NCBI RefSeq assembly: GCF_021431965.1
Contig: NZ_CP090370.1
Location: 1-64,000 of the forward strand
Length of the DNA stretch: 64,000 bases
Direction of reading: 5' to 3'
Source of the DNA: Erythrobacter sp. SDW2
GTDB taxonomy: Bacteria > Pseudomonadota > Alphaproteobacteria > Sphingomonadales > Sphingomonadaceae
The position numbers and the translations under genes are program-made. Positions within the stretch are counted from its first letter, which is position 1. Each line of letters starts with the position of its first letter. The notes under the pieces are model-generated. The model was not told the origin of the DNA. It was given only the letters and a program-made list of their open reading frames with translations, and made no database searches. Of this stretch, positions 1-64,000 are shown piece by piece.

Positions 1-1410
1 ATGGAAGATCTCGAGGCAGTGAACCTGGCGGCGGATTGGGCAGACATCAGCCAGGGCCTGCGAAAAGATCTGGGCCACCAGCTGCATAGCCAGTGGATCA
101 AGCCGATCCAGCTGGGCGGCTTCGACGAAGCGACCGGTACGCTCGATCTCTATCTCCCCACCGAATTCTCTGCCAACTGGGTGAAGGACCGCTTTGCCGA
201 TCGCCTGTCGCTGGCATGGAAGATCGCCCGCGGCAACATCCGCAACGTCAACATCCAGGTCCATCCGGGTCGCCGCAAGCTGCCCGACCTGGCATTGGGC
301 GACGGTCGCCGTGCTGCCAATGACGGCGGCAGCATGGGCATCTTGGTGACCGGCGCAGGCATGATGAACGATGCGAGCTTCACCTCCTCGGTCGGGCTCG
401 ACGCTTCTCTGACCTTCGCCGCTTTCGTGACCGGCGAGACCAACATCCTTGCCTGCAATGCGGCGCAGCGCATGGCCGCGACCGAGCAGCCGCAGTTCAG
501 CCCGCTCTACATCAAGGCGGCAACGGGTCAGGGCAAGACCCACCTGCTCCACGCGATCGGCCACCAGTACCTCGCGGCCCACCCGCGCGCGCGGATCTTC
601 TACTGCAGCGCCGAGCGCTTCATGGTCGAATTCGTCCAGGCGCTGAAGGCCGGGCAGATGATAGAGTTCAAGGCCCGGCTGCGCAGCTTCGACCTGCTGC
701 TGGTGGACGACATCCAGTTCATCATCGGCAAGGCCAGCGCGCAGGAAGAGCTGCTCTATACGATCGACCACCTGCTGGCCGAGGGCAAGCGCCTGGTGTT
801 CGCTGCCGACCGCGCCCCACAGGCGCTCGACGGGGTCGAACCGCGCCTGCTCAGCCGCCTGTCGATGGGCCTCGTTGCCGATATCCAGGCAGCGGACATC
901 GAGCTGCGCAAGAAGATCCTCGAGTCGAAGCTGACCCGGTTCGCTCCGCTCGACGTGCCGGCCGATGTGATCGAGTTCCTCGCCCGCACCATCACCCGCA
1001 ACGTGCGCGAGCTGGTCGGCGGCCTCAACAAGCTGATCGCCTATGCCCAGCTGACCGGCCAGGTGGTTTCCCTCCAGCTCGCCGAAGAGCAGTTGACCGA
1101 TATCCTCTCGGCCAACCGCCGGCGGATCACCATCGACGAGATCCAGCGCACGGTGTGCCAGTTCTACCGCATCGATCGGAGCGAGATGTCGTCCAAGCGC
1201 CGTGCACGCGCTGTCGTCCGTCCGCGCCAGGTGGCAATGTATCTCTCGAAGGTTCTGACGCCGCGCAGCTACCCCGAAATCGGTCGCAAGTTCGGCGGGC
1301 GCGATCATTCGACGGTGATTCACGCCGTGCGCCTGATCGAGGATCTGCGCCAACGCGATGCCGACATGGACGGTGATGTGCGCAGCCTGCTGCGCCAGTT
1401 GGAAAGTTAA
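1..1410 (+). CDS. dnaA: Chromosomal replication initiator DnaA
   Basis: Replication initiator that binds DnaA boxes at the origin, forms an ATP-dependent filament, melts DNA and loads DnaB. The 469 residues show the family order: a DnaB-contact domain (about 1-85), a variable linker to about 140, an AAA+ core (Walker A around 176-180 with GQGKT, Walker B LLLVDDIQF at 232-240, arginine-finger region near 280-288), and a C-terminal DNA-binding domain with the signature GGRDHSTVIHA at 432-442. Walker A reads GQGKT where most DnaA proteins have GLGKT. The start is base 1 of the window, so the promoter and anything upstream cannot be seen. Identification is secure; the exact start is assumed. Confidence 0.97.
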   Translation: MEDLEAVNLAADWADISQGLRKDLGHQLHSQWIKPIQLGGFDEATGTLDLYLPTEFSANWVKDRFADRLSLAWKIARGNIRNVNIQVHPGRRKLPDLALGDGRRAANDGGSMGILVTGAGMMNDASFTSSVGLDASLTFAAFVTGETNILACNAAQRMAATEQPQFSPLYIKAATGQGKTHLLHAIGHQYLAAHPRARIFYCSAERFMVEFVQALKAGQMIEFKARLRSFDLLLVDDIQFIIGKASAQEELLYTIDHLLAEGKRLVFAADRAPQALDGVEPRLLSRLSMGLVADIQAADIELRKKILESKLTRFAPLDVPADVIEFLARTITRNVRELVGGLNKLIAYAQLTGQVVSLQLAEEQLTDILSANRRRITIDEIQRTVCQFYRIDRSEMSSKRRARAVVRPRQVAMYLSKVLTPRSYPEIGRKFGGRDHSTVIHAVRLIEDLRQRDADMDGDVRSLLRQLES

Positions 1411-1447
1411 TTCGCACACACTTTCCCCATTGATGCCACAAACTGAT

Positions 1448-1516
1448 CGACAGCCCTATGCACAGGGCTGTCGACAGGCTTTGCACAGCCTGCCAACAGG
1501 CTTTCCATGAGCCTGT
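1448..1516. repeat. Three tandem hairpins between dnaA and moeB-like gene
   Basis: Three perfect inverted repeats follow one another. The first, 1448-1473, has 10-bp arms CGACAGCCCT/AGGGCTGTCG and loop ATGCAC. The second, 1475-1492, has arms CAGGCT/AGCCTG and loop TTGCAC. The third, 1496-1516, has arms ACAGGCT/AGCCTGT and a 7-nt loop that holds the ATG of the next gene. None is followed by a U-tract, so a simple intrinsic terminator is not obvious. CTATGCACA at 1456-1464 matches a DnaA box (TTATNCACA) at 8 of 9 positions. Confidence 0.75.
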
Positions 1517-2271
1517 CCCCAGAGCGTCTCGACCGCTTCGCCCGCCACATCGTGCTGCCCGAGATCGGCGGTGCGGGACAGGCGGCATTGGTGGACAAGC
1601 ATGTCGTGCTGGTCGGCCTCGGGGGGATCGGTTCGCCCGCGCTGCAGTATCTGGCGGCGGCCGGTATCGGCCGGCTGACGCTGGTCGACAGCGACACCGT
1701 CGATACCAGCAATCTCCAGCGCCAGACGCTGTTCGCCGAGCGCGATGTCGGCCATGGCAAGGCGGTGGTGGCGCGCGGATGGGTGCAGAATTTCGACCGC
1801 TCGCTGCGGGTCACGATCAGCGACCGCCGCATCACCGCGGACAATGCGCATGAACTGATGGCGAGCGCCGACCTCGTGCTCGACGGAACCGACAATTTCG
1901 CCACGCGGTTGGCGGTGTCCGATGCCTGCGTCGCAGCCGGTGTGCCTTTGCTTTCCGCGGCTGTCGGCCGGTTCCAGGGCCAGGTTGCCGCCTTTGCCGG
2001 GCATCTGCCCGACCAGCCCTGTTACCGCTGCTTCGTCGGCGATGCCTTCGATGCCGAGGATTGCGACACCTGCGCCGAGGACGGCGTGCTCGGGGCGATG
2101 GTCGGCTGGGTCGGTACCTTCGCCGCGATGCAAGCGGTGCGGGTGCTGCTCGACGGTGTAAGCACGCTGGGCGGTCCAATGTGGGGCAAGCTGCAATTGC
2201 TCGACGGTCTCAAGCCGGGGATGCGGACCATCGCGATTTCCAAGGATCCGGTCTGCAAGGGCTGCGGCTAG
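1507..2271 (+). CDS. moeB: HesA/MoeB/ThiF-family adenylyltransferase
   Basis: E1-like enzyme that adenylates the C-terminal glycine of a ubiquitin-like sulfur carrier (MoaD for molybdopterin, or ThiS for thiamine). The 254 residues contain the nucleotide-binding GLGGIGS at 37-43, the DGTDN motif at 126-130, a cysteine in CAEDGVLG (C189, the usual MoeB position), and two zinc CxxC pairs (172/175 and 250/253). There is no C-terminal rhodanese domain, which fits MoeB or ThiF rather than MoeZ. No Shine-Dalgarno sequence is visible and the ATG lies in the loop of a hairpin. MoeB is preferred by overall similarity, but ThiF cannot be excluded because no moa or thi genes are nearby. Confidence 0.85.
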   Translation: MSLSPERLDRFARHIVLPEIGGAGQAALVDKHVVLVGLGGIGSPALQYLAAAGIGRLTLVDSDTVDTSNLQRQTLFAERDVGHGKAVVARGWVQNFDRSLRVTISDRRITADNAHELMASADLVLDGTDNFATRLAVSDACVAAGVPLLSAAVGRFQGQVAAFAGHLPDQPCYRCFVGDAFDAEDCDTCAEDGVLGAMVGWVGTFAAMQAVRVLLDGVSTLGGPMWGKLQLLDGLKPGMRTIAISKDPVCKGCG

Positions 2272-2606
2272 AAGCTCGCGCCATCGACGAACCGGTGCGG
2301 CAGGCTCTCCCATAGCACCGGGTCGAACATCCGCAGGTTGATGCCCATTTTCTCGTAGTGAGGGTCGTTCGCGGTCCAGTGCGTGATGCAGCCGCAGGTG
2401 CCGCAGTGCCAGTTGGTCAGGAAACGGTCGCCCTGGATGTAACCGATACCAGTGCCTGTGACCGTGACGGCCGCGGGTGGGCAGTAGTGCCACAGCCCGG
2501 CCACGCGGCGACAGATCGAGCAGTTGCACTCGCTGACCTCGCTCGGTTGATCACGCAGAAGAAGCCGGATGGCACCGCAATGGCAGCTGCCGCTATGCTC
2601 GGTCAT
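2268..2606 (-). CDS. GFA family (glutathione-dependent formaldehyde-activating-like) protein
   Basis: A 112-residue zinc protein of the GFA/CENP-V fold. Cysteine motifs occur in the family order: CHCG near residues 8-11, CNCSIC near 28-32, and HCGTCG near 67-72. Members were named after an enzyme proposed to help form S-hydroxymethylglutathione; most have no proven substrate. The ATG at 2604-2606 has GGAGGAG about 8 bases upstream. The start overlaps the stop of the sirtuin gene by four bases (ATGA), so the two are probably translationally coupled. Its 3' end meets the end of the convergent moeB-like gene with a 4-base overlap. A much longer in-frame extension exists upstream, but it is only the shadow of the sirtuin gene. 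Confidence 0.85.
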   Translation of the reverse strand: MTEHSGSCHCGAIRLLLRDQPSEVSECNCSICRRVAGLWHYCPPAAVTVTGTGIGYIQGDRFLTNWHCGTCGCITHWTANDPHYEKMGINLRMFDPVLWESLPHRFVDGASF

Positions 2607-3304
2607 GACAATATCTCCTCCACCCACGCCGGGACCAGTTCCCCCGCCCGCCCCTGCCTGCTCTCGTCGAACCAGTGCGAGCCTTCGCTGCGTTCGAGGT
2701 TGAGCTCCAGCGTCCGCACCCCCATCTCGCGCGCATCGCGCACGAACCCCGCCGCCGGATAGACCGCGCCCGAGGTGCCGATGCTGACGAACAGGTCGGC
2801 CTCGCGCAGCGCGCGGTAGATGCGGTCCATCTGGTAGGGCATTTCGCCGAACCACACGACGTCGGGGCGCAGCATCGGCGCCTGGCACACCGGGCACGGC
2901 GGGCGATTGCTCATCGGCGCATCCCATGGCGAACGCATCTCGCACGAGCGGCACAGCGCGCTCTTGAGTTCGCCATGCATGTGCAGCACGCGCCGCGCCC
3001 CTGCTCGCTCGTGCAGATCATCGACGTTCTGCGTGACGATCAACAGGTCGCCCTGCTTCCATTCGGCATCCAGCCGCGCCAGCGCGTCATGCGCGGCATT
3101 GGGCACGACCTTGCCCAGCGCCTCGCGCCGCATGTCGTAGAAGCCCAGCACCAGCGCCGGATCGCGCGCGAAGCCTTCCGGCGTTGCGACATTCTCGACC
3201 CGGTGCTGCTCCCACAGCCCGCCCGCGCTGCGGAAGGTGTCGATCCCGCTCTCTGCCGAAATTCCTGCGCCTGTGAGGATGACGATGTTGCGTATCTCTG
3301 CCAT
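2603..3304 (-). CDS. cobB: NAD-dependent protein deacylase (sirtuin, class III/CobB-like)
   Basis: Removes acyl groups from lysines using NAD+. The 233 residues (counted from the ATG at 3302-3304) show GAGISAESG at 12-20, TQNVDDLHE at 91-99, catalytic H110 in HMHGE, and four zinc cysteines (118, 121, 137, 140). Y56 and R59 form the YxxR pair that in class III sirtuins (SIRT5, E. coli CobB) binds succinyl or malonyl lysine, so desuccinylase activity is likely. Earlier in-frame starts exist (ATG at 3313, TTG at 3316), and no ribosome site clearly decides between them. It is transcribed divergently from dapB with 35 bases between starts and is coupled to the downstream GFA gene. Confidence 0.92.
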   Translation of the reverse strand: MAEIRNIVILTGAGISAESGIDTFRSAGGLWEQHRVENVATPEGFARDPALVLGFYDMRREALGKVVPNAAHDALARLDAEWKQGDLLIVTQNVDDLHERAGARRVLHMHGELKSALCRSCEMRSPWDAPMSNRPPCPVCQAPMLRPDVVWFGEMPYQMDRIYRALREADLFVSIGTSGAVYPAAGFVRDAREMGVRTLELNLERSEGSHWFDESRQGRAGELVPAWVEEILS

Positions 3305-3339
3305 GGGGCACATCAAGCACGCTCAAGGTGGAGAGAGCA

Positions 3340-4080
3340 ATGGCCAGGATTGGCATCATCGGCAGCGCGGGGCGCATGGGACAGGCGATCGCCGAGGTCC
3401 TGCGCACGGGCGAGCACACGGTGGCAGGCGGCGTCGACGCCGGAGACAATGTCGCCAATCTGGCAGAGCAGAGCGACGCGCTGGTCGATTTCTCTTCCCC
3501 CGCAGCGCTCGAAGGCAATCTTCATGCTGCCCTGGGCGCCGGCATCCCGCTGGTGATAGGCACCACGGGGCTCGGCGAGGGGCACCATACCGATATCGAT
3601 AACGCCGCGCGGGTAGTCCCGATCCTGCAGACAGGCAACACCTCGCTCGGAGTCACCCTCCTCGCACATCTGGTCAAGGAAGCCGCCAGCCGTCTGGGTC
3701 CCGACTGGGATATCGAGATCGTCGAAATGCACCACCGGTTGAAGGTCGATGCGCCGAGCGGCACCGCGCTGCTGCTTGGCGAAGCCGCCGCCGAGGGGCG
3801 CGGGATCGAACTGGCATCGCACATCGAGAGCGGGCGTGGCCATGAATTCGGGGGGCACACCGGCGCGCGGGCAGAAGGTGCGATCGGCTTCGCCGCCCTG
3901 CGCGGCGGCACGGTCGCGGGCGAGCACAGCGTCATCCTCGCCGGCGAGCAGGAGCGCCTGACCCTGTCGCACAGCGCCGAAAACCGCCTCATCTTCGCAA
4001 GAGGTGCGGTCAAGGCGGCGCAGTGGCTGATCGGCAGGCCGGCGGGGCGCTACACCATGCAGGATGTGCTGGGCCTCTGA
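3340..4080 (+). CDS. dapB: 4-hydroxy-tetrahydrodipicolinate reductase
   Basis: NAD(P)H-dependent step of lysine/diaminopimelate synthesis, cytoplasmic. The 246 residues have the nucleotide-binding GSAGRMG at 8-14, GTTG at 74-77, and the signature EMHHRLKVDAPSGTA at 129-143 with the catalytic His and Lys. The ATG at 3340 is chosen because GGTGGAGAG lies just upstream; an in-frame GTG at 3328 falls inside that ribosome site. The next gene, nth, starts 13 bases after the stop. dapE, a later enzyme of the same pathway, lies at 7495-8634 on the other strand. Confidence 0.96.
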   Translation: MARIGIIGSAGRMGQAIAEVLRTGEHTVAGGVDAGDNVANLAEQSDALVDFSSPAALEGNLHAALGAGIPLVIGTTGLGEGHHTDIDNAARVVPILQTGNTSLGVTLLAHLVKEAASRLGPDWDIEIVEMHHRLKVDAPSGTALLLGEAAAEGRGIELASHIESGRGHEFGGHTGARAEGAIGFAALRGGTVAGEHSVILAGEQERLTLSHSAENRLIFARGAVKAAQWLIGRPAGRYTMQDVLGL

Positions 4081-4093
4081 TCAGTTCGAACCG

Positions 4094-4744
4094 ATGACCA
4101 AGGACCAGATTTTCGAATTCTTCCGGCGGCTGGCGGAGGACAATCCCGAGCCGGAGACCGAGCTGGAGTATGGCAATTGCTACCAGCTGGTGGTGGCCGT
4201 GGCGCTTTCCGCACAGGCGACCGATGTCGGCGTCAACAAGGCCACGCGGGGGCTGTTCCGGCAGGTCACAACGCCCGCACAAATGATTGAACTGGGCGAG
4301 GAGGGGCTGAAGGAGCACATCAAGACCATCGGCCTGTTCAATTCCAAGGCGAAGAACGTGATCGCGCTCTCGCAACTGCTGGTCGACGAATACGGCGGCG
4401 AGGTCCCGGACAGCCGCGAGGAGCTCGTCAAGCTACCGGGTGTGGGCCGCAAGACCGCCAATGTCGTGCTCAACTGCTGGTTCCGGCAGGAGACCTTCGC
4501 GGTCGACACCCATATCTTCCGCGTCGGCAACCGCACCGGCCTCGCCAAGGGCAAGACGCCCGACCAGGTCGAGGCCAAGCTGGAAAAGCGCGTCCCGCAG
4601 CCTTTCCGCCTCCATGCCCATCACTGGCTGATCCTCCACGGCCGCTATGTCTGCAAGGCGAGGGCCCCGGAATGCTGGCGCTGCAAGGTCGAGGACCTGT
4701 GCAGTTTCCGGAAGAAGGTGCTGGAGAAGCCGAAGCGGCGCTAG
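4094..4744 (+). CDS. nth: Endonuclease III
   Basis: DNA glycosylase/AP lyase of base-excision repair that removes oxidised pyrimidines. The 216 residues contain the helix-hairpin-helix LPGVGRKTA (114-122) with catalytic K120, the conserved D138 in VDTH, and a 4Fe-4S loop C187-x6-C194-x2-C197-x5-C203. The size is typical. The ATG at 4094 begins the conserved region; an earlier in-frame ATG would overlap the end of dapB. It probably shares a transcript with dapB. Confidence 0.96.
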   Translation: MTKDQIFEFFRRLAEDNPEPETELEYGNCYQLVVAVALSAQATDVGVNKATRGLFRQVTTPAQMIELGEEGLKEHIKTIGLFNSKAKNVIALSQLLVDEYGGEVPDSREELVKLPGVGRKTANVVLNCWFRQETFAVDTHIFRVGNRTGLAKGKTPDQVEAKLEKRVPQPFRLHAHHWLILHGRYVCKARAPECWRCKVEDLCSFRKKVLEKPKRR

Positions 4745-4798
4745 GGCTTAAATCCGTGGCGCCAACCCAGCAAAACGGAGCCCATCGTCTCCCTAGGC

Positions 4799-4814
4799 CC
4801 CCGCCTTTGCGGGG
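4799..4814. repeat. GC hairpin with ATGACG tail (interspersed-repeat half site)
   Basis: CCCCGC-CTTT-GCGGGG hairpin followed directly by GATGACGG. The ATGACG tail is shared with the repeat elements at 9139-9216 and 45310-45400, so this looks like half of a small interspersed palindromic element. It may also end transcription between the convergent nth and dioxygenase genes, but no U-tract follows. Confidence 0.5.
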
Positions 4815-4860
4815 ATGACGGACGGGGTGGCGTTTTCGGTCTCAAGCTCAGTGGCCATAG

Positions 4861-5955
4861 TCAACTGAACAAATGTGAAATCAGATTATAGCGCACCCCC
4901 GAAGTCGTCTCCTCCACTTCGTGCAGCAGCGATGACGAGAACACCATCGCCGACCCGGCCGGCACGCGGTACCCCCTCGGGCTGAACTCCCTGAACGCGA
5001 TCCCGCCGCCCTCGTAATCGTCGTTGAGGCTCATCGAGAAGGCGAAGCGGCGGTGGGCACCGGCCGGCGTGGTGTTGTCGCGGTGGCCCATCTGGACGCC
5101 TTCGCGGCTGCCGACATAGCGGGCGATGTGCAGGTCCTCGCGCCGCGTCACGTCGAAGGCGAAGGCCTTCCTGATCATCGGCACGACGCGGCCGAAGATC
5201 CGCTCGTCGAGGAACTTGAGCGTATTCGGATCCCTGACGATCAGGTCGACCCGGTCCTGCCGGTGATGCTCGTAGACGGGGATCCTGTAATTGCCGGACA
5301 CCTCGCCCGGTTGCGGTCGGCGGACCAGGAACGGTGTATCGCTCTCGACCGATTCCACCAGCCTGCCGCATTCTTCGGCGGAGAGGACCTTGGGCACGAT
5401 CAGCACGGGCGCGTGGGGCGGGCTCCAGCGCATTTCTTCGGCGGCCTGCGAGTTGTCGAGTGTTTCCATGATCGTCCTCAGCGTTGCGCTTGGGTCCCCC
5501 TCCAGGTCGAACCAGCTGCGGACCTGGCGGTAGGGGGTCAGCAAGACCAGCCGGTTCGCCCGGTCGCTGCCCTTGTGCAGGCCATAGGATGCAAAGATCG
5601 CGCCCGGGGCATCGCAGGCAATGGGCCAGGGGAATCCCGCCGCGCGCTTCATTTCCCTGTTGCGTCGCGCATCGCCCGCCGCACTGACCGCGATGACCGT
5701 GGCGTTGGCGGCATCGAGCCGGTCCCCGAGATCGGCGAGCGCGCGCAGCAGCGCCATGGTCTCATCGCCATCAGGGTCGCTCAGGAAAGCCAGGATCAGG
5801 AACCGCCCCGACAGGTGATCGTCGGCCGGGCCGATGTTGCGGCCGTCCTCGTCGCGCGTCTCGAAAGGCGTCGCCAGCGCGCCCGGCCACAGCGGCTGCA
5901 CATAGGGCAGGATCGACGGCGACGAGATCTGGTAGGTCGGGCGGGTATCGGGCAT
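4861..5955 (-). CDS. Redoxin-like domain fused to 2OG-Fe(II) oxygenase
   Basis: A 364-residue two-domain protein. Residues about 20-165 resemble an AhpC/TSA thioredoxin fold, but the peroxidatic cysteine is missing: the loop after LAFLS reads DPDGDE. Residues about 180-364 are a prolyl-hydroxylase-type 2-oxoglutarate dioxygenase with iron ligands H291, D293 and H345 and the 2OG-binding R355. The oxygenase part therefore looks active and the redoxin part looks structural. The substrate is unknown. It has no signal peptide and is probably cytoplasmic. It stands alone, convergent with nth and downstream of the symporter on the same strand. Confidence 0.85.
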   Translation of the reverse strand: MPDTRPTYQISSPSILPYVQPLWPGALATPFETRDEDGRNIGPADDHLSGRFLILAFLSDPDGDETMALLRALADLGDRLDAANATVIAVSAAGDARRNREMKRAAGFPWPIACDAPGAIFASYGLHKGSDRANRLVLLTPYRQVRSWFDLEGDPSATLRTIMETLDNSQAAEEMRWSPPHAPVLIVPKVLSAEECGRLVESVESDTPFLVRRPQPGEVSGNYRIPVYEHHRQDRVDLIVRDPNTLKFLDERIFGRVVPMIRKAFAFDVTRREDLHIARYVGSREGVQMGHRDNTTPAGAHRRFAFSMSLNDDYEGGGIAFREFSPRGYRVPAGSAMVFSSSLLHEVEETTSGVRYNLISHLFS

Positions 5956-6124
5956 CGGAGCCTTGCTGTTTCGGTCGAGCCGTCACCCTAAGCGGCTGGT
6001 CCCGCTAGCTAAAGGGGAAACTGCCGCCAGCCGCCTTCGGACATCGTTCCTCGATACCATCTCGGCCCGGTCGATCTCGCCTGTCATCACCCCTTCGTCA
6101 CCGATGAAGCTTGCCATGGAGCAT

Positions 6125-7474
6125 TCAGGCCTGAACCCCGTCCCGTCCACTTTCGGCCCCATCCTCCACCAGTTCCGGCGATAGCGTCGAGATGGTCTGC
6201 GCCGCCACCAGGTCGCCTACCACGTTCAGCGTCGTACGGCACATGTCGAGGAAACGGTCGACGCCGAGGATCAGGCCGATGCCCGCCGGGTCCACGCCCA
6301 CGCCCACGAGAATGAGCGCGATCACCGGCAGCGAGCCGCCGGGGACACCCGCCGTGCCGATCCCTGCGAGGATGCAGATCAGCATCACGAAGGCCTGGTC
6401 CATCAGGCTCAGTTCCACGCCGAAGAACTGGGCGAGGAACAGCACCGTCACCCCTTCGAACATCGCGGTGCCGTTCTGGTTGGCGGTCGCCCCGATGGTG
6501 AGGACGAAGCGGGCCACGCGGCGGGGCAGCCTAAGTTCCGCATCGGCCACGCGCAGCGCGGTCGGCAGGGTGGCGTTGGAGCTGGCAGTGGAGAACGCCA
6601 TCACGCTCGCCTCGCGCGTCTGGCGGAAGAAGGCGACGGGGCTTTTCTTCGCGATGAATTTCAGGATCATCGGGAAGACGCCGAACATCTGGATACCCAG
6701 CGCCAGCAGCACCACCGCGACGAAGGCGGCGAGCTTGATCAGCAGGTCCCAGCCGAACTGCGCGGTGAGGTTGAACATGAAGCAGAAGATCGCGATCGGC
6801 GCGAGCTGGATGACGAAGCCGATCAGCTTCATCGCGACTTCGAACACGCCCTCGATCGCATCCTTGAGCACCTCGGTGCGGCGGGTCTGGACCAGCAGGA
6901 GGCCGATGCCGAAGAACAGCGCGAAGAACATGACCGCGAGGATGTCGTTGGAGGACATCGCCTCGATGATATTGTTCGGGACAATGGCAATGACCTGGTT
7001 GACCCCGGCGTCGCTCTCGGCGCTGGCCTCGACGATGCTGGAGGCCCCCTCGGCCCCCTGCTCCAGCAATTCCTGCGCCGCAACGGGATCGATCCCCACC
7101 CCCGGCTTGATCAGGTTTACCAGCGCCAGCGAGATCACGACCGCGATGGAGGAGACGATTACTGTATAGAGCAATGTCTTGAGCCCGACCTTGCCGAGCG
7201 ACTTGACCTCGCCCATCTCGGCAATGCCGACCACCAGCGCGCTGAACAGCAGCGGGATCACCAGCATGAACAGCAGCCGCAGGAAGATTTGCCCGATCGG
7301 CCCGGTGATATAGGTCACCACGCTTTCGACCCAGGCCGCATCGCGGGCGAAACTGTAAGCCAGCAGGCCGGCAATCAGTCCGGCTACGAAACCGATCAGG
7401 ATCCGCAGCTGCAACTTGCCGTGATTGGCAGGCGCGCTTTCGGCGGCCATTTCGGCAGCATCCTGGCTGGCCAT
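6125..7474 (-). CDS. Dicarboxylate/amino acid:cation symporter (DAACS family)
   Basis: Inner-membrane transporter of the GltP/DctA/EAAT fold, coupling uptake of an acidic substrate to H+ or Na+. The 449 residues have multiple hydrophobic helices, the serine-rich hairpin STASSNATLP, NQNGT in place of the usual NMDGT, the second hairpin GTAGVPGGSLP, and GVDRFLDMCRTTLNVVGD, whose Arg normally contacts the substrate side-chain carboxylate. Aspartate, glutamate or C4-dicarboxylates are therefore likely substrates. The ATG at 7472-7474 is preceded by GAGGGGAAG. It lies 20 bases downstream of dapE on the same strand, so co-transcription is likely. DctA and GltP cannot be told apart here. Confidence 0.9.
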   Translation of the reverse strand: MASQDAAEMAAESAPANHGKLQLRILIGFVAGLIAGLLAYSFARDAAWVESVVTYITGPIGQIFLRLLFMLVIPLLFSALVVGIAEMGEVKSLGKVGLKTLLYTVIVSSIAVVISLALVNLIKPGVGIDPVAAQELLEQGAEGASSIVEASAESDAGVNQVIAIVPNNIIEAMSSNDILAVMFFALFFGIGLLLVQTRRTEVLKDAIEGVFEVAMKLIGFVIQLAPIAIFCFMFNLTAQFGWDLLIKLAAFVAVVLLALGIQMFGVFPMILKFIAKKSPVAFFRQTREASVMAFSTASSNATLPTALRVADAELRLPRRVARFVLTIGATANQNGTAMFEGVTVLFLAQFFGVELSLMDQAFVMLICILAGIGTAGVPGGSLPVIALILVGVGVDPAGIGLILGVDRFLDMCRTTLNVVGDLVAAQTISTLSPELVEDGAESGRDGVQA

Positions 7475-7494
7475 CTGTGCTTCCCCTCGTTGTT

Positions 7495-8634
7495 CTATGG
7501 CAATGCAAGCGCGGCCCTGGCCACGCTGGTGTAGATACGGCTTAGCGCATCGAGGTCGGCAATGGCCACCGCCTCGTCGCGTTTGTGCATGGTCGCGTTG
7601 CACAGGCCGAATTCGATCACCGGGCAGACGCTGCGCAGGAAGCGCGCGTCGGAGGTGCCGCCGGTGGTCGAGGGCTCGGGATCGATCCCTGTTTCGGCCT
7701 TCACCGCCTCGGCGATCATCTGCGAGAACGCGCCCGGTTCCGTCAGGAACGGCTCGCCCGAAATCACCGGGCGGGCGGTGCCGCCGTGCTTCTGCGCGAT
7801 CTCGACCACCTGCCGCGACAGCGATGCGCCCGAATGGCGATCGTTGAAGCGGATCGAAATGCGCGCCTTGGCCGCCGCCGGAATGACATTGTGCGCGCGG
7901 TTGGGGGCGTCGATCTCGGTAATCTCGAGGTTCGAGGGCTGGAACCAGTCGGTGCCGTCATCGAGGTGGAGCGCGTTGAGCTCGCTCAGGATCGCCACCA
8001 GCCGGGGCAGCGGATTGTCGGCCAGATGCGGATAGGCGACATGGCCCTGCGTGCCTGCAACCTCGATCCAGATATTGACCGAGCCGCGGCGCCCGATCTT
8101 CATCATGTCGCCCAGCCGGTTGACGCTGGTGGGCTCGCCGACAAGGCACAGATCGGGGCGGATACCCTCGGCCAGCATGTAATCGATCAGCGCGCGGGTG
8201 CCGTGGAGCGCGGGACCTTCCTCGTCGCCGGTGATGATGAAGCTGATCGTTCCGGCCTCTTGCGGCACGTCAGCCACCGCATCGGCCATGCAGGCGATTG
8301 CGCCCTTCATATCGACCGCGCCGCGCCCGTGAAGGAGGTCGCCGCGTATCTCGGGCTCGAACGGCGCGCTGGCCCAGCCCTCCCCCGGCGGCACGACATC
8401 GAGATGCCCGGCGAAGGCGAAATGCTTCGATCCTTCGGGACCGTGGCGGATGGCGAAGAGGTTCTCGACCGGGGCCTCGTCGCTGCCTTCCGGCCCCTGC
8501 CCGCGGACAAAGCGGTGGACCGCAAAACCCAGCGGTTCGAGCATCGCCTGCAATTCATCGAACACCGCGCCGGTGGCGGGGGTAACGCTGGGGGCGGCAA
8601 TCAGCCGCTTGGCGAAGTCGAGGGCTTGGCTCAT
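7495..8634 (-). CDS. dapE: Succinyl-diaminopimelate desuccinylase
   Basis: Dinuclear-zinc hydrolase that frees LL-diaminopimelate from its N-succinyl form in lysine and cell-wall synthesis. The 379 residues contain the M20 motifs FAGHLDVVPPGE, GRGAVDMKG, TGDEEGPA and VGEPT with the metal-binding His, Asp and Glu. The start MSQALDF at 8632-8634 agrees with family N termini; the longer open frame would run into the divergent cupin gene. Only about 28 bases separate it from that gene, so the promoters are compact. The symporter follows at once. Confidence 0.95.
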   Translation of the reverse strand: MSQALDFAKRLIAAPSVTPATGAVFDELQAMLEPLGFAVHRFVRGQGPEGSDEAPVENLFAIRHGPEGSKHFAFAGHLDVVPPGEGWASAPFEPEIRGDLLHGRGAVDMKGAIACMADAVADVPQEAGTISFIITGDEEGPALHGTRALIDYMLAEGIRPDLCLVGEPTSVNRLGDMMKIGRRGSVNIWIEVAGTQGHVAYPHLADNPLPRLVAILSELNALHLDDGTDWFQPSNLEITEIDAPNRAHNVIPAAAKARISIRFNDRHSGASLSRQVVEIAQKHGGTARPVISGEPFLTEPGAFSQMIAEAVKAETGIDPEPSTTGGTSDARFLRSVCPVIEFGLCNATMHKRDEAVAIADLDALSRIYTSVARAALALP

Positions 8635-8662
8635 TATGCAATCGCTAGCAGGAGTGCCCGCC

Positions 8663-9130
8663 ATGCCAAAGCTCGATCTCGACGCCATCCCCCAGACCAA
8701 CGCGACCGGCTATCCCCCGCCCTATAACGAGCCGGTGCAAGGCCGCATGTATCGCCGCCTTGCCCCCGCCACCGGCATGACGCAATTGCGGGCCAGCCAT
8801 GTGGTGCTGACGCCGGGGGCATGGTCGAGCCAGCGCCACTGGCACAGGTTGATCGACGAGCTGCTGGTGATGGTTTCGGGCGAAGCGGTGCTGGTCGACG
8901 ATCGCGGCGAGCAGGTGATCGGGCCGGGCGATGTCATCGCCTGGCCGGCGGGCATCGAGAACGGGCACCACCTGCAAAACCGTTCGGACAAGCCTTGCGT
9001 GTTCGTGGTCGCCAGCGCGGGCGATTACGACGCCGACGGCGGCGAGTATCCCGATATCGACATGGTGTTCGATCCCGAGGGCTACGCGCGGAAGGACGGG
9101 ACGCGGTACGAGACCAACCGCATACCTTGA
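8663..9130 (+). CDS. Cupin-domain protein
   Basis: A 155-residue single-domain cupin. The beta-barrel motifs are visible: RHWHRLIDELLVMVSGEAVL and, about 20 residues on, GPGDVIAWPAGIENGHHLQN. The first motif has a metal-ligand pattern (HxH...E) and the second supplies a His. Such proteins include isomerases, oxygenases and sugar-binding proteins; nothing here fixes the substrate. The ATG at 8663 has AGGAG about 8 bases upstream. Divergent from dapE. Confidence 0.85.
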   Translation: MPKLDLDAIPQTNATGYPPPYNEPVQGRMYRRLAPATGMTQLRASHVVLTPGAWSSQRHWHRLIDELLVMVSGEAVLVDDRGEQVIGPGDVIAWPAGIENGHHLQNRSDKPCVFVVASAGDYDADGGEYPDIDMVFDPEGYARKDGTRYETNRIP

Positions 9131-9138
9131 CCATTCAC

Positions 9139-9216
9139 CGTCATCCCAGCGCAAGCTGGGATCTGGGGCGGCTTGGCTCCTTGTCGAGAGAGATCCCAGC
9201 TTGCGCTGGGATGACG
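9139..9216. repeat. Interspersed inverted-repeat element with 26-bp arms
   Basis: The 26-base sequence at 9139-9164 (starting CGTCATCCCAGC) is repeated as an exact reverse complement at 9191-9216, with a 26-base spacer. Each arm is itself a hairpin (CCCAGC-GCAA-GCTGGG). It lies between the convergent cupin and nuclease genes, where it could act as a bidirectional terminator or transcript stabiliser. The CGTCATcc ends match a type of intergenic repeat common in sphingomonads. Confidence 0.85.
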
Positions 9217-9236
9217 AGCTGTGAAGGCACCGTCGA

Positions 9237-10151
9237 TCAATCCCGCTCAGGCGCCACCAACACCCCCGGGGCAAAGGCCTCATCCAGCATCCGCGCCATG
9301 CGCAGCCCGGCCTGGGTCACCCGGCGCTGGCTCACCGGAATGGCGGCGACGATATCCTCCTGCGTCAATGCTGTCTTCTCCGGCAGGTCGCCGGTGCAGT
9401 CCGTGCAATCGAAGGCGTTGGGATAGACGAAGCCGCGCGCCAGTTCCCAGCTTTCGCGGCCCCAGTCGGCAGGTGTGCCGCCCGCCAGCTCCGCCTTCTC
9501 CGCCGCGCTGTAGCGCCGCACCAGCGATGGCTGGGCGGAAGTGATCGCGCGTTCGGCCAGTGGGCCGTCCCAGATCCAGTGCAGGTTGAGCCCCGGCACG
9601 ATGCCATAGTCCGCCTCGCGATCGTTGCCGCCGCGATCGTCATGGTCGCCCGAATGGAGCGGCATGTGGATATCGCCGACAAAGTGGACCATGAAAGCCA
9701 GCGCCTGCAGCCGGACGTTGGCGGGCAGGCTCTCGTCCGACAATACGCGCTGGTTGCGCTCGATCTGGGCCAGCACGCAGTTGCCGCCGCTGCAATTGCC
9801 GCGCGGGTTGTAGTCCTGCCCGATCGGCGCGGTGCGATAATGCCAGGCGGCGGTATGCCCCCAGCGATCCTGGTCGCGCCGCACGCAATCGGGCCAGACC
9901 GTGGCATCGAGCAAATTGCCCAGGGCACAGTCGGGCGTGCCCAGCAGCGCCTCGGCGCGGAACAGTTTGCCGATCGCCGCACGGGTTTCCGGGCGGACAT
10001 TGGCGAGTGCGATCTCGCCCGTCACCCGGTGCGCGTAGAAGCCCCACGCCTGCGCCGCGGTCGGCATCAGCAGGGCGAGGCAGGCCAGCCCCGCTGCGAT
10101 CAGGCGGCCTAGGCTCTGGCCGGCGCGCTTTCGTATTGTTCGATAACCCAT
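9237..10151 (-). CDS. Secreted S1/P1-type nuclease
   Basis: Zinc-dependent single-strand nuclease/3'-nucleotidase family. The 304-residue precursor starts MGYRTIRKR, then a hydrophobic stretch ending AQA, with predicted cleavage just before WGFYAHR. This places Trp as residue 1 of the mature protein, the N-terminal zinc ligand of the family. Further metal-site motifs are HFVGDIHMPLHSGDHDD and NLHWIWD. The function is extracytoplasmic nucleic-acid degradation, probably for phosphate or nucleoside scavenging. The ATG at 10149-10151 lies inside the end of the GST gene (43-base overlap); no later start would leave a complete signal peptide. Confidence 0.9.
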   Translation of the reverse strand: MGYRTIRKRAGQSLGRLIAAGLACLALLMPTAAQAWGFYAHRVTGEIALANVRPETRAAIGKLFRAEALLGTPDCALGNLLDATVWPDCVRRDQDRWGHTAAWHYRTAPIGQDYNPRGNCSGGNCVLAQIERNQRVLSDESLPANVRLQALAFMVHFVGDIHMPLHSGDHDDRGGNDREADYGIVPGLNLHWIWDGPLAERAITSAQPSLVRRYSAAEKAELAGGTPADWGRESWELARGFVYPNAFDCTDCTGDLPEKTALTQEDIVAAIPVSQRRVTQAGLRMARMLDEAFAPGVLVAPERD

Positions 10152-10783
10152 TCTTCGTCCTCTGCGGCTGCGACCCAGGCCTGCAGCCATTCATGTTCCC
10201 ACATTGCCTGGATATAGGCTTCGGCAAAGCCCGGCAGGCCGAAGCCATAGGTGAGGAAGCGCGTCACCACTGGGGCATAATAGATATCCGCCGCGCCGAA
10301 GGTACCGAACAGGAACGGCCCGCCGCTGCCGAAGCGCGCCCGCGCCTCGGCCCACAGGCCGAGGATGCGAACGGTGTCCTGCCGCGTCTCGTCGCTGATC
10401 TTGGCCCCTTCGAAGCGGGTGCGGATGTTCATCGGACATTCCTTGCGCAGCGACTGGTAGGAGCTGTGCATCTCCGCCACCATGCTGCGGGCCATGCCGC
10501 GCGCGGTCTCGTCCTTGGGCCAGTAGCGTTCGCGCCCGACCTTGTCAGCAAGGTATTCCATGATCGCCAGGCTGTCCCACACCACGGTCTCGCCGTCCCA
10601 CAGGATCGGTACCTTGCCGCTCGAGGGCATCATGCCGCCCTCTTCCTGCAGCTTGGCCTGCTGCCATTCCTCGCCGAACATCGGCACCATGATCTCTTCG
10701 AAGTGGAGGCCCGACTGCTTGACCGCCAGCCAGCCGCGCAGCGACCAGCTCGAATAGTTCTTGTTGCCGATGATGAGTTTCAT
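10109..10783 (-). CDS. Glutathione S-transferase family protein
   Basis: A 224-residue cytosolic GST. The N-terminal thioredoxin fold begins MKLIIGNKNYSSWS, with the active-site Ser/Tyr region at 10-14, GKVPIL around 56-61 (cis-Pro loop) and the glutathione-binding DSLAIMEYL around 70-78. The all-helical C-terminal domain follows. GGTGGAG lies 8 bases before the ATG. Its end overlaps the start of the S1/P1 nuclease gene by 43 bases, so both are probably on one transcript. The substrate is unknown. Confidence 0.9.
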   Translation of the reverse strand: MKLIIGNKNYSSWSLRGWLAVKQSGLHFEEIMVPMFGEEWQQAKLQEEGGMMPSSGKVPILWDGETVVWDSLAIMEYLADKVGRERYWPKDETARGMARSMVAEMHSSYQSLRKECPMNIRTRFEGAKISDETRQDTVRILGLWAEARARFGSGGPFLFGTFGAADIYYAPVVTRFLTYGFGLPGFAEAYIQAMWEHEWLQAWVAAAEDEEWVIEQYESAPARA

Positions 10784-10930
10784 TCCGGGGGCTCCACCTT
10801 GCCGTTGGGCGTGCCCTAATCGTTCATCATGGCACTGTCGAGGCTGAACGGCGCGGATCGACCAAGGCGATGCGGGATACGCGGAGGTAGCGAGGCGTTG
10901 TCCCTTCGACTGCCTGCGAGAGACCCGAAC

Positions 10931-11515
10931 ATGCCCCGCTTACTGCTTGCCTTGCTGGCTTGCCCTGCCCTCGTCGCCTGTAGCGACGAACCGGTCGGCG
11001 ACACCGATCTGCCCGATCCCGACGAACCGCTGGTCAAGGTCGCGCCCCCTTCCGGAGCGCTGCCGGAACCCGCCGGCGTTTCTCCGACCGACCGGCCGGA
11101 CTGCAGCACCACGCAGCCCCCCGGGCTGGCCCCCGAAGCCGAACGGAGCGAGACCGGTGCGCGGAGCGTGCTGATCGAATGGGCGCGGGCTTTGGAGAAC
11201 CGGCAATGGGCCCGGGCATGGTGCCAGTATGCCGACAACGGCGGAGCCAGCGGACAGATCTTCCGCGAGTTCGAGCGCGACTGGTCAGCGAAGGGCCGCA
11301 TCACCATCGCCGTGCCGACCGGCAAGATGGAGGCCGCGGCAGGCTCCAGCTATTACACTGCCCCGGCCCGCGTCTCGATCCTGGGCGATGACGGCAAGGA
11401 GAGCATCCTGATGGGCAATATCATCCTGCGCCGCGTCAACGATGTGCCGGGGGAAAGCGACGAAGTATTGCGCTGGCACATCGAGAGTGCCCGGCTGACC
11501 GAAGTGCCGCAGTAG
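10931..11515 (+). CDS. Putative lipoprotein of unknown function
   Basis: A 194-residue product with a lipoprotein signal: a short hydrophobic segment ending LVAC, lipidated Cys at about 17, then an acidic/proline-rich linker (about 18-60). The remaining domain has WARALENRQWARAWCQYAD, followed by a beta-rich end. I do not recognise the family. The start is chosen at the ATG that begins the signal peptide. It is convergent with engB, 3 bases between stops. Likely periplasmic face of a membrane. Confidence 0.75.
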   Translation: MPRLLLALLACPALVACSDEPVGDTDLPDPDEPLVKVAPPSGALPEPAGVSPTDRPDCSTTQPPGLAPEAERSETGARSVLIEWARALENRQWARAWCQYADNGGASGQIFREFERDWSAKGRITIAVPTGKMEAAAGSSYYTAPARVSILGDDGKESILMGNIILRRVNDVPGESDEVLRWHIESARLTEVPQ

Positions 11516-11518
11516 CGG

Positions 11519-12163
11519 TCAGGCCGAAGCGTCGGCGACGACGGCAGCCCGCAGAGCGGCGATTCCCATGCCCTTTTCCGCGCTGGTAATGTGCAGTTCG
11601 GGGAAGGCCGCGACGTGTCTGCGCGCTTCCTCGGCCACTTTTGCGGCGGTCGCTTCCAGTTCGCTGGCCTTGATCTTGTCGGCCTTGGTCAGGACGATGC
11701 GATAGCTGACGGCGGTCTCGTCGAGCATTTTCATCATCTCGCGGTCGACATCCTTGAGGCCGTGGCGGCTGTCGATCAGCACCAGGGTGCGGGCAAGCGC
11801 GGGGCGGCCGCGCAGGTAGGTGCGAACCAGTGCCTTCCACTTCTCGACCACCTTCACCGGGGCCTTGGCAAAGCCGTAGCCGGGCATGTCGACCAGCCGG
11901 AAAAGCGTCGGCTCGCCCACTTCGAAGAAGTTCAGTTCCTGCGTCCGCCCCGGTGTCACCGAGGCGCGGGCTATGGACTTGCGCCCCGTCAGCGCGTTGA
12001 GGAGCGAGCTCTTGCCGACGTTGGAGCGCCCGCAGAACGCGATCTCCGGAACGGTCGGTTCGGGCAGGAACTTGAGCTGGGGCGCTGACAGCAGGAACTC
12101 GACGCGGCCCGAAAAGAGCCGCGCCGCATCGAGTTCTTCCGGCGTTTCAGGCGTCCCGATCAT
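11519..12163 (-). CDS. engB: Ribosome biogenesis GTP-binding protein EngB/YsxC
   Basis: Essential small GTPase for large-subunit assembly. The 214 residues have G1 GRSNVGKSS (about 45-53), the switch I Thr in TPGRTQ, G3 DMPGYGFAKA, G4 TKADK and G5 TSAEKG. It is the last gene of the rpmH-rnpA-yidD-yidC-engB run and starts 7 bases after yidC ends. Confidence 0.96.
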   Translation of the reverse strand: MIGTPETPEELDAARLFSGRVEFLLSAPQLKFLPEPTVPEIAFCGRSNVGKSSLLNALTGRKSIARASVTPGRTQELNFFEVGEPTLFRLVDMPGYGFAKAPVKVVEKWKALVRTYLRGRPALARTLVLIDSRHGLKDVDREMMKMLDETAVSYRIVLTKADKIKASELEATAAKVAEEARRHVAAFPELHITSAEKGMGIAALRAAVVADASA

Positions 12164-12170
12164 CGCCGGG

Positions 12171-13913
12171 CTAGGCCTTCGCCGCCTTCTCCGCTTCCGC
12201 CGCCGCCCGCAATTGCGGATGCTTGGAATAGAGATATTTCTGCTGCGCCAGCGTCAGCACGTTGGAGGTGTTCCAGTAAAGCAGCAGGCCGGCCGCGAAC
12301 GGCGCCATCACGAACATCAGCACCCACGGCATGATGTTGAAAATCTGCTGCTGGATCGGGTCCATCGCGCTCGGGTTGAGCTTGAAGGTCAGCCACATGG
12401 TGATGCCGAGCAGGATCGCGAGCGGCCCGATGGCGATCAGCGCCGGGACCTCGAACGGCAGCAGGCCGAACAGGTTGAGCACATGCGCGGGGTCGGGCGC
12501 GGACAGGTCGTTGATCCACAGCGCGAAGGGCTGGTGGCGCATCTCGATCGCCAGCACGAGCACCTTGTAGAGCGCGTAGAAGATCGGGATCTGGATCAGC
12601 AGCGGGAGACAGCCGGCGAGCGGATTGACCTTCTCGTCCTTGTACAGCTTCATGATCTCCTGCTGCTGGCGCTGCTTGTCGTCCTTCCACTTTTCCTGGA
12701 TCGCCTTCATCTTCGGCTGGACGGCCTTCATCGCCGCCATGCTGGCGAACTGCTTCTGCGCGATCGGGAACATGACACCGCGGATGATGACGGTGAGGCA
12801 CATGATCGCCACGCCGAAATTGCCGACCAGCTGGAACAGCTCGCGCAGCAGCCACAGCATCGGCTTTTCGAACCAGCGGAACCAGCCCCAGTCGATGGCG
12901 AGGCCGAATTTCTCGATCCCGGCATCCTCGTATTTGTCGAGGATCACGCTTTCCTTGGCGCCGGCATAGAGCCGGGTCGAAAGGGTCACGGCCTTGCCGG
13001 CCGGGACAGTCACGGGATCATAGATCAGGTCGGCACGGAACAGTTCCTGCCCCAGCGAACGATAGTCCGCCGCAACCGCGCGACCGCTTTCCGGGACCAG
13101 CGCGCTGAGCCAGTAGATGTCCGTAAAGCCGGTCCAGGCAACCTTGCCTTCGGGCGTGATCCTGCCGCTTTCCGCGAGATCGTCATAATCGACGTCGTAA
13201 TTGGCAGCATCGGCGAAGACGCCCATCGGGCCGGAGTGGGCGATCCACTGGTCGAGGCTGGCCGTGCGGCTGGTGCGGTTGACGAGGCTGAAGGGCTGAA
13301 CCACCGCCGCGCCGGTGCCCGGGTTGCTGGCAGTCTGTTCTGCCGTGATCATGTAACTGTCATCGATCGACAGCTTGACCTGGTAAACCAAGCCCACGGC
13401 ATCGGTATAGCTCAGCGTCACCGGTTGGCCGATGCCGAGCGTGTCGCCATCGGCAGTCCACTTGGCATCGAGCGGCAGGCGCGAGCCATTGGCAATGAAA
13501 CCGAACTCGGCGAAATGCTGGGCCGGGGTCCCGGCCGGCGAGAACAGGCGGACGGGGCCCGAATCCTTGTCGACCGTTTCGCGATAGTCCTTGAGCACGA
13601 GGTCATCGATCCGCGCCCCGACCAGGTTGATCGAGCCGGAGACCTTGGGTGTGTCGATCCTGACGCGGTCTGGCGTTGCCAGGGCGGTCTTGAGGTCGGC
13701 CTTTTCCTGCGCCACCTCGGCCGGATCGACCAGCCCGCCGGTGCGCGAATGCTGGGTCCCGGCCTGTTCGCCAGCAGCAGGTGCCGCTCCAGTGGTCGCC
13801 GCAGCAACCGGCTTTTCCGGCTGCGGGTACCAGGTATTCATCGCCGCGTCGTAGCCGATGATCAGCAGGCCGCACAGCACCACGGCAAGGATCAGATTGC
13901 GCTGGTTTTCCAA
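12171..13913 (-). CDS. yidC: Membrane protein insertase YidC
   Basis: Inserts and folds inner-membrane proteins, alone or with Sec. The 580 residues begin with a TM helix (ENQRNLILAVVLCGLL), then a proline/alanine-rich segment, a large periplasmic beta domain (about 60-345) and the conserved five-helix core with the hydrophilic-groove Arg in IIRGVMFP, ending basic (KHPQLRAAAEAEKAAKA). The start codon at 13911-13913 is TTG; it matches the family N terminus MENQRN, and no ATG fits. It lies 45 bases downstream of yidD. Confidence 0.97.
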   Translation of the reverse strand: MENQRNLILAVVLCGLLIIGYDAAMNTWYPQPEKPVAAATTGAAPAAGEQAGTQHSRTGGLVDPAEVAQEKADLKTALATPDRVRIDTPKVSGSINLVGARIDDLVLKDYRETVDKDSGPVRLFSPAGTPAQHFAEFGFIANGSRLPLDAKWTADGDTLGIGQPVTLSYTDAVGLVYQVKLSIDDSYMITAEQTASNPGTGAAVVQPFSLVNRTSRTASLDQWIAHSGPMGVFADAANYDVDYDDLAESGRITPEGKVAWTGFTDIYWLSALVPESGRAVAADYRSLGQELFRADLIYDPVTVPAGKAVTLSTRLYAGAKESVILDKYEDAGIEKFGLAIDWGWFRWFEKPMLWLLRELFQLVGNFGVAIMCLTVIIRGVMFPIAQKQFASMAAMKAVQPKMKAIQEKWKDDKQRQQQEIMKLYKDEKVNPLAGCLPLLIQIPIFYALYKVLVLAIEMRHQPFALWINDLSAPDPAHVLNLFGLLPFEVPALIAIGPLAILLGITMWLTFKLNPSAMDPIQQQIFNIMPWVLMFVMAPFAAGLLLYWNTSNVLTLAQQKYLYSKHPQLRAAAEAEKAAKA

Positions 13914-13958
13914 GGTGAGAAAATCCCGTCAGTCTCAGTCAGGTGTGTTATATAGGTA

Positions 13959-14168
13959 CTACGGCACAGGATCAAAGCCATGCCCGCCCCAAGGGTGGCA
14001 GCGCCCTATACGTTTCAGCGCCATCCATCCACCCTTGATTGCCCCGTGCTTCTCCACCGCCTCGATGGCGTATTGCGAGCAGGTCGGCTGGTAGCGGCAA
14101 CTGGGCGGCAGGATCCGCGAAGGGCCAAGCTGCCAGCCACGCGCGATCCAGATCAGCACGGTCTTCAC
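13959..14168 (-). CDS. yidD: Membrane protein insertion efficiency factor YidD
   Basis: A 69-residue membrane-associated helper of YidC. It carries the characteristic [14 protein letters not shown] motif and the C-terminal [15 protein letters not shown]. It starts with GTG at 14166-14168, overlapping the rnpA stop in GTGA, so translation is probably coupled. Confidence 0.95.
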
Positions 14169-14533
14169 TTGCGCGGCTTCCGGGGCCGGAACGGCTTGTC
14201 GCCCTTGCCTTGCGCGGCGCGGGCGAGCGCGGCGGAGAGTTCGGTACGCAATTGGGCAAAGTCCCGCTCGATCCCGCCATCGCGGCCGATCAGGATATGG
14301 TCGTGGTCAGGCAAGCCTTCGTCCGGCAGCGCGTCCCACAGCAATTCGCGGAAACGCCGCTTCATCCGGTTGCGGACGACGGCATTGCCGACCTTCTTGG
14401 TCACGGTAATGCCATAGCGCTTGCCCAGCCCGCCATTGGGCCGCGCCAGCAGCACGAACCCCGGCCGCGCGATTCGCAGCCCCCGATTCGCCGCGAGGAA
14501 ATCGGCCCGCTTGCGGATGACCGGTGGCTTCAT
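14165..14533 (-). CDS. rnpA: Ribonuclease P protein component
   Basis: Protein subunit of RNase P, needed for 5' maturation of tRNA. The 122 residues contain the family RNA-binding core [23 protein letters not shown]. The ATG at 14531-14533 begins [13 protein letters not shown], the conserved N terminus; the longer open frame upstream is non-coding spacer. It lies about 100 bases downstream of rpmH and overlaps yidD by 4 bases. Confidence 0.95.
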
Positions 14534-14633
14534 AATACGCACATACGAAAAACGGGCCGCGAATGCAGCCCGTCTCGTTCCAGGGAGGCCTGCCCGCAGC
14601 GGGACAGTCTCGGGAAAATGCCGAGCGTTGCGC

Positions 14634-14768
14634 TCAGGCAGAAAGCTTCTTGCGGCCACGGGCACGGCGGGCGCGGAGGACCTTGCGGCCACCGACGGTT
14701 GCCTTGCGGGCGAAGAAGCCGTGGCGACGGGCGCGCACGAGATTGCTGGGCTGGAATGTCCGCTTCAT
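14634..14768 (-). CDS. rpmH: 50S ribosomal protein L34
   Basis: A 44-residue basic protein, [18 protein letters not shown] onward, the near-invariant L34 sequence. First gene of the rpmH-rnpA-yidD-yidC-engB run; the ATG is at 14766-14768. Its promoter should lie in 14769-14853, between it and the end of the upstream COG3904-like gene. Confidence 0.97.
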
Positions 14769-14853
14769 CGGATCGTCCTCGAATATATGAATGTGCCGAA
14801 GCACCAACAAAGAGGGCCGCCAGATCATGGCGACCCTGTACAGAAGCGCGCGG

Positions 14854-15612
14854 TTAGAAGCTTGCCGCCGCCAAGTCAAGATAGCTGATGCGGGGTTCGG
14901 CAGTCGGGGCCGCAGTCGTGATGGTGCCCTGCGGTGCCTCGCCCAGCCAGCCGCGCATGTCCTGCGCGGTGAGCCAGAGCGCGCCTTCGTTGGGCACCGA
15001 ATTGGTCATGGCGTAGAACGCCTTCGCCTGGCTCTCGTCCATGCCCATGTCGCGGTAATAGCGCAGATAAGTGAGGTGTTCGGGCGAATCGGCGGCATAG
15101 TCGTCGGCCTCGTGCCCGCTTTCGTCGAGCCAGCTGTGGACCGCGAACTCGGCGCCGTCCTCGATCACGCGGGTCTTGCCGGCGAGGAACAGCTCGACCG
15201 CGCCCGAGCGGACCGAACCGTCGGCCGGGACATGCGTTTCCAACCCGGCGGCGCGAATCAGGCGCCCGGTTTCGAGGTTGGCGCGGTCGTCATCGGTGCC
15301 GGGGCATTCGAGGAATTCGAGCCGCGCCAGCTTGGGATAGTCGCGCAGCATGGCCCGGAACTGCGCCGGTGTTGCCGGACCCGTCACCCCCACCAGGACC
15401 GCGCGTGTCTCGTCGAGCACGCGGAACGGCCCATAGGCGGCGATGGCGGTGGGCGTACGGGCCCGGCGAACGGCGATGGTGCGGTCGGCGCTATCGGGCG
15501 GGACCTCGGTCCAGGTCTCGGTGACGGTGACCTGCACGACATACTGCTGCGCGGCAGCGGGCGCTGCGAAAAGGGATGCGACTCCGAAGAGCAAGGCGAG
15601 GACTACGCGCAT
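14854..15612 (-). CDS. Secreted ClpP-like (COG3904-type) protein of unknown function
   Basis: A 252-residue precursor with a clear signal peptide ([14 protein letters not shown], cleavage after AQA or nearby). The core resembles the ClpP/crotonase-like COG3904 family: [19 protein letters not shown], a putative nucleophile Ser in [13 protein letters not shown], and a downstream His in FAVHSW. Many COG3904 members carry a Cys pair before this Ser that is absent here. It may be a periplasmic peptidase or a non-catalytic relative. Divergent from comM; its stop lies 85 bases before rpmH. Confidence 0.65.
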
Positions 15613-15737
15613 GCTTAGCCTTCTGCGCCCGCGCGCTTACGCATTCGGCAAGGGAGAAGGTTTCCATAAGGTTATCGACTTTATCCGGGTTTCCCGCCAA
15701 ACCCCTGTGCAGAGGACCACCATAATGGGGGAATTGC

Positions 15738-17246
15738 GTGGTCGCTCTGGTCCGGACCGTGGCTTACCTGGGGCTCGAAGCCCGCGCTGTCGAAGTGCAA
15801 TGCTCGATCGCGCCGGGATTGCCCAATTTCAATATCGTCGGGCTGGCCGACAAGGCAGTGGGCGAGAGCAAGGAGCGGGTGCGCGCCTCGCTCAGCTCGA
15901 TGGGCCTGGCGCTGCCGCCCAAGCGGATCACCATCAACCTCTCGCCCGCCGACCTGCCCAAGGAGGGTTCGCACTACGATCTGCCGGTGGCGCTGGCGCT
16001 ACTGGGCGCAATGGGGGTGACCGACGCCGAGCAGCTCAGCGACTTCATCGCGGTCGGTGAGCTGGCGCTGGATGGCCGCGTGGTCCCCAGCCCCGGTGTG
16101 CTGCTGGCCGCGCTCCATGCCAGCGAGCAGGAATGCGGGCTGATCTGCCCCGCCGCGCAAGGCAGCGAAGCCAAATGGGCGAGCGATGTGCCGGTGGTGG
16201 CCGCGCCAAACCTCATTGCCCTGCTCAACCATCTCAAAGGCACCAGCCAGCTTCCTGCGCCGCAGCCGGGCGAGGTCGAGGAGCCCGATCACGGACCGGA
16301 CCTGAAGCAGGTCAAGGGACAGGAGACTGCCAAACGCGCGCTCGAGATCGCGGCGGCGGGCGGGCACAATCTGCTGATGAACGGGCCGCCGGGGGCGGGC
16401 AAATCGCTGCTCGCCTCGTGCCTGCCGGGCATTCTCCCACCGCTCTCGCCCACCGAAGCGTTGGAAGTGAGCATGGTGCAATCGGTCGCCGGGCTGCTGG
16501 AGGGCGGGCGGATCAGCCGCCAGCGACCGTTCCGCGCGCCGCACCATTCGGCCAGCATGGCGGCGCTCACCGGCGGCGGGCTCAAGGTCAAACCGGGCGA
16601 GGTCAGCCTTGCGCATCTCGGCGTGCTGTTTCTCGACGAGTTGCCGGAATTCCAGCGCGCCGTGCTCGACAGCCTGCGCCAGCCGCTGGAGACCGGCACT
16701 GTCGACGTCGCCCGCGCCAATGCCCATGTGACTTTCCCTGCGCGGGTGCAGCTGGTGGCGGCGATGAACCCGTGCCGCTGCGGGCACCTGGGCGATGCGT
16801 CGCTGGCGTGCAGCCGCGCGCCCAAATGCGCGATCGATTACCAGACGCGGATCAGCGGGCCGATGCTCGACCGGATCGATCTGCATGTCGAGGTCGACCC
16901 GGTCAGCGCGATGGACCTCGCCCTGCCCCCGCCGGCCGAGGGTTCCGCCGAAGTCGCCGCCCGCGTCGCCGCCGCCCGCGCCCGCCAGACCGCACGGTTC
17001 GGGGAAACGGGCGCGCGCACCAATGCCGAACTCGACGGCGAGCCGCTGGAACGCTTCGCCACGCCCGACGAGGCGGGCCGCAAGCTCCTCCTCCAGGCCG
17101 CCGAAGCCATGCGCCTTAGCGCCCGCGCCTATACGCGCATGCTGCGGGTTGCGCGCACAATTGCGGATCTGTCAGGTGTGGAGCAGGTTGGGCAGATACA
17201 CGTGGCCGAAGCGCTCAGCTATCGGCGGCAGGCACCGAGTGCTTAG
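15738..17246 (+). CDS. comM: Mg-chelatase-like AAA+ protein ComM/YifB
   Basis: Hexameric helicase that promotes branch migration during natural transformation. The 502 residues have an N-terminal Lon-like fold (1-180), the AAA+ core with Walker A GPPGAGKS, Walker B VLFLDELPEF, the cysteine insertion NPCRCGHLGD...C...C, and the C-terminal Mg-chelatase helical domain. It starts with GTG at 15738; the frame upstream is not conserved. The next gene starts 14 bases downstream. It hints that the organism may take up DNA. Confidence 0.94.
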   Translation: MVALVRTVAYLGLEARAVEVQCSIAPGLPNFNIVGLADKAVGESKERVRASLSSMGLALPPKRITINLSPADLPKEGSHYDLPVALALLGAMGVTDAEQLSDFIAVGELALDGRVVPSPGVLLAALHASEQECGLICPAAQGSEAKWASDVPVVAAPNLIALLNHLKGTSQLPAPQPGEVEEPDHGPDLKQVKGQETAKRALEIAAAGGHNLLMNGPPGAGKSLLASCLPGILPPLSPTEALEVSMVQSVAGLLEGGRISRQRPFRAPHHSASMAALTGGGLKVKPGEVSLAHLGVLFLDELPEFQRAVLDSLRQPLETGTVDVARANAHVTFPARVQLVAAMNPCRCGHLGDASLACSRAPKCAIDYQTRISGPMLDRIDLHVEVDPVSAMDLALPPPAEGSAEVAARVAAARARQTARFGETGARTNAELDGEPLERFATPDEAGRKLLLQAAEAMRLSARAYTRMLRVARTIADLSGVEQVGQIHVAEALSYRRQAPSA

Positions 17247-17260
17247 CAAAGGAGGCTGCA

Positions 17261-17833
17261 ATGCCAGATTGGATCCAGCAAGCGATTCTCGCGTTGGCCG
17301 CTGGTGTGATTGGATGGTTTGCTCGACGCTGGCTTACTAGGGAGCGGACTAAGGAAGAAATCGAGATCCTGTCAGGCACTGCCAAACTTGTCGAGGCACT
17401 GAACGCTTCAGGGCTATCTATGGAAGAGGCGCGATCTATTTCGAGAGACTTGTCAAAATTCGGAAATGTTCCCTCCAAAGCAACGATTGAGGCCGTGAGC
17501 ATCGGCATAGAGGATGCCATCGAAGAGTACCCCAATTCCGAAACCAGTTTCAGAATTGCTCAAAGTATGGCCAATCGCCTCACCGTTTTGGATGCGGAGC
17601 TAGCTAGTGCGATCTTTGAGGTGGAATGCGCGATCCCGAGTCGGTGGCTGGAGATGTTCCGCGAAGCCCAGACCGCTTGGGAGGCTTGGCGAGAAGCCGA
17701 GCGGCACTACTCTGGCTTTCAGTATGTGGGAGGGAGCATCATGATCATAGAGGAGCTTTCGACAGCAATCGCGATGACTGAGAGCAGAACAAACGCCCTG
17801 CGTGAGTTCCTCGCCGGCTTCCGCACTTCCTAA
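17261..17833 (+). CDS. Membrane-anchored protein with LprI-like C-terminal domain
   Basis: A 190-residue protein: a hydrophobic segment at about 5-22 (IQQAILALAAGVIGWFARRW), a helical middle, and a C-terminal stretch AWEAWREAERHYSGFQYVGG...AIAMTESRTNALREF that follows the LprI/DUF1311 pattern (named after a lysozyme-inhibitor lipoprotein). The cysteines and signal peptide of typical LprI proteins are missing. AAAGGAGG lies 6 bases before the ATG. Base composition is visibly more AT-rich than the genes on either side, which suggests acquisition. The function is unknown. Confidence 0.65.
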   Translation: MPDWIQQAILALAAGVIGWFARRWLTRERTKEEIEILSGTAKLVEALNASGLSMEEARSISRDLSKFGNVPSKATIEAVSIGIEDAIEEYPNSETSFRIAQSMANRLTVLDAELASAIFEVECAIPSRWLEMFREAQTAWEAWREAERHYSGFQYVGGSIMIIEELSTAIAMTESRTNALREFLAGFRTS

Positions 17834-17839
17834 TTTCAA

Positions 17840-18388
17840 TTACTCCGCCGCCACCGCAGCGCCGCCCTCTTCCAACCACGCTTCGCCATTGCTGTGGAGC
17901 ACACCTTCCTGCCACTCGCGCTTGTCGGCGGGGAGGTCCTTGCGGGCGATCAGGTTGAGGTCCTTGGCGCCGAGCAGGCGGCCGTCGTGGCTCAGGATCG
18001 CGACCGGGCCGATCGGCAGGCGGTCACGCTCGTCCACCAGCACCGGATCGGTGGTGACGAAATCCTCGCCATATTTCTGGCCCCACTGGCGGAGCGCCAG
18101 CATGGCGGGCAGCAGGTCGAAGCCCTTGGCCGTCAGGCGGTATTCGATCCGGCGGCGATCCTCGGCATGCGGCTCGCGGTCGAGGATGCCGTGCTCGACC
18201 AGCTTGCTGAGCCGGTTGGAGAGGATGTTGCGGGCGATGCCCAGCTCGGTCAGGAACTCTTCGAAATGGCGATAGCCGTTGAAGCTGGCGCGCAGGATCA
18301 TGAAACTCCAGCGTTCGCCCATGACTTCCAGCGCCTCGGGAAGGCCGCAATCCGACAGATCGCGGAGCGGTTCGCGTACTTCACCCAT
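17840..18388 (-). CDS. HxlR-family transcriptional regulator
   Basis: A 182-residue winged-helix protein. The HxlR/MarR-like domain spans about 10-105 with CGLPEALEVMGERWSF (the conserved Cys at 14 is used for redox or electrophile sensing in several family members), the recognition region GIARNILSNRLSKL and the wing EPHAEDRRRIEYRLTAKG. A C-terminal extension of about 75 residues is not typical of the shortest members. It is divergent from the secreted CC_3452-type protein across a 169-base spacer with inverted TTGCAACC sites. Confidence 0.9.
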   Translation of the reverse strand: MGEVREPLRDLSDCGLPEALEVMGERWSFMILRASFNGYRHFEEFLTELGIARNILSNRLSKLVEHGILDREPHAEDRRRIEYRLTAKGFDLLPAMLALRQWGQKYGEDFVTTDPVLVDERDRLPIGPVAILSHDGRLLGAKDLNLIARKDLPADKREWQEGVLHSNGEAWLEEGGAAVAAE

Positions 18389-18402
18389 AATCGATCCTCT
18401 CT

Positions 18403-18464
18403 TTGCAACCTATTTAGCGCGACATTGCACAAGGGCAAAACCGAAAGTCAGTTTTGGGTTGCAA
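18403..18464. promoter_or_regulatory. Inverted TTGCAACC / GGTTGCAA sites in divergent promoter region
   Basis: TTGCAACC at 18403-18410 and its reverse complement GGTTGCAA at 18457-18464 flank a relatively AT-rich stretch between the HxlR gene and the 18558 gene. The second copy continues into AAGTTGTAAGTTGCAA when read on the minus strand, a further partial dyad. Candidate autoregulatory operator of the HxlR protein; inferred only from position and symmetry. Confidence 0.4.
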
Positions 18465-18557
18465 CTTACAACTTAATACATTAGGTGGTGATTCGCAACT
18501 GATCGACCTATCGGTCAATGCACCCCCAACTGCAACCCCCAAAGAAGGACCCTCTCC

Positions 18558-18905
18558 ATGTCTTCTTTTGCCCACACTGCTCGCAATGCCTCGATCGGCA
18601 CCCTCGCCCTTGTCTACACCGCGCTGACCTTCAGCGTGGCCGCTGTCCCGACCCCGGCCGAAGCAGCCGACACCGCCCCCTACTACCGCGCCGAACTGGC
18701 CCAGCCGGTCGAAGCCGGTATCGAGATTGTGCGCGGCACGGCCTGGTCATGCAAGGGGACGGTTTGCGTTGCCAACAAGGGAAATTCGCGCCCGGCCATC
18801 ATCTGCCAGCGCCTCGCTGACAAGAAGGGCGAGATCGTTTCGTTCAAGATCGAAGGCGAAGCCCTGCCGGCGGAAGACCTGGCCAAGTGCCAGGGCCGCA
18901 TCTGA
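18558..18905 (+). CDS. CC_3452-type secreted protein of unknown function
   Basis: A 115-residue precursor with a signal peptide (to about AEA, 37) and a small mature domain with YYRAELAQPVEAG, WSCKGTVCVANKGNSRP and a C-terminal LAKCQGRI. The cysteine pattern and motif order match the small periplasmic CC_3452 family, frequent in Caulobacter and sphingomonads; its function is not known. A strong intrinsic terminator follows. Confidence 0.75.
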   Translation: MSSFAHTARNASIGTLALVYTALTFSVAAVPTPAEAADTAPYYRAELAQPVEAGIEIVRGTAWSCKGTVCVANKGNSRPAIICQRLADKKGEIVSFKIEGEALPAEDLAKCQGRI

Positions 18906-18964
18906 TCGCCTGACAAAAGGTTACTCCCCCGCTCAATTCACTCCGTCTGAGCGGAACTCCGGAA

Positions 18965-18997
18965 GGCTCCCGGCACCCCGCCGGGAGCCTCTTTTTA
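18965..18997 (+). terminator. Intrinsic terminator
   Basis: Perfect 10-bp stem GGCTCCCGGC / GCCGGGAGCC (18965-18974, 18980-18989), loop ACCCC, then TCTTTTT. It ends the CC_3452-type gene transcript and slightly overlaps the end of the convergent HAD gene at 18995. Confidence 0.9.
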
Positions 18998-19609
18998 TGG
19001 CGCGATCAACCCGCGCTCCAGCAGGTCGGCCTCGAGCGCCCCGGCGTGGCTGAAGTGGTGGACGTGCCACCCCAGCGATGCTGCCCCCGCGATGTTGTCG
19101 GCATTGTCGTCGATGAACAGCATCGCCTGTGGCTCGAAGCCGAAGCGGCGTGCGGCGAGGCGGAAGATCTGCGGTTCGGGCTTCACCAGCCGCTCGCGCC
19201 CGGATACGACGATATCGCGCATGTGGCCCAGCACCGGCTCGGTCGGCAGATATTGCTCCCAGAATTCGGCCCCGAAATTGGTGATGGCGAACAGCGGCAC
19301 CTCGCGCGCCGCCAGCCGCTCGATCAGCAGGTGGGTGCCCGGAACCCGCCCGGGGATCGAATCGGTGAAATTGGCGGCGTAGTGATCGATGACATGTGCG
19401 TAGCGGGGGAACAGCGCCTTGCGTTCGGGGACCATCTCGGCCAGCGGGCGCCCGCCATCATGCTGGAAATGCCATGTCTCGGTGATGACATGGGCATGGA
19501 CCCAGGCGCGCTCCGCTGGATCGTCGATGCATTTGGCGACCAGATGCCCAAGGTCCCACTGGGCGATCACGCGACCCACATCGAACACCACAGCTTGCAC
19601 TTCGCTCAC
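18995..19609 (-). CDS. HAD-superfamily hydrolase (subfamily IA)
   Basis: A 204-residue phosphatase-like protein. Motif I reads FDVGRVIAQWD (nucleophile D10, with Gly where many HADs have the second Asp, as in the YihX sugar phosphatase), motif II is ITNFG, motif III is the KPEPQIF Lys, and motif IV is FIDDNADNI. The cap region is short and helical. It starts with GTG at 19607-19609 and has GAGGTGA upstream. The likely substrate is a sugar or nucleotide phosphate; not determinable here. Confidence 0.88.
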   Translation of the reverse strand: MSEVQAVVFDVGRVIAQWDLGHLVAKCIDDPAERAWVHAHVITETWHFQHDGGRPLAEMVPERKALFPRYAHVIDHYAANFTDSIPGRVPGTHLLIERLAAREVPLFAITNFGAEFWEQYLPTEPVLGHMRDIVVSGRERLVKPEPQIFRLAARRFGFEPQAMLFIDDNADNIAGAASLGWHVHHFSHAGALEADLLERGLIAP

Positions 19610-19635
19610 AATTCACCTCGTCCAGAAACGGCTCC

Positions 19636-19665
19636 GGCCCGCTCTCCAGTCTAGGAGAGCGGGCC
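19636..19665. terminator. Strong hairpin downstream of the L36 gene
   Basis: Perfect 12-bp stem GGCCCGCTCTCC / GGAGAGCGGGCC with loop AGTCTA. It lies between the L36 gene (minus strand, ends 19714) and the HAD gene start. No strong U-tract follows on the minus strand (GGAGCCGTTTC), so it may be a Rho-assisted terminator or 3' stabiliser of the L36 transcript. Confidence 0.6.
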
Positions 19666-19713
19666 GAGACAGTATGGCGGGATCGACGTGGCCAATCCCG
19701 AACCAGCGATCGA

Positions 19714-19839
19714 TTAGCCCTGGCGCGCCTTGAAGCGGCGGTTGGTCTTGTTGATCACATAGGTGCGGCCGCGACGACGGATCACGCGGCAATCCCGGTG
19801 ACGGTCCTTCAGCGACTTGAGGCTGTTGCGAATCTTCAT
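19714..19839 (-). CDS. ykgO: 50S ribosomal protein L36, zinc-independent type
   Basis: A 41-residue basic protein: [19 protein letters not shown], then [22 protein letters not shown]. Standard L36 (RpmJ) holds zinc with a CxxC...C...H set; here only one Cys remains, as in the YkgO/type B paralogue made under zinc limitation. In many alphaproteobacteria this is the only L36. It is flanked by a hairpin on each side, giving it its own transcription unit. Confidence 0.92.
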
Positions 19840-19848
19840 GGGTCTGGT

Positions 19849-19888
19849 CCTGAAAAATAAACAGGCATCGGAGATGGTCTCCGATGCC
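19849..19888 (-). terminator. Intrinsic terminator of galE
   Basis: On the minus strand: an 11-bp perfect stem GGCATCGGAGA / TCTCCGATGCC (19864-19874, 19878-19888, 3-nt loop), then TGTTTATTTTTC. It lies downstream of galE and upstream of the L36 gene, so L36 needs its own promoter in the short remaining interval or receives read-through. Confidence 0.85.
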
Positions 19889-19950
19889 GGAAATTCAAGC
19901 GCGCCCCCTAGGGGGAGAATCGCCGCGCGTCAACCTCGCGCTGATGAGTC

Positions 19951-20955
19951 TTACCGCAGTTCGGTCAGCTTGCGCTCCCACTGCAATGCGTGGGCGATGA
20001 TGGTGTCGAGATCGGCGTGCTGCGGCTGCCACGGCAGGGTGGCGCGGATACGCGACGGGTCGGAGATCAGCGAGGCCGGATCGCCCGCCCGGCGCGGAGC
20101 CATGACCCGCTCGATCGTGCGGTTGGTCACCCGGTCGACCGCGTCGAGCACTTCCATGACCGAGAACCCCCGGCCATAGCCGCAATTCATCGTCAGCGAA
20201 CGCGCAGGCTCGGCGATCAGCGCGTCGAGCGCCAGCACATGCGCCGCCGCCAGGTCGCTGACATGGATATAGTCGCGCACCCCGGTGCCGTCGGGCGTGT
20301 CGAAATCGGTCCCGAACACGCTCACGCTCTCGCGCTTGCCCAGCGCGGCCTCGACCGCGACCTTGATCAGATGCGTCGCCCCGGCAGTCGATTGCCCGGT
20401 GCGGCCCAGCGGATCGGCCCCCGCGACATTGAAATAACGCAGCGCGCAGTGATTGATCGGATGCGCGGCGGAGGTATCGGCCAGCATCTGCTCGGTCATC
20501 AGCTTGGACCAGCCATAGGGATTGATCGGGACCTTGGGCGTATCCTCGGTGACAGCGGCGACATCGGGGATGCCATAGGTCGCGGCGGTCGAGCTGAAGA
20601 TAAAATGCCTGACCCCGGCAACGACCGCCGCCTCGATCAGCGCGCGGCTCTTCACCGTGTTGTTGTGGTAATAGAACAGCGGCTTCTCGACCGATTCCGG
20701 CACCACGATCGAGCCGGCGAAATGCATCACCGCACCGATCTGCTGCTCGGCGAAGATGCGGGCGAGCAGCGCCTGATCCTCGATATCGCCTTCATACAGC
20801 GGCACGCCATCAGGGATGGCAAAGCGGAAGCCGGTGGTGAGATTGTCGATCACCGCCACCTTGCGCCCGGCATCCTTGAGCGCGAGCACGGCGTGGCTGC
20901 CGATATAGCCGGCGCCGCCGGTGACGAGGACGGGAACATCTGCGGGCTTGGTCAT
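19951..20955 (-). CDS. galE: UDP-glucose 4-epimerase
   Basis: Interconverts UDP-glucose and UDP-galactose for polysaccharide and LPS synthesis. The 334-residue extended SDR has the NAD-binding GGAGYIGSH (13-21), the catalytic SSTAATYG Ser and YGWSK Tyr/Lys, and the sugar-binding RYFNVAGAD. An intrinsic terminator follows. No other sugar genes are adjacent, so other UDP-hexose specificities are possible but less likely. Confidence 0.94.
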   Translation of the reverse strand: MTKPADVPVLVTGGAGYIGSHAVLALKDAGRKVAVIDNLTTGFRFAIPDGVPLYEGDIEDQALLARIFAEQQIGAVMHFAGSIVVPESVEKPLFYYHNNTVKSRALIEAAVVAGVRHFIFSSTAATYGIPDVAAVTEDTPKVPINPYGWSKLMTEQMLADTSAAHPINHCALRYFNVAGADPLGRTGQSTAGATHLIKVAVEAALGKRESVSVFGTDFDTPDGTGVRDYIHVSDLAAAHVLALDALIAEPARSLTMNCGYGRGFSVMEVLDAVDRVTNRTIERVMAPRRAGDPASLISDPSRIRATLPWQPQHADLDTIIAHALQWERKLTELR

Positions 20956-21089
20956 GGGCCCTGCCCATAGCAGCGCGCTCCGCCCAAGTGGTTAACGGAT
21001 TGGCAGCTATCACCATTTTACAGGCCGCCAAGCGCTGGTCGAGCCCGGCCGCAAACGCTACCATCCAGGACGGGAAAAGGAGAAAGACA

Positions 21090-21695
21090 ATGCACCGCTT
21101 CGCGCTTGCGCTGGTCGCCTCACTCGCAATGGCCGGTTGCGCGTTGCCGCCGACCGGGCCGGTCCAGGTCACCCGCTTCGTTTCGCAGCCCGCGATCGAA
21201 CGGCTCGGCAGCGGCACCATCTTCGTCGAAACGGCTCCGGGCGAGAACGGCGACGAAGACGCCCTGCGCACCTACAAGGCGGCGATCGCACGACAACTGG
21301 TTGCGCTCGGTTATCGCGAGACGTCGCGCGATCAGGCCGGGCAAGTGGCACAAGTGCGAGTGTCGCGCACAGTGATCGATGCGGCTGCCTCGCGCGGGCC
21401 CGTCAGCGTCGGCGTGGGCGGATCGACCGGAACCTATGGTTCGGGCGTCGGCCTCGGCATCGGCCTCAACCTCGGCGGCGGCAAGGCCAGGGAGCAGGTC
21501 TCGACCCGGCTGGAGGTCCGCATCAACGATGCGCTGACCGGCCAGAGCCTGTGGGAAGGGCGCGCGCTGTTCGATGTTGCCAGCACCGCGCTCCTCGCCG
21601 ATAGCGCGCAAAACGCCTCGGTCATGGTCGAGGCATTGTTCCAGGAATTCCCCGGCAATGACGGAGAAACCGTCGAAGTGTCGGTTGCCAAATAG
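21090..21695 (+). CDS. DUF4136-type lipoprotein
   Basis: A 201-residue envelope protein. The signal MHRFALALVASLAMAGC gives a lipidated Cys at about 17. The mature part has the DUF4136 layout: FVETAPG..., QLVALGYRE..., a conserved glycine-rich turn (VGVGGSTGTYGSGVGLGIG) and a C-terminal RINDALTGQSLWEGRALFD. The function is unknown; family members often sit in the outer membrane. AGGAG precedes the ATG at 21090. The M14 peptidase gene starts 17 bases later, so they are probably co-transcribed. Confidence 0.82.
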   Translation: MHRFALALVASLAMAGCALPPTGPVQVTRFVSQPAIERLGSGTIFVETAPGENGDEDALRTYKAAIARQLVALGYRETSRDQAGQVAQVRVSRTVIDAAASRGPVSVGVGGSTGTYGSGVGLGIGLNLGGGKAREQVSTRLEVRINDALTGQSLWEGRALFDVASTALLADSAQNASVMVEALFQEFPGNDGETVEVSVAK

Positions 21696-21712
21696 CCCAT
21701 ACGAGTGAGTGA

Positions 21713-22843
21713 ATGACCAACATTACCATCGATACCAATTTCGACAGCGGCAATATCCAGGTGCTGGCCGTCGACGGCGCAACTGCCACGCTGGCCATCA
21801 ACAAGGATCACATGAGCGAGTTCGCCCAGTGGTTCCATTTCCGCGTCACCGGCGCGGCGGGCCGCGAGCTGGTGCTCAAGATCACCGGGCTCAACGACAG
21901 CGCCTATCCGGCGGGTTGGCCCGGCTACAACGCCTGTGTCTCGGAAGACCGCGAATACTGGGCGCGGGCGGCGAGCGAGTTCGACCAGATCGCCGACAAC
22001 GGCACGCTGACGATCCGCTACACCCCGGTGAGCGATATCGCCTGGTTCGCCTATTTCGCGCCCTATTCGATGGAGCGCCACCACGACCTGATCGCCGAGG
22101 CCGCCGCCAGCGAAGGCGTCGGCTACCAGCGGCTCGGCCACTCGCTCGACGGCCAGCCGATCGACTATCTGACCTTCGGCGAAGGCGAGACCACCGTCTG
22201 GCTGACCGCCCGTCAGCATCCGGGTGAGACCCAGGCCGAATGGTGGATGGAAGGCATGCTGGAACTGATGACCGACCTGTCGGACTCGGTCGCCCGCCGC
22301 CTTCGCGAGCGTTGCACCTTCCACGTCGTGCCCAATTGCAACCCCGACGGCTCGCGCCGCGGGCATTTGCGCACCAACGCCGTGGGCGTGAACCTCAACC
22401 GCGAATGGGAAACCCCGACCGCCGAGAAATCGCCCGAAGTGCTGTGCATTCGTGACAGGATGGACATCACCGGGGTCGATTTCGCCATGGACGTGCATGG
22501 CGATGAGGCGATCCCGGCAGTGTTCCTCGCGGGATACGAAGGCATCCCCGACCTCAAGCCCGATCACATCGGCGGCTTCAACCGCTACGAGGCGATTCTT
22601 GACCGCCGCACGCCCGATTTCCAGACCGAGCTCGGCTATACCAAGTCGGCCCCGGGCAAGGCTAATCTGACCATGTGCACCACCCAGCTGGCGCACCGCT
22701 ACGGCGCGGTCGCGATGACGCTGGAGATGCCCTACAAGGACCACAAGGCCGCCGCCGAACCGGAGCAGGAATGGTCGCCCGAGCGCTGCAAGCAACTGGG
22801 CAAGGACTGCATGGCCGCGCTGCTGGAGTGGCTGGAGGGCTAG
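21713..22843 (+). CDS. M14-family zinc carboxypeptidase (cytosolic CCP-like)
   Basis: A 376-residue protein with an N-terminal beta-sandwich (1-130) and a C-terminal M14 catalytic domain, the arrangement of cytosolic carboxypeptidases (M14D). Zinc ligands are seen in [12 protein letters not shown] (HxxE) and MDVHGDE; the catalytic Glu is in TLEMPYKD; the substrate Arg/Asn region is [14 protein letters not shown]. There is no signal peptide, so it should act inside the cell on peptide or protein C termini. The bacterial role is not established. Confidence 0.9.
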
Positions 22844-23256
22844 TCGAGCGCCGCCGGACCGAATGCGTGCGGCAGCAGTTCGCTCAGCTTTACTCGCCGA
22901 ACCTCGTCCGCGCCCACGCACAGCACCTCGGGATCGGTCCCACCCAATTGCGCCAGTTCGTTGAGCACCTGCCGGCACCGCCCGCATGGCGTGATCGGCG
23001 CACCGCCGCCCTTGTCTCCCGGGCCGACCACCGCGACCGCCACCAACCCCCCGCGCACGCCGCCAGCCATGGCCTTGGCGACCGCGACCGTCTCGGCGCA
23101 GAGCGCGAGGCCGTAGCTGGCGTTCTCGATATTGGTTCCCGTCACCACGCTGCCATCGGCAAAGCGCAGCGCCGCGCCGACAGGGTAGTCTGAGTAGGGG
23201 GAGTAGGATTGGAGTGCCGCCTCGCGCGCGGCGGCGATCAGGTCATTATCAGTCAC
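22840..23256 (-). CDS. cdd: Cytidine deaminase
   Basis: Deaminates cytidine and deoxycytidine in pyrimidine salvage. The 138 residues carry the zinc site C53-A-E55 ([11 protein letters not shown]) and PCGRC (C91, C94) with the proton-shuttling E55, plus the substrate motif [18 protein letters not shown]. It starts with GTG at 23254-23256, overlapping the stop of the GH25-like gene in GTGA. Its end overlaps the convergent M14 gene by 4 bases. Confidence 0.94.
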
Positions 23257-23957
23257 GGTCGCACCACCACCCATTCCAGCGGTTCGCTTGCGGCCTCGGT
23301 CATCAGGCCCTCGTTGGCGCTCCATAGCATCCATGGCCGCACTGTGTAGCCCGGTTCGAAACGGGTGCGCACCACCCACAACTGGCGCTCGAGCTTGGCG
23401 GAGACGCCGTAGGCCGCCTCGAACTCGGGATAGACTTTCAAAATCACCGGCTTGCCGCTGTGGCGTTCGACCTGGTTGATGAAAGTCATCAGCTCGCTTT
23501 CGACTGCTGCCTCGCTGACCGGGGTCGGGCAGTTCTCCGCTGTGCCGGCCAGCGCAATCGCGGGCGGCAGCATGTCGGCGCTGCGCGGGACCATGGTGAC
23601 GAAATTGGCCGACTGGCCATCGGCCTTGAGGCAGGGATCGAAGCGGTGGACCGCCCCGACCTGCAAGCCCGCCTCGCGCGCGCGGGCGAGATTGCGCACG
23701 AAGGCCGCGTCCTTGGCCCGCTCGCCGCCGCTGGCATCGAGATAGGCGAAGCTGCCGCCGATTGCTGCAATGGTGCGGAAATTGACCTCGCCATCGGCCG
23801 CACCGACCTCGACCCCCTGGTCGGGGTAGGCCGATTCGGCCGGACGCCAGTCGCGCAGGCTCCACCAGAACCAGCCACCCGCGATCACCCCGACCAGCAC
23901 CAGCGCGCCCAGCACGCGCCATAGCCAACCACGGCGGCCCTGCCCCTTTCGCGCCAT
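23253..23957 (-). CDS. GH25 (lysozyme)-like membrane-anchored protein, catalytic acids replaced
   Basis: A 234-residue protein with one N-terminal TM anchor (about 11-33) and a GH25 barrel outside. Family landmarks remain: GVEVGAADGEVNF (usually GVDVSxxQGxIDW), the barrel strands, and WMLWSANE. The family PPxxDxE strand reads PPAIALA (131-137), so both acidic residues are Ala, and the first motif Asp is Glu50. It may therefore bind rather than cut peptidoglycan. It is coupled to cdd (GTGA overlap) and lies just after the UPF0262 gene. Confidence 0.75.
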   Translation of the reverse strand: MARKGQGRRGWLWRVLGALVLVGVIAGGWFWWSLRDWRPAESAYPDQGVEVGAADGEVNFRTIAAIGGSFAYLDASGGERAKDAAFVRNLARAREAGLQVGAVHRFDPCLKADGQSANFVTMVPRSADMLPPAIALAGTAENCPTPVSEAAVESELMTFINQVERHSGKPVILKVYPEFEAAYGVSAKLERQLWVVRTRFEPGYTVRPWMLWSANEGLMTEAASEPLEWVVVRP

Positions 23958-23961
23958 GCCG

Positions 23962-24444
23962 TCAGCCCTTGATGTGGAGCACGCAGATCAGCGTGAACAG
24001 GCGGCGGGCGGTGGGAAAATCGGTCTCGACCTTGCCCTCGAGCCGCTCCAGCAGCAGCTCGGCCGCGTGGTTGTGAACGCCCCGGCGGGCCATGTCGATG
24101 GTCTCGATCTCGGCCGGGGTGGCCTTGCGGATGGCCTGGTAATAGCTGTCGCAAATGGCGAAATATTCGCGGATCGGGCGGCGAAACCGGGCGAGGCCCA
24201 GTACCAGCATTTCCAGCGGCTCGTCGCCATCGGTGCGGATATCGAGCGCCAGTCGCCCGTCCTGCACTGAAAGCTTGAGCCGATAGGGGCCGTGATGTCC
24301 GGCCTCGGCAGCGCGGATCGGCTTGAAGGTGTTTTCCTCGATCAGGTCGTAGATCGCGACCCGCCGCTCCTGCTCGACATCGGCATTCCGCCACAGGATC
24401 GTGTCCTCGTCGAGTTCGATATGGGAGATGCGGTGCTGGGCCAT
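23962..24444 (-). CDS. UPF0262 family protein
   Basis: A 160-residue protein, closely matching the alphaproteobacterial UPF0262 pattern: HIELDEDTILWRNADVEQE, AIYDLIEENTF, FRRPIREYFAICDSYYQAI, IDMARRGVHN and the C-terminal TARRLFTLICVLHIKG. The function is unknown; no signal peptide. The start at 24442-24444 gives the conserved N terminus. Divergent from dnaB. Confidence 0.88.
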   Translation of the reverse strand: MAQHRISHIELDEDTILWRNADVEQERRVAIYDLIEENTFKPIRAAEAGHHGPYRLKLSVQDGRLALDIRTDGDEPLEMLVLGLARFRRPIREYFAICDSYYQAIRKATPAEIETIDMARRGVHNHAAELLLERLEGKVETDFPTARRLFTLICVLHIKG

Positions 24445-24506
24445 CGGAAGCCCCGCTTTCGCAGATTTTCGCGAGCCGGGGCAAGCGCCTTGCGCACTCA
24501 TCCCCA

Positions 24507-24515
24507 CTATCCACA
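24507..24515 (+). promoter_or_regulatory. DnaA-box-like site upstream of dnaB
   Basis: CTATCCACA matches the DnaA consensus TTATCCACA at 8 of 9 positions and lies 59 bases before the dnaB start, in the 129-base divergent region with the UPF0262 gene. It may let DnaA modulate dnaB expression; a single site could also occur by chance. Confidence 0.35.
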
Positions 24516-24573
24516 ACCGAGCGATGCAAAGTGGCACTTGCGCAACGTCGCGGACCCTGCGCATTCAGCGCGG

Positions 24574-26091
24574 ATGGACGATCAGGACCTCCTCATCCGC
24601 ACCGCAATCGACACGGCGCAGGAACCGCAAGGGCGCAGCCTGCCGGCCAATGTCGAGGCCGAGGCGGCGTTCCTCGGCGCGGTGCTGATCGACAACCGGG
24701 TGGTCGAGGATTTGCCCATCGCCATCCGGCCCGACCATTTCTTCGCTTCGATCCACCAGCGCATCTATGACCGCATCCTGACCCTGCTCGACCGCAGCGC
24801 CACCGCGAGCCCGGTGACTTTGAAGCCCTATTTCGACGGCGACGAGGAACTGCGCGAGCTGGGCGGCACGACCTATCTCGCCAAGCTGACCGCAGACGGG
24901 CAAGGGCTGCTCGCGGCGCGCGACCTGGCCCAGCAGATCTACGACCTGGCGCTGCTGCGCGAGCTGGTGACCGTGGGCCGCACGCTGGTCGAGGGCGCGC
25001 TCGACACGTCCGTGGAAGTCGAGCCGCTGCGCCAGATCGAGATGGCCGAAGGCGCGCTCTACAAGGTGGCCGAAGGCGCGAGCAGCGGCAACGAGGCCAA
25101 GGATTTCCGCGACGCGGCGATGACCGCGATCCGCATGGTCGAGAAGGCGATGAATTCCGGCGGCGGCCTGTCGGGCAAGACCACCGGGCTCGATGTGATC
25201 GACAAGAAGACCGCTGGCCTGCACGATTCCGACCTCATCATCCTCGCCGGGCGGCCCGGCATGGGCAAGACCTCGCTCGCCACCAACATCGCCTTCAACT
25301 GCGCCGAGGAGCACCTCAAGTGGCAGCGCGACGGGGGCGAGTTCAACTATGGCGCGCCGGTCGCTTTCTTCAGCCTGGAAATGAGCGCCGACCAGCTGGC
25401 CACCCGTATCCTGGCCGAACAAGCGGAGATATCGTCCGAATCCTTGCGCAGCGGCAAGATGAGCCGCGACGAGTTCCAACAGCTCGCCATGGCGAGCCAG
25501 CGGCTGGCCGAACTGCCGCTCTATATCGACGACACCCCGGCATTGACCATCGCCGGCTTGCGCGCCCGTGCGCGGCGGCTGAAGCGGCGACACGGGATCG
25601 GGCTGATCGTGGTCGACTATTTGCAGCTGTTGCAGGGTTCGGGCCGCGCCAACGACAACCGCGTCAACGAAATCTCCGAAATCAGCCGCGGGCTCAAGAC
25701 GCTCGCCAAGGAACTCGAGGTTCCGGTGATCGCGCTGTCGCAGCTCAGCCGCGCGGTCGAACAGCGCGAGGACAAGCGCCCGATGCTTTCGGACCTGCGC
25801 GAATCGGGCTCGATCGAGCAGGACGCCGACATGGTGTGGTTCATCTTCCGCTCGGACTATTACCATATGCTGGTCAAGCCCGACACGCCCGACGGCAGCT
25901 CGCCGCCCGATGTCGAGGAGAAGTACCGGACCTGGGAAGAGAAGTATGAACAGCTGGTGGGCAAGGCGACGCTGATCATCGCCAAGCAGCGGCACGGCTC
26001 GACCGGCAATGTCCCGCTCCATTTCCAGAGCGACATCACCAAGTTCACCTCGCCCAACTACAAGGACTATTCGGAGTGGGGGATCGAGTAG
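24574..26091 (+). CDS. dnaB: Replicative DNA helicase DnaB
   Basis: Ring helicase of the replisome. The 505 residues have the N-terminal primase-interacting domain (about 25-130), a linker, and a RecA-like core with Walker A GRPGMGKT, Walker B LIVVDYLQLL, ALSQLSRAVEQREDKRP and the C-terminal IIAKQRHGSTG arginine-finger region. The start MDDQDLL at 24574 agrees with relatives. No intein or insertion is present. Confidence 0.96.
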   Translation: MDDQDLLIRTAIDTAQEPQGRSLPANVEAEAAFLGAVLIDNRVVEDLPIAIRPDHFFASIHQRIYDRILTLLDRSATASPVTLKPYFDGDEELRELGGTTYLAKLTADGQGLLAARDLAQQIYDLALLRELVTVGRTLVEGALDTSVEVEPLRQIEMAEGALYKVAEGASSGNEAKDFRDAAMTAIRMVEKAMNSGGGLSGKTTGLDVIDKKTAGLHDSDLIILAGRPGMGKTSLATNIAFNCAEEHLKWQRDGGEFNYGAPVAFFSLEMSADQLATRILAEQAEISSESLRSGKMSRDEFQQLAMASQRLAELPLYIDDTPALTIAGLRARARRLKRRHGIGLIVVDYLQLLQGSGRANDNRVNEISEISRGLKTLAKELEVPVIALSQLSRAVEQREDKRPMLSDLRESGSIEQDADMVWFIFRSDYYHMLVKPDTPDGSSPPDVEEKYRTWEEKYEQLVGKATLIIAKQRHGSTGNVPLHFQSDITKFTSPNYKDYSEWGIE

Positions 26092-26168
26092 GGGTTCGCT
26101 ACACGGCCCGCCGGACCCGAACCCAAGCCCGAACGGATATTGTGCGATTCGATTATGCGATGCGGCTG

Positions 26169-27371
26169 CTACAGCCCCGCATTGAGCCGGCGCGCTACGG
26201 TATAATCGATCACCGAAACCAGCATCCACCCCAGCAGCCATTGCAGCCCGCCCAGCAGGCCGCGGCGGCGGTTGTGGATTTTCGGTGTGATCTCCAGCGA
26301 ATCCTCGACCATGGTATCGACCATGCAGCGGACCTTGTCCGCCAGCTCGGCGCTTTCGACCCGGACCATCAGTTCCATGTTGATGCGGATCGAGCGATGG
26401 TCGAAATTGGCACTGCCGAAATAGGTCACGTCGTCGATCACGATCAGCTTCATGTGCAGCTTGCAGGGCTGGAATTCATAGACCTCCGCCTGCGCCCGCA
26501 TCAATGCGCCATAGGTGGCGCGGGCGGCGGCGATGGTCGCCCCGTTGTCGGACTTGCCCGCCATCACCAGCCGCGCCTTGCCCCGCCTGGCCAGCTTGCG
26601 CAGCAGCCGCCGGTAGCTGCGCGGGGGCGAGAAATAGGCCATCACCATGTCGAGCCGGCTGCCTTCGACAAGGTCCCGCTTCACCGCCCGGTTCCAGCTG
26701 CTGGGAATGCGCGTCGGGCCGCCCACGAGGAACTGCACCGGACCATCGCCCGGGTCCCAGTCGCGCACCATGTTGCGGATGGCGCGGTACTGCTGGTCGC
26801 GGTTCTCGGTCCAGTCCGACAGCGCGCCGAACCAGCGGCAGAGATCCTTGACCACCGGCCCCTTGACCACCACGCCCAGGTCCGCCCAGCCGTTTTCCTC
26901 GGGCGGCTGGAAATAATGTTCGGAGATATTGAACCCGCCCAGCACCGCCAGCTCGCGATCGACGATGGTCATCTTCTGGTGGTTGCGGATCAGGTAGCGC
27001 ACGTTCCAGCGCGGGTTGAAAACGGCGAAGCGCCCGCCCGCCTCGACCAGCGGCCGGAAGAACTCCTCCTTTGCATCGGTGCCGAAGCAATCGACCAGCA
27101 GGTGGACCCGGACCCCGCGGTTCTGCGCCTTGACCAGCGCCTCGAGCACGATCCGTCCGGCCGGATCGTCCTGGAACATGTAGTAGAACATGTCGAGCGA
27201 GCGCCTCGCGCGCTCGATCATCGCCAGCAGGGCGTCGAAGCGGTGGACCCCGTCCGGCAGGAACTCGAACTCGTGGTCGTGGGCGGAAATCGCGAAGGGG
27301 ACCGGATAGTCATGTGCGCATGGCTCGGCGACGGCATCCACTATCCTTGCTCCTTCCCTACGATCGGTCAT
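26169..27371 (-). CDS. Phospholipase D-family phosphatidyltransferase (cardiolipin synthase-like)
   Basis: Two HKD motifs are complete: NHQKMTIVDRELAVLGGFN and LHMKLIVIDDVTYFGSANF, which defines the PLD superfamily with two catalytic sites. The 400 residues lack the N-terminal double TM of ClsA; the C terminus has a hydrophobic stretch (GGLQWLLGWMLVSVIDY), so it is membrane-attached. It most resembles ClsB-type cardiolipin synthases, which join phospholipids in the inner membrane. The start MTDRREGA at 27369-27371 is chosen; an ATG 5 codons upstream is possible. Confidence 0.85.
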   Translation of the reverse strand: MTDRREGARIVDAVAEPCAHDYPVPFAISAHDHEFEFLPDGVHRFDALLAMIERARRSLDMFYYMFQDDPAGRIVLEALVKAQNRGVRVHLLVDCFGTDAKEEFFRPLVEAGGRFAVFNPRWNVRYLIRNHQKMTIVDRELAVLGGFNISEHYFQPPEENGWADLGVVVKGPVVKDLCRWFGALSDWTENRDQQYRAIRNMVRDWDPGDGPVQFLVGGPTRIPSSWNRAVKRDLVEGSRLDMVMAYFSPPRSYRRLLRKLARRGKARLVMAGKSDNGATIAAARATYGALMRAQAEVYEFQPCKLHMKLIVIDDVTYFGSANFDHRSIRINMELMVRVESAELADKVRCMVDTMVEDSLEITPKIHNRRRGLLGGLQWLLGWMLVSVIDYTVARRLNAGL

Positions 27372-27390
27372 TGCTCCAACGCGCAATTCC

Positions 27391-27419
27391 TTGACTCGTG
27401 CCCGTCACATCCCTAACTG
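27391..27419 (+). promoter_or_regulatory. Candidate sigma-70-type promoter of rpoZ
   Basis: TTGACT at 27391-27396 and TAACTG at 27414-27419 are separated by 17 bases and lie 40 bases before the rpoZ ATG. The -35 box is good and the -10 box is weak. Predicted only. Confidence 0.4.
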
Positions 27420-27458
27420 CCGCACTTTCCCAGAAACACAAGTTTTCGGAGTGCCCCC

Positions 27459-27803
27459 ATGGCGCGCGTTACTGTCGAAGATTGCGTCGACAAGGTTCCC
27501 AACCGTTTCGATCTCGTCCTGCTCGCGGCCGAGCGTGCCCGTGAAATCTCGGGCGGCGCGGAGCTGACCATCGATCGCGACCGCGACAAAAACCCTGTCG
27601 TGGCGCTGCGCGAAATCGCGGAAGAGACCATCCGTCCCGCCGATCTGAAGGAGGCGGTCATCACCAATCTGCAGAAGATCCTGCCGGACGACGATGACGA
27701 GTTCGACGAAGTCGGCTCGCTCAGCCAGTCGGCCGAAGCGCTGCGGATCACCGCCTCGGCGCCGACCCGCTCGAACTCGCTCGGCAGCGATTTCGCCGAC
27801 TGA
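27459..27803 (+). CDS. rpoZ: RNA polymerase omega subunit
   Basis: A 114-residue omega subunit that stabilises beta'. [31 protein letters not shown] is the conserved N terminus, and [14 protein letters not shown] completes the core. An acidic C-terminal tail follows ([10 protein letters not shown]), as in other alphaproteobacteria. Own transcript, ended by a strong terminator. Confidence 0.96.
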
Positions 27804-27828
27804 TCGGGCGATCGGAACCACAAGAGGA

Positions 27829-27856
27829 GCCGTCCCGCTTCGGGGCGGCTTTTTTT
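27829..27856 (+). terminator. Intrinsic terminator of rpoZ
   Basis: Stem GCCGTCCCG / CGGGGCGGC (27829-27837 and 27841-27849, one T-G wobble) with loop CTT, followed by seven Ts at 27850-27856. Confidence 0.95.
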
Positions 27857-27876
27857 GTGCCATGACGCGGGGGCAG

Positions 27877-27898
27877 GCGTGACGCATAAGTGTCACGC
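27877..27898. promoter_or_regulatory. Inverted repeat upstream of the ParA-like gene
   Basis: GCGTGAC (27877-27883) and GTCACGC (27892-27898) form a perfect 7-bp dyad with an 8-base spacer, 46 bases before the ParA-like start. A further GTGTCGCG follows at about 27911. Possible operator for self-regulation, as seen with many ParA proteins; inferred from symmetry only. Confidence 0.4.
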
Positions 27899-27943
27899 TT
27901 GGCATCTAGGTGTCGCGTGGAAACAGGGAGAGCATCGAACGCC

Positions 27944-28675
27944 ATGGCAGTGGTGGCAGTGTACAGCGTCAAGGGCGGGGTCGGGAAAACGACCATGGCC
28001 GCGAACCTCGCATGGTGCGCCGCGGCAATCTCCAAGCGCGAGACCCTGCTATGGGATCTCGACGCATCGGGCGGGGCCGGTTTCCTGCTGGGGGTCGATG
28101 CCAGGAAGAAGCGCAGCGCCGACAGCATTTTCAGTCTCGAAACCGATCCGGCCAAGCTGATCCGCAAGACCGGGGTCCCGCGGCTCGACCTGCTGCCGGC
28201 CGATGAATCCATCCGCGCGCTTGATGCGCAGTTGCTCGGTATCGGCAAGAAGAAGCGGGTGGCCAAGCTGACGGCGGCGCTTTCCAAGCGCTATGACCGG
28301 ATCATTTTCGACTGCCCACCGGTGCTCAACGAACTGAGCGCACAGGTGGTGCGCGCGGCAGACCTGGTGATCGTGCCGATCCCACCCTCGCCGCTGTCGG
28401 CCCGCGCGTTCGAGATGGTGGTCGAGGAAGTGCAGTCGCACGGTGCGGGCCATCCGCCGATCCTGCCGGTGCTGTCCATGCTCGACATGCGCCGGAGCCT
28501 GCACAAGGCGGCGCGCGAAGCGAATGCGAAATGGCCCGCAATCCCGCAATCCTCGGCCATCGAGCAATGCGCCGTGCGGCAGATGCCGGTGGGTGCCTTC
28601 GCCCCTGCCAGCCCGGGCGCGCAAGCGTTCAAGAAACTGTGGACTGCGATCGAGCGCAAGCTCGCCGCCAAATAG
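27944..28675 (+). CDS. ParA/MinD-type ATPase
   Basis: A 243-residue deviant-Walker ATPase: KGGVGKTT at 10-17 with the signature Lys, the switch WDLDASG and RIIFDCPPVLNELSAQVVRAADLVIVP. It lacks an N-terminal helix-turn-helix and has no adjacent parB, so it is unlikely to be the chromosomal Soj. Orphan members place or partition cargo such as cellulose-synthase (BcsQ), chemotaxis or storage bodies. It stands between the rpoZ terminator and the convergent desaturase-family gene. The cargo is unknown. Confidence 0.85.
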   Translation: MAVVAVYSVKGGVGKTTMAANLAWCAAAISKRETLLWDLDASGGAGFLLGVDARKKRSADSIFSLETDPAKLIRKTGVPRLDLLPADESIRALDAQLLGIGKKKRVAKLTAALSKRYDRIIFDCPPVLNELSAQVVRAADLVIVPIPPSPLSARAFEMVVEEVQSHGAGHPPILPVLSMLDMRRSLHKAAREANAKWPAIPQSSAIEQCAVRQMPVGAFAPASPGAQAFKKLWTAIERKLAAK

Positions 28676-29485
28676 CTAATCCTGCGCGCCCGGCAGGAAC
28701 GGCATCCGCAAGCTGAAACCAAGCCTGCGCGGCTGGTCGTCCTGCCAGCGATCGAGGCCGATGGTCAGCCCTTCCTGCCCGGCCTGCGGCTCGGAGACAT
28801 AAGTCCCCAGCAAGCGATCCCACCAAGGCAAAAGCGTGCCGTAATTGCTGTTGGTCTCCGGCACACGGGCGGAGTGGTGGATGCGGTGCATATCGGGCGT
28901 GACAAGAAGGAGGCGCACCGGTCTTTCCACGGCAGGTGGCAGCCGCGTGTTGGAATGGTTGAACAGCGTCGCAGCGGTGAACAACACTTCGAACAGGAAC
29001 ACCGCCAGCACCGGCGCGCCGAGCGCGATCACCACGGCCATCTTGTACAGCATCGACAGCACGATCTCGAACGGGTGGAACCGCGCGGCAGTCGTGACAT
29101 CGAAATCGCGATCGGCATGGTGGACACGGTGCATCCGCCACAGGAGGGGCACGCGGTGGGTCGCCCAGTGCTGCACCCACAGCGCGAGATCGAGCGCAAG
29201 CACGGTCAGCGCCACCGCAAGCCATGGCGGGACGCTCATGGCGTGGAACAGCCCCCATCCACGCTCTGCGGCGAGCACCGCCGCGCCCAGCATCGCGCCG
29301 GGCACCAGCAGCCGCACTGCCAGCGTATCGATCGCAAACAGCACGAGGTTCGTCACCCAGCGCTGCGGCTTGGGCTGGCTCAGCTGGCGGAAGGGCACAG
29401 CCAGCTCGATCCCTGCAAAGAGCAGGAACACCGCCGCAATGATGGCGAAGGACACCAGGGGTGCATCGAGGCCGAACAGCTCCAT
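28676..29485 (-). CDS. Sterol desaturase/fatty acid hydroxylase family protein
   Basis: A 269-residue integral membrane di-iron enzyme. Histidine boxes occur in order: HWATH (HxxxH), HRVHHADRDFD (HxxHH), a central HPFE, and MHRIHHS (HxxHH). Four or so TM segments surround them. Relatives hydroxylate or desaturate sterols, fatty acids, carotenoids or alkylglycerols. In this family of pigmented bacteria a lipid or carotenoid substrate is plausible, but nothing nearby settles it. Confidence 0.88.
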   Translation of the reverse strand: MELFGLDAPLVSFAIIAAVFLLFAGIELAVPFRQLSQPKPQRWVTNLVLFAIDTLAVRLLVPGAMLGAAVLAAERGWGLFHAMSVPPWLAVALTVLALDLALWVQHWATHRVPLLWRMHRVHHADRDFDVTTAARFHPFEIVLSMLYKMAVVIALGAPVLAVFLFEVLFTAATLFNHSNTRLPPAVERPVRLLLVTPDMHRIHHSARVPETNSNYGTLLPWWDRLLGTYVSEPQAGQEGLTIGLDRWQDDQPRRLGFSLRMPFLPGAQD

Positions 29486-29583
29486 GGTTGCTACGTCGTC
29501 CTGCCATCCGTCTATTGCAAGCCTTGCCGCGTTGCGCCTGCCCTGCGCGCCACTATACTGGCAGGCGCAGGCAGGGAGGCCCC

Positions 29584-30651
29584 ATGAGCGAGATAGGTGA
29601 AGCGCTGGGCACAGCGGGCGAAGGCGGGCTGCTTGCGCGTTCCGCGGGCGTCCAGCGCGGCGCGGTTGTGCCCCGCGACGGCGAGCCCGGCGGCGAGTGC
29701 CTCAATTGCGGCACCGCGTTGACAGGCCATTTCTGTCATGAATGCGGCCAGAAGGCGCATATCCATCGAAGCATCTCGGGCATAATGCACGACCTGGTCC
29801 ACGGCGTGCTGCATCTCGACGGCAAGCTGTGGGAGACGTTGCCCAAGCTGGTGTTCAAGCCGGGCAGGCTGACCCGCGAATATATCGAAGGCAAACGCGC
29901 CCGCCACGTCAGCCCGATGGCGATGTTCCTGTTCTCGGTCTTCATGATGTTCGCGGTGTTCCAGGCGCTGGGCATCACCACGCCGACAGACATCAACACC
30001 GACGGCAATCTCAAGGCCATCGCAGCCAAGGGTGGAGCGCAACTGGATGCCGCGCAAGCGAAGCAGGAAGCCGAACTTGGCGCGATGGCTCCAGACGCCC
30101 CGGAACGCGCTGAGGCGGAGAAAGAGCTGGCTGACATAGCCGAAGCTCGCGCAGCCTTGGGCAAGGCCGACAAACTCGACGTCGGGGATAGCTTCAATAC
30201 CAACTTCAACCTCACCGGCATCAAGTCGCTCGACGAAGGGCTGGTAAAGAAGTGGCAAGAGCACCCCGAACTGATGCTCTACAAGCTGCAGAACAACAGC
30301 TACAAATTCAGCTGGCTGCTGATCCCGCTGTCGATCCCCTTCGTGTGGCTGCTGTTCCTGTGGCGGCGGCAGTACAAGGCCTATGACCACGCGATCTTCG
30401 TGACCTATTCGCTCAGCTTCATGTCGCTGCTGTTCATCACCCTGTCGGTGCTGGGGGTGGCGTTCGGGCTGCAGTTCTGGGCTTTCGCCGCGCTGGCGAT
30501 CATTCCGCCGATCCATCTCTACAAGCAGTTGCGGGGCACCTATGGCCTGTCGCGCTTTTCAGCGTTCTGGAGGCTGATGGCGCTAAGCCTGTTCATCTGG
30601 ATCATCGTGATCCTGTTCCTGCAGGCGCTGTTGCTGCTGGGCGCGTTCTAG
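29584..30651 (+). CDS. DUF3667 membrane protein with zinc ribbon
   Basis: A 355-residue protein. The N terminus has a zinc ribbon ECLNCGTALTGHFCHECGQ (C39/C42 and C51/C54), then KPGRLTREYIEGKRARHVSP, the DUF3667 signature, and about five TM segments: one after the signature and four between residues 240 and 355. A charged alanine-rich coiled stretch (about 140-195) lies between. The function of the family is unknown. The ATG at 29584 has GGGAGG upstream; divergent from the desaturase-family gene. Confidence 0.8.
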   Translation: MSEIGEALGTAGEGGLLARSAGVQRGAVVPRDGEPGGECLNCGTALTGHFCHECGQKAHIHRSISGIMHDLVHGVLHLDGKLWETLPKLVFKPGRLTREYIEGKRARHVSPMAMFLFSVFMMFAVFQALGITTPTDINTDGNLKAIAAKGGAQLDAAQAKQEAELGAMAPDAPERAEAEKELADIAEARAALGKADKLDVGDSFNTNFNLTGIKSLDEGLVKKWQEHPELMLYKLQNNSYKFSWLLIPLSIPFVWLLFLWRRQYKAYDHAIFVTYSLSFMSLLFITLSVLGVAFGLQFWAFAALAIIPPIHLYKQLRGTYGLSRFSAFWRLMALSLFIWIIVILFLQALLLLGAF

Positions 30652-30661
30652 GCGGTCGGGT

Positions 30662-31387
30662 TCAGGGCGTTCCCTGCCGTAGCCAGCCGGTCAGCGCATA
30701 GCGCCGATAGGGCGCGATCCGGGTCACTTCGGTGACGCTGTGGAGGCGGGGGACCCTGAACAGGTTGAGCCGATTGAAGGCCGGCGGCAGCGCCAGCACG
30801 CGGTTGGCCGCCTCGTCATGGAACGCCAGCATCCCGCCCCATTCGACCGCCCATTTGGGCGTCAGGCCCAGCACATAGGCTGCCAGCCGCCCCTTGCCGT
30901 CGACGTCATCGGTATGACCGGTGAGGAAATCGCCCGGCGAATAGGCGGTCGCCTGCAAGTCGGCGAAGTCGATCTGCGGCAGGCTCATCACTTCGCGCAG
31001 GAAATCGCGCGGTTCGCCGTGGGACCACCAGCGGGCGAAGGCGGCGAGGGGATCGCTGCTTGCAGCGCGCCCGGCATCATCGTCCGGTACCCGCAGGGTC
31101 TCGTAGCGGAACTGGAACTGCGTCCGGGCCGAGCCGTAGACGGCGTTGTCGAGCTCGGCCTTCTGCTGCGGGCTCATCGCCGCGCGGGTCGGGCGGTCGA
31201 GCTCGACCAGCGAGTTGCCCGAGGCGATCGACTGCTTCCAGTCCTCGCGGCTGCGCAGCAGGCTGTGCAGCCAGTCGGCGGTTTCGGGGGTCAGGATATC
31301 CGGGATCGACAGGACGCCGAAGCGCGCGAATTCGGCTTTCAGCGCCGCAATGTCATGTCGAGGGTTGAGGCCGAAAGCGGGGGTCAT
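30662..31387 (-). CDS. 2OG-Fe(II) oxygenase (proline-hydroxylase-like)
   Basis: A 241-residue single-domain dioxygenase. Iron ligands are in GHTDDVDGKGR (H, D) and the His of RLHSVTEV; the 2OG-binding Arg follows in RYALTGWLR. The layout resembles the TPA1/OFD1-type prolyl hydroxylases that modify ribosomal protein S12 (uS12) in eukaryotes, but the substrate here is unproven. Start at 31385-31387. Convergent with DUF3667 (10-base gap); it begins just after the ftsH end. Confidence 0.82.
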   Translation of the reverse strand: MTPAFGLNPRHDIAALKAEFARFGVLSIPDILTPETADWLHSLLRSREDWKQSIASGNSLVELDRPTRAAMSPQQKAELDNAVYGSARTQFQFRYETLRVPDDDAGRAASSDPLAAFARWWSHGEPRDFLREVMSLPQIDFADLQATAYSPGDFLTGHTDDVDGKGRLAAYVLGLTPKWAVEWGGMLAFHDEAANRVLALPPAFNRLNLFRVPRLHSVTEVTRIAPYRRYALTGWLRQGTP

Positions 31388-31444
31388 TGCCGCTCCGTCT
31401 AGCGGTTGCAGCGGGCGGAGCAAGGGCCCCGCCCGCCGTCGACA

Positions 31445-33403
<1,959 letters not shown>

Positions 33404-33459
33404 CGTGCAAAGTGTCCTTTCGCAATGTCCAATGTAAGCGCGCGCAGGTGAATGGCAAG

Positions 33460-34128
33460 CTAACCCATCGTCCGGGGTGCATCGGAAATTCGATCAGACT
33501 TATTGCCATCTTTCCGTGCAGCATATGCGGCGCAGAACACCTCGACCGCGCTTTCAATCCGCTGCCGGTCTCGCTCCGGGTCGCCCGGCAGGCCGAACCG
33601 GCGGTCGAGATCGCCCATCCCCTTGCACATGGAGGCGAATTGTTCGGCCGCCAGCATGTGGTCGTCGATCTCCACTTCGCCTGCATCCTGCATGGCCCTG
33701 AGGAGCATGGCAAATCCCGCCTTCATCCGGTGCGGGCCCGCGGCGAGGAAGGTCTCGCCCACCACCGGCTCGTGCTCGGTCTCGGCGGCGATTCGCCGTT
33801 CGAACTGGATCATCTCGGGCCGCGACAAGAATGCGACCATGGTTTCGCCAATCGCCGTCAGGCGTTCGCGCAGGCTGCCGGGCGCGATACCTTCGAGGCT
33901 GAAGGCGCCGCGCATCTGGTCGCACTGGCGTTCGACCGACGCCGTGAACAGGCCGCGCTTGTCCTTGAAATGATTGTAGATCGTGACCTTGGAGACCCCG
34001 GCGTCCAGCGCGACCTGTTCGATCGAGGTCGCGGCAAACCCGGAATCGAAGAAGCTGCGCACCGCCGCATCGAGAATGGCCTCGCGCTTCGCCTCGTCGA
34101 CAGGACGGCCGATTCGGGGTTCGGCCAT
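33460..34128 (-). CDS. TetR/AcrR-family transcriptional regulator
   Basis: A 222-residue repressor: helix-turn-helix [40 protein letters not shown] at about 18-57, then a helical ligand-binding domain. Start at ATG 34126-34128; a TTG 8 codons upstream would place the start next to the operators. It is divergent from a four-gene efflux operon across a spacer holding two near-identical dyads, so it probably represses that operon and itself. Confidence 0.92.
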
Positions 34129-34154
34129 ACCGGATTCAGGCGGTGTTGACAAAG

Positions 34155-34188
34155 TGAACGACTCCGTTCAATTAAACGCGACCGTTCA
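34155..34188. promoter_or_regulatory. Two tandem TetR-type operators
   Basis: TGAACG-ACTC-CGTTCA at 34155-34170 is a perfect dyad, and TAAACG-CGAC-CGTTCA at 34173-34188 is the same dyad with one mismatch. They are spaced 18 bp start to start, between the TetR gene and the efflux operon. TTGACA at 34146-34151 just upstream could be a -35 box for the operon, which would put the operators over the promoter. Confidence 0.75.
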
Positions 34189-34247
34189 ATAATGGCGGGT
34201 GCCACTCGAATCGGCAACCCCCGCCGGCCGCAAAGGTTCCCCCGCCG

Positions 34248-35384
34248 ATGCTCTGGATTGCCATCCGCATGCTGACCGGCGACCGCCAGAAGTTCTACGG
34301 GTTGGTGTTCGGGATCGCCTTTTCCACCCTGCTCATCACCCAGCAGCTGACGATCTTCGTCAACCTGATCGAGCGCGGGGCGAGCGGGACCTACAATGTC
34401 GGCGAGGCCGAGGTGTGGGTAATGGACCCGGTCAGCCGCACCACTGAAGTCGCCTATCCCATGCCCACCACCGCGCTCGACAAGGTCCGCGGCGTCCCCG
34501 GGGTCGACTGGGCCGTGCCGCATCTGCGCGCCGCCGCCTCGGTCCGGACCAAGGACGGCGACCTGGAGGGCGTGGCGATCATCGGGGTCGACGACGCCAC
34601 GCTGATCGGCCTGCCCAAGCGGATGAAGGAAGGCAGCATCGATGTGCTGTCACAGCCCGACAGCGTGATCATCGACGATGTCGGCACGATCAACATGTTC
34701 GGTGCCGATGTCGATCCCGTCGGCGAGCGGCTTGAGCTCAATGACCAGCGGGCGGTGATCCGCGGCATCGCCGATTCGATCCCCAGCTTCACCAGCCAGG
34801 TCACGCTCTATACCAAATACAGCCAGGCGCTGCGCTATGTCCCCGGCACGCGTAACCGGCTCAGCTTCGTGCTGGCCGGCGTCTCCGAGGGCCAGACCGC
34901 TGCCGAGGTTGCCGACCGGATCGAGCGCGAGACCGGGCTCAAGGCCGAAACCCGCGACGAATTCGCCCGCGCCGGGGTCGATTTCATCATCCAGAACACT
35001 GGCATCCCGACCAATTTCGGCATCACCGTGGTGCTTGGTTTCGTCGTCGGCGTGGCCATCGTCGGGCTGACCTTCAGCCTGTTCATCCGCGACAACATCA
35101 AGCAGTTCGGGGCGCTCAAAGCGATCGGCGTGACCAATGCCCGCATCCTGCGGATGGTGGCGACCCAGGCCGGACTGGTCGGCTTCATCGGCTATGGCCT
35201 GGGCGTGCTGGGCACGGTCGGCTTCATGTGGGCCTTCAGCGGCAATCCTTTCTTCAAGGGCTTTTATATCCCCTGGCAGATCCCGCTGATCAGCCTCGCC
35301 GCCGTGGTGGTGATCCTCGCCATCACGGGCACCCTCGCCCTGCGCAGCGTGTTCAAGACCGAACCCGCGTCGGTATTCAGATAA
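34248..35384 (+). CDS. ABC transporter permease (DevC/MacB-like FtsX fold)
   Basis: A 378-residue membrane protein: TM1 near 17-37, a large periplasmic domain (about 40-260), then three TM segments in the last 120 residues (GITVVLGFVVGVAIVGLTF, AGLVGFIGYGLGVLGTVGF, IPLISLAAVVVILAI). This is the type VII ABC (mechanotransmission) layout, without the fused ATPase of MacB, as in heterocyst DevC. First gene of the efflux operon; its stop shares a base with the ATPase start (TAATG). Confidence 0.9.
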   Translation: MLWIAIRMLTGDRQKFYGLVFGIAFSTLLITQQLTIFVNLIERGASGTYNVGEAEVWVMDPVSRTTEVAYPMPTTALDKVRGVPGVDWAVPHLRAAASVRTKDGDLEGVAIIGVDDATLIGLPKRMKEGSIDVLSQPDSVIIDDVGTINMFGADVDPVGERLELNDQRAVIRGIADSIPSFTSQVTLYTKYSQALRYVPGTRNRLSFVLAGVSEGQTAAEVADRIERETGLKAETRDEFARAGVDFIIQNTGIPTNFGITVVLGFVVGVAIVGLTFSLFIRDNIKQFGALKAIGVTNARILRMVATQAGLVGFIGYGLGVLGTVGFMWAFSGNPFFKGFYIPWQIPLISLAAVVVILAITGTLALRSVFKTEPASVFR

Positions 35385-36127
35385 TGGCGACCCTCATGGA
35401 CACCACTGCCATCGGCGGCTGCAATCCCGAAGCGGCGATCTGCACCCGCGGGGTGACGCGCGACTTCAAGGCGGGCCAACAGACCATCACCGTTCTGCAC
35501 GGGATCGATGCCGATATCCGCGCCGGCGAGATGACCTTCGTCGTCGGCGAGAGCGGATCGGGCAAGACCACGCTGATCTCGATCATGTGCGGGATCCTCT
35601 ATCCCACGCTGGGCGAGGTGAAGGTGTTCGGGACCGACATCTATTCGCTGACCGATACCGAGCTGGTCAAGTTCCGCCTGCAGAACATCGGCTTCATCTT
35701 CCAGCAGTACAACCTCATCCCCTCGATAGACGCCGCCTCCAATGCGGCCGTGCCGCTGATCGCGCAGGGCATGGACCGGCACGAAGCGCGCGAGAAGGCC
35801 CGCGTCATGCTCGAGCGGCTGAACATCGGCAACCAAGCCGACAAGCTGCCCAACCAGCTTTCAGGCGGCCAGCAGCAGCGCGTCGCCATCGCCCGCGCGC
35901 TGGTCCACGAACCGCGGCTGGTGGTCTGCGACGAGCCGACCGCCGCGCTCGATGCCAGTTCGGGCCGGCGGGTGATGGACCTGCTGCGCGAGGTGGCGGT
36001 CGCGCCGGACCGCGCTTGCATCATCGTGACCCACGACAACCGCATCTTCGACCTCGCCGACCGGATCATCCAGCTGGAAGACGGACGCATTACCCACGAC
36101 GGCACCGAAATGCCGAGCGGCCACTAG
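35384..36127 (+). CDS. ABC transporter ATP-binding protein (LolD/MacB/DevA-like)
   Basis: A 247-residue ATPase with Walker A GESGSGKTT (55-63), a Q-loop in FIFQQYNLIP, the signature LSGGQQQRVAIARAL, Walker B LVVCDEPTAALD and the H-switch VTHDNR. It pairs with the upstream permease; start and stop overlap (TAATG), indicating coupled translation. Energises transport through the periplasmic adaptor and outer-membrane channel encoded next. Confidence 0.94.
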   Translation: MATLMDTTAIGGCNPEAAICTRGVTRDFKAGQQTITVLHGIDADIRAGEMTFVVGESGSGKTTLISIMCGILYPTLGEVKVFGTDIYSLTDTELVKFRLQNIGFIFQQYNLIPSIDAASNAAVPLIAQGMDRHEAREKARVMLERLNIGNQADKLPNQLSGGQQQRVAIARALVHEPRLVVCDEPTAALDASSGRRVMDLLREVAVAPDRACIIVTHDNRIFDLADRIIQLEDGRITHDGTEMPSGH

Positions 36128-36139
36128 GAACCTCTCGAA

Positions 36140-37150
36140 ATGGCTTTCAACCTTCGCAATTTCAGCTTCTCGCGCATGGGCCTGCCGATCCTCGCAGTGA
36201 TCGGACTGGCCATCGCCGCCTTCTTCATCGCCGGTCGCCTGCCCGACCGTGAGCTTGACGAGCCCGAACGCGAGCCGCCTCGGGCGACCGGGGAGCTGGC
36301 CGATGCCAACCGTGTCGCCGGGGCGGGTGTGGTCGAGCCGTCGAGCGAGGTGGTGCAGATCGGCACGGCGCTGTCGGGGCTGGTGATGCAGCTCAATGTC
36401 CGTCCGGGGGACTATGTCGAGCAGGGCCAGCCGCTGTTCACGGTCGACACTCGCAGCCTGCGGGCGCAGCTGGCGCAGGCCAATGCTGCCATCGGCGAGG
36501 CCCGCGCCGCCATTGCCGAAGCGCAAAGCGCGCTGTCTACCGCCAGCCAGCAGCTCGCGCTTTATCGCAGCGTCGACGATCCCGCCGCCGTCAGCCGCGC
36601 CGAAGTGATCCGCGCGGAGGGCGAAGCCAATGCCGCCCGCACAAGGCTGGGGCTGGCCCGCGCCCGGCTCGAAGCCGCCCAGGCCAGCGCTTCGCTCGCC
36701 AGCACCGAGATCGGCCGGGCCACCGTACGCGCGCCGATGGCGGGGGAAATCCTGAGCGTGAATATCCGCCCCGGCGAGTATCTCTCGACCATGGGCGGCG
36801 GCAGTGCGGCCTTTATCGAGATGGGTCAGACCCGCCCGCTCAACATCCGCATCGATATCGACGAGGACCAGGCCCCGCGCCTTGCCATGGGCGAAGAAGC
36901 CATCGTTTCCCCGCGCGGAGCCGCCGACCGGCAGGTGCGGGCGAAATTCGTCCGCGCCGAACCGCTGGTGATCCCCAAGCGCTCGCTCACCAACAGCGCG
37001 CAGGAGCGGGTCGATGTCCGCGTGCTGCAGGTGATTTACGAACTGCCCGCGCCGAAGGAAGGCGAAGACCCGCTGTTCCGGGTCGGCCAGCAGGTCGATG
37101 CCTTCATTCCGGCGCGCAAAACAGGTGCCAAGCCGGCGGAAGCCAAGTGA
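36140..37150 (+). CDS. HlyD/MacA-type periplasmic adaptor
   Basis: A 336-residue membrane-fusion protein: an N-terminal TM anchor (about 14-31), then split lipoyl halves (PSSEVVQIGTALSGLVMQLNV and TVRAPMAGEILSV) around a long alanine-rich helical hairpin (about 105-195), and a beta-barrel. It links the inner-membrane ABC unit to the outer-membrane factor. Its stop overlaps the next start in GTGA. Confidence 0.92.
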   Translation: MAFNLRNFSFSRMGLPILAVIGLAIAAFFIAGRLPDRELDEPEREPPRATGELADANRVAGAGVVEPSSEVVQIGTALSGLVMQLNVRPGDYVEQGQPLFTVDTRSLRAQLAQANAAIGEARAAIAEAQSALSTASQQLALYRSVDDPAAVSRAEVIRAEGEANAARTRLGLARARLEAAQASASLASTEIGRATVRAPMAGEILSVNIRPGEYLSTMGGGSAAFIEMGQTRPLNIRIDIDEDQAPRLAMGEEAIVSPRGAADRQVRAKFVRAEPLVIPKRSLTNSAQERVDVRVLQVIYELPAPKEGEDPLFRVGQQVDAFIPARKTGAKPAEAK

Positions 37151-38592
37151 CCATGCGCTCGCTGCCCCTCTCCCTCTCCCTCCCCCTGGCCGCCGCGCTG
37201 GCGCTGGGCGCCTGTGTTGCCGGCCCGCCGCCGGTGATCGACACCGCCCCGCCGGTGCTTCCACTCGAATTCGCCTATGCGCCCGATGCGCCGACCGGTG
37301 CATCAGTGGCAAGCTTGCTGCCGACCGGAGACCCTGCCTATCAGGACCTCGCTGCCCTCGCCCTTGCCGATGCGCCAACCTTGGCGCAGGCCGCCGCCCG
37401 CATCGAGCAAGTTCGGTCGCAGGCCGCCGGGGCCGGAGCCAATCGCTTGCCCAGCCTGTCGGGCGATGCCTCCGTCACCGGCAGCCGCACCAGCCCCAGC
37501 CAGTTCGGGGCCAATCTGCCCGCCGGGATCGCGCTCGATACGGAAAGGGTGAGCTACGGCGCCAATCTGCGCGCCAGCTGGGACCCTGACCTGTTCGGGC
37601 GGCTGCGGGCACAGGAACGCGCTGCGCTGGCCCGGATCGACGCCGCCGATGCCGAGGCGGGGGGGGTGCGCAACGCGCTGCTGGCGGAGATCGCCGGGAC
37701 CGTGATCGACTGGCGCACGCTCGATGCGCGCCAGCAGGCGCTCGAGGCCGACCTTTCGGCCGCCGAAGAACTCGCCCGGCTGGCCGGATCGCGCGAGCGC
37801 GCCGGGATCGCTCCGGGCTTCGACCGGGTCCGCGCCGAAAGCGCGGCCGAGGCGAGCCGCAGCCGCATTGCCGCGCTGGCCAGCGAACGCGCCCGGCTGC
37901 TCGGGCGGTTGGTGACGCTGACCGGGCAAAGCGGGCAGAAGGTGCGCGAGGCGCTGCTCCAGCCCGCCCCGGCCCCGGCGCAGCCTGCGGCCCCTGCCTC
38001 GCTGCCGAGCCAATTGCTCGCCAACCGGCCCGATGTGCTCGCCGCCGAGGCGCAATTGCGCGCCTCCGACGCCGAGCTGGCCGCCAGCGCGGCGCGGCGT
38101 TTCCCGCAGCTGACATTGTCGGCAGCGCTCGGCCTGCTGGCGTTCGATCTGGGCGATCTGTTCGACGAGGACGCCGTGGTCGGCTCGGTTGGCGGCAGCC
38201 TGCTCGCCCCGCTGTTCGACTTCGGCCGGATCGAGGCCGAGATCGAGGCCTCGGCAGCGGGCAAGAAGCTCGCCTTTGCGGGCTACCGTAATGCCGTGTT
38301 TACGGCGCTGGGCGATGCCGAGGCCGGCTACGGCCTGGTCGCCGCCGCCGACAACCAGCTCGCCGCTGCCGAGCGCGAATTCGCCAGCGCCGAACGCGCG
38401 GCCAAGCTCGCCGACACCCGCTACCGCGCGGGCCTGTCCGACTTCCTCACTGTGCTCGAAGCGCGCCGCAGCGCCGATGCCAGCGGCGAGCGGGTGGCGA
38501 TCGCCCGCGGGCAGGCGGAACGGGCGCGCGTGGTGCTTTGGCAGGCGCTCGGCGGCGAGACTCAGCCCACCAGCCGGTCGATCAGCCAGTAA
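37147..38592 (+). CDS. NodT-family outer-membrane efflux lipoprotein
   Basis: A 481-residue TolC-like channel: a lipoprotein signal ending LGAC (Cys at about 25), then two repeats of long helices with the barrel strands; the second half begins at LLANRPDVLAAEAQLRASDAELAASAARRFPQLTLSA, the classic OMF signature. It completes a self-contained export system (permease, ATPase, adaptor, channel). Start GTG at 37147 (GTGA overlap) or ATG at 37153. The last 31 bases overlap the end of the convergent HupE-like gene. Confidence 0.93.
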   Translation: MTMRSLPLSLSLPLAAALALGACVAGPPPVIDTAPPVLPLEFAYAPDAPTGASVASLLPTGDPAYQDLAALALADAPTLAQAAARIEQVRSQAAGAGANRLPSLSGDASVTGSRTSPSQFGANLPAGIALDTERVSYGANLRASWDPDLFGRLRAQERAALARIDAADAEAGGVRNALLAEIAGTVIDWRTLDARQQALEADLSAAEELARLAGSRERAGIAPGFDRVRAESAAEASRSRIAALASERARLLGRLVTLTGQSGQKVREALLQPAPAPAQPAAPASLPSQLLANRPDVLAAEAQLRASDAELAASAARRFPQLTLSAALGLLAFDLGDLFDEDAVVGSVGGSLLAPLFDFGRIEAEIEASAAGKKLAFAGYRNAVFTALGDAEAGYGLVAAADNQLAAAEREFASAERAAKLADTRYRAGLSDFLTVLEARRSADASGERVAIARGQAERARVVLWQALGGETQPTSRSISQ

Positions 38593-39533
38593 CTGCCGGT
38601 CACGCCGATGGCATAGCTGGCGGTGCGGATCGTAGGAGCAAGCGCAGCCTCGCGCAGGCGCCTGACCCCTTCCAGCACCAGCAGCACCGCCAGCACCACC
38701 GCGAGCTGCCCCGCCTCGACCCCGAGGTTGAACGACACCAGCGCCGCCGGAACCTCGCCTTCGGGCAGGCCGATTGCGCGCAAGGCCCCGGCGAAGCCGA
38801 AGCCGTGGATCAGCCCGAACAGGAAAGCCACCACCCAGGGCCAGCGGCGGGTGAAGCTGGACTGATCGCCTCTCGCGGTCTCCATCGCCAGCAACACGAT
38901 GCTGAGCGCGATCACCGCTTCGACCGGCCTTCCCGGCAGTCCAAGAAGCCCCAGCGAGACCCCCGCCAGCGTCAGCGAATGCGCCACGGTAAAGGCCGTC
39001 ACCGCCTTGGCCACCGCCCAGCCGCGCCGCACCAGCAGCACCAGCGCGATCACGAACAGCAAATGGTCCCAGCCCTCGAGGATATGCGCGACCCCGAGCA
39101 CGAAGTAGCTTTGCCAGACCTGCCAGCTCGACGGCTTGGCAGCGATGGTGGCCAAGGGCTCGGTTGCCGTCAGCCGGAAGCTCTGCACCGGGCGGTACAG
39201 CGGCGCGACCCGCAGCATGACATCGCCGCCTCCCAGAATGGCTTCCAGTCCGACGCGCCCGCCGTCGACCGCGCCCGCGCATGTCACTTCCGCCGATCCG
39301 ATCAGCGCGCTCGGCAGGCTGCGTTTGACCGGTTCGCCCGCCAGCGCGCAGCCCGTGGGCAGGACCGGCACCACCAGCGCCGCCGGACCGGGCGCGGCGA
39401 GCGGCTGCTTCCAGTTCAGCGTCCAATCGCGCGCGGATTGCTGGGCGAATTCGATATAGCCGGGGCGCAGCTCGTCAGCCGCTGCGGGCGCAGCCATGGC
39501 CAGTGCCAGAATGGCAAACAACCGCCGGCTCAC
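38562..39533 (-). CDS. HupE/UreJ-family membrane protein
   Basis: A 323-residue protein with a signal peptide (to about AAA/DEL), a periplasmic domain of about 120 residues, and six or so TM helices with the HupE/UreJ His motifs GVAHILEGWDHLLF, FTVAHSLTL and FGLIHGFGFA. HupE proteins transport nickel or cobalt; this longer HupE/UreJ_2 branch has no proven substrate. It starts with GTG, overlapping the stop of the PPIase gene in GTGA. Confidence 0.85.
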   Translation of the reverse strand: MSRRLFAILALAMAAPAAADELRPGYIEFAQQSARDWTLNWKQPLAAPGPAALVVPVLPTGCALAGEPVKRSLPSALIGSAEVTCAGAVDGGRVGLEAILGGGDVMLRVAPLYRPVQSFRLTATEPLATIAAKPSSWQVWQSYFVLGVAHILEGWDHLLFVIALVLLVRRGWAVAKAVTAFTVAHSLTLAGVSLGLLGLPGRPVEAVIALSIVLLAMETARGDQSSFTRRWPWVVAFLFGLIHGFGFAGALRAIGLPEGEVPAALVSFNLGVEAGQLAVVLAVLLVLEGVRRLREAALAPTIRTASYAIGVTGSYWLIDRLVG

Positions 39534-40345
39534 TTCTCGATCTTCACCGTATAGGCTTCCCGCAGCAGCCGGTATGCCGCCTCCTCCCGCTCGCGCGCGG
39601 TGGCGAGCCGCCAGTCCTCGATCACCCGCTGACGGCTGGCGGCGAGTTCGGGCACCCGTCCCGGCTCCATCTTGCGCAGGCGAACGAAATGCCAGCCGAC
39701 CCCGGACGCGATCGGCCCCTGCCAGCGCCCATCCGGCGTCATGCTGACCAGCTTACTGGCAAAATCCGCCCCGAATTGCGCCGCAACCTGCGCCTTCTCG
39801 CGCGCCTCGACGCTGTCAGGGAGCGAGGCCGGCTCACCCGCGCCTTGCCAGTCTCGCCGCAGTCCGGGCAGCACTGCCCCCGCATCGGGCCGCGCCGCGA
39901 AATAGACCTGGTCGAAGCTCAGCCGCAGATCGCTGGCATAGCGCGCCGCATTGGTGCGGTACCATTGCTCCAGCTCGGCCTCGCTCGGCTCCGCCGCTTC
40001 GGCGGAGGAGGTCGCGAGAAAATCCATCTTCTTCGCCAGCCGCCGCCGCACCACCGGATCCCCCGCATCGAAGCCGAGCCGCAGCGCCTCGCGATACAGC
40101 ACCTCTTCGCGCACCCAGCGTTCGGTCAGCGCGGCCAGCTCGGCATCGGTCGGCGGCCGCTGCATGCTCCGCTCGTAATCGAGCGCAATCTGCGCCTGCA
40201 CTTCGCGGGTCACGTCGATCACGCGGCTGGCGGGATCGGCTTCCTCCCCGCGCCAGGCGAAGAAGGCGAAGATCAGCGCCCCGCCGATCAGGAAATGCAC
40301 GAGCGGCTCGCGCAGGACGGTGCGCAACCTGTCAGCAAGGACCAT
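39530..40345 (-). CDS. Membrane-anchored parvulin-like peptidyl-prolyl isomerase
   Basis: A 271-residue protein: one N-terminal TM (PLVHFLIGGALIFAFFAW, about 15-33), an alpha-helical SurA/PpiD-like region (50-130), then a parvulin-type segment (FDQVYF, ..., SGVGWHFVRLRKMEPG). A periplasmic folding factor is likely. It starts at ATG 40343-40345, sharing a base with the stop of the DUF3604 gene (TGATG), and its own stop overlaps the HupE-like gene, so all three are translationally coupled. Confidence 0.85.
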   Translation of the reverse strand: MVLADRLRTVLREPLVHFLIGGALIFAFFAWRGEEADPASRVIDVTREVQAQIALDYERSMQRPPTDAELAALTERWVREEVLYREALRLGFDAGDPVVRRRLAKKMDFLATSSAEAAEPSEAELEQWYRTNAARYASDLRLSFDQVYFAARPDAGAVLPGLRRDWQGAGEPASLPDSVEAREKAQVAAQFGADFASKLVSMTPDGRWQGPIASGVGWHFVRLRKMEPGRVPELAASRQRVIEDWRLATAREREEAAYRLLREAYTVKIEK

Positions 40346-42255
40346 CAATTCGCCTTGGGCAACAGCCAGATCGGCGAGGTATAGGCCCGCTCCTGCTCGG
40401 TCTTGACGACCTCCGGCCCCAGCTTGACCCCGAAGCGCAGCGCATCGAACAGCACCCAGCGCGGGGTCGGGATCTCCAGCACGCGGACATAGTAGAACGC
40501 CCGCTGCCCCGGCTGGTAGTCGGGATCGGTCCACAGCGTGCGCAATTGCGCCGCGCCGATGGTGTTGGTGTAGCTCGCTTTGGCTTCATCGACGGTATTG
40601 CCGACCGCCGGCACCTTGCCCCCCGTCAGCGGCCGCTTGGCCGCATCCGACCACACCACGTCGAAGACTTTCTCCTGTGTGTTCCCCGCCGCATCGACCC
40701 AGCCCTTGACCACTTGCACCCGGTCGAGATTGGCCCCCTCGGGATCCTTCAGCGCCTCGATCATGAAGCGCGGCGCAGTGCCAGAGTCGTTGAGCACCCC
40801 GCCCATCGGCACACCCCCGGCATAGCCGGTCTTGACCCAGTCCTTGCCGAAGCTGCTGTCGTCGAAGCCAAATCCGCCGAACACCCGCACGCTCATCCGC
40901 GTGCCGGTGGTGGCATAGACCTCGCGGCGCTTGAACGCGTCGAAGATTTCCGCCCGTGTGTTGGCCCGCGCCCAGGCGGCGGCATAGCCGCTGGCGAGAT
41001 AGTTCCAGCCGAACCTCCCCTCGCGCGTGCCGAGATTCTGCGGCTCGATCGACCGGCCCTTCTGCGGTTCATTGCCGGTGTGCTTGCCGAAGAAATTGTC
41101 CTCGTCCGCCGTCGCCAGCCCGGTGTGCGAATCGGTCGAGCCGATCAGGCCGAAACGGTAGGGATTGACCCCCAGCCGCTGCTCGACCGAGAGCCCGCGC
41201 TTGAGCGCTTCGCGGACATAGCTGCCGGCATACATGTCGGGCGTGCTCGCCGCCGTCAGCGGCAGATTGCCGAGATCCCAGCCCCAGTCGCCATAGCCGG
41301 CGAATTCGTCATTGGGCGAAAGGAACGAATGCGTCTCGCTGTCGCCCTTGATCTGGGTGATCTCGACCACCGGTTCCCACCGCGCCCGCCTGGTCGCATA
41401 GGCTTCCGACATCGGCTGCCCGTCCGGGCCGGTCAGCTCGAACATCAGCCCGTTGGAAAGGTTCGAATTGTGCGGAATGGCCAGCGCCTGCCCGCCGGTG
41501 CCTTTCTCGTAAGCCTCGAGATAATCCCACAGCGCATCGACCTCGGTGCCGATCCCGGCGAAGGGCAGGGTGTCGCCGATGGTCGGCGCGCCGTCGCGGA
41601 ACATCACCACGCGGTGGAGATTGTTGCCGTCGGGCATGAGCGTCCATTCGAACCCGGCAAAGGCGGTGAAGGTGCCCGGCTGGTTGTAGAGATCGACCAG
41701 CCGCAGGTTCTCCTGCCAGATCTCCGTCGTCCCTTCACGCTGGGTCTCGGGATCGCGCAGTGCCTCGGGCAGCGTGTTGTCGGCGGCTGCGGTGATCAGC
41801 TCGGCTATGGCGCGCTGCGAGGATTGCCCGCCTTCACGCAGCATCGCCTGCCAGCGCCGCAGCGTCGGATCGCGCACCAGCGCACGCGGGGCGTTCATCA
41901 GCCGCTTGGTCGCGCCGAGCCCGTCCGAATGGTCGGCAATGACCAGAAAATCGAGCGGCCGGGCGAGCTGGGCATCGAGCCCGGTGGTCGCTTTGACCTT
42001 TTCGCCCTTGGCAAAGCGCAGCGCTTCCTCCGGCCCGATGCGAACCCCGAAGCCGAAGGCGTCGATCGAATTGTCGGTGTGGAGATGGGTGTCGCCCCAA
42101 TAGACCCGGTCAGGATACTCGGCCAGTTCGACCGTGTCCTCGCCGTTGCCGGCCTGCTCGGCGCTGGCCCGCGGCGTGAACACGCCGACATACCATGCTG
42201 CGCCCCCTGCAAGCGCCACAGCCGCGACCCCGGCGGCGATTGTCCTCTTGCGCAT
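40345..42255 (-). CDS. DUF3604 protein (PHP-like secreted hydrolase)
   Basis: A 636-residue precursor with an N-terminal hydrophobic export segment (AAGVAAVALAGGAAWYVGVF). Metal-binding motifs of the PHP type occur: YWGDTHLHTDNSIDA, FLVIADHSDGLG, IPHNSNLSNG and GSTDSHTG. DUF3604 proteins are large and conserved but have no assigned reaction; a periplasmic metal-dependent hydrolase is the likely class. The ATG at 42253-42255 has GGGAGAGG upstream. It heads the coupled DUF3604-PPIase-HupE unit. Confidence 0.88.
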   Translation of the reverse strand: MRKRTIAAGVAAVALAGGAAWYVGVFTPRASAEQAGNGEDTVELAEYPDRVYWGDTHLHTDNSIDAFGFGVRIGPEEALRFAKGEKVKATTGLDAQLARPLDFLVIADHSDGLGATKRLMNAPRALVRDPTLRRWQAMLREGGQSSQRAIAELITAAADNTLPEALRDPETQREGTTEIWQENLRLVDLYNQPGTFTAFAGFEWTLMPDGNNLHRVVMFRDGAPTIGDTLPFAGIGTEVDALWDYLEAYEKGTGGQALAIPHNSNLSNGLMFELTGPDGQPMSEAYATRRARWEPVVEITQIKGDSETHSFLSPNDEFAGYGDWGWDLGNLPLTAASTPDMYAGSYVREALKRGLSVEQRLGVNPYRFGLIGSTDSHTGLATADEDNFFGKHTGNEPQKGRSIEPQNLGTREGRFGWNYLASGYAAAWARANTRAEIFDAFKRREVYATTGTRMSVRVFGGFGFDDSSFGKDWVKTGYAGGVPMGGVLNDSGTAPRFMIEALKDPEGANLDRVQVVKGWVDAAGNTQEKVFDVVWSDAAKRPLTGGKVPAVGNTVDEAKASYTNTIGAAQLRTLWTDPDYQPGQRAFYYVRVLEIPTPRWVLFDALRFGVKLGPEVVKTEQERAYTSPIWLLPKAN

Positions 42256-42335
42256 GTCCTCTCCCCCTGCATGCGTACTGTTATGCAACGAGACTGCGCC
42301 GCGCCCGTGACCAGGTCAAGAGCGCGGCAGCAATG

Positions 42336-43499
42336 TCAGAGCGAGCGGGCGATCACCATCTTCATCACTTCGTTGGAACCGCCGAAGATGCGGGTGATGC
42401 GGCTGTCGCGGTACATGCGGGCAATCGGGTAGTCGTTGATAAAGCCCGCGCCGCCGTGGAACTGCAGGCACTTGTCGACCACTTCGCCCTGCAGTTCGGT
42501 GACCCAGTACTTCGCCATGCAGGCGGTGGCGACGTCGAGCTCGCCCTTCAAATGGCGCGCGATGCAGTCGTTGACGAACACCCGCGCCGCGGTCGCCCGC
42601 GCGGTCAGGTCGGCCATCACGAACTGGGTGTTCTGGAAGTCCCAGATGGTCTGGCCGAAAGCCTTGCGGCTCTTGGTGTATTCGAGCGTGGTTTCCAGCG
42701 CCTTCTCGATCCCCGTCATCGCGCCCATGGCGATGATCAGGCGCTCCTGCGGCAGCTCGCCCATCAGCTGGTAGAAGCCCTTGCCCTCGACCCCGCCGAG
42801 CACGTTTTCCGCCGGCACGAAGACATCGTCGAAGAACAGTTCCGAGGTGTCCGACGCATCGAGCCCGATCTTGTCGAGCTTCTTGCCGCGCTGGAAACCC
42901 TCGGCCCCTTCGGTCTCCAGCAGCATCAGCGAAATGCCCTTGGCCCGCTCGCTGGGGTCGGTCTTGGCGACGACGATGATGAAGTCGGCGGTCTGGCCGT
43001 TGGAGATATAGGTCTTGGCCCCGTTTATGCGGTAGCCATTGCCGTCCTTCAATGCCGTGGTGGTGACGCTCTGCAGGTCCGAGCCCACGCCCGGCTCGGT
43101 CATGGCGATGGCGCTGACCAGTTCGCCGGTGACCAGCTTGGGCAAGTATTTCTGCTTCTGCTCCTCGGTCCCGTGGCGGACGAGGTAGGGCAGGATGACC
43201 GTGTTGTGCAGGCTCGCAGCGAAGCCTTCGACGCCGTGCCTGGCCTGCTGGTCGATCACCACCATGTCATGCCGGAAGTCGCCGCCGTGGCCGCCATATT
43301 CGGTCGGCACCGACACGCCGAGCAGCCCTGCCTGGCCCGCCTCGCGCCAGAATTCACGCTCGACCTGGCCGTCCTCGCGCCACTTCAGGATGCGCTTTTC
43401 CGGGGCGTGCTGCTGATAGAACTTGCCCACCGCGTCGGCGAAAATCGCGATTTCCTCGTCTTCCATGAAGGCGGGCTGGGGGACATTGATGGCGGGCAT
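42336..43499 (-). CDS. Acyl-CoA dehydrogenase (long-chain type)
   Basis: A 387-residue FAD enzyme that forms the 2,3-enoyl-CoA in beta-oxidation. Motifs: AIAMTEPGVGSDLQS, YISNGQTADFIIVVAKT, KAFGQTIWDFQNTQF and QFHGGAGFINDYPIAR. At the usual medium-chain catalytic Glu the sequence reads IFGGSNEVMK (Gly), as in long-chain/isovaleryl enzymes; the base is then expected from the ELPQER helix. It is a close relative of the second dehydrogenase at 45421-46563. Confidence 0.92.
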   Translation of the reverse strand: MPAINVPQPAFMEDEEIAIFADAVGKFYQQHAPEKRILKWREDGQVEREFWREAGQAGLLGVSVPTEYGGHGGDFRHDMVVIDQQARHGVEGFAASLHNTVILPYLVRHGTEEQKQKYLPKLVTGELVSAIAMTEPGVGSDLQSVTTTALKDGNGYRINGAKTYISNGQTADFIIVVAKTDPSERAKGISLMLLETEGAEGFQRGKKLDKIGLDASDTSELFFDDVFVPAENVLGGVEGKGFYQLMGELPQERLIIAMGAMTGIEKALETTLEYTKSRKAFGQTIWDFQNTQFVMADLTARATAARVFVNDCIARHLKGELDVATACMAKYWVTELQGEVVDKCLQFHGGAGFINDYPIARMYRDSRITRIFGGSNEVMKMVIARSL

Positions 43500-43590
43500 G
43501 GTGATTCCTCTCTCGCTATTCTATTGCCAAGCAGCCTATCGCATCGGTAGCGATCCGCAACGCAAATTTCCGCTTACGTGAAGGGAAACC

Positions 43591-44469
43591 ATGTCGGACC
43601 TCATCGGCCCTACTTCGCAGACATTCATCAGCCAGCGCACCCGGCTGCATTACGCCGACTGGGGCAATGAAGGCGCGCCGCCGCTGATCCTGCAGCACGG
43701 CGGGCGCGACCATTGCCGCAGCTGGGACTGGGTGGCGGAGGAACTGCGGCATGACTGGCACGTGATCTGCCCCGATCTGCGCGGGCATGGCGACAGCGAA
43801 TGGACCAACACCGGGGTCTATAACGTCAGCAGCTATGTCTATGACCTGGCGCAGCTGATCCACCAGCTCGAGCTCGCGCCTGTGACCATCATCTCGCACT
43901 CGTTGGGCGGCAATGTCTCGCTGCGCTATGCCGGGATGTATCCGGAGAATGTGCGCAAGATCGTCGCCATCGAAGGGCTCGGTCCCAGTCCCAAGGTGCA
44001 GGACAAGATGGCCGAGACGCCGTGGTACGAGCACCGCAAGCAATGGATCGACAAGAAGCGCGAGGCCTCCTCGCGCCAGATCCGCAAATACGCCAGCTTC
44101 GCCGAAGCGCTCGACCGGATGCACGAGGCCAATAGCTATCTCAGCCGCGAACAGGCCGAACACCTCACCCGCCACGGCGCGATCCGCAACGAGGACGGCA
44201 CCTGGAGCTGGAAGTTCGACCCCCACCTCCACGCCTGGCCGCCCGATGACATCACCCATGAGCAACTGGCCGAACTGTGGAGCCGCATCACCTGCCCGGC
44301 GCTGCTGGTCTACGGCGCCGACAGCTGGGCCAGCAACCCGGAGAAGGACGGCCGCATGGTCCACTTCGGCGACAATGTCAGCGTCACCGAATACGCCCGC
44401 GCGGGGCACTGGGTGCACCACGACCGGTTCGAGGATTTTGTGGCCGAGGTGAAGGGGTTTATCGGGTGA
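43591..44469 (+). CDS. Alpha/beta hydrolase
   Basis: A 292-residue hydrolase with oxyanion loop LQHGGRDHCRSW, nucleophile elbow ISHSLGGN, a likely acid in LLVYGADSWASN and the catalytic His in ARAGHWVHHD. No signal peptide. Possible roles include esterase, epoxide hydrolase or C-C bond hydrolase. It is divergent from the first acyl-CoA dehydrogenase; the spacer contains the dyad-like CTTACGTGAAG. Confidence 0.88.
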   Translation: MSDLIGPTSQTFISQRTRLHYADWGNEGAPPLILQHGGRDHCRSWDWVAEELRHDWHVICPDLRGHGDSEWTNTGVYNVSSYVYDLAQLIHQLELAPVTIISHSLGGNVSLRYAGMYPENVRKIVAIEGLGPSPKVQDKMAETPWYEHRKQWIDKKREASSRQIRKYASFAEALDRMHEANSYLSREQAEHLTRHGAIRNEDGTWSWKFDPHLHAWPPDDITHEQLAELWSRITCPALLVYGADSWASNPEKDGRMVHFGDNVSVTEYARAGHWVHHDRFEDFVAEVKGFIG

Positions 44470-44539
44470 GGGGCTAGGGCTGTTTACGACCCCGAAACGG
44501 ACCCTGAAATTGTGAATCGCATTATCAGCTTCACCATGC

Positions 44540-44575
44540 AGGCCATCATGCAACATTTGAGTTGCATGATGGCCT
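44540..44575. promoter_or_regulatory. 36-bp palindrome, candidate ArsR operator
   Basis: Perfect 15-bp arms AGGCCATCATGCAAC (44540-44554) and GTTGCATGATGGCCT (44561-44575) around the 6-base spacer ATTTGA, ending 21 bases before the ArsR-type gene. The size and position fit an autoregulatory operator. It lacks the T-run expected of a terminator for the upstream gene. Confidence 0.75.
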
Positions 44576-44596
44576 CGGCCAGTTCATGCACGCCGC

Positions 44597-44935
44597 ATGG
44601 AGATGGATCTGGTTTTCAAGGCCCTTGCTGACCATACTCGCCGTCGTCTGCTTGACGAATTGGCCGAACGTGACGGGCAAACGCTTTTTGAGCTTCATGT
44701 CCGTCTGCTCAACTGGGATGGGACCAGCATTTCGCGTCAGGCTCTGTCCAAGCACCTTGGATTGCTGGAGCAAGCGGGTGTCATCAGCACAAGCTGGGAG
44801 TGGCGATCCAAGCGACACTTCCTTGAACGCGAACCGCTTCAGCGGCTGTGGAAATTATGGCTCGGGCCGCTGGCGGGAAAAACGACGGAGGAACTGCATG
44901 GCAAAGATAATTGTAACGAGCATCTTGGTGGATGA
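44597..44935 (+). CDS. ArsR/SmtB-family transcriptional regulator
   Basis: A 112-residue winged-helix protein: MDLVFKALADHTRRRLLDELAERDGQ, recognition helix ISRQALSKHLGLLEQAGVI, and the wing WEWRSKRHFLEREPLQRLWKLW. It lacks the metal-binding CxC of ArsR/SmtB sensors, so it belongs with the non-metal group often paired with VOC or SRPBCC genes. The start at 44597 has no clear ribosome site; the Met two codons later is an alternative. It overlaps the VOC gene by 38 bases. Base composition is less GC-rich than in neighbouring genes. Confidence 0.88.
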   Translation: MEMDLVFKALADHTRRRLLDELAERDGQTLFELHVRLLNWDGTSISRQALSKHLGLLEQAGVISTSWEWRSKRHFLEREPLQRLWKLWLGPLAGKTTEELHGKDNCNEHLGG

Positions 44936-45287
44936 TCAGGACAGGGCTTTGTTGTTCTATCGGGACAAACTTGGCTTCGAGGTAAAGCACGACATGCCCA
45001 TGGGACGACATCGATGGCTTACGCTGACATCGCCGGGTGATGAGGATGGCGTTGAACTGCTTCTCGAGCCCGATGAGCATCCGGCTGCAAAATCGTGGAA
45101 GTCAGCGCTGATTGCCGATGGCATACCCTGCACAATGTTCGGAGTAGATGATGTTTTCGCTGAACACGATCGTCTGGCTGGACTCGGCGTGGCATTTACG
45201 CAGCCGCCGACAGTGATGGGGCCGGTTACGACCGCGGTTCTTGAAGATGGTTGCGGCAACCTCATCCAGATTGTCCAACGTCATTAA
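44898..45287 (+). CDS. VOC-family protein (glyoxalase/dioxygenase fold)
   Basis: A 129-residue vicinal-oxygen-chelate protein: repeated beta-alpha-beta-beta-beta modules with DDQDRALLFYRDKLGFE at the start and TTAVLEDGCGNLIQIVQ at the end. Members bind metals for isomerase, dioxygenase or antibiotic-resistance functions, or simply bind drugs. GGAGGAA lies just before the ATG at 44898, which is inside the ArsR gene, so the two are one regulated unit. Confidence 0.88.
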   Translation: MAKIIVTSILVDDQDRALLFYRDKLGFEVKHDMPMGRHRWLTLTSPGDEDGVELLLEPDEHPAAKSWKSALIADGIPCTMFGVDDVFAEHDRLAGLGVAFTQPPTVMGPVTTAVLEDGCGNLIQIVQRH

Positions 45288-45309
45288 GGGCAGCTATCCA
45301 CCCCATTGC

Positions 45310-45400
45310 CGTCATTGCGAGCGGCAATGCCGCACGGCAATCCAGAGGGGGGCGCAACGGGTCTTTGAATTGCCGCGTCGCTGCGCTCCTCGCAATGACG
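45310..45400. repeat. Interspersed repeat with CGTCATTGCGAG ends
   Basis: The 91-base element begins CGTCATTGCGAG (45310-45321) and ends with the reverse complement CTCGCAATGACG (45389-45400). Inside are CGGCAATCCAGA and AATTGCCGCGTCGC, a common architecture for a small non-autonomous palindromic repeat. It lies between the VOC gene and the convergent dehydrogenase, and may mark the edge of an inserted segment. Confidence 0.85.
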
Positions 45401-45420
45401 CGGCTGGGCCCGGATGCCCC

Positions 45421-46563
45421 TCAAATCGACCGCGAGATCACTTCCTTCATGATCTCGTTCGTGCCGCCAAAGATGCGGGTCACGCGGGCGTCGCGCCACA
45501 GGCGGGCGATGGGATATTCGTTCATGTAGCCCGCGCCGCCGTGGAGCTGGAGGCAGGCGTCGACCATTTCCCATTGCAGGTCGGTGTGCCACAGCTTGGC
45601 CGCGCTCGCCTCGTCGGTGGTCAGCTTGCCTTCCAGATGCCGCTTGATCGCCCAGTCGAGGTGGGCCCAGCCGACTTGCAGCTTGGCCTTGAGGTCGGCG
45701 AGGGTGAACTTGGTGTTCTGAAAATCGAACACGGTCTTGCCGAAGGCCTTGCGGTCCTTGGTGAATTTGACCGCCTCGTCGAAGGCGCGCTGGGCGCTGG
45801 CCTGCGCGCCGACCGCGATGCCCAGCCGTTCCTGCGGCAGTTCCTCCATCAGATGGATGAAGCCACGCCCTTCCTGCCCGAGGATATTGGTCTTGGGCAC
45901 GCGGCAATCGTTGAAGAACAGCTCAGAAGTGTCAGCCGAATGCTGCCCGATCTTGTCGAGATTGCGCCCCCGCTCGAAGCCCGGCGTACCGGCATCGACC
46001 AGCACCAGCGACGTACCCTTGGCGCCCTGGCTGGGGTCGGTCTTGGCCACCACGATGACGCAATCAGCGTTCTGGCCGTTGGTGATGTAGGTCTTGGAGC
46101 CATTGATGACCAGGTGATTGCCATCCTCGATCGCGGTGGTGCGGATGCCCTGCAAGTCGCTCCCCGCGCCCGGTTCGGTCATGGCGATGGCGGTGATAAT
46201 GTCGCCGCTGACCATGCCGGGGAGATATTTTGCCCGCTGCTCGTCACTGCCGAGGCGCTCGAAGTAATTGGCGGTGATGTCGCTTTGCAGCGTGAACCCG
46301 GCCGAGGAGCCGAGGTAGCTCAGCTCCTCGCACAGCACGCAGTTGAAGCCGAAGTCGAGCCCGAGCCCGCCATTCTCTTCCTTGACCGTGGGGCACAGAA
46401 GACCTGCCTCGCCAACCGCCTTCCACACCTCGCGCGGGACGATGCCGTTCTTCTCATGCTCGTCGAGATAGGGTTCGAGGTGCTGGGCGAAGACCTTGCG
46501 CACAGTGTCGCGGAAGGCCTCGTGGTCCTCGTTATAGGCGAAGCGGTTGGCGGTATCGAGCAT
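45421..46563 (-). CDS. Acyl-CoA dehydrogenase (long-chain type), second copy
   Basis: A 380-residue FAD enzyme with AIAMTEPGAGSDLQGI, YITNGQNADCVIVVAKT, KAFGKTVFDFQNTKF and IFGGTNEIMKEVI, parallel in every motif to the enzyme at 42336-43499. Like that one, it has Gly at the medium-chain catalytic-Glu position. Start MLDTANRF at 46561-46563 with GAGGA upstream. It follows the racemase and hydratase genes on the same strand (25-base gap), so it belongs to their operon. Confidence 0.92.
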   Translation of the reverse strand: MLDTANRFAYNEDHEAFRDTVRKVFAQHLEPYLDEHEKNGIVPREVWKAVGEAGLLCPTVKEENGGLGLDFGFNCVLCEELSYLGSSAGFTLQSDITANYFERLGSDEQRAKYLPGMVSGDIITAIAMTEPGAGSDLQGIRTTAIEDGNHLVINGSKTYITNGQNADCVIVVAKTDPSQGAKGTSLVLVDAGTPGFERGRNLDKIGQHSADTSELFFNDCRVPKTNILGQEGRGFIHLMEELPQERLGIAVGAQASAQRAFDEAVKFTKDRKAFGKTVFDFQNTKFTLADLKAKLQVGWAHLDWAIKRHLEGKLTTDEASAAKLWHTDLQWEMVDACLQLHGGAGYMNEYPIARLWRDARVTRIFGGTNEIMKEVISRSI

Positions 46564-46588
46564 GGGTCTGGTCCTCGCGTGAGTTCGT

Positions 46589-47737
46589 TCAGGCGACCGT
46601 CCCTGCTTCGCGCAGGGCGGCAGCTTCATTGGTGTCGATCCCCAGCGAGCCGAGGATGGCATCGGTGTCGTCGCCCGGCAACGGAGCCGGGGCCGGCGTA
46701 GCGTTGGCGGTGCCGGAGTAGCGCGGCGCGGGGGCCGGCTGGGTGTCGCCGCCGACTGCGATAAAGGTCCCGCGCGCGACATTGTGCGGATGCTGCGCCG
46801 CCTCGCTCATGGTCAGCACCGGCGCATAGCAGACGTCGGTATGCTCCATCAGCGCGTTCCACTCGGCGCGGGTCTTCGACTTGAACAGCGCGGTCAGCTT
46901 GTCCTTCATTTCGCCCCACCGGCGGCGGTCATGCTGGGCATCGAACTGGGTGTCCTCTTCCAGCCCGGCGAGCCGCCGCAGTTCGGCATAGAACTGCGGC
47001 TCGATGCTGCCGATGGAAATGAACTTGCCATCCGCCGTTTCGTAAGTGTCGTAGAAATGCGCCCCGGTATCGAGCATGTTGACGCCGAGATCTTCCGACC
47101 ACACGCCCATGTTCTTCATGCCGTGCATCATCGACATCAGCACCGCCGTGCCATCGGTCATGGCACAGTCGATCACCTGGCCCTCCCCGCCGCGCGCGAC
47201 GTTGAGCAGCGCGGCGACCATGCCATAGGCGAGCATCATCCCGCCGCCGCCGAAATCACCCACCATGTTGATCGGCGGGGTCGGCTTGCCACCCGCGCGG
47301 CCATAGTGGGCGAGCGCCCCGGCGAGCGCGATATAGTTGATGTCATGCCCCGCCCAGGGCGCATAGGGTCCGGTCTGGCCCCAGCCCGTCATGCGGCCAT
47401 AGACCAGCTTGGGATTGTCCTTGAGCAGCTCCTCCGGCCCGAGGCCGAGGCGCTCCATCACCCCGGGCCGGAAGCCTTCGATGATGCCGTCGGCACTGGC
47501 GGCCAGCTTGCGGGCGAGCGCCACGCCTTCGGCGGTTTTGAGGTTGATGGCGATCGACTTGCGCCCGCGCGCCAGCACGTCCTTCGATGTCACCGGCTGC
47601 GAGCCGCCGCGCGAGCCGCTGGCGCGGTCGATGCGGATCACTTCCGCACCATGGTCGGCCAGCATCATGCCGCAGAAGGGACCCGGGCCGATCCCGGCGA
47701 ATTCGACGATGCGGATACCCGAAAGAGGACCGGGCAT
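46589..47737 (-). CDS. Alpha-methylacyl-CoA racemase-type CoA transferase family protein
   Basis: A 382-residue family III CoA-transferase fold. The N terminus GPFCGMMLADHGAEVIRIDR is typical. H131 in AGHDINYIALAG and D161 in MVGDFGGGG match the His/Asp acid-base pair of alpha-methylacyl-CoA racemase, which favours a racemase over a CoA transferase. It would allow both isomers of 2-methyl-branched acyl-CoAs to enter beta-oxidation. It is 4 bases downstream of the hydratase gene. Confidence 0.88.
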   Translation of the reverse strand: MPGPLSGIRIVEFAGIGPGPFCGMMLADHGAEVIRIDRASGSRGGSQPVTSKDVLARGRKSIAINLKTAEGVALARKLAASADGIIEGFRPGVMERLGLGPEELLKDNPKLVYGRMTGWGQTGPYAPWAGHDINYIALAGALAHYGRAGGKPTPPINMVGDFGGGGMMLAYGMVAALLNVARGGEGQVIDCAMTDGTAVLMSMMHGMKNMGVWSEDLGVNMLDTGAHFYDTYETADGKFISIGSIEPQFYAELRRLAGLEEDTQFDAQHDRRRWGEMKDKLTALFKSKTRAEWNALMEHTDVCYAPVLTMSEAAQHPHNVARGTFIAVGGDTQPAPAPRYSGTANATPAPAPLPGDDTDAILGSLGIDTNEAAALREAGTVA

Positions 47738-47741
47738 CGCC

Positions 47742-48515
47742 TTACTTCCCCTTCCAGTTGGGCTTGCGCTTCTCGGCAAAGGCCGCCGCGCCTTCGCGCG
47801 CGTCTTCGCTCATGAAGATCTGCGGCATAAGCTTGCCCTGTTCCTTGTAGCGGTCGGCGCGCACCCAGCCGCGCGATTCCTCGATGATCTGCTTGGAGAC
47901 CTTGACCGCGAGCGGCCCGTTGGCGTTGATCGCCTCGGCCAGCGCCAGCGCGCCGTCGAGCGCCGGACCATCGGTGACGCGGTTGATCAAGCCCAGCTCA
48001 TAGGCGCGGCCCGCGTCGATGAAGTCGCCGGTCAGCGCCAGCTCCATCGCCACCTTGTGCGGGATAAGGTCAGGCAGCACCATCAGGCCGCCCGCCGCCG
48101 CGACGAGCCCGCGTTTGGCTTCGGGGATGCCGAACTTCGCGCCGCTGTTGGCAACCACCAGGTCGCAGGCGATCATCAGTTCGAGCCCGCCCGCCAAGGC
48201 ATAGCCATCGACCGCCGCGATCAGCGGCTTGGCCGGCTTGCGCTCGGTCAGCCCGCCGAAACCGCGCCCGGGCACGCTCGGCGTTTCGCCGCGCAGGAAG
48301 CCCTTGAGGTCCATGCCCGAGCAGAAGGTTCCGCCAGCCCCGGTCAGGATGCCGACCCGCAGGTGATCCTCGCCATCGAGCCGGTCGAGCGCGGCGGCAA
48401 TGCCTTCCGATGCCGCCTTGGTCATGGCGTTCTTGGCCTCGGGCCGGTTGATGGTGATGATCAGGATGCCGTCGCGTTCCTCGGTCAGCACTTCCTGGGT
48501 CGCAGCTTCGCTCAT
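47742..48515 (-). CDS. Enoyl-CoA hydratase/isomerase (crotonase family)
   Basis: A 257-residue crotonase: oxyanion-hole motifs GAGGTFCSGMDLKGF and YALAGGLELMIACDLVVA, then KFGIPEAKRGL. The Glu pair of the classic hydratase is only partly clear (GLELMIACD keeps Glu; the second position is Ala/Lys-rich), so it could be an isomerase or a specialised hydratase. First gene of the hydratase-racemase-dehydrogenase operon; divergent from the thiolase. Confidence 0.88.
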   Translation of the reverse strand: MSEAATQEVLTEERDGILIITINRPEAKNAMTKAASEGIAAALDRLDGEDHLRVGILTGAGGTFCSGMDLKGFLRGETPSVPGRGFGGLTERKPAKPLIAAVDGYALAGGLELMIACDLVVANSGAKFGIPEAKRGLVAAAGGLMVLPDLIPHKVAMELALTGDFIDAGRAYELGLINRVTDGPALDGALALAEAINANGPLAVKVSKQIIEESRGWVRADRYKEQGKLMPQIFMSEDAREGAAAFAEKRKPNWKGK

Positions 48516-48583
48516 ATTTCCTCTCTCCGTTGTCTTTTGAAACTTTGCTTGTGCCCGTGCTGGCCAAGCTTTACGGAAACGTC

Positions 48584-48606
48584 AACCGGACTCTTGAACC
48601 GGAGTC
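48584..48606. promoter_or_regulatory. Repeated AACCGGASTC in divergent hydratase/thiolase promoter
   Basis: AACCGGACTC at 48584-48593 and AACCGGAGTC at 48597-48606 are a 10-base near-exact direct repeat, and GACTC/GAGTC within them form a dyad. They sit 21 bases before the thiolase ATG. Candidate regulator site for the CoA genes; TTTACGGAAACG just upstream (about 48570) is another possible site. Confidence 0.35.
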
Positions 48607-48626
48607 GAAATTTTGAGGAGAGAACC

Positions 48627-49895
48627 ATGCCTGTTGCTTACATCGTAGACGCCTGCCGCACGCCGCGCGGGATCGGCAAGGTCGGCAAGGGAGCGCTGGC
48701 GGGGGAGCATCCGCAGCATCTGGCCGCCACCGTGCTGAAGGCGCTCAAGGAGCGTAACAATCTCGACACCACGACGGTCGATGACGTGATCTGGTCGGTC
48801 AGCACGCAGGACGGCAAGCAGGCTGGCGACATGGGCCGCATGGCCGCGCTCGACGCCGGGTACGACATCACCAGCAGCGGCATGACGCTCGACCGGTTCT
48901 GCGGCGGCGGCATCACGTCGGTGAACCTCGCCGCGGCGCAGGTCATGAGTGGCATGGCCGATTGCGTCGTCGCCGGCGGGACCGAGATGATGAGCCTCAC
49001 CGCCGAAATGGCCAAGGCCAAGATGGCTGCCGGAATCGACGGCCCGCGCATGGGCAGCGGCAACGAGCGGCTGCAGGCCAAGCACCCGCAGAGCCACCAG
49101 GGCGTGTGCGGCGATGCCATTGCCAGCATGGAAGGCTTCACCCGCGAGGAACTCGACCATGTCGGCTATCTCAGCCAGCAGCGCGCCGCCGTCGCCATTG
49201 CCGAAGGCCGCTTCGACAAGTCGGTCGTGCCGGTGGTCCATGACGACGGCACGGTGGTGCTCGACCGCGAGGAGTTTCCCCGCCCGCAGACCACGATGGA
49301 AACGCTGGCCCAGCTCGAACCGGCCTTCCCCAAGCTGGCGGATGTCCCGCTCGATGCCAATGGCACCACCTTCCGCGGGCTCATCAACCAGAAGTACCCC
49401 GATCTGAAGATCGAGCACTTCCACCATGCCGGCAACAGCTCGGGCGTGGTCGATGGCGCGGCGGGCGTGCTGGTGGCGAGCAAGGAATATTGCGAGAAGC
49501 ACGGCCTCAAGCCCCGCGCCCGTATCGTCGCCACCGCCAATATGGGCGATTGCCCGACGCTGATGCTCAACGCCCCGGTCCCCGCCGCCAAGCGCGTGCT
49601 CGACAAGGCCGGCATGAGCGTGGACGATATCGACCTGTTCGAGATCAACGAAGCCTTCGCCGTGGTCGCCGCCAAGTTCGTGCGCGATCTCGGGCTCGAC
49701 TGGGACAAGGTCAACGTCAACGGCGGCGCGATCGCGCTGGGACATCCGATCGGCGCGACCGGCTCGATGCTGATCGGCACCATCGTCGACGAGCTGGAGC
49801 GGACCGGCAAGAAGACCGGCCTCGTCACCATGTGCGCCGCGGGCGGCATGGCACCGGCGATCATCGTCGAGCGCGTCGACGGCTTCGTCGACTGA
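48627..49895 (+). CDS. Acetyl-CoA C-acyltransferase (thiolase)
   Basis: A 422-residue thiolase, cleaving 3-ketoacyl-CoA in the last step of beta-oxidation or condensing acetyl-CoA. Catalytic residues: C92 in DRFCGGG, His in GHPIGATGS and the second Cys in CAAGGMAPA; NEAFAVV is the oxyanion-hole motif. The nucleophile loop reads FCGGG rather than the usual CxSG. GAGGAGAGAA precedes the ATG at 48627. The open frame continues far upstream, but only as the antisense of the hydratase. Confidence 0.93.
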   Translation: MPVAYIVDACRTPRGIGKVGKGALAGEHPQHLAATVLKALKERNNLDTTTVDDVIWSVSTQDGKQAGDMGRMAALDAGYDITSSGMTLDRFCGGGITSVNLAAAQVMSGMADCVVAGGTEMMSLTAEMAKAKMAAGIDGPRMGSGNERLQAKHPQSHQGVCGDAIASMEGFTREELDHVGYLSQQRAAVAIAEGRFDKSVVPVVHDDGTVVLDREEFPRPQTTMETLAQLEPAFPKLADVPLDANGTTFRGLINQKYPDLKIEHFHHAGNSSGVVDGAAGVLVASKEYCEKHGLKPRARIVATANMGDCPTLMLNAPVPAAKRVLDKAGMSVDDIDLFEINEAFAVVAAKFVRDLGLDWDKVNVNGGAIALGHPIGATGSMLIGTIVDELERTGKKTGLVTMCAAGGMAPAIIVERVDGFVD

Positions 49896-49908
49896 GGAGG
49901 TCGGGTCA

Positions 49909-49928
49909 GCGCGCTCCGGCGAGCGCGC
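49909..49928. terminator. GC hairpin between convergent thiolase and lipoprotein genes
   Basis: Perfect 8-bp stem GCGCGCTC / GAGCGCGC with loop CGGC; AGGTC and GACCT outside it add a further partial stem. No U-tract on either strand, so termination here would need help from Rho or from convergent transcription. Confidence 0.5.
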
Positions 49929-49932
49929 GGAC

Positions 49933-50427
49933 CTAGCTTGCCGGACCGAAGTCCTGCTGCGCCTGCGCCGGGACGCTTGAGGTCGGGCAATGCGTCATCG
50001 TGCGCCCGTATTCGGTGAAACTGGCGGGTCCCGTGACGGTCAACTTCAGCGGCGGCCCGCCACCGTCGAGCTGGACGGTCCAGTTGCTGCCGCCGGTGTT
50101 CTTGATGGCAGTCACCTCCGAACCGCCGTCGATCTCGATCCAGTTCTTGCGGTCGAAATAGACATAGGCATCGCCTAATTCGGCAGCTTCGGCACAGGTG
50201 GCATTGGCGGCATAGAAGCCTTCCGGGACCGGCGGGAAGGAAGCGTCAGCGCTCTCGGTCTTGGCAGTGGTCGGCTCGGCAGCGGGCTTGGCCACCTCTT
50301 CCGCAGGGGCTGCGCTGGCAACATCCTCCTTGCCATCGCTGGTGGTCGTGGCGGTCGCCGCATCGCCGCATGCGCCGAGCGCAAGGACCAGCGACAGCGC
50401 CGCCAAGGGCCTGGACATCGTCTTCAT
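49933..50427 (-). CDS. Putative lipoprotein, paralogous to the C-terminal domain of its neighbour
   Basis: A 164-residue precursor: signal MKTMSRPLAALSLVLALGAC with lipidated C20, an alanine/threonine/glutamate-rich linker (about 21-65), then a beta-rich domain from EGFYAANATCAEAAE to THCPTSSVP. The same order (GYY...C...AYYYDGKRW...WCPESEIP) recurs at the end of the upstream 463-residue protein, 20 bases away. The function is unknown; probably envelope-located. AGGAGAGAA precedes the ATG. Confidence 0.75.
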   Translation of the reverse strand: MKTMSRPLAALSLVLALGACGDAATATTTSDGKEDVASAAPAEEVAKPAAEPTTAKTESADASFPPVPEGFYAANATCAEAAELGDAYVYFDRKNWIEIDGGSEVTAIKNTGGSNWTVQLDGGGPPLKLTVTGPASFTEYGRTMTHCPTSSVPAQAQQDFGPAS

Positions 50428-50447
50428 GGTTTCTCTCCTGTCTGCTG

Positions 50448-51839
50448 TCACTTGACCCGGAAGTTGGCCGGGATCTCGCTCTCGGGACACCAGCGCATCC
50501 ATGCGCCGGTGTCCTGGATGGTCGGCTGGATGCGGGTCGGCGAGCCGACCTCGATCATCATGTCCCACGCGTCGAGCGCGAAGGATTTGCCGACCTTGCG
50601 CACCTTGCCGAGCGGCTCGACGATGTTCTGCGAGAACTCGTCCTGGTTGCCGCCCATCAGCCCCCAGCGCTTGCCGTCGTAGTAATAGGCTTCGAACCCC
50701 GGCGCGCGGCAGGATTCGTATTCGCTGACGTAGTATCCGGGCACAATCCCGAGCGGGCCGACCGGCTGCATGGAACTTGCCTGGGCGGCGGCGACGCTGC
50801 TCGAGGCCCCGGCGCAGGCCTTGGTGATACTGCGCAGCGCCGCGGTCGAGCCGCCGAGCGACAGCCAGGTCAGCTCCTGCCATTCGCCGCCACCGTCCAG
50901 GCTGGCCATCAGCTTCACCTCGGTGTCGCGCCCGCTCATCAATCCTTCGAGGGTCGGCGCCATGACCCCGCTCCAGTCCGGCTTGCCTGGCTCTTTCATC
51001 AGGGTCTGGACGCCTTCTATACCCTCGGTTGAGCCGTAGAAATACAGCATCAGCGGCTGGTTGTCGGGCGGCAGCCCCAGCCCCTGTCTGGGCATGGCGG
51101 TAAAGATCAAACCGCCGCCGAGCTGGCAGCGGATACCGATGGCCGGGAACTCGGGATGGTCGACCACGGCGGCGATCGCCGCGGCTCCTTCGCCGGCAAA
51201 GATCCAGCGCGTCTCGTGGCGAGGCAGCTCCTGGTAGGGCTCGGCGCTAGCCATGGCGGCCTGGTCGCGTTCGTAATCGGCCTCGGTCCAGCGGTATTGC
51301 TTGACCAAATCCCAGTCGGCGCCGTTCCAGCGCAGCGTGTTGATGCAGACCTCCGCCCCGATCCCGCCGCAGGACGAGCCATGGACCGAAGCCTCGAGCA
51401 GCTTGCGCCCGCCGCCGCCGTCGACGACCGACCAGCCGCGGACTTGCAAATAGCTTTCGACAAAGCCCTTCTTGCCGGAGATCAGGAACAGCGACTGGCA
51501 GCCCGCCGTGCCGCAATTGGCGTTGCCGTCGGGGGCCATGCCGCTGTCACGGACAAGGTCGCTCACCTGGCATTGCAGCGCCGATTCCTCGACCACCCAG
51601 TCGGCTTTCTTGTCCCCGTTAACCTCGGTTTCGGTGGCGAAGAATTCGCGGTCGGGCACAAAATATCCCCCCGCCGCGCGGCATTCGTTCTTGAACCCGT
51701 CATAGACCGCCTGCACTTCGCGCGGCCAGGGCTTGGCGGCAGGCTGGGCCAGCGCCGGGACGGCAAGAAAAAGCGCCGCAAAGGTCAACGCAGCTACACC
51801 GCCAGCCAGTGCACGCGCCAGCGAATAGAATCTCGTCAT
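50448..51839 (-). CDS. Secreted protein of unknown function with two domains
   Basis: A 463-residue precursor with a signal peptide ending ALA (about 31). Residues 35-180 are Cys-rich (CRAAGG, QCQVSD, NCGTAGCQSLF, SSCGGIGAEVC) and resemble secreted proteins with calcium- or integrin-like repeats (NGDKKADWVV). The middle (200-345) is beta-rich. The last 95 residues match the downstream lipoprotein. I do not recognise a named family. It is followed directly by the lipoprotein and probably forms an operon with it. Confidence 0.7.
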   Translation of the reverse strand: MTRFYSLARALAGGVAALTFAALFLAVPALAQPAAKPWPREVQAVYDGFKNECRAAGGYFVPDREFFATETEVNGDKKADWVVEESALQCQVSDLVRDSGMAPDGNANCGTAGCQSLFLISGKKGFVESYLQVRGWSVVDGGGGRKLLEASVHGSSCGGIGAEVCINTLRWNGADWDLVKQYRWTEADYERDQAAMASAEPYQELPRHETRWIFAGEGAAAIAAVVDHPEFPAIGIRCQLGGGLIFTAMPRQGLGLPPDNQPLMLYFYGSTEGIEGVQTLMKEPGKPDWSGVMAPTLEGLMSGRDTEVKLMASLDGGGEWQELTWLSLGGSTAALRSITKACAGASSSVAAAQASSMQPVGPLGIVPGYYVSEYESCRAPGFEAYYYDGKRWGLMGGNQDEFSQNIVEPLGKVRKVGKSFALDAWDMMIEVGSPTRIQPTIQDTGAWMRWCPESEIPANFRVK

Positions 51840-52042
51840 CGCCCACTCCCAGTCAATCGACCAAGGTCAGGGGCTAAACCAACATCTTTTCCCAGCAATG
51901 TAAATCCCGGAAATCCGCCTGTGCCGATTGCAGTTGCCGCCGGCAATTGAACGCGCTTTTTCAGTCGTACCGGTTCTGCTAGATCGGGATTATAAAAACG
52001 GGTCTCGATCGCACCACTCCAACCCGAGAAGGGGAGAGACCG

Positions 52043-53092
52043 ATGAAGCGCTTGATCATCTGCTGCGACGGCACCTGGCAAAGTCTCGACAACGACTGGC
52101 CTACCAACGTCCAGCGCATCGCCCAGTTCGTGCGCCCGACCGCGACGAACGGCACGACCCAGTCGCTCTATTACGATCCCGGCGTCGGGCTGGGGAGCGC
52201 GTTCAACCGAGTCATGGGCGGCGCCTTCGGGATCGGGCTCGATAAGGAGATCGAGCAGGCCTACAGTTTCCTCAGCATGAACTGGGAGGTCGGCGACGAG
52301 ATCTACCTCTTCGGCTTCAGTCGTGGCGCCTATACCGTGCGATCGCTGGCAGGGCTCATCCGCAGTTGCGGCATAATTCGGCGGGACTGCCTGCGCGCCA
52401 TCCCGCGCGCAATGTCGCTCTATCGTGACCGTGAAATCGGGCCGGACCATGACGAGTGCATCGTCTTCCGCAAGTCGAATTCGAACAGCCGGGATGATGA
52501 ACCCCCGGTGGTTCATTTTCTCGGTTGCTTCGACACGGTCGGCGCGTTGGGGATTCCCGATGTCATCCCGCTGTTTCCGGAAGAGCGACTTTTCGCCGAC
52601 AAGCATGCCTTTCACGACACGCAGCTCAACTCATGGATCCTTCACGCCCGCCATGCGGTCGCCATCGACGAGCAGCGGCAGGATTTCGATGTGACCCGGA
52701 TGATGCCGCCCAGGCACCCAAGGCCCCAACATACGCTGAAAGAGGTCTGGTTTCCCGGTGGTCACGGTAGTGTGGGCGGCGGTATTCGCACCGAGCGCGG
52801 CCTGTCGGATGGGCCACTGAAGTGGATGGTGGCCGAAGCCGGTGCAGTCGGGCTCGAATTCTGCCCCGATCTGATCGAGGATTATACCAGCCCTGATCCT
52901 CTGGCCTCTTTCCAACCCTATTCAGGGCCGCTCGCGCTGGTCCGCCCGATGCACTGGCGCAAGGGTCCGGCGAGCCGCGATAGCCTTTCCGATGAAGCCA
53001 TGATTCGCTGGCGCGCAGGCGACTATAATCCCCCGACAATCAGCCATTTGATGCAACGGTCGGTACCAGGGCCGACACCAGGGCAAGTGTAA
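52043..53092 (+). CDS. DUF2235 alpha/beta-hydrolase-like protein
   Basis: A 349-residue protein with the PF09994/DUF2235 pattern: start RLIICCDGTWQSLDN, nucleophile elbow FGFSRGAYTVRSLAG, likely acid in GCFDTVGALG and His in FPGGHGSVGGG. Type VI secretion phospholipases of the Tle1 group share this fold, but no secretion genes are near and there is no signal peptide, so a cytoplasmic lipase/esterase role is as likely. GAAGGGGAGAG precedes the ATG. Monocistronic. Confidence 0.85.
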   Translation: MKRLIICCDGTWQSLDNDWPTNVQRIAQFVRPTATNGTTQSLYYDPGVGLGSAFNRVMGGAFGIGLDKEIEQAYSFLSMNWEVGDEIYLFGFSRGAYTVRSLAGLIRSCGIIRRDCLRAIPRAMSLYRDREIGPDHDECIVFRKSNSNSRDDEPPVVHFLGCFDTVGALGIPDVIPLFPEERLFADKHAFHDTQLNSWILHARHAVAIDEQRQDFDVTRMMPPRHPRPQHTLKEVWFPGGHGSVGGGIRTERGLSDGPLKWMVAEAGAVGLEFCPDLIEDYTSPDPLASFQPYSGPLALVRPMHWRKGPASRDSLSDEAMIRWRAGDYNPPTISHLMQRSVPGPTPGQV

Positions 53093-53108
53093 GGGAATGT
53101 AAAACCCA

Positions 53109-53125
53109 TGCCATGGAGCATGGCA
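53109..53125 (+). terminator. Short hairpin after the DUF2235 gene
   Basis: TGCCATG-GAG-CATGGCA, a perfect 7-bp stem 16 bases after the DUF2235 stop. No T-run follows (CGGGGGG), so it is only a weak terminator candidate; it also lies 84 bases before the LysM-FecR start. Confidence 0.35.
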
Positions 53126-53208
53126 CGGGGGGCGCGCTCATGACATGACTGCATCGTGAGCCTGCCCGGACAGACCGGCCCCGGAACGACAGGCAGAGAG
53201 GGATCGCC

Positions 53209-54522
53209 ATGTTCAAGCCTGCCCGCATAATGGCAGCCACGCTCGCCGCACTGGCCAGCATGCTGCTGCTCCCCGCACCGCTCAGGGCGCAGGACGAGGA
53301 GACAGTTTCCTACGCAGTCAAGAAGGGCGACACGCTTTACGGCCTCGCACGCCTCTATCTGACCAGCGATGGCGCGGCCTTGCGGGTCCAGCGGCTCAAC
53401 CGCATTGCAGAGCCGCGCCGCCTGCCAGTGGGCAAGCAACTGCGCATCCCGCGCGAATTGCTGCGCTACACGCCGGTCGAGCTGCGCGTGGCGGGCTTTT
53501 CCGGCCAGGTCGATATCGCCGGCCGCGTCCCTGCGGTCGGGGCGGTGCTGAACGAGCGGCAGATCGTGACCACGGGGCGCGGCGGCTTTGTCAGCTTCCG
53601 CGCCGCCAATGGCGGCGAAGTCGCCTTGCCGTCCAACACCAGGGCCCAGCTGCTGCGCGCGCGGCGCTATCTGCTTGGCGATCTGCTCGACGTCGACTTT
53701 GCCGTGCTCGGCGGGCGGGGCGAGGCCAAGGCGCCCAAGCTGAGGAGCGGCGAGCGCTTCCGCCTGCGCACCCCGACCACCGTCACCGCCGTGCGCGGTA
53801 CCGAATTCCGCGTCGCCTATGACGAAGCGGGCGAGCGGAGCCTTGCCGAAGTGATTGAAGGCACGGTTGCGGTTGCCGCCGGCGAGAAAGAAATCCCGAC
53901 CCCAGCGGGCTTTGGTGTGACCAGCACGGCAGAGGGAGCAGGCCAGTTGGAAACGCTCCTGCCCCCGCCCGTGATGATCGATCCCGGAGCGGTCCAGACC
54001 GGCCAGATGCTGGGCTTCGCAATCGAGCCTGACAGCAAGGCCAAGGGCTTCCGCATCCAGCTTGCGCGCGATGCGGGCTTCCTCGAAGTGGTCGGCGAAC
54101 AGGTCACCGGCAACCGGTCAGTGACCTTCCCCCCGCTCGACAACGGGCGCTATTTCGTCCGCGCCCGCACCATTGCGGCCAGCGATCTAGAGGGTTTTTC
54201 GGAAGCCTATTCGTTCCGCCGCAAGCGGTTGGGCGTCACAGCCGAGGTCGAGCAATCTCCTCTCGCCGATGGCTATTTGTTCAAGTGGCTGGCGGAAACC
54301 GCCGAGGGCGACGAAGGCGAGACTTTCTATGCGTTCCAGCTATGGCGCGAGGGGCAGGACGGCAGCCCGCTGGTCGACGAGACCGGCTTGCGCGAGACGG
54401 GGCTGGTGCTGACCGCTCTCGAACCCGGCGTCTATGTCTGGCGCGTTGCGGCGATCCAGGCGGTAGAGGAAGGTCTGCTGAAGGTCTGGGGTCCTGACCA
54501 GAGGCTGGCCGTTTCCGAATAG
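53209..54522 (+). CDS. Secreted LysM and FecR-domain protein
   Basis: A 437-residue precursor: signal peptide to about LRA/QDE (28), a LysM module (VKKGDTLYGLARLYLTSDGAAL...LPVGKQLRIP, about 37-83) that should bind peptidoglycan, a FecR domain (about 110-235, with RTPTTVTAVRGTEFRVAYDE), and two fibronectin-like repeats in the last 190 residues. In other bacteria FecR proteins sit beside CHASE2 receptors and pass envelope signals to them; here the next gene, 24 bases on, is a CHASE2 kinase. Confidence 0.87.
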   Translation: MFKPARIMAATLAALASMLLLPAPLRAQDEETVSYAVKKGDTLYGLARLYLTSDGAALRVQRLNRIAEPRRLPVGKQLRIPRELLRYTPVELRVAGFSGQVDIAGRVPAVGAVLNERQIVTTGRGGFVSFRAANGGEVALPSNTRAQLLRARRYLLGDLLDVDFAVLGGRGEAKAPKLRSGERFRLRTPTTVTAVRGTEFRVAYDEAGERSLAEVIEGTVAVAAGEKEIPTPAGFGVTSTAEGAGQLETLLPPPVMIDPGAVQTGQMLGFAIEPDSKAKGFRIQLARDAGFLEVVGEQVTGNRSVTFPPLDNGRYFVRARTIAASDLEGFSEAYSFRRKRLGVTAEVEQSPLADGYLFKWLAETAEGDEGETFYAFQLWREGQDGSPLVDETGLRETGLVLTALEPGVYVWRVAAIQAVEEGLLKVWGPDQRLAVSE

Positions 54523-54546
54523 CGCACAGCGCGTTACGGTCGCGCC

Positions 54547-56736
54547 ATGAACCCGCTGCGGCTCCGCCTCGAATGGCTCCTGTTGCTCCTGCTGGCCTTT
54601 ACCGGGGCGGTTGCTGGGCAGTGGACCGAGGCGACGCTGCGGCTGGACAATCGCTTGCTGGATTTCGCCAGCTCGCTGGCCCGACCCGAGGTCAATCCCG
54701 GCATCCTCATCGTCGGGATCGATGATCGGGCGCTCAGCGAAGTGGGCTCATGGCCATGGCCGCGCCTGGAACATGCACGGCTGGTCGACGCGCTCGATGC
54801 CGCCGGTGCGAAACTGGTGCTGCTCGACGTGCTGTTCATGGAAACAACCGATCCGGCCAATGACCATGCCCTGGCACAGGCGATAGGGCGATCGGGCAAG
54901 GTCGTCCTGCCCCACGGTTTCGGCATCGCTGCCAACACCGTGGGCGACTACCAGCCGGTCATGCCGCTGCCCGAACTGGCTGAGGCGGCCCGCGGTGTCG
55001 GCCATGTCGGTGCCTTGCCCGACGAGGACGGCGTGCTGCGCCGTTTCACACTCCGCCAGCGCGTCGGCAAGGCGCACATGCCGCATCTCTCCGTGGTTGC
55101 ATTGCGGGCATTGGGATTGGACCTGCCGCCCGCACCGCCCCAGCTTGGGCCCGATGCCAACCACCCCATTATAGCCTTCAACCCGCCCGGATCCTTCGCT
55201 TCCATTTCCGCAGCCGACGTGCTGGCAGGCCGGGTCCCGGCAGGTCTGCTACAAGGCAAGATCGTGCTGGTCGGGGCAACCTCTGCCGGCATGGGAGACA
55301 GCTATGCCGCTGCCGCCGGGACGGTCGAACTCGTTCCGGGCGTCGAAACGCAGGCCAACCTGCTGAACGACCTGATCGCGGGCAAGGTCATCTACCCCTA
55401 TCGCGAAGCGGTGCAGACATTTGTCGCGGCGATTTCGCTGATGGCGCTGTTCCTCGCTTTCTGGTTCCTGCCGCCGCGATACGGGCTGATCTGTGCCGGG
55501 GCCGTGATCGTGATCCTTACAGCGGTGTCGATCCTGCTGGTCCCGCTGGCCGGGCGGTGGCTGCCGATCGGTTCGCTGCTGGTGGTGATCCTGCTGGCCT
55601 ATCCGCTGTGGAGCTGGCGGCGGCTCACGGCAGTCAGCAACTATCTCGACCGCGAAGCCCGCCGACTCGAAGGCAAAGAGGCGGGAGCGGACGTGGAGGG
55701 CGTCGACTTCATCGCGCGGCAGGTCTCGCGCATGCGGCGGCTGGTGCACAATGTGCAGGACTCGCTCGCCTTCCTGCGGCAGGTCATCGAGGCCGCGCCC
55801 GATGCCATCCTGGTCCTGGACCGCAATGGCACCGCGCAGATGATGAACGCGCAGGCCCACGCGCTTTTCCCGCATTGGCAGGGGGACACGGCCTCGGGGC
55901 TCGGCAAGCTGCTGGAAGGTGCGGCAGCCCGATACGACCAGTCGCGCGGAGAGATTGCCACTGCCGACGGCAAGACCTTCCTCGTCGCCCGCGCACCTCT
56001 GGGGCGCAGCGGGGAGGGCGAGATCATCGCGCTGCGCGAAGTGACCGAAAATCGCCGCCGCGAGGAAGAGCGCAAGCAAATGCTGGAGTTCCTCTCGCAC
56101 GACATGCGTACGCCGCAGGTGGCGATCATAGGCCTTACCCGGCAGGGGGAGGCTGCCCCGCCCGACATGCTGGACCGTATTCGCACGCAGGCCGAACGCA
56201 CGCTCAAACTGGCAGACAATTTCGTCCAGCTTGCCCGGCTCGAAGAAACCGAGCTCAAGCGCGAGGAAACGGACCTCGGCGCGTTGGTCGAGGAAGCCTG
56301 CGACCGCTTCTACGCCCAGGCACGAGCGCGCAAGATTGCCATTGCCCAGTCCGTGCCCGAGGAACCGCTGTTTGCGCCGGTCGATGCGGCGATGATCGCG
56401 CGGATGCTCGACAATCTGCTCAGCAATGCCATCAAATACGCGCCCGAGGGGAGCAGCGTTTCTGTCGCATTGGCGCAATGTGCTGATGGATTTGCCGTCT
56501 TATCGATTTCCGATCAGGGGCCGGGGCTGCCGGGCGCGCGGATGGCCGATCCCTTTGCCCGCTTCGGCGCGCAGGAGCGCAAGCAGGCCGCGGGGACCGG
56601 GCCCAGAGCCGGGCTCGGCCTCGCCTTCGTCAAGCGGGTGGCGGATGCCCATCAGGGAACCGTCGAGGTGATGTCGGGAGCGGGCCAAGGGACGCGCTTT
56701 GCCATCTCCCTGCCGCTGTCTGAACCGATAGCCTAG
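54547..56736 (+). CDS. CHASE2-domain sensor histidine kinase
   Basis: A 729-residue inner-membrane kinase: TM1 (about 8-24), a periplasmic CHASE2 domain (about 35-280, with ILIVGIDDRALSEVGSWPWPR), three TM helices (285-360), a coiled stretch, a PAS domain (about 415-505), a HisKA dimer with H518 in FLSHDMRTP, and an ATPase domain with N box NLLSNAIKYA, DQGPGLPG and GLGLAFV. The spacing of the catalytic domain is normal, so it should be active. It is probably co-transcribed with the LysM-FecR gene and signals to the OmpR-type regulator at 57278-57976. Confidence 0.93.
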   Translation: MNPLRLRLEWLLLLLLAFTGAVAGQWTEATLRLDNRLLDFASSLARPEVNPGILIVGIDDRALSEVGSWPWPRLEHARLVDALDAAGAKLVLLDVLFMETTDPANDHALAQAIGRSGKVVLPHGFGIAANTVGDYQPVMPLPELAEAARGVGHVGALPDEDGVLRRFTLRQRVGKAHMPHLSVVALRALGLDLPPAPPQLGPDANHPIIAFNPPGSFASISAADVLAGRVPAGLLQGKIVLVGATSAGMGDSYAAAAGTVELVPGVETQANLLNDLIAGKVIYPYREAVQTFVAAISLMALFLAFWFLPPRYGLICAGAVIVILTAVSILLVPLAGRWLPIGSLLVVILLAYPLWSWRRLTAVSNYLDREARRLEGKEAGADVEGVDFIARQVSRMRRLVHNVQDSLAFLRQVIEAAPDAILVLDRNGTAQMMNAQAHALFPHWQGDTASGLGKLLEGAAARYDQSRGEIATADGKTFLVARAPLGRSGEGEIIALREVTENRRREEERKQMLEFLSHDMRTPQVAIIGLTRQGEAAPPDMLDRIRTQAERTLKLADNFVQLARLEETELKREETDLGALVEEACDRFYAQARARKIAIAQSVPEEPLFAPVDAAMIARMLDNLLSNAIKYAPEGSSVSVALAQCADGFAVLSISDQGPGLPGARMADPFARFGAQERKQAAGTGPRAGLGLAFVKRVADAHQGTVEVMSGAGQGTRFAISLPLSEPIA

Positions 56737-57274
56737 CCGCCAAACTTCCCCAGCGCATCGGCGACCAGCGCCATCGCGACTTCGTCCATTGCTTCATCGG
56801 AGAAGCTGCAATCGGTCGCTTCGCCCTCGCCGCGATAGACCATCGCGCCGCTTTGCTGGTCGAACAGCACCAGGGTGGCGCGCATGCGCTGGGCCTTGCA
56901 GCCATCGAACACCCTCCCGTCACGGGGGCGGGCCTGCCAGTCGATGCTCTTCTCGTCGGCGACCGCTGTCGAAGTCGTCAACCCGCCCTCGGCATCACGG
57001 AACGACACCGCAAAGTCTGCCAGGTAACGGCCGCCCTTGCCGACACTGACGGAGTTGGCGTTGAAAGCCTGCTGCAATGCCGCACCGAGCCGCGCCGAGT
57101 CACTCCCCGCCGGAGCATCCGCAGGCATGGTGACAAGAGCTTGCGCTGACAGGCCGGCACCGGTGGAGTCGATCGCCAGGGGGTCGCCACGTTGCACCCG
57201 GCAAGCGCCAGCACTGCAGCTGCGATAACCGTGCGCTGAAATGCCCTGTCCCGGATCCCGGCATTGGCAAACAT
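56733..57274 (-). pseudogene. Lipoprotein gene with apparent single-base frameshift
   Basis: The ATG at 57274, four bases after the regulator stop, opens a lipoprotein signal (FQRTVIAAAVLALAGCN), but that frame soon degrades. A second frame from about 57197 (GTG; RGDPLAIDSTGAGLSAQALV) carries a well-formed 150-residue domain to the stop at 56733, with the C-terminal half MRATLVLFDQQSGAMVYRGEGEA. Start to stop is 542 bases, one short of a whole number of codons. One extra base after the lipobox Cys-Asn would restore a 180-residue lipoprotein. Either a real mutation or a sequencing error; alternatively translation starts at the GTG without a signal. Confidence 0.7.
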
Positions 57275-57277
57275 GGG

Positions 57278-57976
57278 CTATTCCTCCGCGCCGGCGTCGT
57301 AATCGTCCATGCGATAGCCGAAACCGAACACGGTTTGAATGGCGAAGCCGTTTTGCGGGCGCAGCTCCAGCTTGGAGCGGACGCGCGAGATGTGCATGTC
57401 GAGTGTGCGCGTCTCCATGTCGGGCGAACCGTTCCAGACCTGCGCAAAGATGTAGTTGCGCGACAGCGGGCGGTTGAGATTGTCGAACAGCAGTTCGGCA
57501 ACCTTGAACTCCTTGGCCGTGAGCTTGATCGGCTCGCCGTCGGCTTCGATTATTTCCTGCAGGCGGTCGATCCGATAGCGGCCGAACTGCTCGAAGCGCG
57601 GCTTCTCGCGCGCCCGCACCTTGCGCATGGCGGCGTCGATCCGGGCGAGGATGACCTCGTTGCTCTCCGGCTTGACGATGTAGTCGATGGCGCCAGCCTC
57701 GAGGCCTCGTACCACGTCTTCCTTCCCGGCCCGGCTGGTGAGCAGGATCATTGCCGGCGGCGGCGACAGATTGGCGCTGGCCCAGGTGACGATTTCCAGC
57801 CCCGATGCCCCCGGCATGTTCCAGTCGATCAGCACAACGTCATAGGTTTCGCGCTTCAGCGCGGTGAGCATTTCGGCCCCGTTGCGATAGCGATCGAAGC
57901 TGTGGCTCGCGCCTTCCAGCGCGGCCGACAGCTGCTCCAGCAGCTCGGGATCGTCGTCTGCAATTGCGACACGCAT
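57278..57976 (-). CDS. OmpR/PhoB-family response regulator
   Basis: A 232-residue regulator: receiver with acidic D7-D9, phospho-acceptor D51 (LIDWNMPG), T80 and K102 (IVKP), then a winged-helix DNA-binding domain (about 130-225, TAKEFKVAELLFDNLNRPLSRNYIF and TLDMHISRVRSKLE). It is the probable partner of the CHASE2 kinase although it is on the opposite strand. It reads toward the frameshifted lipoprotein, so the two share a transcript. Its promoter lies in the AT-rich spacer 57977-58110. Confidence 0.93.
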   Translation of the reverse strand: MRVAIADDDPELLEQLSAALEGASHSFDRYRNGAEMLTALKRETYDVVLIDWNMPGASGLEIVTWASANLSPPPAMILLTSRAGKEDVVRGLEAGAIDYIVKPESNEVILARIDAAMRKVRAREKPRFEQFGRYRIDRLQEIIEADGEPIKLTAKEFKVAELLFDNLNRPLSRNYIFAQVWNGSPDMETRTLDMHISRVRSKLELRPQNGFAIQTVFGFGYRMDDYDAGAEE

Positions 57977-58069
57977 CTATCTGTTCTCTCTTGCGCCGAG
58001 GGCGCCCTCATTGCCCCTCGGCAGGCATTCAGAAATGTAACGAACTGGCTGAATATTGAAAGAACAACG

Positions 58070-58085
58070 GCACTTTAGAAAGTGC
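58070..58085. promoter_or_regulatory. 16-bp palindrome in the regulator upstream region
   Basis: GCACTTT and AAAGTGC around AG, in the AT-rich spacer 94 bases before the response-regulator start. It could be a binding site for that regulator or for another factor acting on either divergent gene. Symmetry and location are the only evidence. Confidence 0.4.
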
Positions 58086-58119
58086 GAAGTTACAAGATTT
58101 TACTAGTTTGATCAGCGGC

Positions 58120-58341
58120 TTAGGTGGCCTTACAAGTGCCTTTTGCCACCAGTATTCCGGCAGCAGTGCTTCCAGTCCGCAACTGATGCATCCGCGCGAC
58201 GCCGATGTCCAAGATTGCGGCGACGTCCGCCAGTTTGACAAACAGGTCCGGGTTGCGACCACCTACCCGCTGCCACCCCGTACCCCCGTGACAATGCTGG
58301 CCATCTTGTCTAACCTGCTCTGGCAGCTTGGTAATGATGCA
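58120..58341 (-). pseudogene. Possible gene remnant (short open frame without start)
   Basis: Between stops the minus strand encodes 73 residues ending with a helix-turn-helix-like run, NPDLFVKLADVAAILDIGVARMHQLRTGS, then AAGILVAKGTCKAT. The amino-acid pattern looks coding-like, but there is no ATG, GTG or TTG at a useful place and the upstream half is not protein-like. It may be the decayed end of a regulator gene or chance. Confidence 0.2.
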
Positions 58342-58420
58342 CTAACGGGTCCCGATTCCAGCCATGCTTGCCGCGCGATCGCCCTCTTGCGGGGCGGTCC
58401 GTCATGCCTGGGAGGGGACC

Positions 58421-61369
58421 ATGCCGAAGATTGCCGCAAAAGCTGCCGAACACCTTGATGAGCTGCTCGCCGCGGTCGATCTCGACGACGAGGTCGAAAC
58501 CGCCAAGGCGCTGGTCGAACTGGGCAGGAGTTTCCGCGACAAGGCGGACCAGGTTAAGGATTTCGATAGCGCCGGGGCATTGGTCAAGGCACTGGCCGAG
58601 GGCACCCGGTCCGACGCGGTGAAGGCGGCTTTCGCTGCAATCGGGGAGGAGGACTTGCAAGGCAAGCTCGCCGCCAGGGCCGAATGGCTGGAGCAGGCCT
58701 TCGCCAAGGTCGACAGCAAGGGTGGCGACCTGCTGCGCACGCTCGACCAGTTCGGCGACGGGGCGGAGCGCGGGTCCGGCAAATTGGCTTGGCCGCTGCT
58801 CAAACAATCGGCTTCGGGCGGAGGCAACGCAGGGGGGCAGGTCGGCTACGACTTCGCCTTTACCAGCGAGCTTGCGCTGGACCTGGAAGCGGCGGCCAAG
58901 TGGAGCTACACCGACCAACTGGCCGGCCCGCTGATGCGGATTGGTGCTTCTGGCCGGCTGGAAGCAAGCGGCGGGGCTACGCTGCCATTTACCGGCGGCA
59001 GTGCTGGCCTCAAGGCCGGGGTCAGCGCCAGGCCGAAGATCGATTACTTTTACGCCGTAAAGGACCGCACAACCTTATTCGCCGAAGCTGTCGCCGGCAG
59101 GCTGGGCAAGCTGCCCAACCCGTTCGACTATGACGCGGTGTGGGACGGCTTCACCAAGGGCGATCTCGCCGGGCTGCACTGGCAATTCGAAGGCGCCGCG
59201 TCGATCGGACTGGGGCTTACTGTGGCCAAGGCATTTTCGATCCGCGACGCGGTGGGTGTGGACCTCGGCGCCACGGTCGATGCCAAGGCCAGTATAAACG
59301 GGCTGTGGAACCTCAGCCTGCAACGTGCGCCGGGCTTCACCGCAGATCGACCGCGCATCCTCGCGATCCTTTCGCGCGAACGCACAGGACAAGCCGAGAT
59401 GATGGCCAAGCTGGGGGCAGAGGTCGATATCTCGAAACTGGCCACGAAGATCCATGGCTTTCTTGACGAGGCCCTCGCAGGAATGGACGAGGCGCTGGCT
59501 GAGCTCAGGCCCTTCCTCTCGCCAGGCACTTACCTTCTGGGCCAGGGCGACGAACTGAAAGCGCTGGTCCGGGCCGAAGCCGAGAAGCTGGTTGGCAATT
59601 ACGAGCTGAAGCAGGCATTGGCCCGCGACCTGCAGGGCGTCGTCGGGGTCGGCGAGCCGGATGAAAGCGAATTGGTTGCTTGGCTGACCGAGCGGCTCGG
59701 CGGCGGACTCGATGCCGGGCAAGGATGGCTCAGCGACAAGGGGCGAGCAGTGACCAATGCGCTCAAGGCGATGGCGAGCCAGGTTCCGGCACTCGGCCAG
59801 AAGGACTTCATTGATGAGCTGACCGTCAGTCTCGAGACCCTGATCGGCAAGAATATCACGCGCCTGCGCGAGACAGTGGATGCAATGATCGATGACAAGG
59901 GCGAGCAAGTCGAGCAAGCTCTCGATAAGCTCGGGCTCAAAGTCGGCAAATGGCCCAAGGACAAGGCCAAGCAACTGGACGACGCCTTTGCCTCGGTCCG
60001 CGCGCTGGTCGAGCGTTACGAAGGTCTGTTCCGCAAGGTGCTGGAGAAAGCCAAAGCCGCAGCCGACGCCAAGATTTCAGCCGCGATCCAGGTCGACCTC
60101 AACCGTACGGACCGCAAGCAAGTCGAGTTTCAGGGAACGTTCCTGGTCAACAGCGACCACGCCCGCATGGTGTTCCAGGCCTTGTCACGCGGAGACTTCG
60201 ATGCGCTGACAAATGTCATCCTCGAGAATACCAGTGGTGGCCACGATGCCGAGTTCGACCTCGATGAGGGAGAGACCCGCATCGCGCGTTTTTCTGAAAG
60301 CAAACGCAATGTCGGTTACGAATTCCTCGCTTTCGGCTTCGGCGTCAGCGGCAATGCACTGCTCTCCGCCAAGGCGGAAGTGATCGTTGATGGCTATGGG
60401 AATATCGAGATCACCACCGAGGCCGAGATCAGGAAACGCGGTGAGAACTTCTTCGGCAAGCGCGAGATCAGCCTGATCAACAGCCAGAGTCTGAGCCTTG
60501 CCCGCGTCACTACCCATGCCAGTCCACTGGTCAAGAAGCGGTTCGGCTTTGCCCTGCACATGAGCCATGTCGACACCAGCCTGGTGCGAAGTGAGGTTAC
60601 CGCTTTCGTGCGCAGCCTGTGCGACGGAAACCTGCTGGGCACCGATGCGGTCGCAAGCGCCGACGCTGCCTTCAGCCGCTGGAGCGCGAGCGCAGCGAGC
60701 GGGGCAAAAATCGAGGGGCGGCTCGATTTGCGCCTGTCTCTCGATCACAACGAACTACTGAGCCTGATGGAGATGGGGTCGGGCAACAGTTCGATCATCT
60801 TGTCCGATGCTCGCCGTATCGCCATTGCCAACCACGCATTCCGCCACCAGCGCGAGCATCTGCCGAAGGATGCGCAATTGGCCGCTAGTGCCATCGCATT
60901 CTTCGAAAAGCATACCGCCTTCAGCACATTCGAAGAGTCGATCTATTGCTGGGAAAGATCGCGCGGCAAACTCCTGCGCGAAGGGCGCGGACCGAGCCGC
61001 TCGGAATTGTCGAACGAAGACAAGGCATTCGTTGGCATGTGCGAACGCGCCAACGGTATCTGGGCCATGATCGAGGCGATGCGCGAGATCTATCTTTCGT
61101 CTCCGGAAATCACGGAGGACAACGATCCGAGAACGCTGTCCTACAAGGATTTCCGCCGACTTGCGGCGCAGGGGGCGAAAGCGGTTGAAGGCTGGCTGGC
61201 AGTTCAGAACAGCCTGTTCTGGTCGGACGCATCGATCCACCCCAAGGTGATCGCGTTCCTCCATCTTGTCGGGGACTTGGCCAATATCCCGGTAGAACAA
61301 AGGCTTTCCCTCACCCTGTCCAGGACCGGCCCGGGCGATCCGGAAACCCTGGTCCTTGTCGGCGCCTGA
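58421..61369 (+). CDS. Large orphan protein (982 residues), function unknown
   Basis: The sequence has no signal peptide or TM helix. It runs: an alanine/charged helical part (1-130), a glycine-rich beta part (about 135-310), a long helical, coiled-coil-prone part (about 330-580, with KGEQVEQALDKLGLKVGKW), a second beta part (about 585-750), and a helical C-terminal 230 residues (LSNEDKAFVGMCERANGIWAM). I see no nucleotide-binding or catalytic signature. GGAGGGG directly precedes the ATG at 58421; an upstream in-frame Met at 58364 lacks one. Monocistronic, divergent from the response regulator and perhaps its target. A scaffold, toxin-like or structural protein cannot be told apart. Confidence 0.7.
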   Translation: MPKIAAKAAEHLDELLAAVDLDDEVETAKALVELGRSFRDKADQVKDFDSAGALVKALAEGTRSDAVKAAFAAIGEEDLQGKLAARAEWLEQAFAKVDSKGGDLLRTLDQFGDGAERGSGKLAWPLLKQSASGGGNAGGQVGYDFAFTSELALDLEAAAKWSYTDQLAGPLMRIGASGRLEASGGATLPFTGGSAGLKAGVSARPKIDYFYAVKDRTTLFAEAVAGRLGKLPNPFDYDAVWDGFTKGDLAGLHWQFEGAASIGLGLTVAKAFSIRDAVGVDLGATVDAKASINGLWNLSLQRAPGFTADRPRILAILSRERTGQAEMMAKLGAEVDISKLATKIHGFLDEALAGMDEALAELRPFLSPGTYLLGQGDELKALVRAEAEKLVGNYELKQALARDLQGVVGVGEPDESELVAWLTERLGGGLDAGQGWLSDKGRAVTNALKAMASQVPALGQKDFIDELTVSLETLIGKNITRLRETVDAMIDDKGEQVEQALDKLGLKVGKWPKDKAKQLDDAFASVRALVERYEGLFRKVLEKAKAAADAKISAAIQVDLNRTDRKQVEFQGTFLVNSDHARMVFQALSRGDFDALTNVILENTSGGHDAEFDLDEGETRIARFSESKRNVGYEFLAFGFGVSGNALLSAKAEVIVDGYGNIEITTEAEIRKRGENFFGKREISLINSQSLSLARVTTHASPLVKKRFGFALHMSHVDTSLVRSEVTAFVRSLCDGNLLGTDAVASADAAFSRWSASAASGAKIEGRLDLRLSLDHNELLSLMEMGSGNSSIILSDARRIAIANHAFRHQREHLPKDAQLAASAIAFFEKHTAFSTFEESIYCWERSRGKLLREGRGPSRSELSNEDKAFVGMCERANGIWAMIEAMREIYLSSPEITEDNDPRTLSYKDFRRLAAQGAKAVEGWLAVQNSLFWSDASIHPKVIAFLHLVGDLANIPVEQRLSLTLSRTGPGDPETLVLVGA

Positions 61370-61545
61370 GAGCTGCCCCGACGATACAGCATAGCCGCCT
61401 TCGGGAACCATCGGAACGCTGGCGGTTTTCAAGTCTTGGCAGGAGACCACGGACGTTGGGCCACTATGCCGCGCCCCGAGAATGTTCTAAGGGAAATGGG
61501 GAGAGATCGGCGCACCGGTCTCCGGGAAAGCGAGAGGGAGTAAGT

Positions 61546-62073
61546 ATGAGCAAATACAAGGCATTTGCAGCAGTGGCAGGTATGTCGGTGCTGATCGCGG
61601 CTTGCTCTGGCGGGGAATCGGAACCCGCCGCACCGGCCGAACCTGCTGCCACCGAAGCGCCGGCTGCAGAAGCAACGCCTGCGGCGCCTGCCGCTGCGGA
61701 AACTCCGGCTGCCGCTCCTGCCGAAGGCGGCATGGCCACGGCCGATGGCGTGGCCTATGCCAGCCTGACGGGCAATGCTGCGGCCGGCAAGGTGGTGTTC
61801 GCTGCATGCGCCACCTGCCACTCGGTCAAGGCAGGGGAAAACAAGACCGGCCCGTCGCTGGCCGGCATCGTCGGTCGCCCCGCCGGTTCGGTGGCAGGCT
61901 TCAACTATTCGCCGGCCAACAAGAACAGCGGCCTGACCTGGACCGAAGAGCAGCTGTACCAGTATCTGGAAGCGCCGCAGAAGGTCGTTCCGGGCACCAA
62001 GATGATCTTCCCGGGCCTTCCCGATGCACAGAAGCGCGCCGATGTGATCGCCTATCTCAAGAACCCGGTCTGA
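61546..62073 (+). CDS. Lipoprotein cytochrome c (class I)
   Basis: A 175-residue precursor: lipoprotein signal ending LIAAC with lipidated C20, a 45-residue Ala/Pro/Glu-rich flexible linker, then a c-type cytochrome domain with heme motif CATCH at 88-92 and axial M153 (TKMIFPGL). Such tethered cytochromes shuttle electrons at the periplasmic membrane face. Its place next to hemA and puhE mirrors the hemA-cycA order in phototrophic relatives, so it may feed the reaction centre or an oxidase. GAGGGAG precedes the ATG. Confidence 0.9.
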   Translation: MSKYKAFAAVAGMSVLIAACSGGESEPAAPAEPAATEAPAAEATPAAPAAAETPAAAPAEGGMATADGVAYASLTGNAAAGKVVFAACATCHSVKAGENKTGPSLAGIVGRPAGSVAGFNYSPANKNSGLTWTEEQLYQYLEAPQKVVPGTKMIFPGLPDAQKRADVIAYLKNPV

Positions 62074-62094
62074 TCGGGCCATTTCTGGACTAGC

Positions 62095-62123
62095 AAAAGG
62101 GGTCGGAATTCCGGCCCCTTTTT
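62095..62123. terminator. Bidirectional intrinsic terminator
   Basis: AAAAGGGGTCGG-AATT-CCGGCCCCTTTT, a 12-bp stem with one T-G wobble (62095-62106 and 62111-62122), with T-runs in both orientations. It ends the cytochrome c transcript (+) and the hemA transcript (-), which converge here. Confidence 0.92.
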
Positions 62124-62145
62124 CATGGCATCCTTGTCGAGGTGA

Positions 62146-63366
62146 TCAGGCGGCCAGTTCGCGCCGGGCCAGTTCGCAACGCGACCAGATCTCGCTCAAC
62201 GCATCGAGCAGCCGGTCGATGTCGCCGTCGCTGTGCACCGGTGACGGGGTGACCCGCAGCCTCTCGGTCCCGCGCGGGACGGTGGGATAGTTGATCGGCT
62301 GCACATAGATCCCGTGATGCTCCATCAGCCAGTCGCTGATGAATTTGCACTTGTGCGGATCGCCCACCATCACCGGGATGATATGGCTGGGATTGGGCAG
62401 GTGCGGGATGCCCATCCGGTCGAGCGCGCCGCGCACCTTGGCCACTCGTTCCTGTTGCATCTCACGCTCGGCATTGCTGTCCTTCAGATGCCGGATGCTG
62501 GCGCAGGCCCCGGCCGCAACCGCGGGCGGCAAGGCGGTCGAGAAAATGAAGCCGCTGGCAAAGGTGCGGACGAAGTCGCACAGGTCGCGGCTGGCGGCGA
62601 TATAGCCGCCCATGACCCCGAAGGCCTTGCCCAGCGTGCCTTCGATCACGGTGATGCGGTCCATCAGCCCTTCGCGCTCGGCCACCCCGCCACCGCGCGG
62701 GCCGTAGAGGCCGACGGCGTGGACCTCGTCGATATAGCTCATCGCATTATGCGCTTCACAGACGTCGAGGATTTCGGCGATCGGTGCGATGTCGCCGTCC
62801 ATCGAATAGACGCTTTCGAACGCCACCAGCTTGGGCCGGTCAGGGTCGAGCGTCGCCAGCTTGCGGTCGAGATCCTCGGGCGAATTGTGCTCGAAAATCA
62901 TCCGCTCGGCCTTGGAATGGCGGATGCCTTCGATCATCGAGGCATGGTTGAGCGCGTCGGACAAGATCACGCAGTCCGGGATCATAGCCCCCAGCGTGCC
63001 GAGCGCCGCCCAGTTCGAGACATAGCCCGAGGTGAACAGCAGCGCGTCTTCCTTGCCGTGCAGGTCGGCTAGCTCGGCCTCCAGCAGCACGTGATGGTGG
63101 TTGGTGCCCGAGATATTGCGCGTGCCCCCCGCGCCCGCACCGCATTCGTCGAGCACCTTGTGCATCGCCCCCAGCACCTTGGGATGCTGCCCCATGCCGA
63201 GGTAATCGTTGGAGCACCATACCGTGACGTCGGTGGTGGTGCCATCGACATAGCGGGTCGCCTGCGGGAAATTGCCCGCCTTGCGTTCGATCTCGGTGAA
63301 GACGCGGTAGCGCCCCTCTTCGCGCACGGCATCGAGCTGGCGGCCGAAAAATTCCTCGTAGTTCAT
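62146..63366 (-). CDS. hemA: 5-aminolevulinate synthase
   Basis: PLP enzyme that joins glycine and succinyl-CoA to form 5-aminolevulinate, the first tetrapyrrole precursor in alphaproteobacteria. The 406 residues have [40 protein letters not shown], and the PLP-binding Lys in [13 protein letters not shown]. Its ATG overlaps the puhE stop (ATGA), tying it to the photosynthesis operon, so this copy may chiefly supply bacteriochlorophyll. Whether another hemA exists elsewhere is not visible. Confidence 0.96.
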
Positions 63367-64000
63367 GCTTGTCCCTCACCGTCATGAATTCTGTTGCTGG
63401 TCTCCGCGCGCGCTTCGAGCGCCCATTGCCACAGGGCGGAATCGCGAAACGGAATGGCCAGGAAAATGTGTTCGAGCGCCGCGAGCAGGCACAGGCCGCT
63501 CAGCAACGCGCCCTGTGCGGTACCGGCCGCTGTGGGGGCGACAAAGGCCGCATGGGCGAACCAGGCGCCAAGCCCCAAGATGGCAATGGTGCTGAGCAAC
63601 AGCGCCGGATGCAGGCTGCGCGGCCCGAAGTAGCTTTTCAGGTAGTCGAGATGCCGCGGCAGCAGCTCGTCGCTCATGTTCGGCACGCCGCGATAGATGT
63701 TGAGCTTGGACGAAAGCCGGAACACCAGCAGCAGCGCGAAGGTCAGCGCCCCGGTGGCGTTGTGCGTAACCGCTGCGAGGGAGAGCAGCAGACCGGCGGT
63801 CATCGCCAGCGCCACCTCGTGATGGATCAGCGCCATGGTGGCGAGCGAGAACCGTTCCCAGCCCCGCGCCTGCGGTGGGCAAACCTCGCGATGAACCCCG
63901 GCGACAGCGCCGGTGAGAAAACTGATCTCGTGCCAGCTCCAGATCAGCAGCCCGCCGAGGAAGCTGCCGTAGACCGCCCACACGGCTTCCGAAGTGCTGC
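63363..64000 (-). CDS. puhE: Photosynthetic complex assembly protein PuhE (DUF3623), partial
   Basis: The gene runs off the right edge; the last 211 or so codons are present. The frame is open to base 64000, and the GTG at 63983 is an internal Val, as the family has further TM helices before it. Recognised motifs: [67 protein letters not shown] and a C-terminal [10 protein letters not shown]. PuhE is found only with photosynthesis genes and helps assemble reaction-centre/light-harvesting complexes. It overlaps hemA in ATGA. Confidence 0.88.

Follow-up and report, generated by a model that had tools for sequence, protein, structure and literature searches.

Organization of the locus

Three genes in the window, a 64,000-nucleotide stretch of Erythrobacter sp. 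SDW2 DNA, overlap from stop to start, which raises the question of whether a DUF3604 protein, a parvulin-type PPIase and a HupE-type protein share a task, and what this task could be. The three-gene unit and its start-stop overlaps, TGATG and GTGA, had been predicted earlier, and the coordinates and both overlaps proved to be exact. The genes lie on the minus strand in the order DUF3604, PPIase, HupE:

40345..42255, minus strand: DUF3604 gene, 636 aa (PF12228, E 5e-242)
39530..40345, minus strand: gene for a membrane-anchored parvulin-type PPIase, 271 aa (PF13145 Rotamase_2, E 8e-12)
38562..39533, minus strand: HupE/UreJ_2 gene, 323 aa (PF13795 HupE_UreJ_2, E 4e-47)
40343..40347, minus strand: TGATG stop-start overlap of DUF3604 and PPIase (from the sequence)
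39530..39533, minus strand: GTGA overlap of PPIase and HupE (from the sequence)

A hydrophobic segment was recognized by eye at the N-terminus of all three proteins. Across the loci compared, the PPIase-HupE junction was a 4-bp overlap in 57/72, while the starts overlapped at the DUF3604-PPIase junction in 16/66, ten of these 16 belonging to the window and related sphingomonads. Of the two overlaps, that of PPIase and HupE is deep and that of DUF3604 and PPIase is not, the TGATG type being mainly lineage-specific. No shared operator was seen by eye in an alignment of the upstream regions of the window locus and nine relatives, where a TTGAC-like string was the only one in common.

Predicted properties of the three proteins

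The DUF3604 protein matched PF12228 over its full length (804.9 bits against a gathering threshold of 20.4, positions 3-590 of 591). It is predicted to consist of an export signal, a PHP metallohydrolase domain (residues ~45-450) and a C-terminal beta-sandwich (~453-636), the structural matches to the sandwich beginning at about residue 453. Its AF2 model (pLDDT 90) was aligned by VIA-align to the PHP-like structure 3e38 with a Z-score of 16.8, as well as to 2anu (16.6) and 7rty (13.1), with unrelated rows at about 7. Plain Foldseek returned mostly unrelated sandwiches and a weak PHP match (3o0f, rank 25, E 0.029), and searching the sequences of solved structures with the DUF3604 or HupE protein yielded no match with E below 0.1. 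Two PHP-type motifs were located, whose residues would be metal ligands by motif:

42079..42087, minus strand: H57-L-H59, both His invariant in 36 and 40 aligned sequences
41125..41133, minus strand: D375-S-H377, Asp and His invariant in 36 and 40 aligned sequences

The complete ligand-type set, H57, H59, D108, H109, E203, H262, D375 and H377, was invariant in 36 sequences. By sequence alone it contains all elements of HxH, DH, E, H and DxH, which we take to be the PHP ligand pattern. The fold and the invariant residues agree with the PHP-like secreted enzyme of the original prediction, and DUF3604 is probably an exported, metal-dependent PHP-fold metallohydrolase. The literature searched held almost nothing on the family.

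The PPIase scored 46.4 bits with PF13145 (gathering threshold 27), and its profile matches included 3rfw (E 8e-17), SurA (3e-13), HP0175 and PrsA. At the two parvulin His positions, which we presume to be catalytic as a pair, the window protein has Gln146 and His219 and so lacks the pair. The second position is His in 73/77 proteins. Isomerase activity is doubtful because the first is Gln in 51/77 (His in 19/77). Thus, of the tethered foldase that had been proposed, an anchored SurA/PrsA-like PPIase was found, but the 'foldase' role is uncertain.

The third protein matched HupE_UreJ_2 PF13795 with 160.1 bits (gathering threshold 24.5) and, with a lower score, HupE_UreJ PF04955 (38.5 bits against 23). 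The following parts were assigned, with an AF2 model of pLDDT 90:

39138..39476, minus strand: periplasmic Ang-like beta-sandwich, residues 20-132 (predicted model, structure comparison)
39474-39476, minus strand: Asp20, predicted mature residue 1 (cleavage site judged by eye)
38568..39128, minus strand: HupE membrane domain, residues 136-322, with H150, D156, H157, H185, H243, N269 and E273

The predicted HupE permease was therefore recovered, together with a domain that appears metal-site-like in the model by its likeness to Ang and ZrgA (ZrgA 8f1b, Z 10.8; PA4063 7bgo, Z 9.8; RbAng-1a 9gce, Z 7.7). Each of the listed membrane residues is kept in 67-70 of the 71 PPIase-paired rows, a degree of conservation that points to transport being important in most lineages. 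The HX5DH motif, presumably a HupE nickel permease motif, is present as H150-x5-D156-H157 (each in 69-70 of 71 paired rows). What we take to be the second such motif, FHGxAHGxE, is not matched by FGLIHGFGFAG, the region of the window assumed to correspond to it.

Two features of the Ang-like domain were followed across the family. Of the 71 PPIase-paired rows, 61 retain Cys62 and 62 retain Cys85, and their equivalents occur in 0 and 2 of the 32 unpaired rows. At the predicted first mature position, the 87 readable proteins have either His (51/87) or Asp (36/87) and no other residue, with 41 H and 30 D among the 71 paired proteins; L185 (D) and L145 (H) fall outside these rows, and the labels of L168, L172 and L143 were corrected by hand after alignment. 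Among the 32 HupE ORFs that have no PPIase beside them (L107-L116, L118-L123 and L125-L140), a likely N-terminal His was read by eye in 30, and two were unreadable. The H/D changes were counted on a rapidly built tree in which two branches are long, those of L070 and of L174, an Asp row. In two loci, L191 and L205, the Ang-like domain, PPIase and DUF3604 are kept and the HupE domain is unrecognizable. The HupE domain of L185 is degenerate, and in L248 the PPIase start is joined to the HupE membrane part, which looks like a deletion. An apparent HupE fusion in L145 (621-aa ORF) was rejected, as its extra length came from an upstream start in ORF calling.

Co-occurrence of DUF3604 with the PPIase-HupE pair

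PPIases with E below 1e-39 were counted as trio-type, generic PPIases starting from 3e-22. In the class sample, a trio-type PPIase was present in 18/19 genomes with a full-length or long-type DUF3604 and in 1/171 others (Fisher 5e-23, relatedness ignored), and HupE adjoined the PPIase in all 18. Here, genomes whose PF12228 matches were weak (14 genomes, best E between 8.5e-9 and 4e-4) were scored as DUF3604-negative, among them G187, the sole PPIase genome outside the DUF3604 set; with every PF12228 match counted, the PPIase was found in 19/34 versus 0/156. One genome, G124, whose DUF3604 is a fragment at the end of a contig and which gave no PPIase match, was set aside, and its inclusion gives 18/20. 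At the level of loci, the PPIase adjoined HupE in 26 places among the loci retrieved from the 190 class genomes, and a DUF3604-family gene lay beside 23 of them. In the family of the window, where DUF3604 (matches of E up to 1e-50) and the PPIase were searched, the trio-type PPIase occurred in 17/17 genomes with DUF3604 and in 3/42 others. The shared task that had been proposed is supported by this genome-level co-occurrence.

A wider set of 80 named loci was found by DUF3604 alone and represents the 80 top-ranking ones among 587 confirmed matches; in 33 of the 80, the sequence flanking the DUF3604 genes was shorter than 2.5 kb on one side. It comprised 41 loci with all three genes (the third being counted in L191 and L205 via the Ang-like part alone), 4 with DUF3604 and PPIase, and 35 with DUF3604 only, and the trios in these best 80 came from seven named phyla. 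The genomes behind the DUF3604-only loci contained a trio-type PPIase in 30/35 cases, a few of the matches being partial (e.g., G196 and G223), and HupE lay beside it on the contig in 29 of the 30. Trio-type PPIase was absent from G052 and from 5/35 DUF3604-only genomes, several being metagenome bins of unstated completeness, and G202, whose PPIase matches were weak (E 4e-28 and 4e-26), was scored as a miss. Incomplete pairs were also seen: L085 has DUF3604-PPIase with no HupE in the stretch read, and G203 also carries one trio-type PPIase (L250) with no HupE in 12.9 kb. Conversely, ten PPIase-HupE pairs had no DUF3604 within the 14.6-18 kb read, yet DUF3604 was present elsewhere in the genome, as a single copy in three.

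The three-gene arrangement is more than chance. Separation of the genes, named beforehand as evidence against the unit, was frequent, but the separated genes mostly remained in the same genome. DUF3604 often stands alone in genomes that usually have a trio-type PPIase, and therefore the PPIase-HupE pair appears to be a helper able to act in trans. The fixed ratio of the three that the overlaps had suggested did not hold, since a genome can have several DUF3604 copies (up to 18 matches in one), some in tandem (L067, L080, L087, L141 and others), and pairs can be unlinked. A strict fixed-ratio trio was rejected on these tandem copies, on other gene orders and on the full-length DUF3604 copies of the class sample, of which 21/45 lay beside a PPIase-HupE pair and 24/45 did not.

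The order was PPIase-HupE-DUF3604 in L200, L202, L220 and L227 and convergent in L069, L073 and L075. On a conjugative plasmid of S. meliloti, DUF3604-DUF3604-PPIase-HupE and one small gene are found amid transfer genes. In 10 of the 134 loci with DUF3604, a TonB-receptor gene was at most four genes away from a trio gene; because two of these loci, L064 and L065, overlap, they represent 9 places. Sulfatases lay within the same distance in 13 loci; further recurrent neighbors were SDRs (15 loci), CoA enzymes, a P450 cluster and DUF2092, each cluster annotated via one representative. The neighborhoods of DUF3604-only loci were varied, and as a clue to the substrate, no single pathway recurred across the DUF3604 loci.

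Possible function of the unit

Our tentative reading is that the PPIase and the Ang-HupE protein are an accessory pair serving exported PHP-fold DUF3604 enzymes, and help with metal handling and folding is the most likely role. As a membrane chaperone and a metal-site protein, the two would probably help DUF3604 mature. This reading starts from the folds of the predicted models, the motifs, the gene coupling and the co-occurrence. The anchored PPIase would hold or fold exported DUF3604 on the periplasmic side of the inner membrane, where the Ang-like domain would capture a metal ion; the metal would be handed to the enzyme or passed through the permease, and the enzyme would stay metal-loaded. 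One pair could serve several DUF3604 enzymes per cell, even those encoded elsewhere. In this scheme we infer the physical interaction, the metal transfer and its direction, and the identities of metal and substrate. A role for metal is favored by the PHP fold with its invariant ligand-type set, by the resemblance of the Ang-like domain to metal-binding proteins and by the restriction of the predicted residue 1 to His or Asp. The loci L191, L205 and L185, with an unrecognizable or degenerate HupE domain, and the gene set on the S. meliloti plasmid also favor the accessory-pair reading. Speaking against it are the absence of His1 from the Ang-like domain of the window, the conserved HupE membrane residues, the doubtful isomerase activity, the DUF3604 genomes lacking a trio-type PPIase and the incomplete pairs of L085 and L250.

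The published model for Ang-HupE proteins is uptake into the cell (PMC12537917). In the literature, HupE-type proteins figure as permeases for uptake (PMC12537917), and uptake would take metal away from a periplasmic enzyme; metal loading of DUF3604 is thus something that we infer. The locus could instead be an uptake unit, in which DUF3604 hydrolyses an extracytoplasmic substrate (e.g., a chelate, ester or phosphate), Ang-HupE imports the freed metal or product, and the PPIase folds only the membrane or Ang part. The description of HupE-type proteins as permeases and of Ang-1 as the domain responsible for capture during uptake (PMC12537917), the conserved membrane residues and the nearby TonB-receptor and sulfatase genes are in line with this, but the two loci without a recognizable permease domain and the varied surroundings of DUF3604-only loci are not, and we consider it possible, if on the unlikely side. 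A membrane-tethered metal insertion in trans, with the Ang-like domain loading DUF3604 during folding by the PPIase and His1/Asp1 setting the metal, appears unlikely; if true, the permease-less forms would identify delivery rather than uptake as the core function.

The tightest link is that between PPIase and HupE, and the Cys pair follows PPIase pairing, as would be expected if the PPIase served the HupE/Ang protein and DUF3604 were tied to the metal protein only by a common metal regime or regulator. The DUF3604-PPIase locus L085 and the strong genome-level link of the PPIase to DUF3604 speak against this, and we consider it unlikely. Chance or hitch-hiking neighbors with no common task would account for the class-sample DUF3604 copies without an adjacent pair, but hardly for trios in several phyla (among the best 80 matches) and in more than one gene order, nor for the co-presence of DUF3604 and the pair even when unlinked; this explanation, of very low probability, was rejected because of the genome-level co-occurrence.

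The tie between DUF3604 and its putative helper pair provides a first handle on the maturation of a little-studied exported enzyme family, and it predicts that DUF3604 enzymes may need the PPIase-HupE pair for activity. With its His/Asp switch and its permease-less forms, the unit is also a natural test bed for how exported metalloenzymes acquire metal, and the recurrence of the trio in several bacterial phyla makes the job of the DUF3604 family testable.

Comparison with known systems

The window PPIase shares the parvulin domain with SurA/PrsA/3rfw-type chaperones; unlike these, the trio PPIase has a single anchored parvulin domain with the first His mostly replaced by Gln, and it is tied to one gene pair. 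The DUF3604 fold resembles those of PHP-like 3e38 and 2anu. The CehA/McbA family NF038032 was matched by 20/40 DUF3604 proteins (best E 2e-5), and the window protein scored 13.5 bits against a cut-off of 80. Compared with PHP-like and CehA/McbA proteins, DUF3604 has an extra C-terminal sandwich and an export signal.

For the N-terminal domain of the HupE protein, the nearest folds are those of the zinc-binding proteins ZrgA of Vibrio and PA4063. Unlike the window protein, the matched ZrgA chain is without a HupE domain as far as its description goes (PMC9820375), and so is the matched PA4063 chain, going by its structure title. Anglerase Ang-1 with HupE/UreJ-2 (RbAng-1a, PDB 9GCE; PMC12537917) has in common with the window protein a signal peptide, an N-terminal beta-sandwich and a HupE/UreJ_2 membrane domain; the Ig-like sandwich ahead of the HupE domain, an Ang-1 trait, is present in the predicted model, of which residues 19-132 align to residues 1-156 of 9GCE. 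Ang-1 binds Cu/Ni, and His1, exposed after signal peptide cleavage, is a metal ligand of anglerases with 100% conservation (PMC12537917). In contrast, the window protein is predicted to start with Asp after cleavage, as are the other Asp-type proteins of the family. The window protein thus resembles Ang-1 but is not filed as Ang-1, because Asp20 replaces His1; its Ang-like domain also differs in being shorter, in having a conserved Cys pair and in being coupled to the PPIase and DUF3604.

Gene organisation

The genes of the unit and its convergent neighbours are arranged in the window as follows.

42255-40345, minus strand, DUF3604 gene
40345-39530, minus strand, parvulin-type PPIase gene
39533-38562, minus strand, HupE/UreJ_2 gene
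35228-38592, plus strand, ABC ATPase (assigned by eye), HlyD-like and OEP genes, convergent with the trio unit

The start-stop overlaps of the original prediction were confirmed exactly, with TGATG between DUF3604 and PPIase and GTGA between PPIase and HupE. Signal-like segments were recognised by eye at the starts of DUF3604 and HupE, and a membrane anchor at that of the PPIase. The whole genome holds one DUF3604, one HupE_UreJ_2 match and one trio-type PPIase, i.e., a strong match to the PPIase of the PPIase-HupE pair. The last 31 bp of the OEP gene (end 38592) are shared with the HupE gene (end 38562), and OEP relatives adjoin the trio in 11 loci including the window (cluster n3).

Conservation and linkage of the trio

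Conservation of the trio across genomes held in part: among the 80 named loci that were the best of 587 confirmed DUF3604 matches, and are biased towards relatives of the window, 41 contained all three genes (Pseudomonadota, Myxococcota, Gemmatimonadota, Campylobacterota, Bacteroidota, Krumholzibacteriota, and Verrucomicrobiota), while 35 had DUF3604 only. In the sample of 190 genomes of the class, DUF3604 (PF12228) matches were present in 34, of which 18 carried full-length DUF3604 (45 copies, 2 as split hits), and HupE_UreJ_2 (PF13795) matches in 50. The loci fetched around these matches, with some weak or short HupE hits left out, contained 26 PPIase-HupE pairs. Full-length DUF3604 adjoined 18 of them (15 co-directional, 3 convergent), a divergent DUF3604 of 741-774 aa adjoined five, and three had no DUF3604 alongside. 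The divergent type was seen in L086 and L102-L105, each with its own PPIase and a HupE of 400-442 aa. PPIase and HupE share a 4-bp overlap at 57 of 72 junctions, and DUF3604 and PPIase overlap at 16 of 66. Broken members were also observed: a split PPIase (L117), a split HupE (L170) and an apparent PPIase-HupE deletion (L248).

At the genome level, trio-type PPIases were cleanly separated from generic ones (weakest E-value 5e-40, next match 3e-22). They were found in 18 of the 19 class genomes whose DUF3604 is full-length or of the long type and in 1 of the remaining 171 (Fisher 5e-23, relatedness ignored); the sole miss was G052, a 92% complete genome, and the sole extra was G187, which has a fragmentary pair (L247). 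When all PF12228 matches including weak ones were counted, the figures were 19/34 with and 0/156 without DUF3604. Among 59 sampled genomes of the window's family, all 17 with DUF3604 had the PPIase, adjoining in 16 and on a separate contig in G273, as did 3 of the 42 without, these being weaker PPIase matches.

Unlinked genes were frequently found in the same genome. In the 35 genomes reached via DUF3604-only loci, a trio-type PPIase was present in 30, with HupE adjoining it in 29. Ten pairs (L232-L240, L243) had no DUF3604 within the 14.6-18 kb read, and DUF3604 was located elsewhere in those genomes. G190, G191, and G195 each have one DUF3604, unlinked to the pair, and in G201, on a record titled chromosome, the pair lies ~690 kb from a full-length DUF3604 and ~187 kb from a partial match. 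Such unlinked presence in one genome points to the pair being a helper that acts in trans. Against this reading count the five DUF3604-only genomes in which no trio-type PPIase was found and L250 (G203), where a trio-type PPIase has no HupE within 12.9 kb. In a FastTree phylogeny of 157 DUF3604 proteins, genes with and without the pair were interleaved, with 36 linkage changes excluding contig-edge rows; including these rows gives 39, where shuffled labels average 51. Pair linkage is clustered on the tree, yet gained and lost often.

DUF3604 and the PPIase were each detected in 78 of 72,556 plasmid records, counted as two separate lists. On a conjugative S. meliloti plasmid, DUF3604-DUF3604-PPIase-HupE lies together with a small gene between transfer genes, and a Salipiger plasmid carries DUF3604 without the pair.

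DUF2092 genes recur near DUF3604 in L195, L180, L209, L147, and L231, namely three Bacteroidota loci with DUF6515 (Pfam on L195 only) and two rhizobial plasmids (by annotation). L195 and L146 also have sulfatase and HAD-hydrolase genes. These neighbours perhaps belong to a larger periplasmic system.

The DUF3604 enzyme and the PPIase

The top VIA-align matches of the predicted DUF3604 model (pLDDT 90) were PHP proteins (3e38, Z 16.8; 2anu, 16.6; 7rty, 13.1), unrelated rows appearing at Z ~7. H57, H59, D108, H109, E203, H214, H262, D375, and H377 were invariant in 36 sequences. The CehA/McbA profile matched 20 of 40 members weakly (best E-value 2e-5), and several relatives have, by eye, a lipobox-like Cys close to the N-terminus.

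The PPIase gave profile matches to 3rfw, HP0175, SurA, and PrsA. Of 77 sequences, 51 have Gln and 19 have His at the first catalytic His position, and 73 have His at the second. The PPIase may equally well be a holding chaperone or an isomerase.

The HupE protein and comparison with known systems

The predicted HupE model (pLDDT 90) consists of a beta-sandwich, the Ang-like domain, and a helical membrane part. Residues 133-323 matched chain A of the chloroplast TOC-TIC structures 7vcf (Z 9.9) and 7xzi (Z 9.2), which may mean little for helical bundles. With cleavage sites placed by eye from A-x-A patterns and not by a predictor, 41 of 71 PPIase-paired HupE proteins have His as the predicted mature N-terminal residue and the other 30 have Asp, and a quick tree shows four His/Asp changes; 16 further readable proteins had 10 His and 6 Asp, and the 32 without an adjoining PPIase had 30 His and two unreadable. 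Cys62 and Cys85 occurred in 61 and 62 of the 71 paired rows, versus 0 and 2 of the 32 unpaired. HupE genes without an adjoining PPIase often lie beside one gene family (cluster c4; L109, L111, L112, L115, L116, L122, L125, L126, and L131), and short HupE_UreJ_2 proteins without the sandwich (L137-L140) beside a shared gene of ~201-212 aa (cluster c14).

Third genes without a recognisable permease domain occur in L191 and L205: they gave no Pfam match, retain the sandwich part beginning with Asp, and carry another domain at the C-terminus. The same C-terminal domain was found in L242, L245, and L185; in L185 the third gene has a weak HupE match, and D156, H185, N269, and E273 were not recognisable by eye.

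Open-licence PMC literature yielded no paper for PF12228 and, by listing for HupE and related topics, none on the trio; DUF3604 yielded a single paper, a Chlamydia transposon study. For anglerase, the RbAng-1a paper was found (PMC12537917). RbAng-1a is reported there to bind Cu and Ni via His1 and to have ZrgA as its nearest fold, and is proposed to act in metal capture and uptake, and no mention of DUF3604, isomerase or PPIase occurs in its main text.

The safest claim is that DUF3604 and the PPIase-HupE pair are functionally dependent on each other. Our best guess for the pair's mechanism, made with somewhat less than even confidence, is metal handling combined with folding help. Next in rank comes uptake, by which DUF3604 would hydrolyse an extracytoplasmic substrate and HupE would import the freed metal or product. 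In a nickel study of Sphingobium ba1 (PMC5557971), a HupE/UreJ-like protein belongs to an efflux cluster, and it may or may not be of the window's type. In the predicted model, the HupE sandwich resembles the zinc proteins ZrgA (Z 10.8) and PA4063 (Z 9.8), and its residues 19-132 align with chain residues 1-156 of RbAng-1a (9GCE, Z 7.7).
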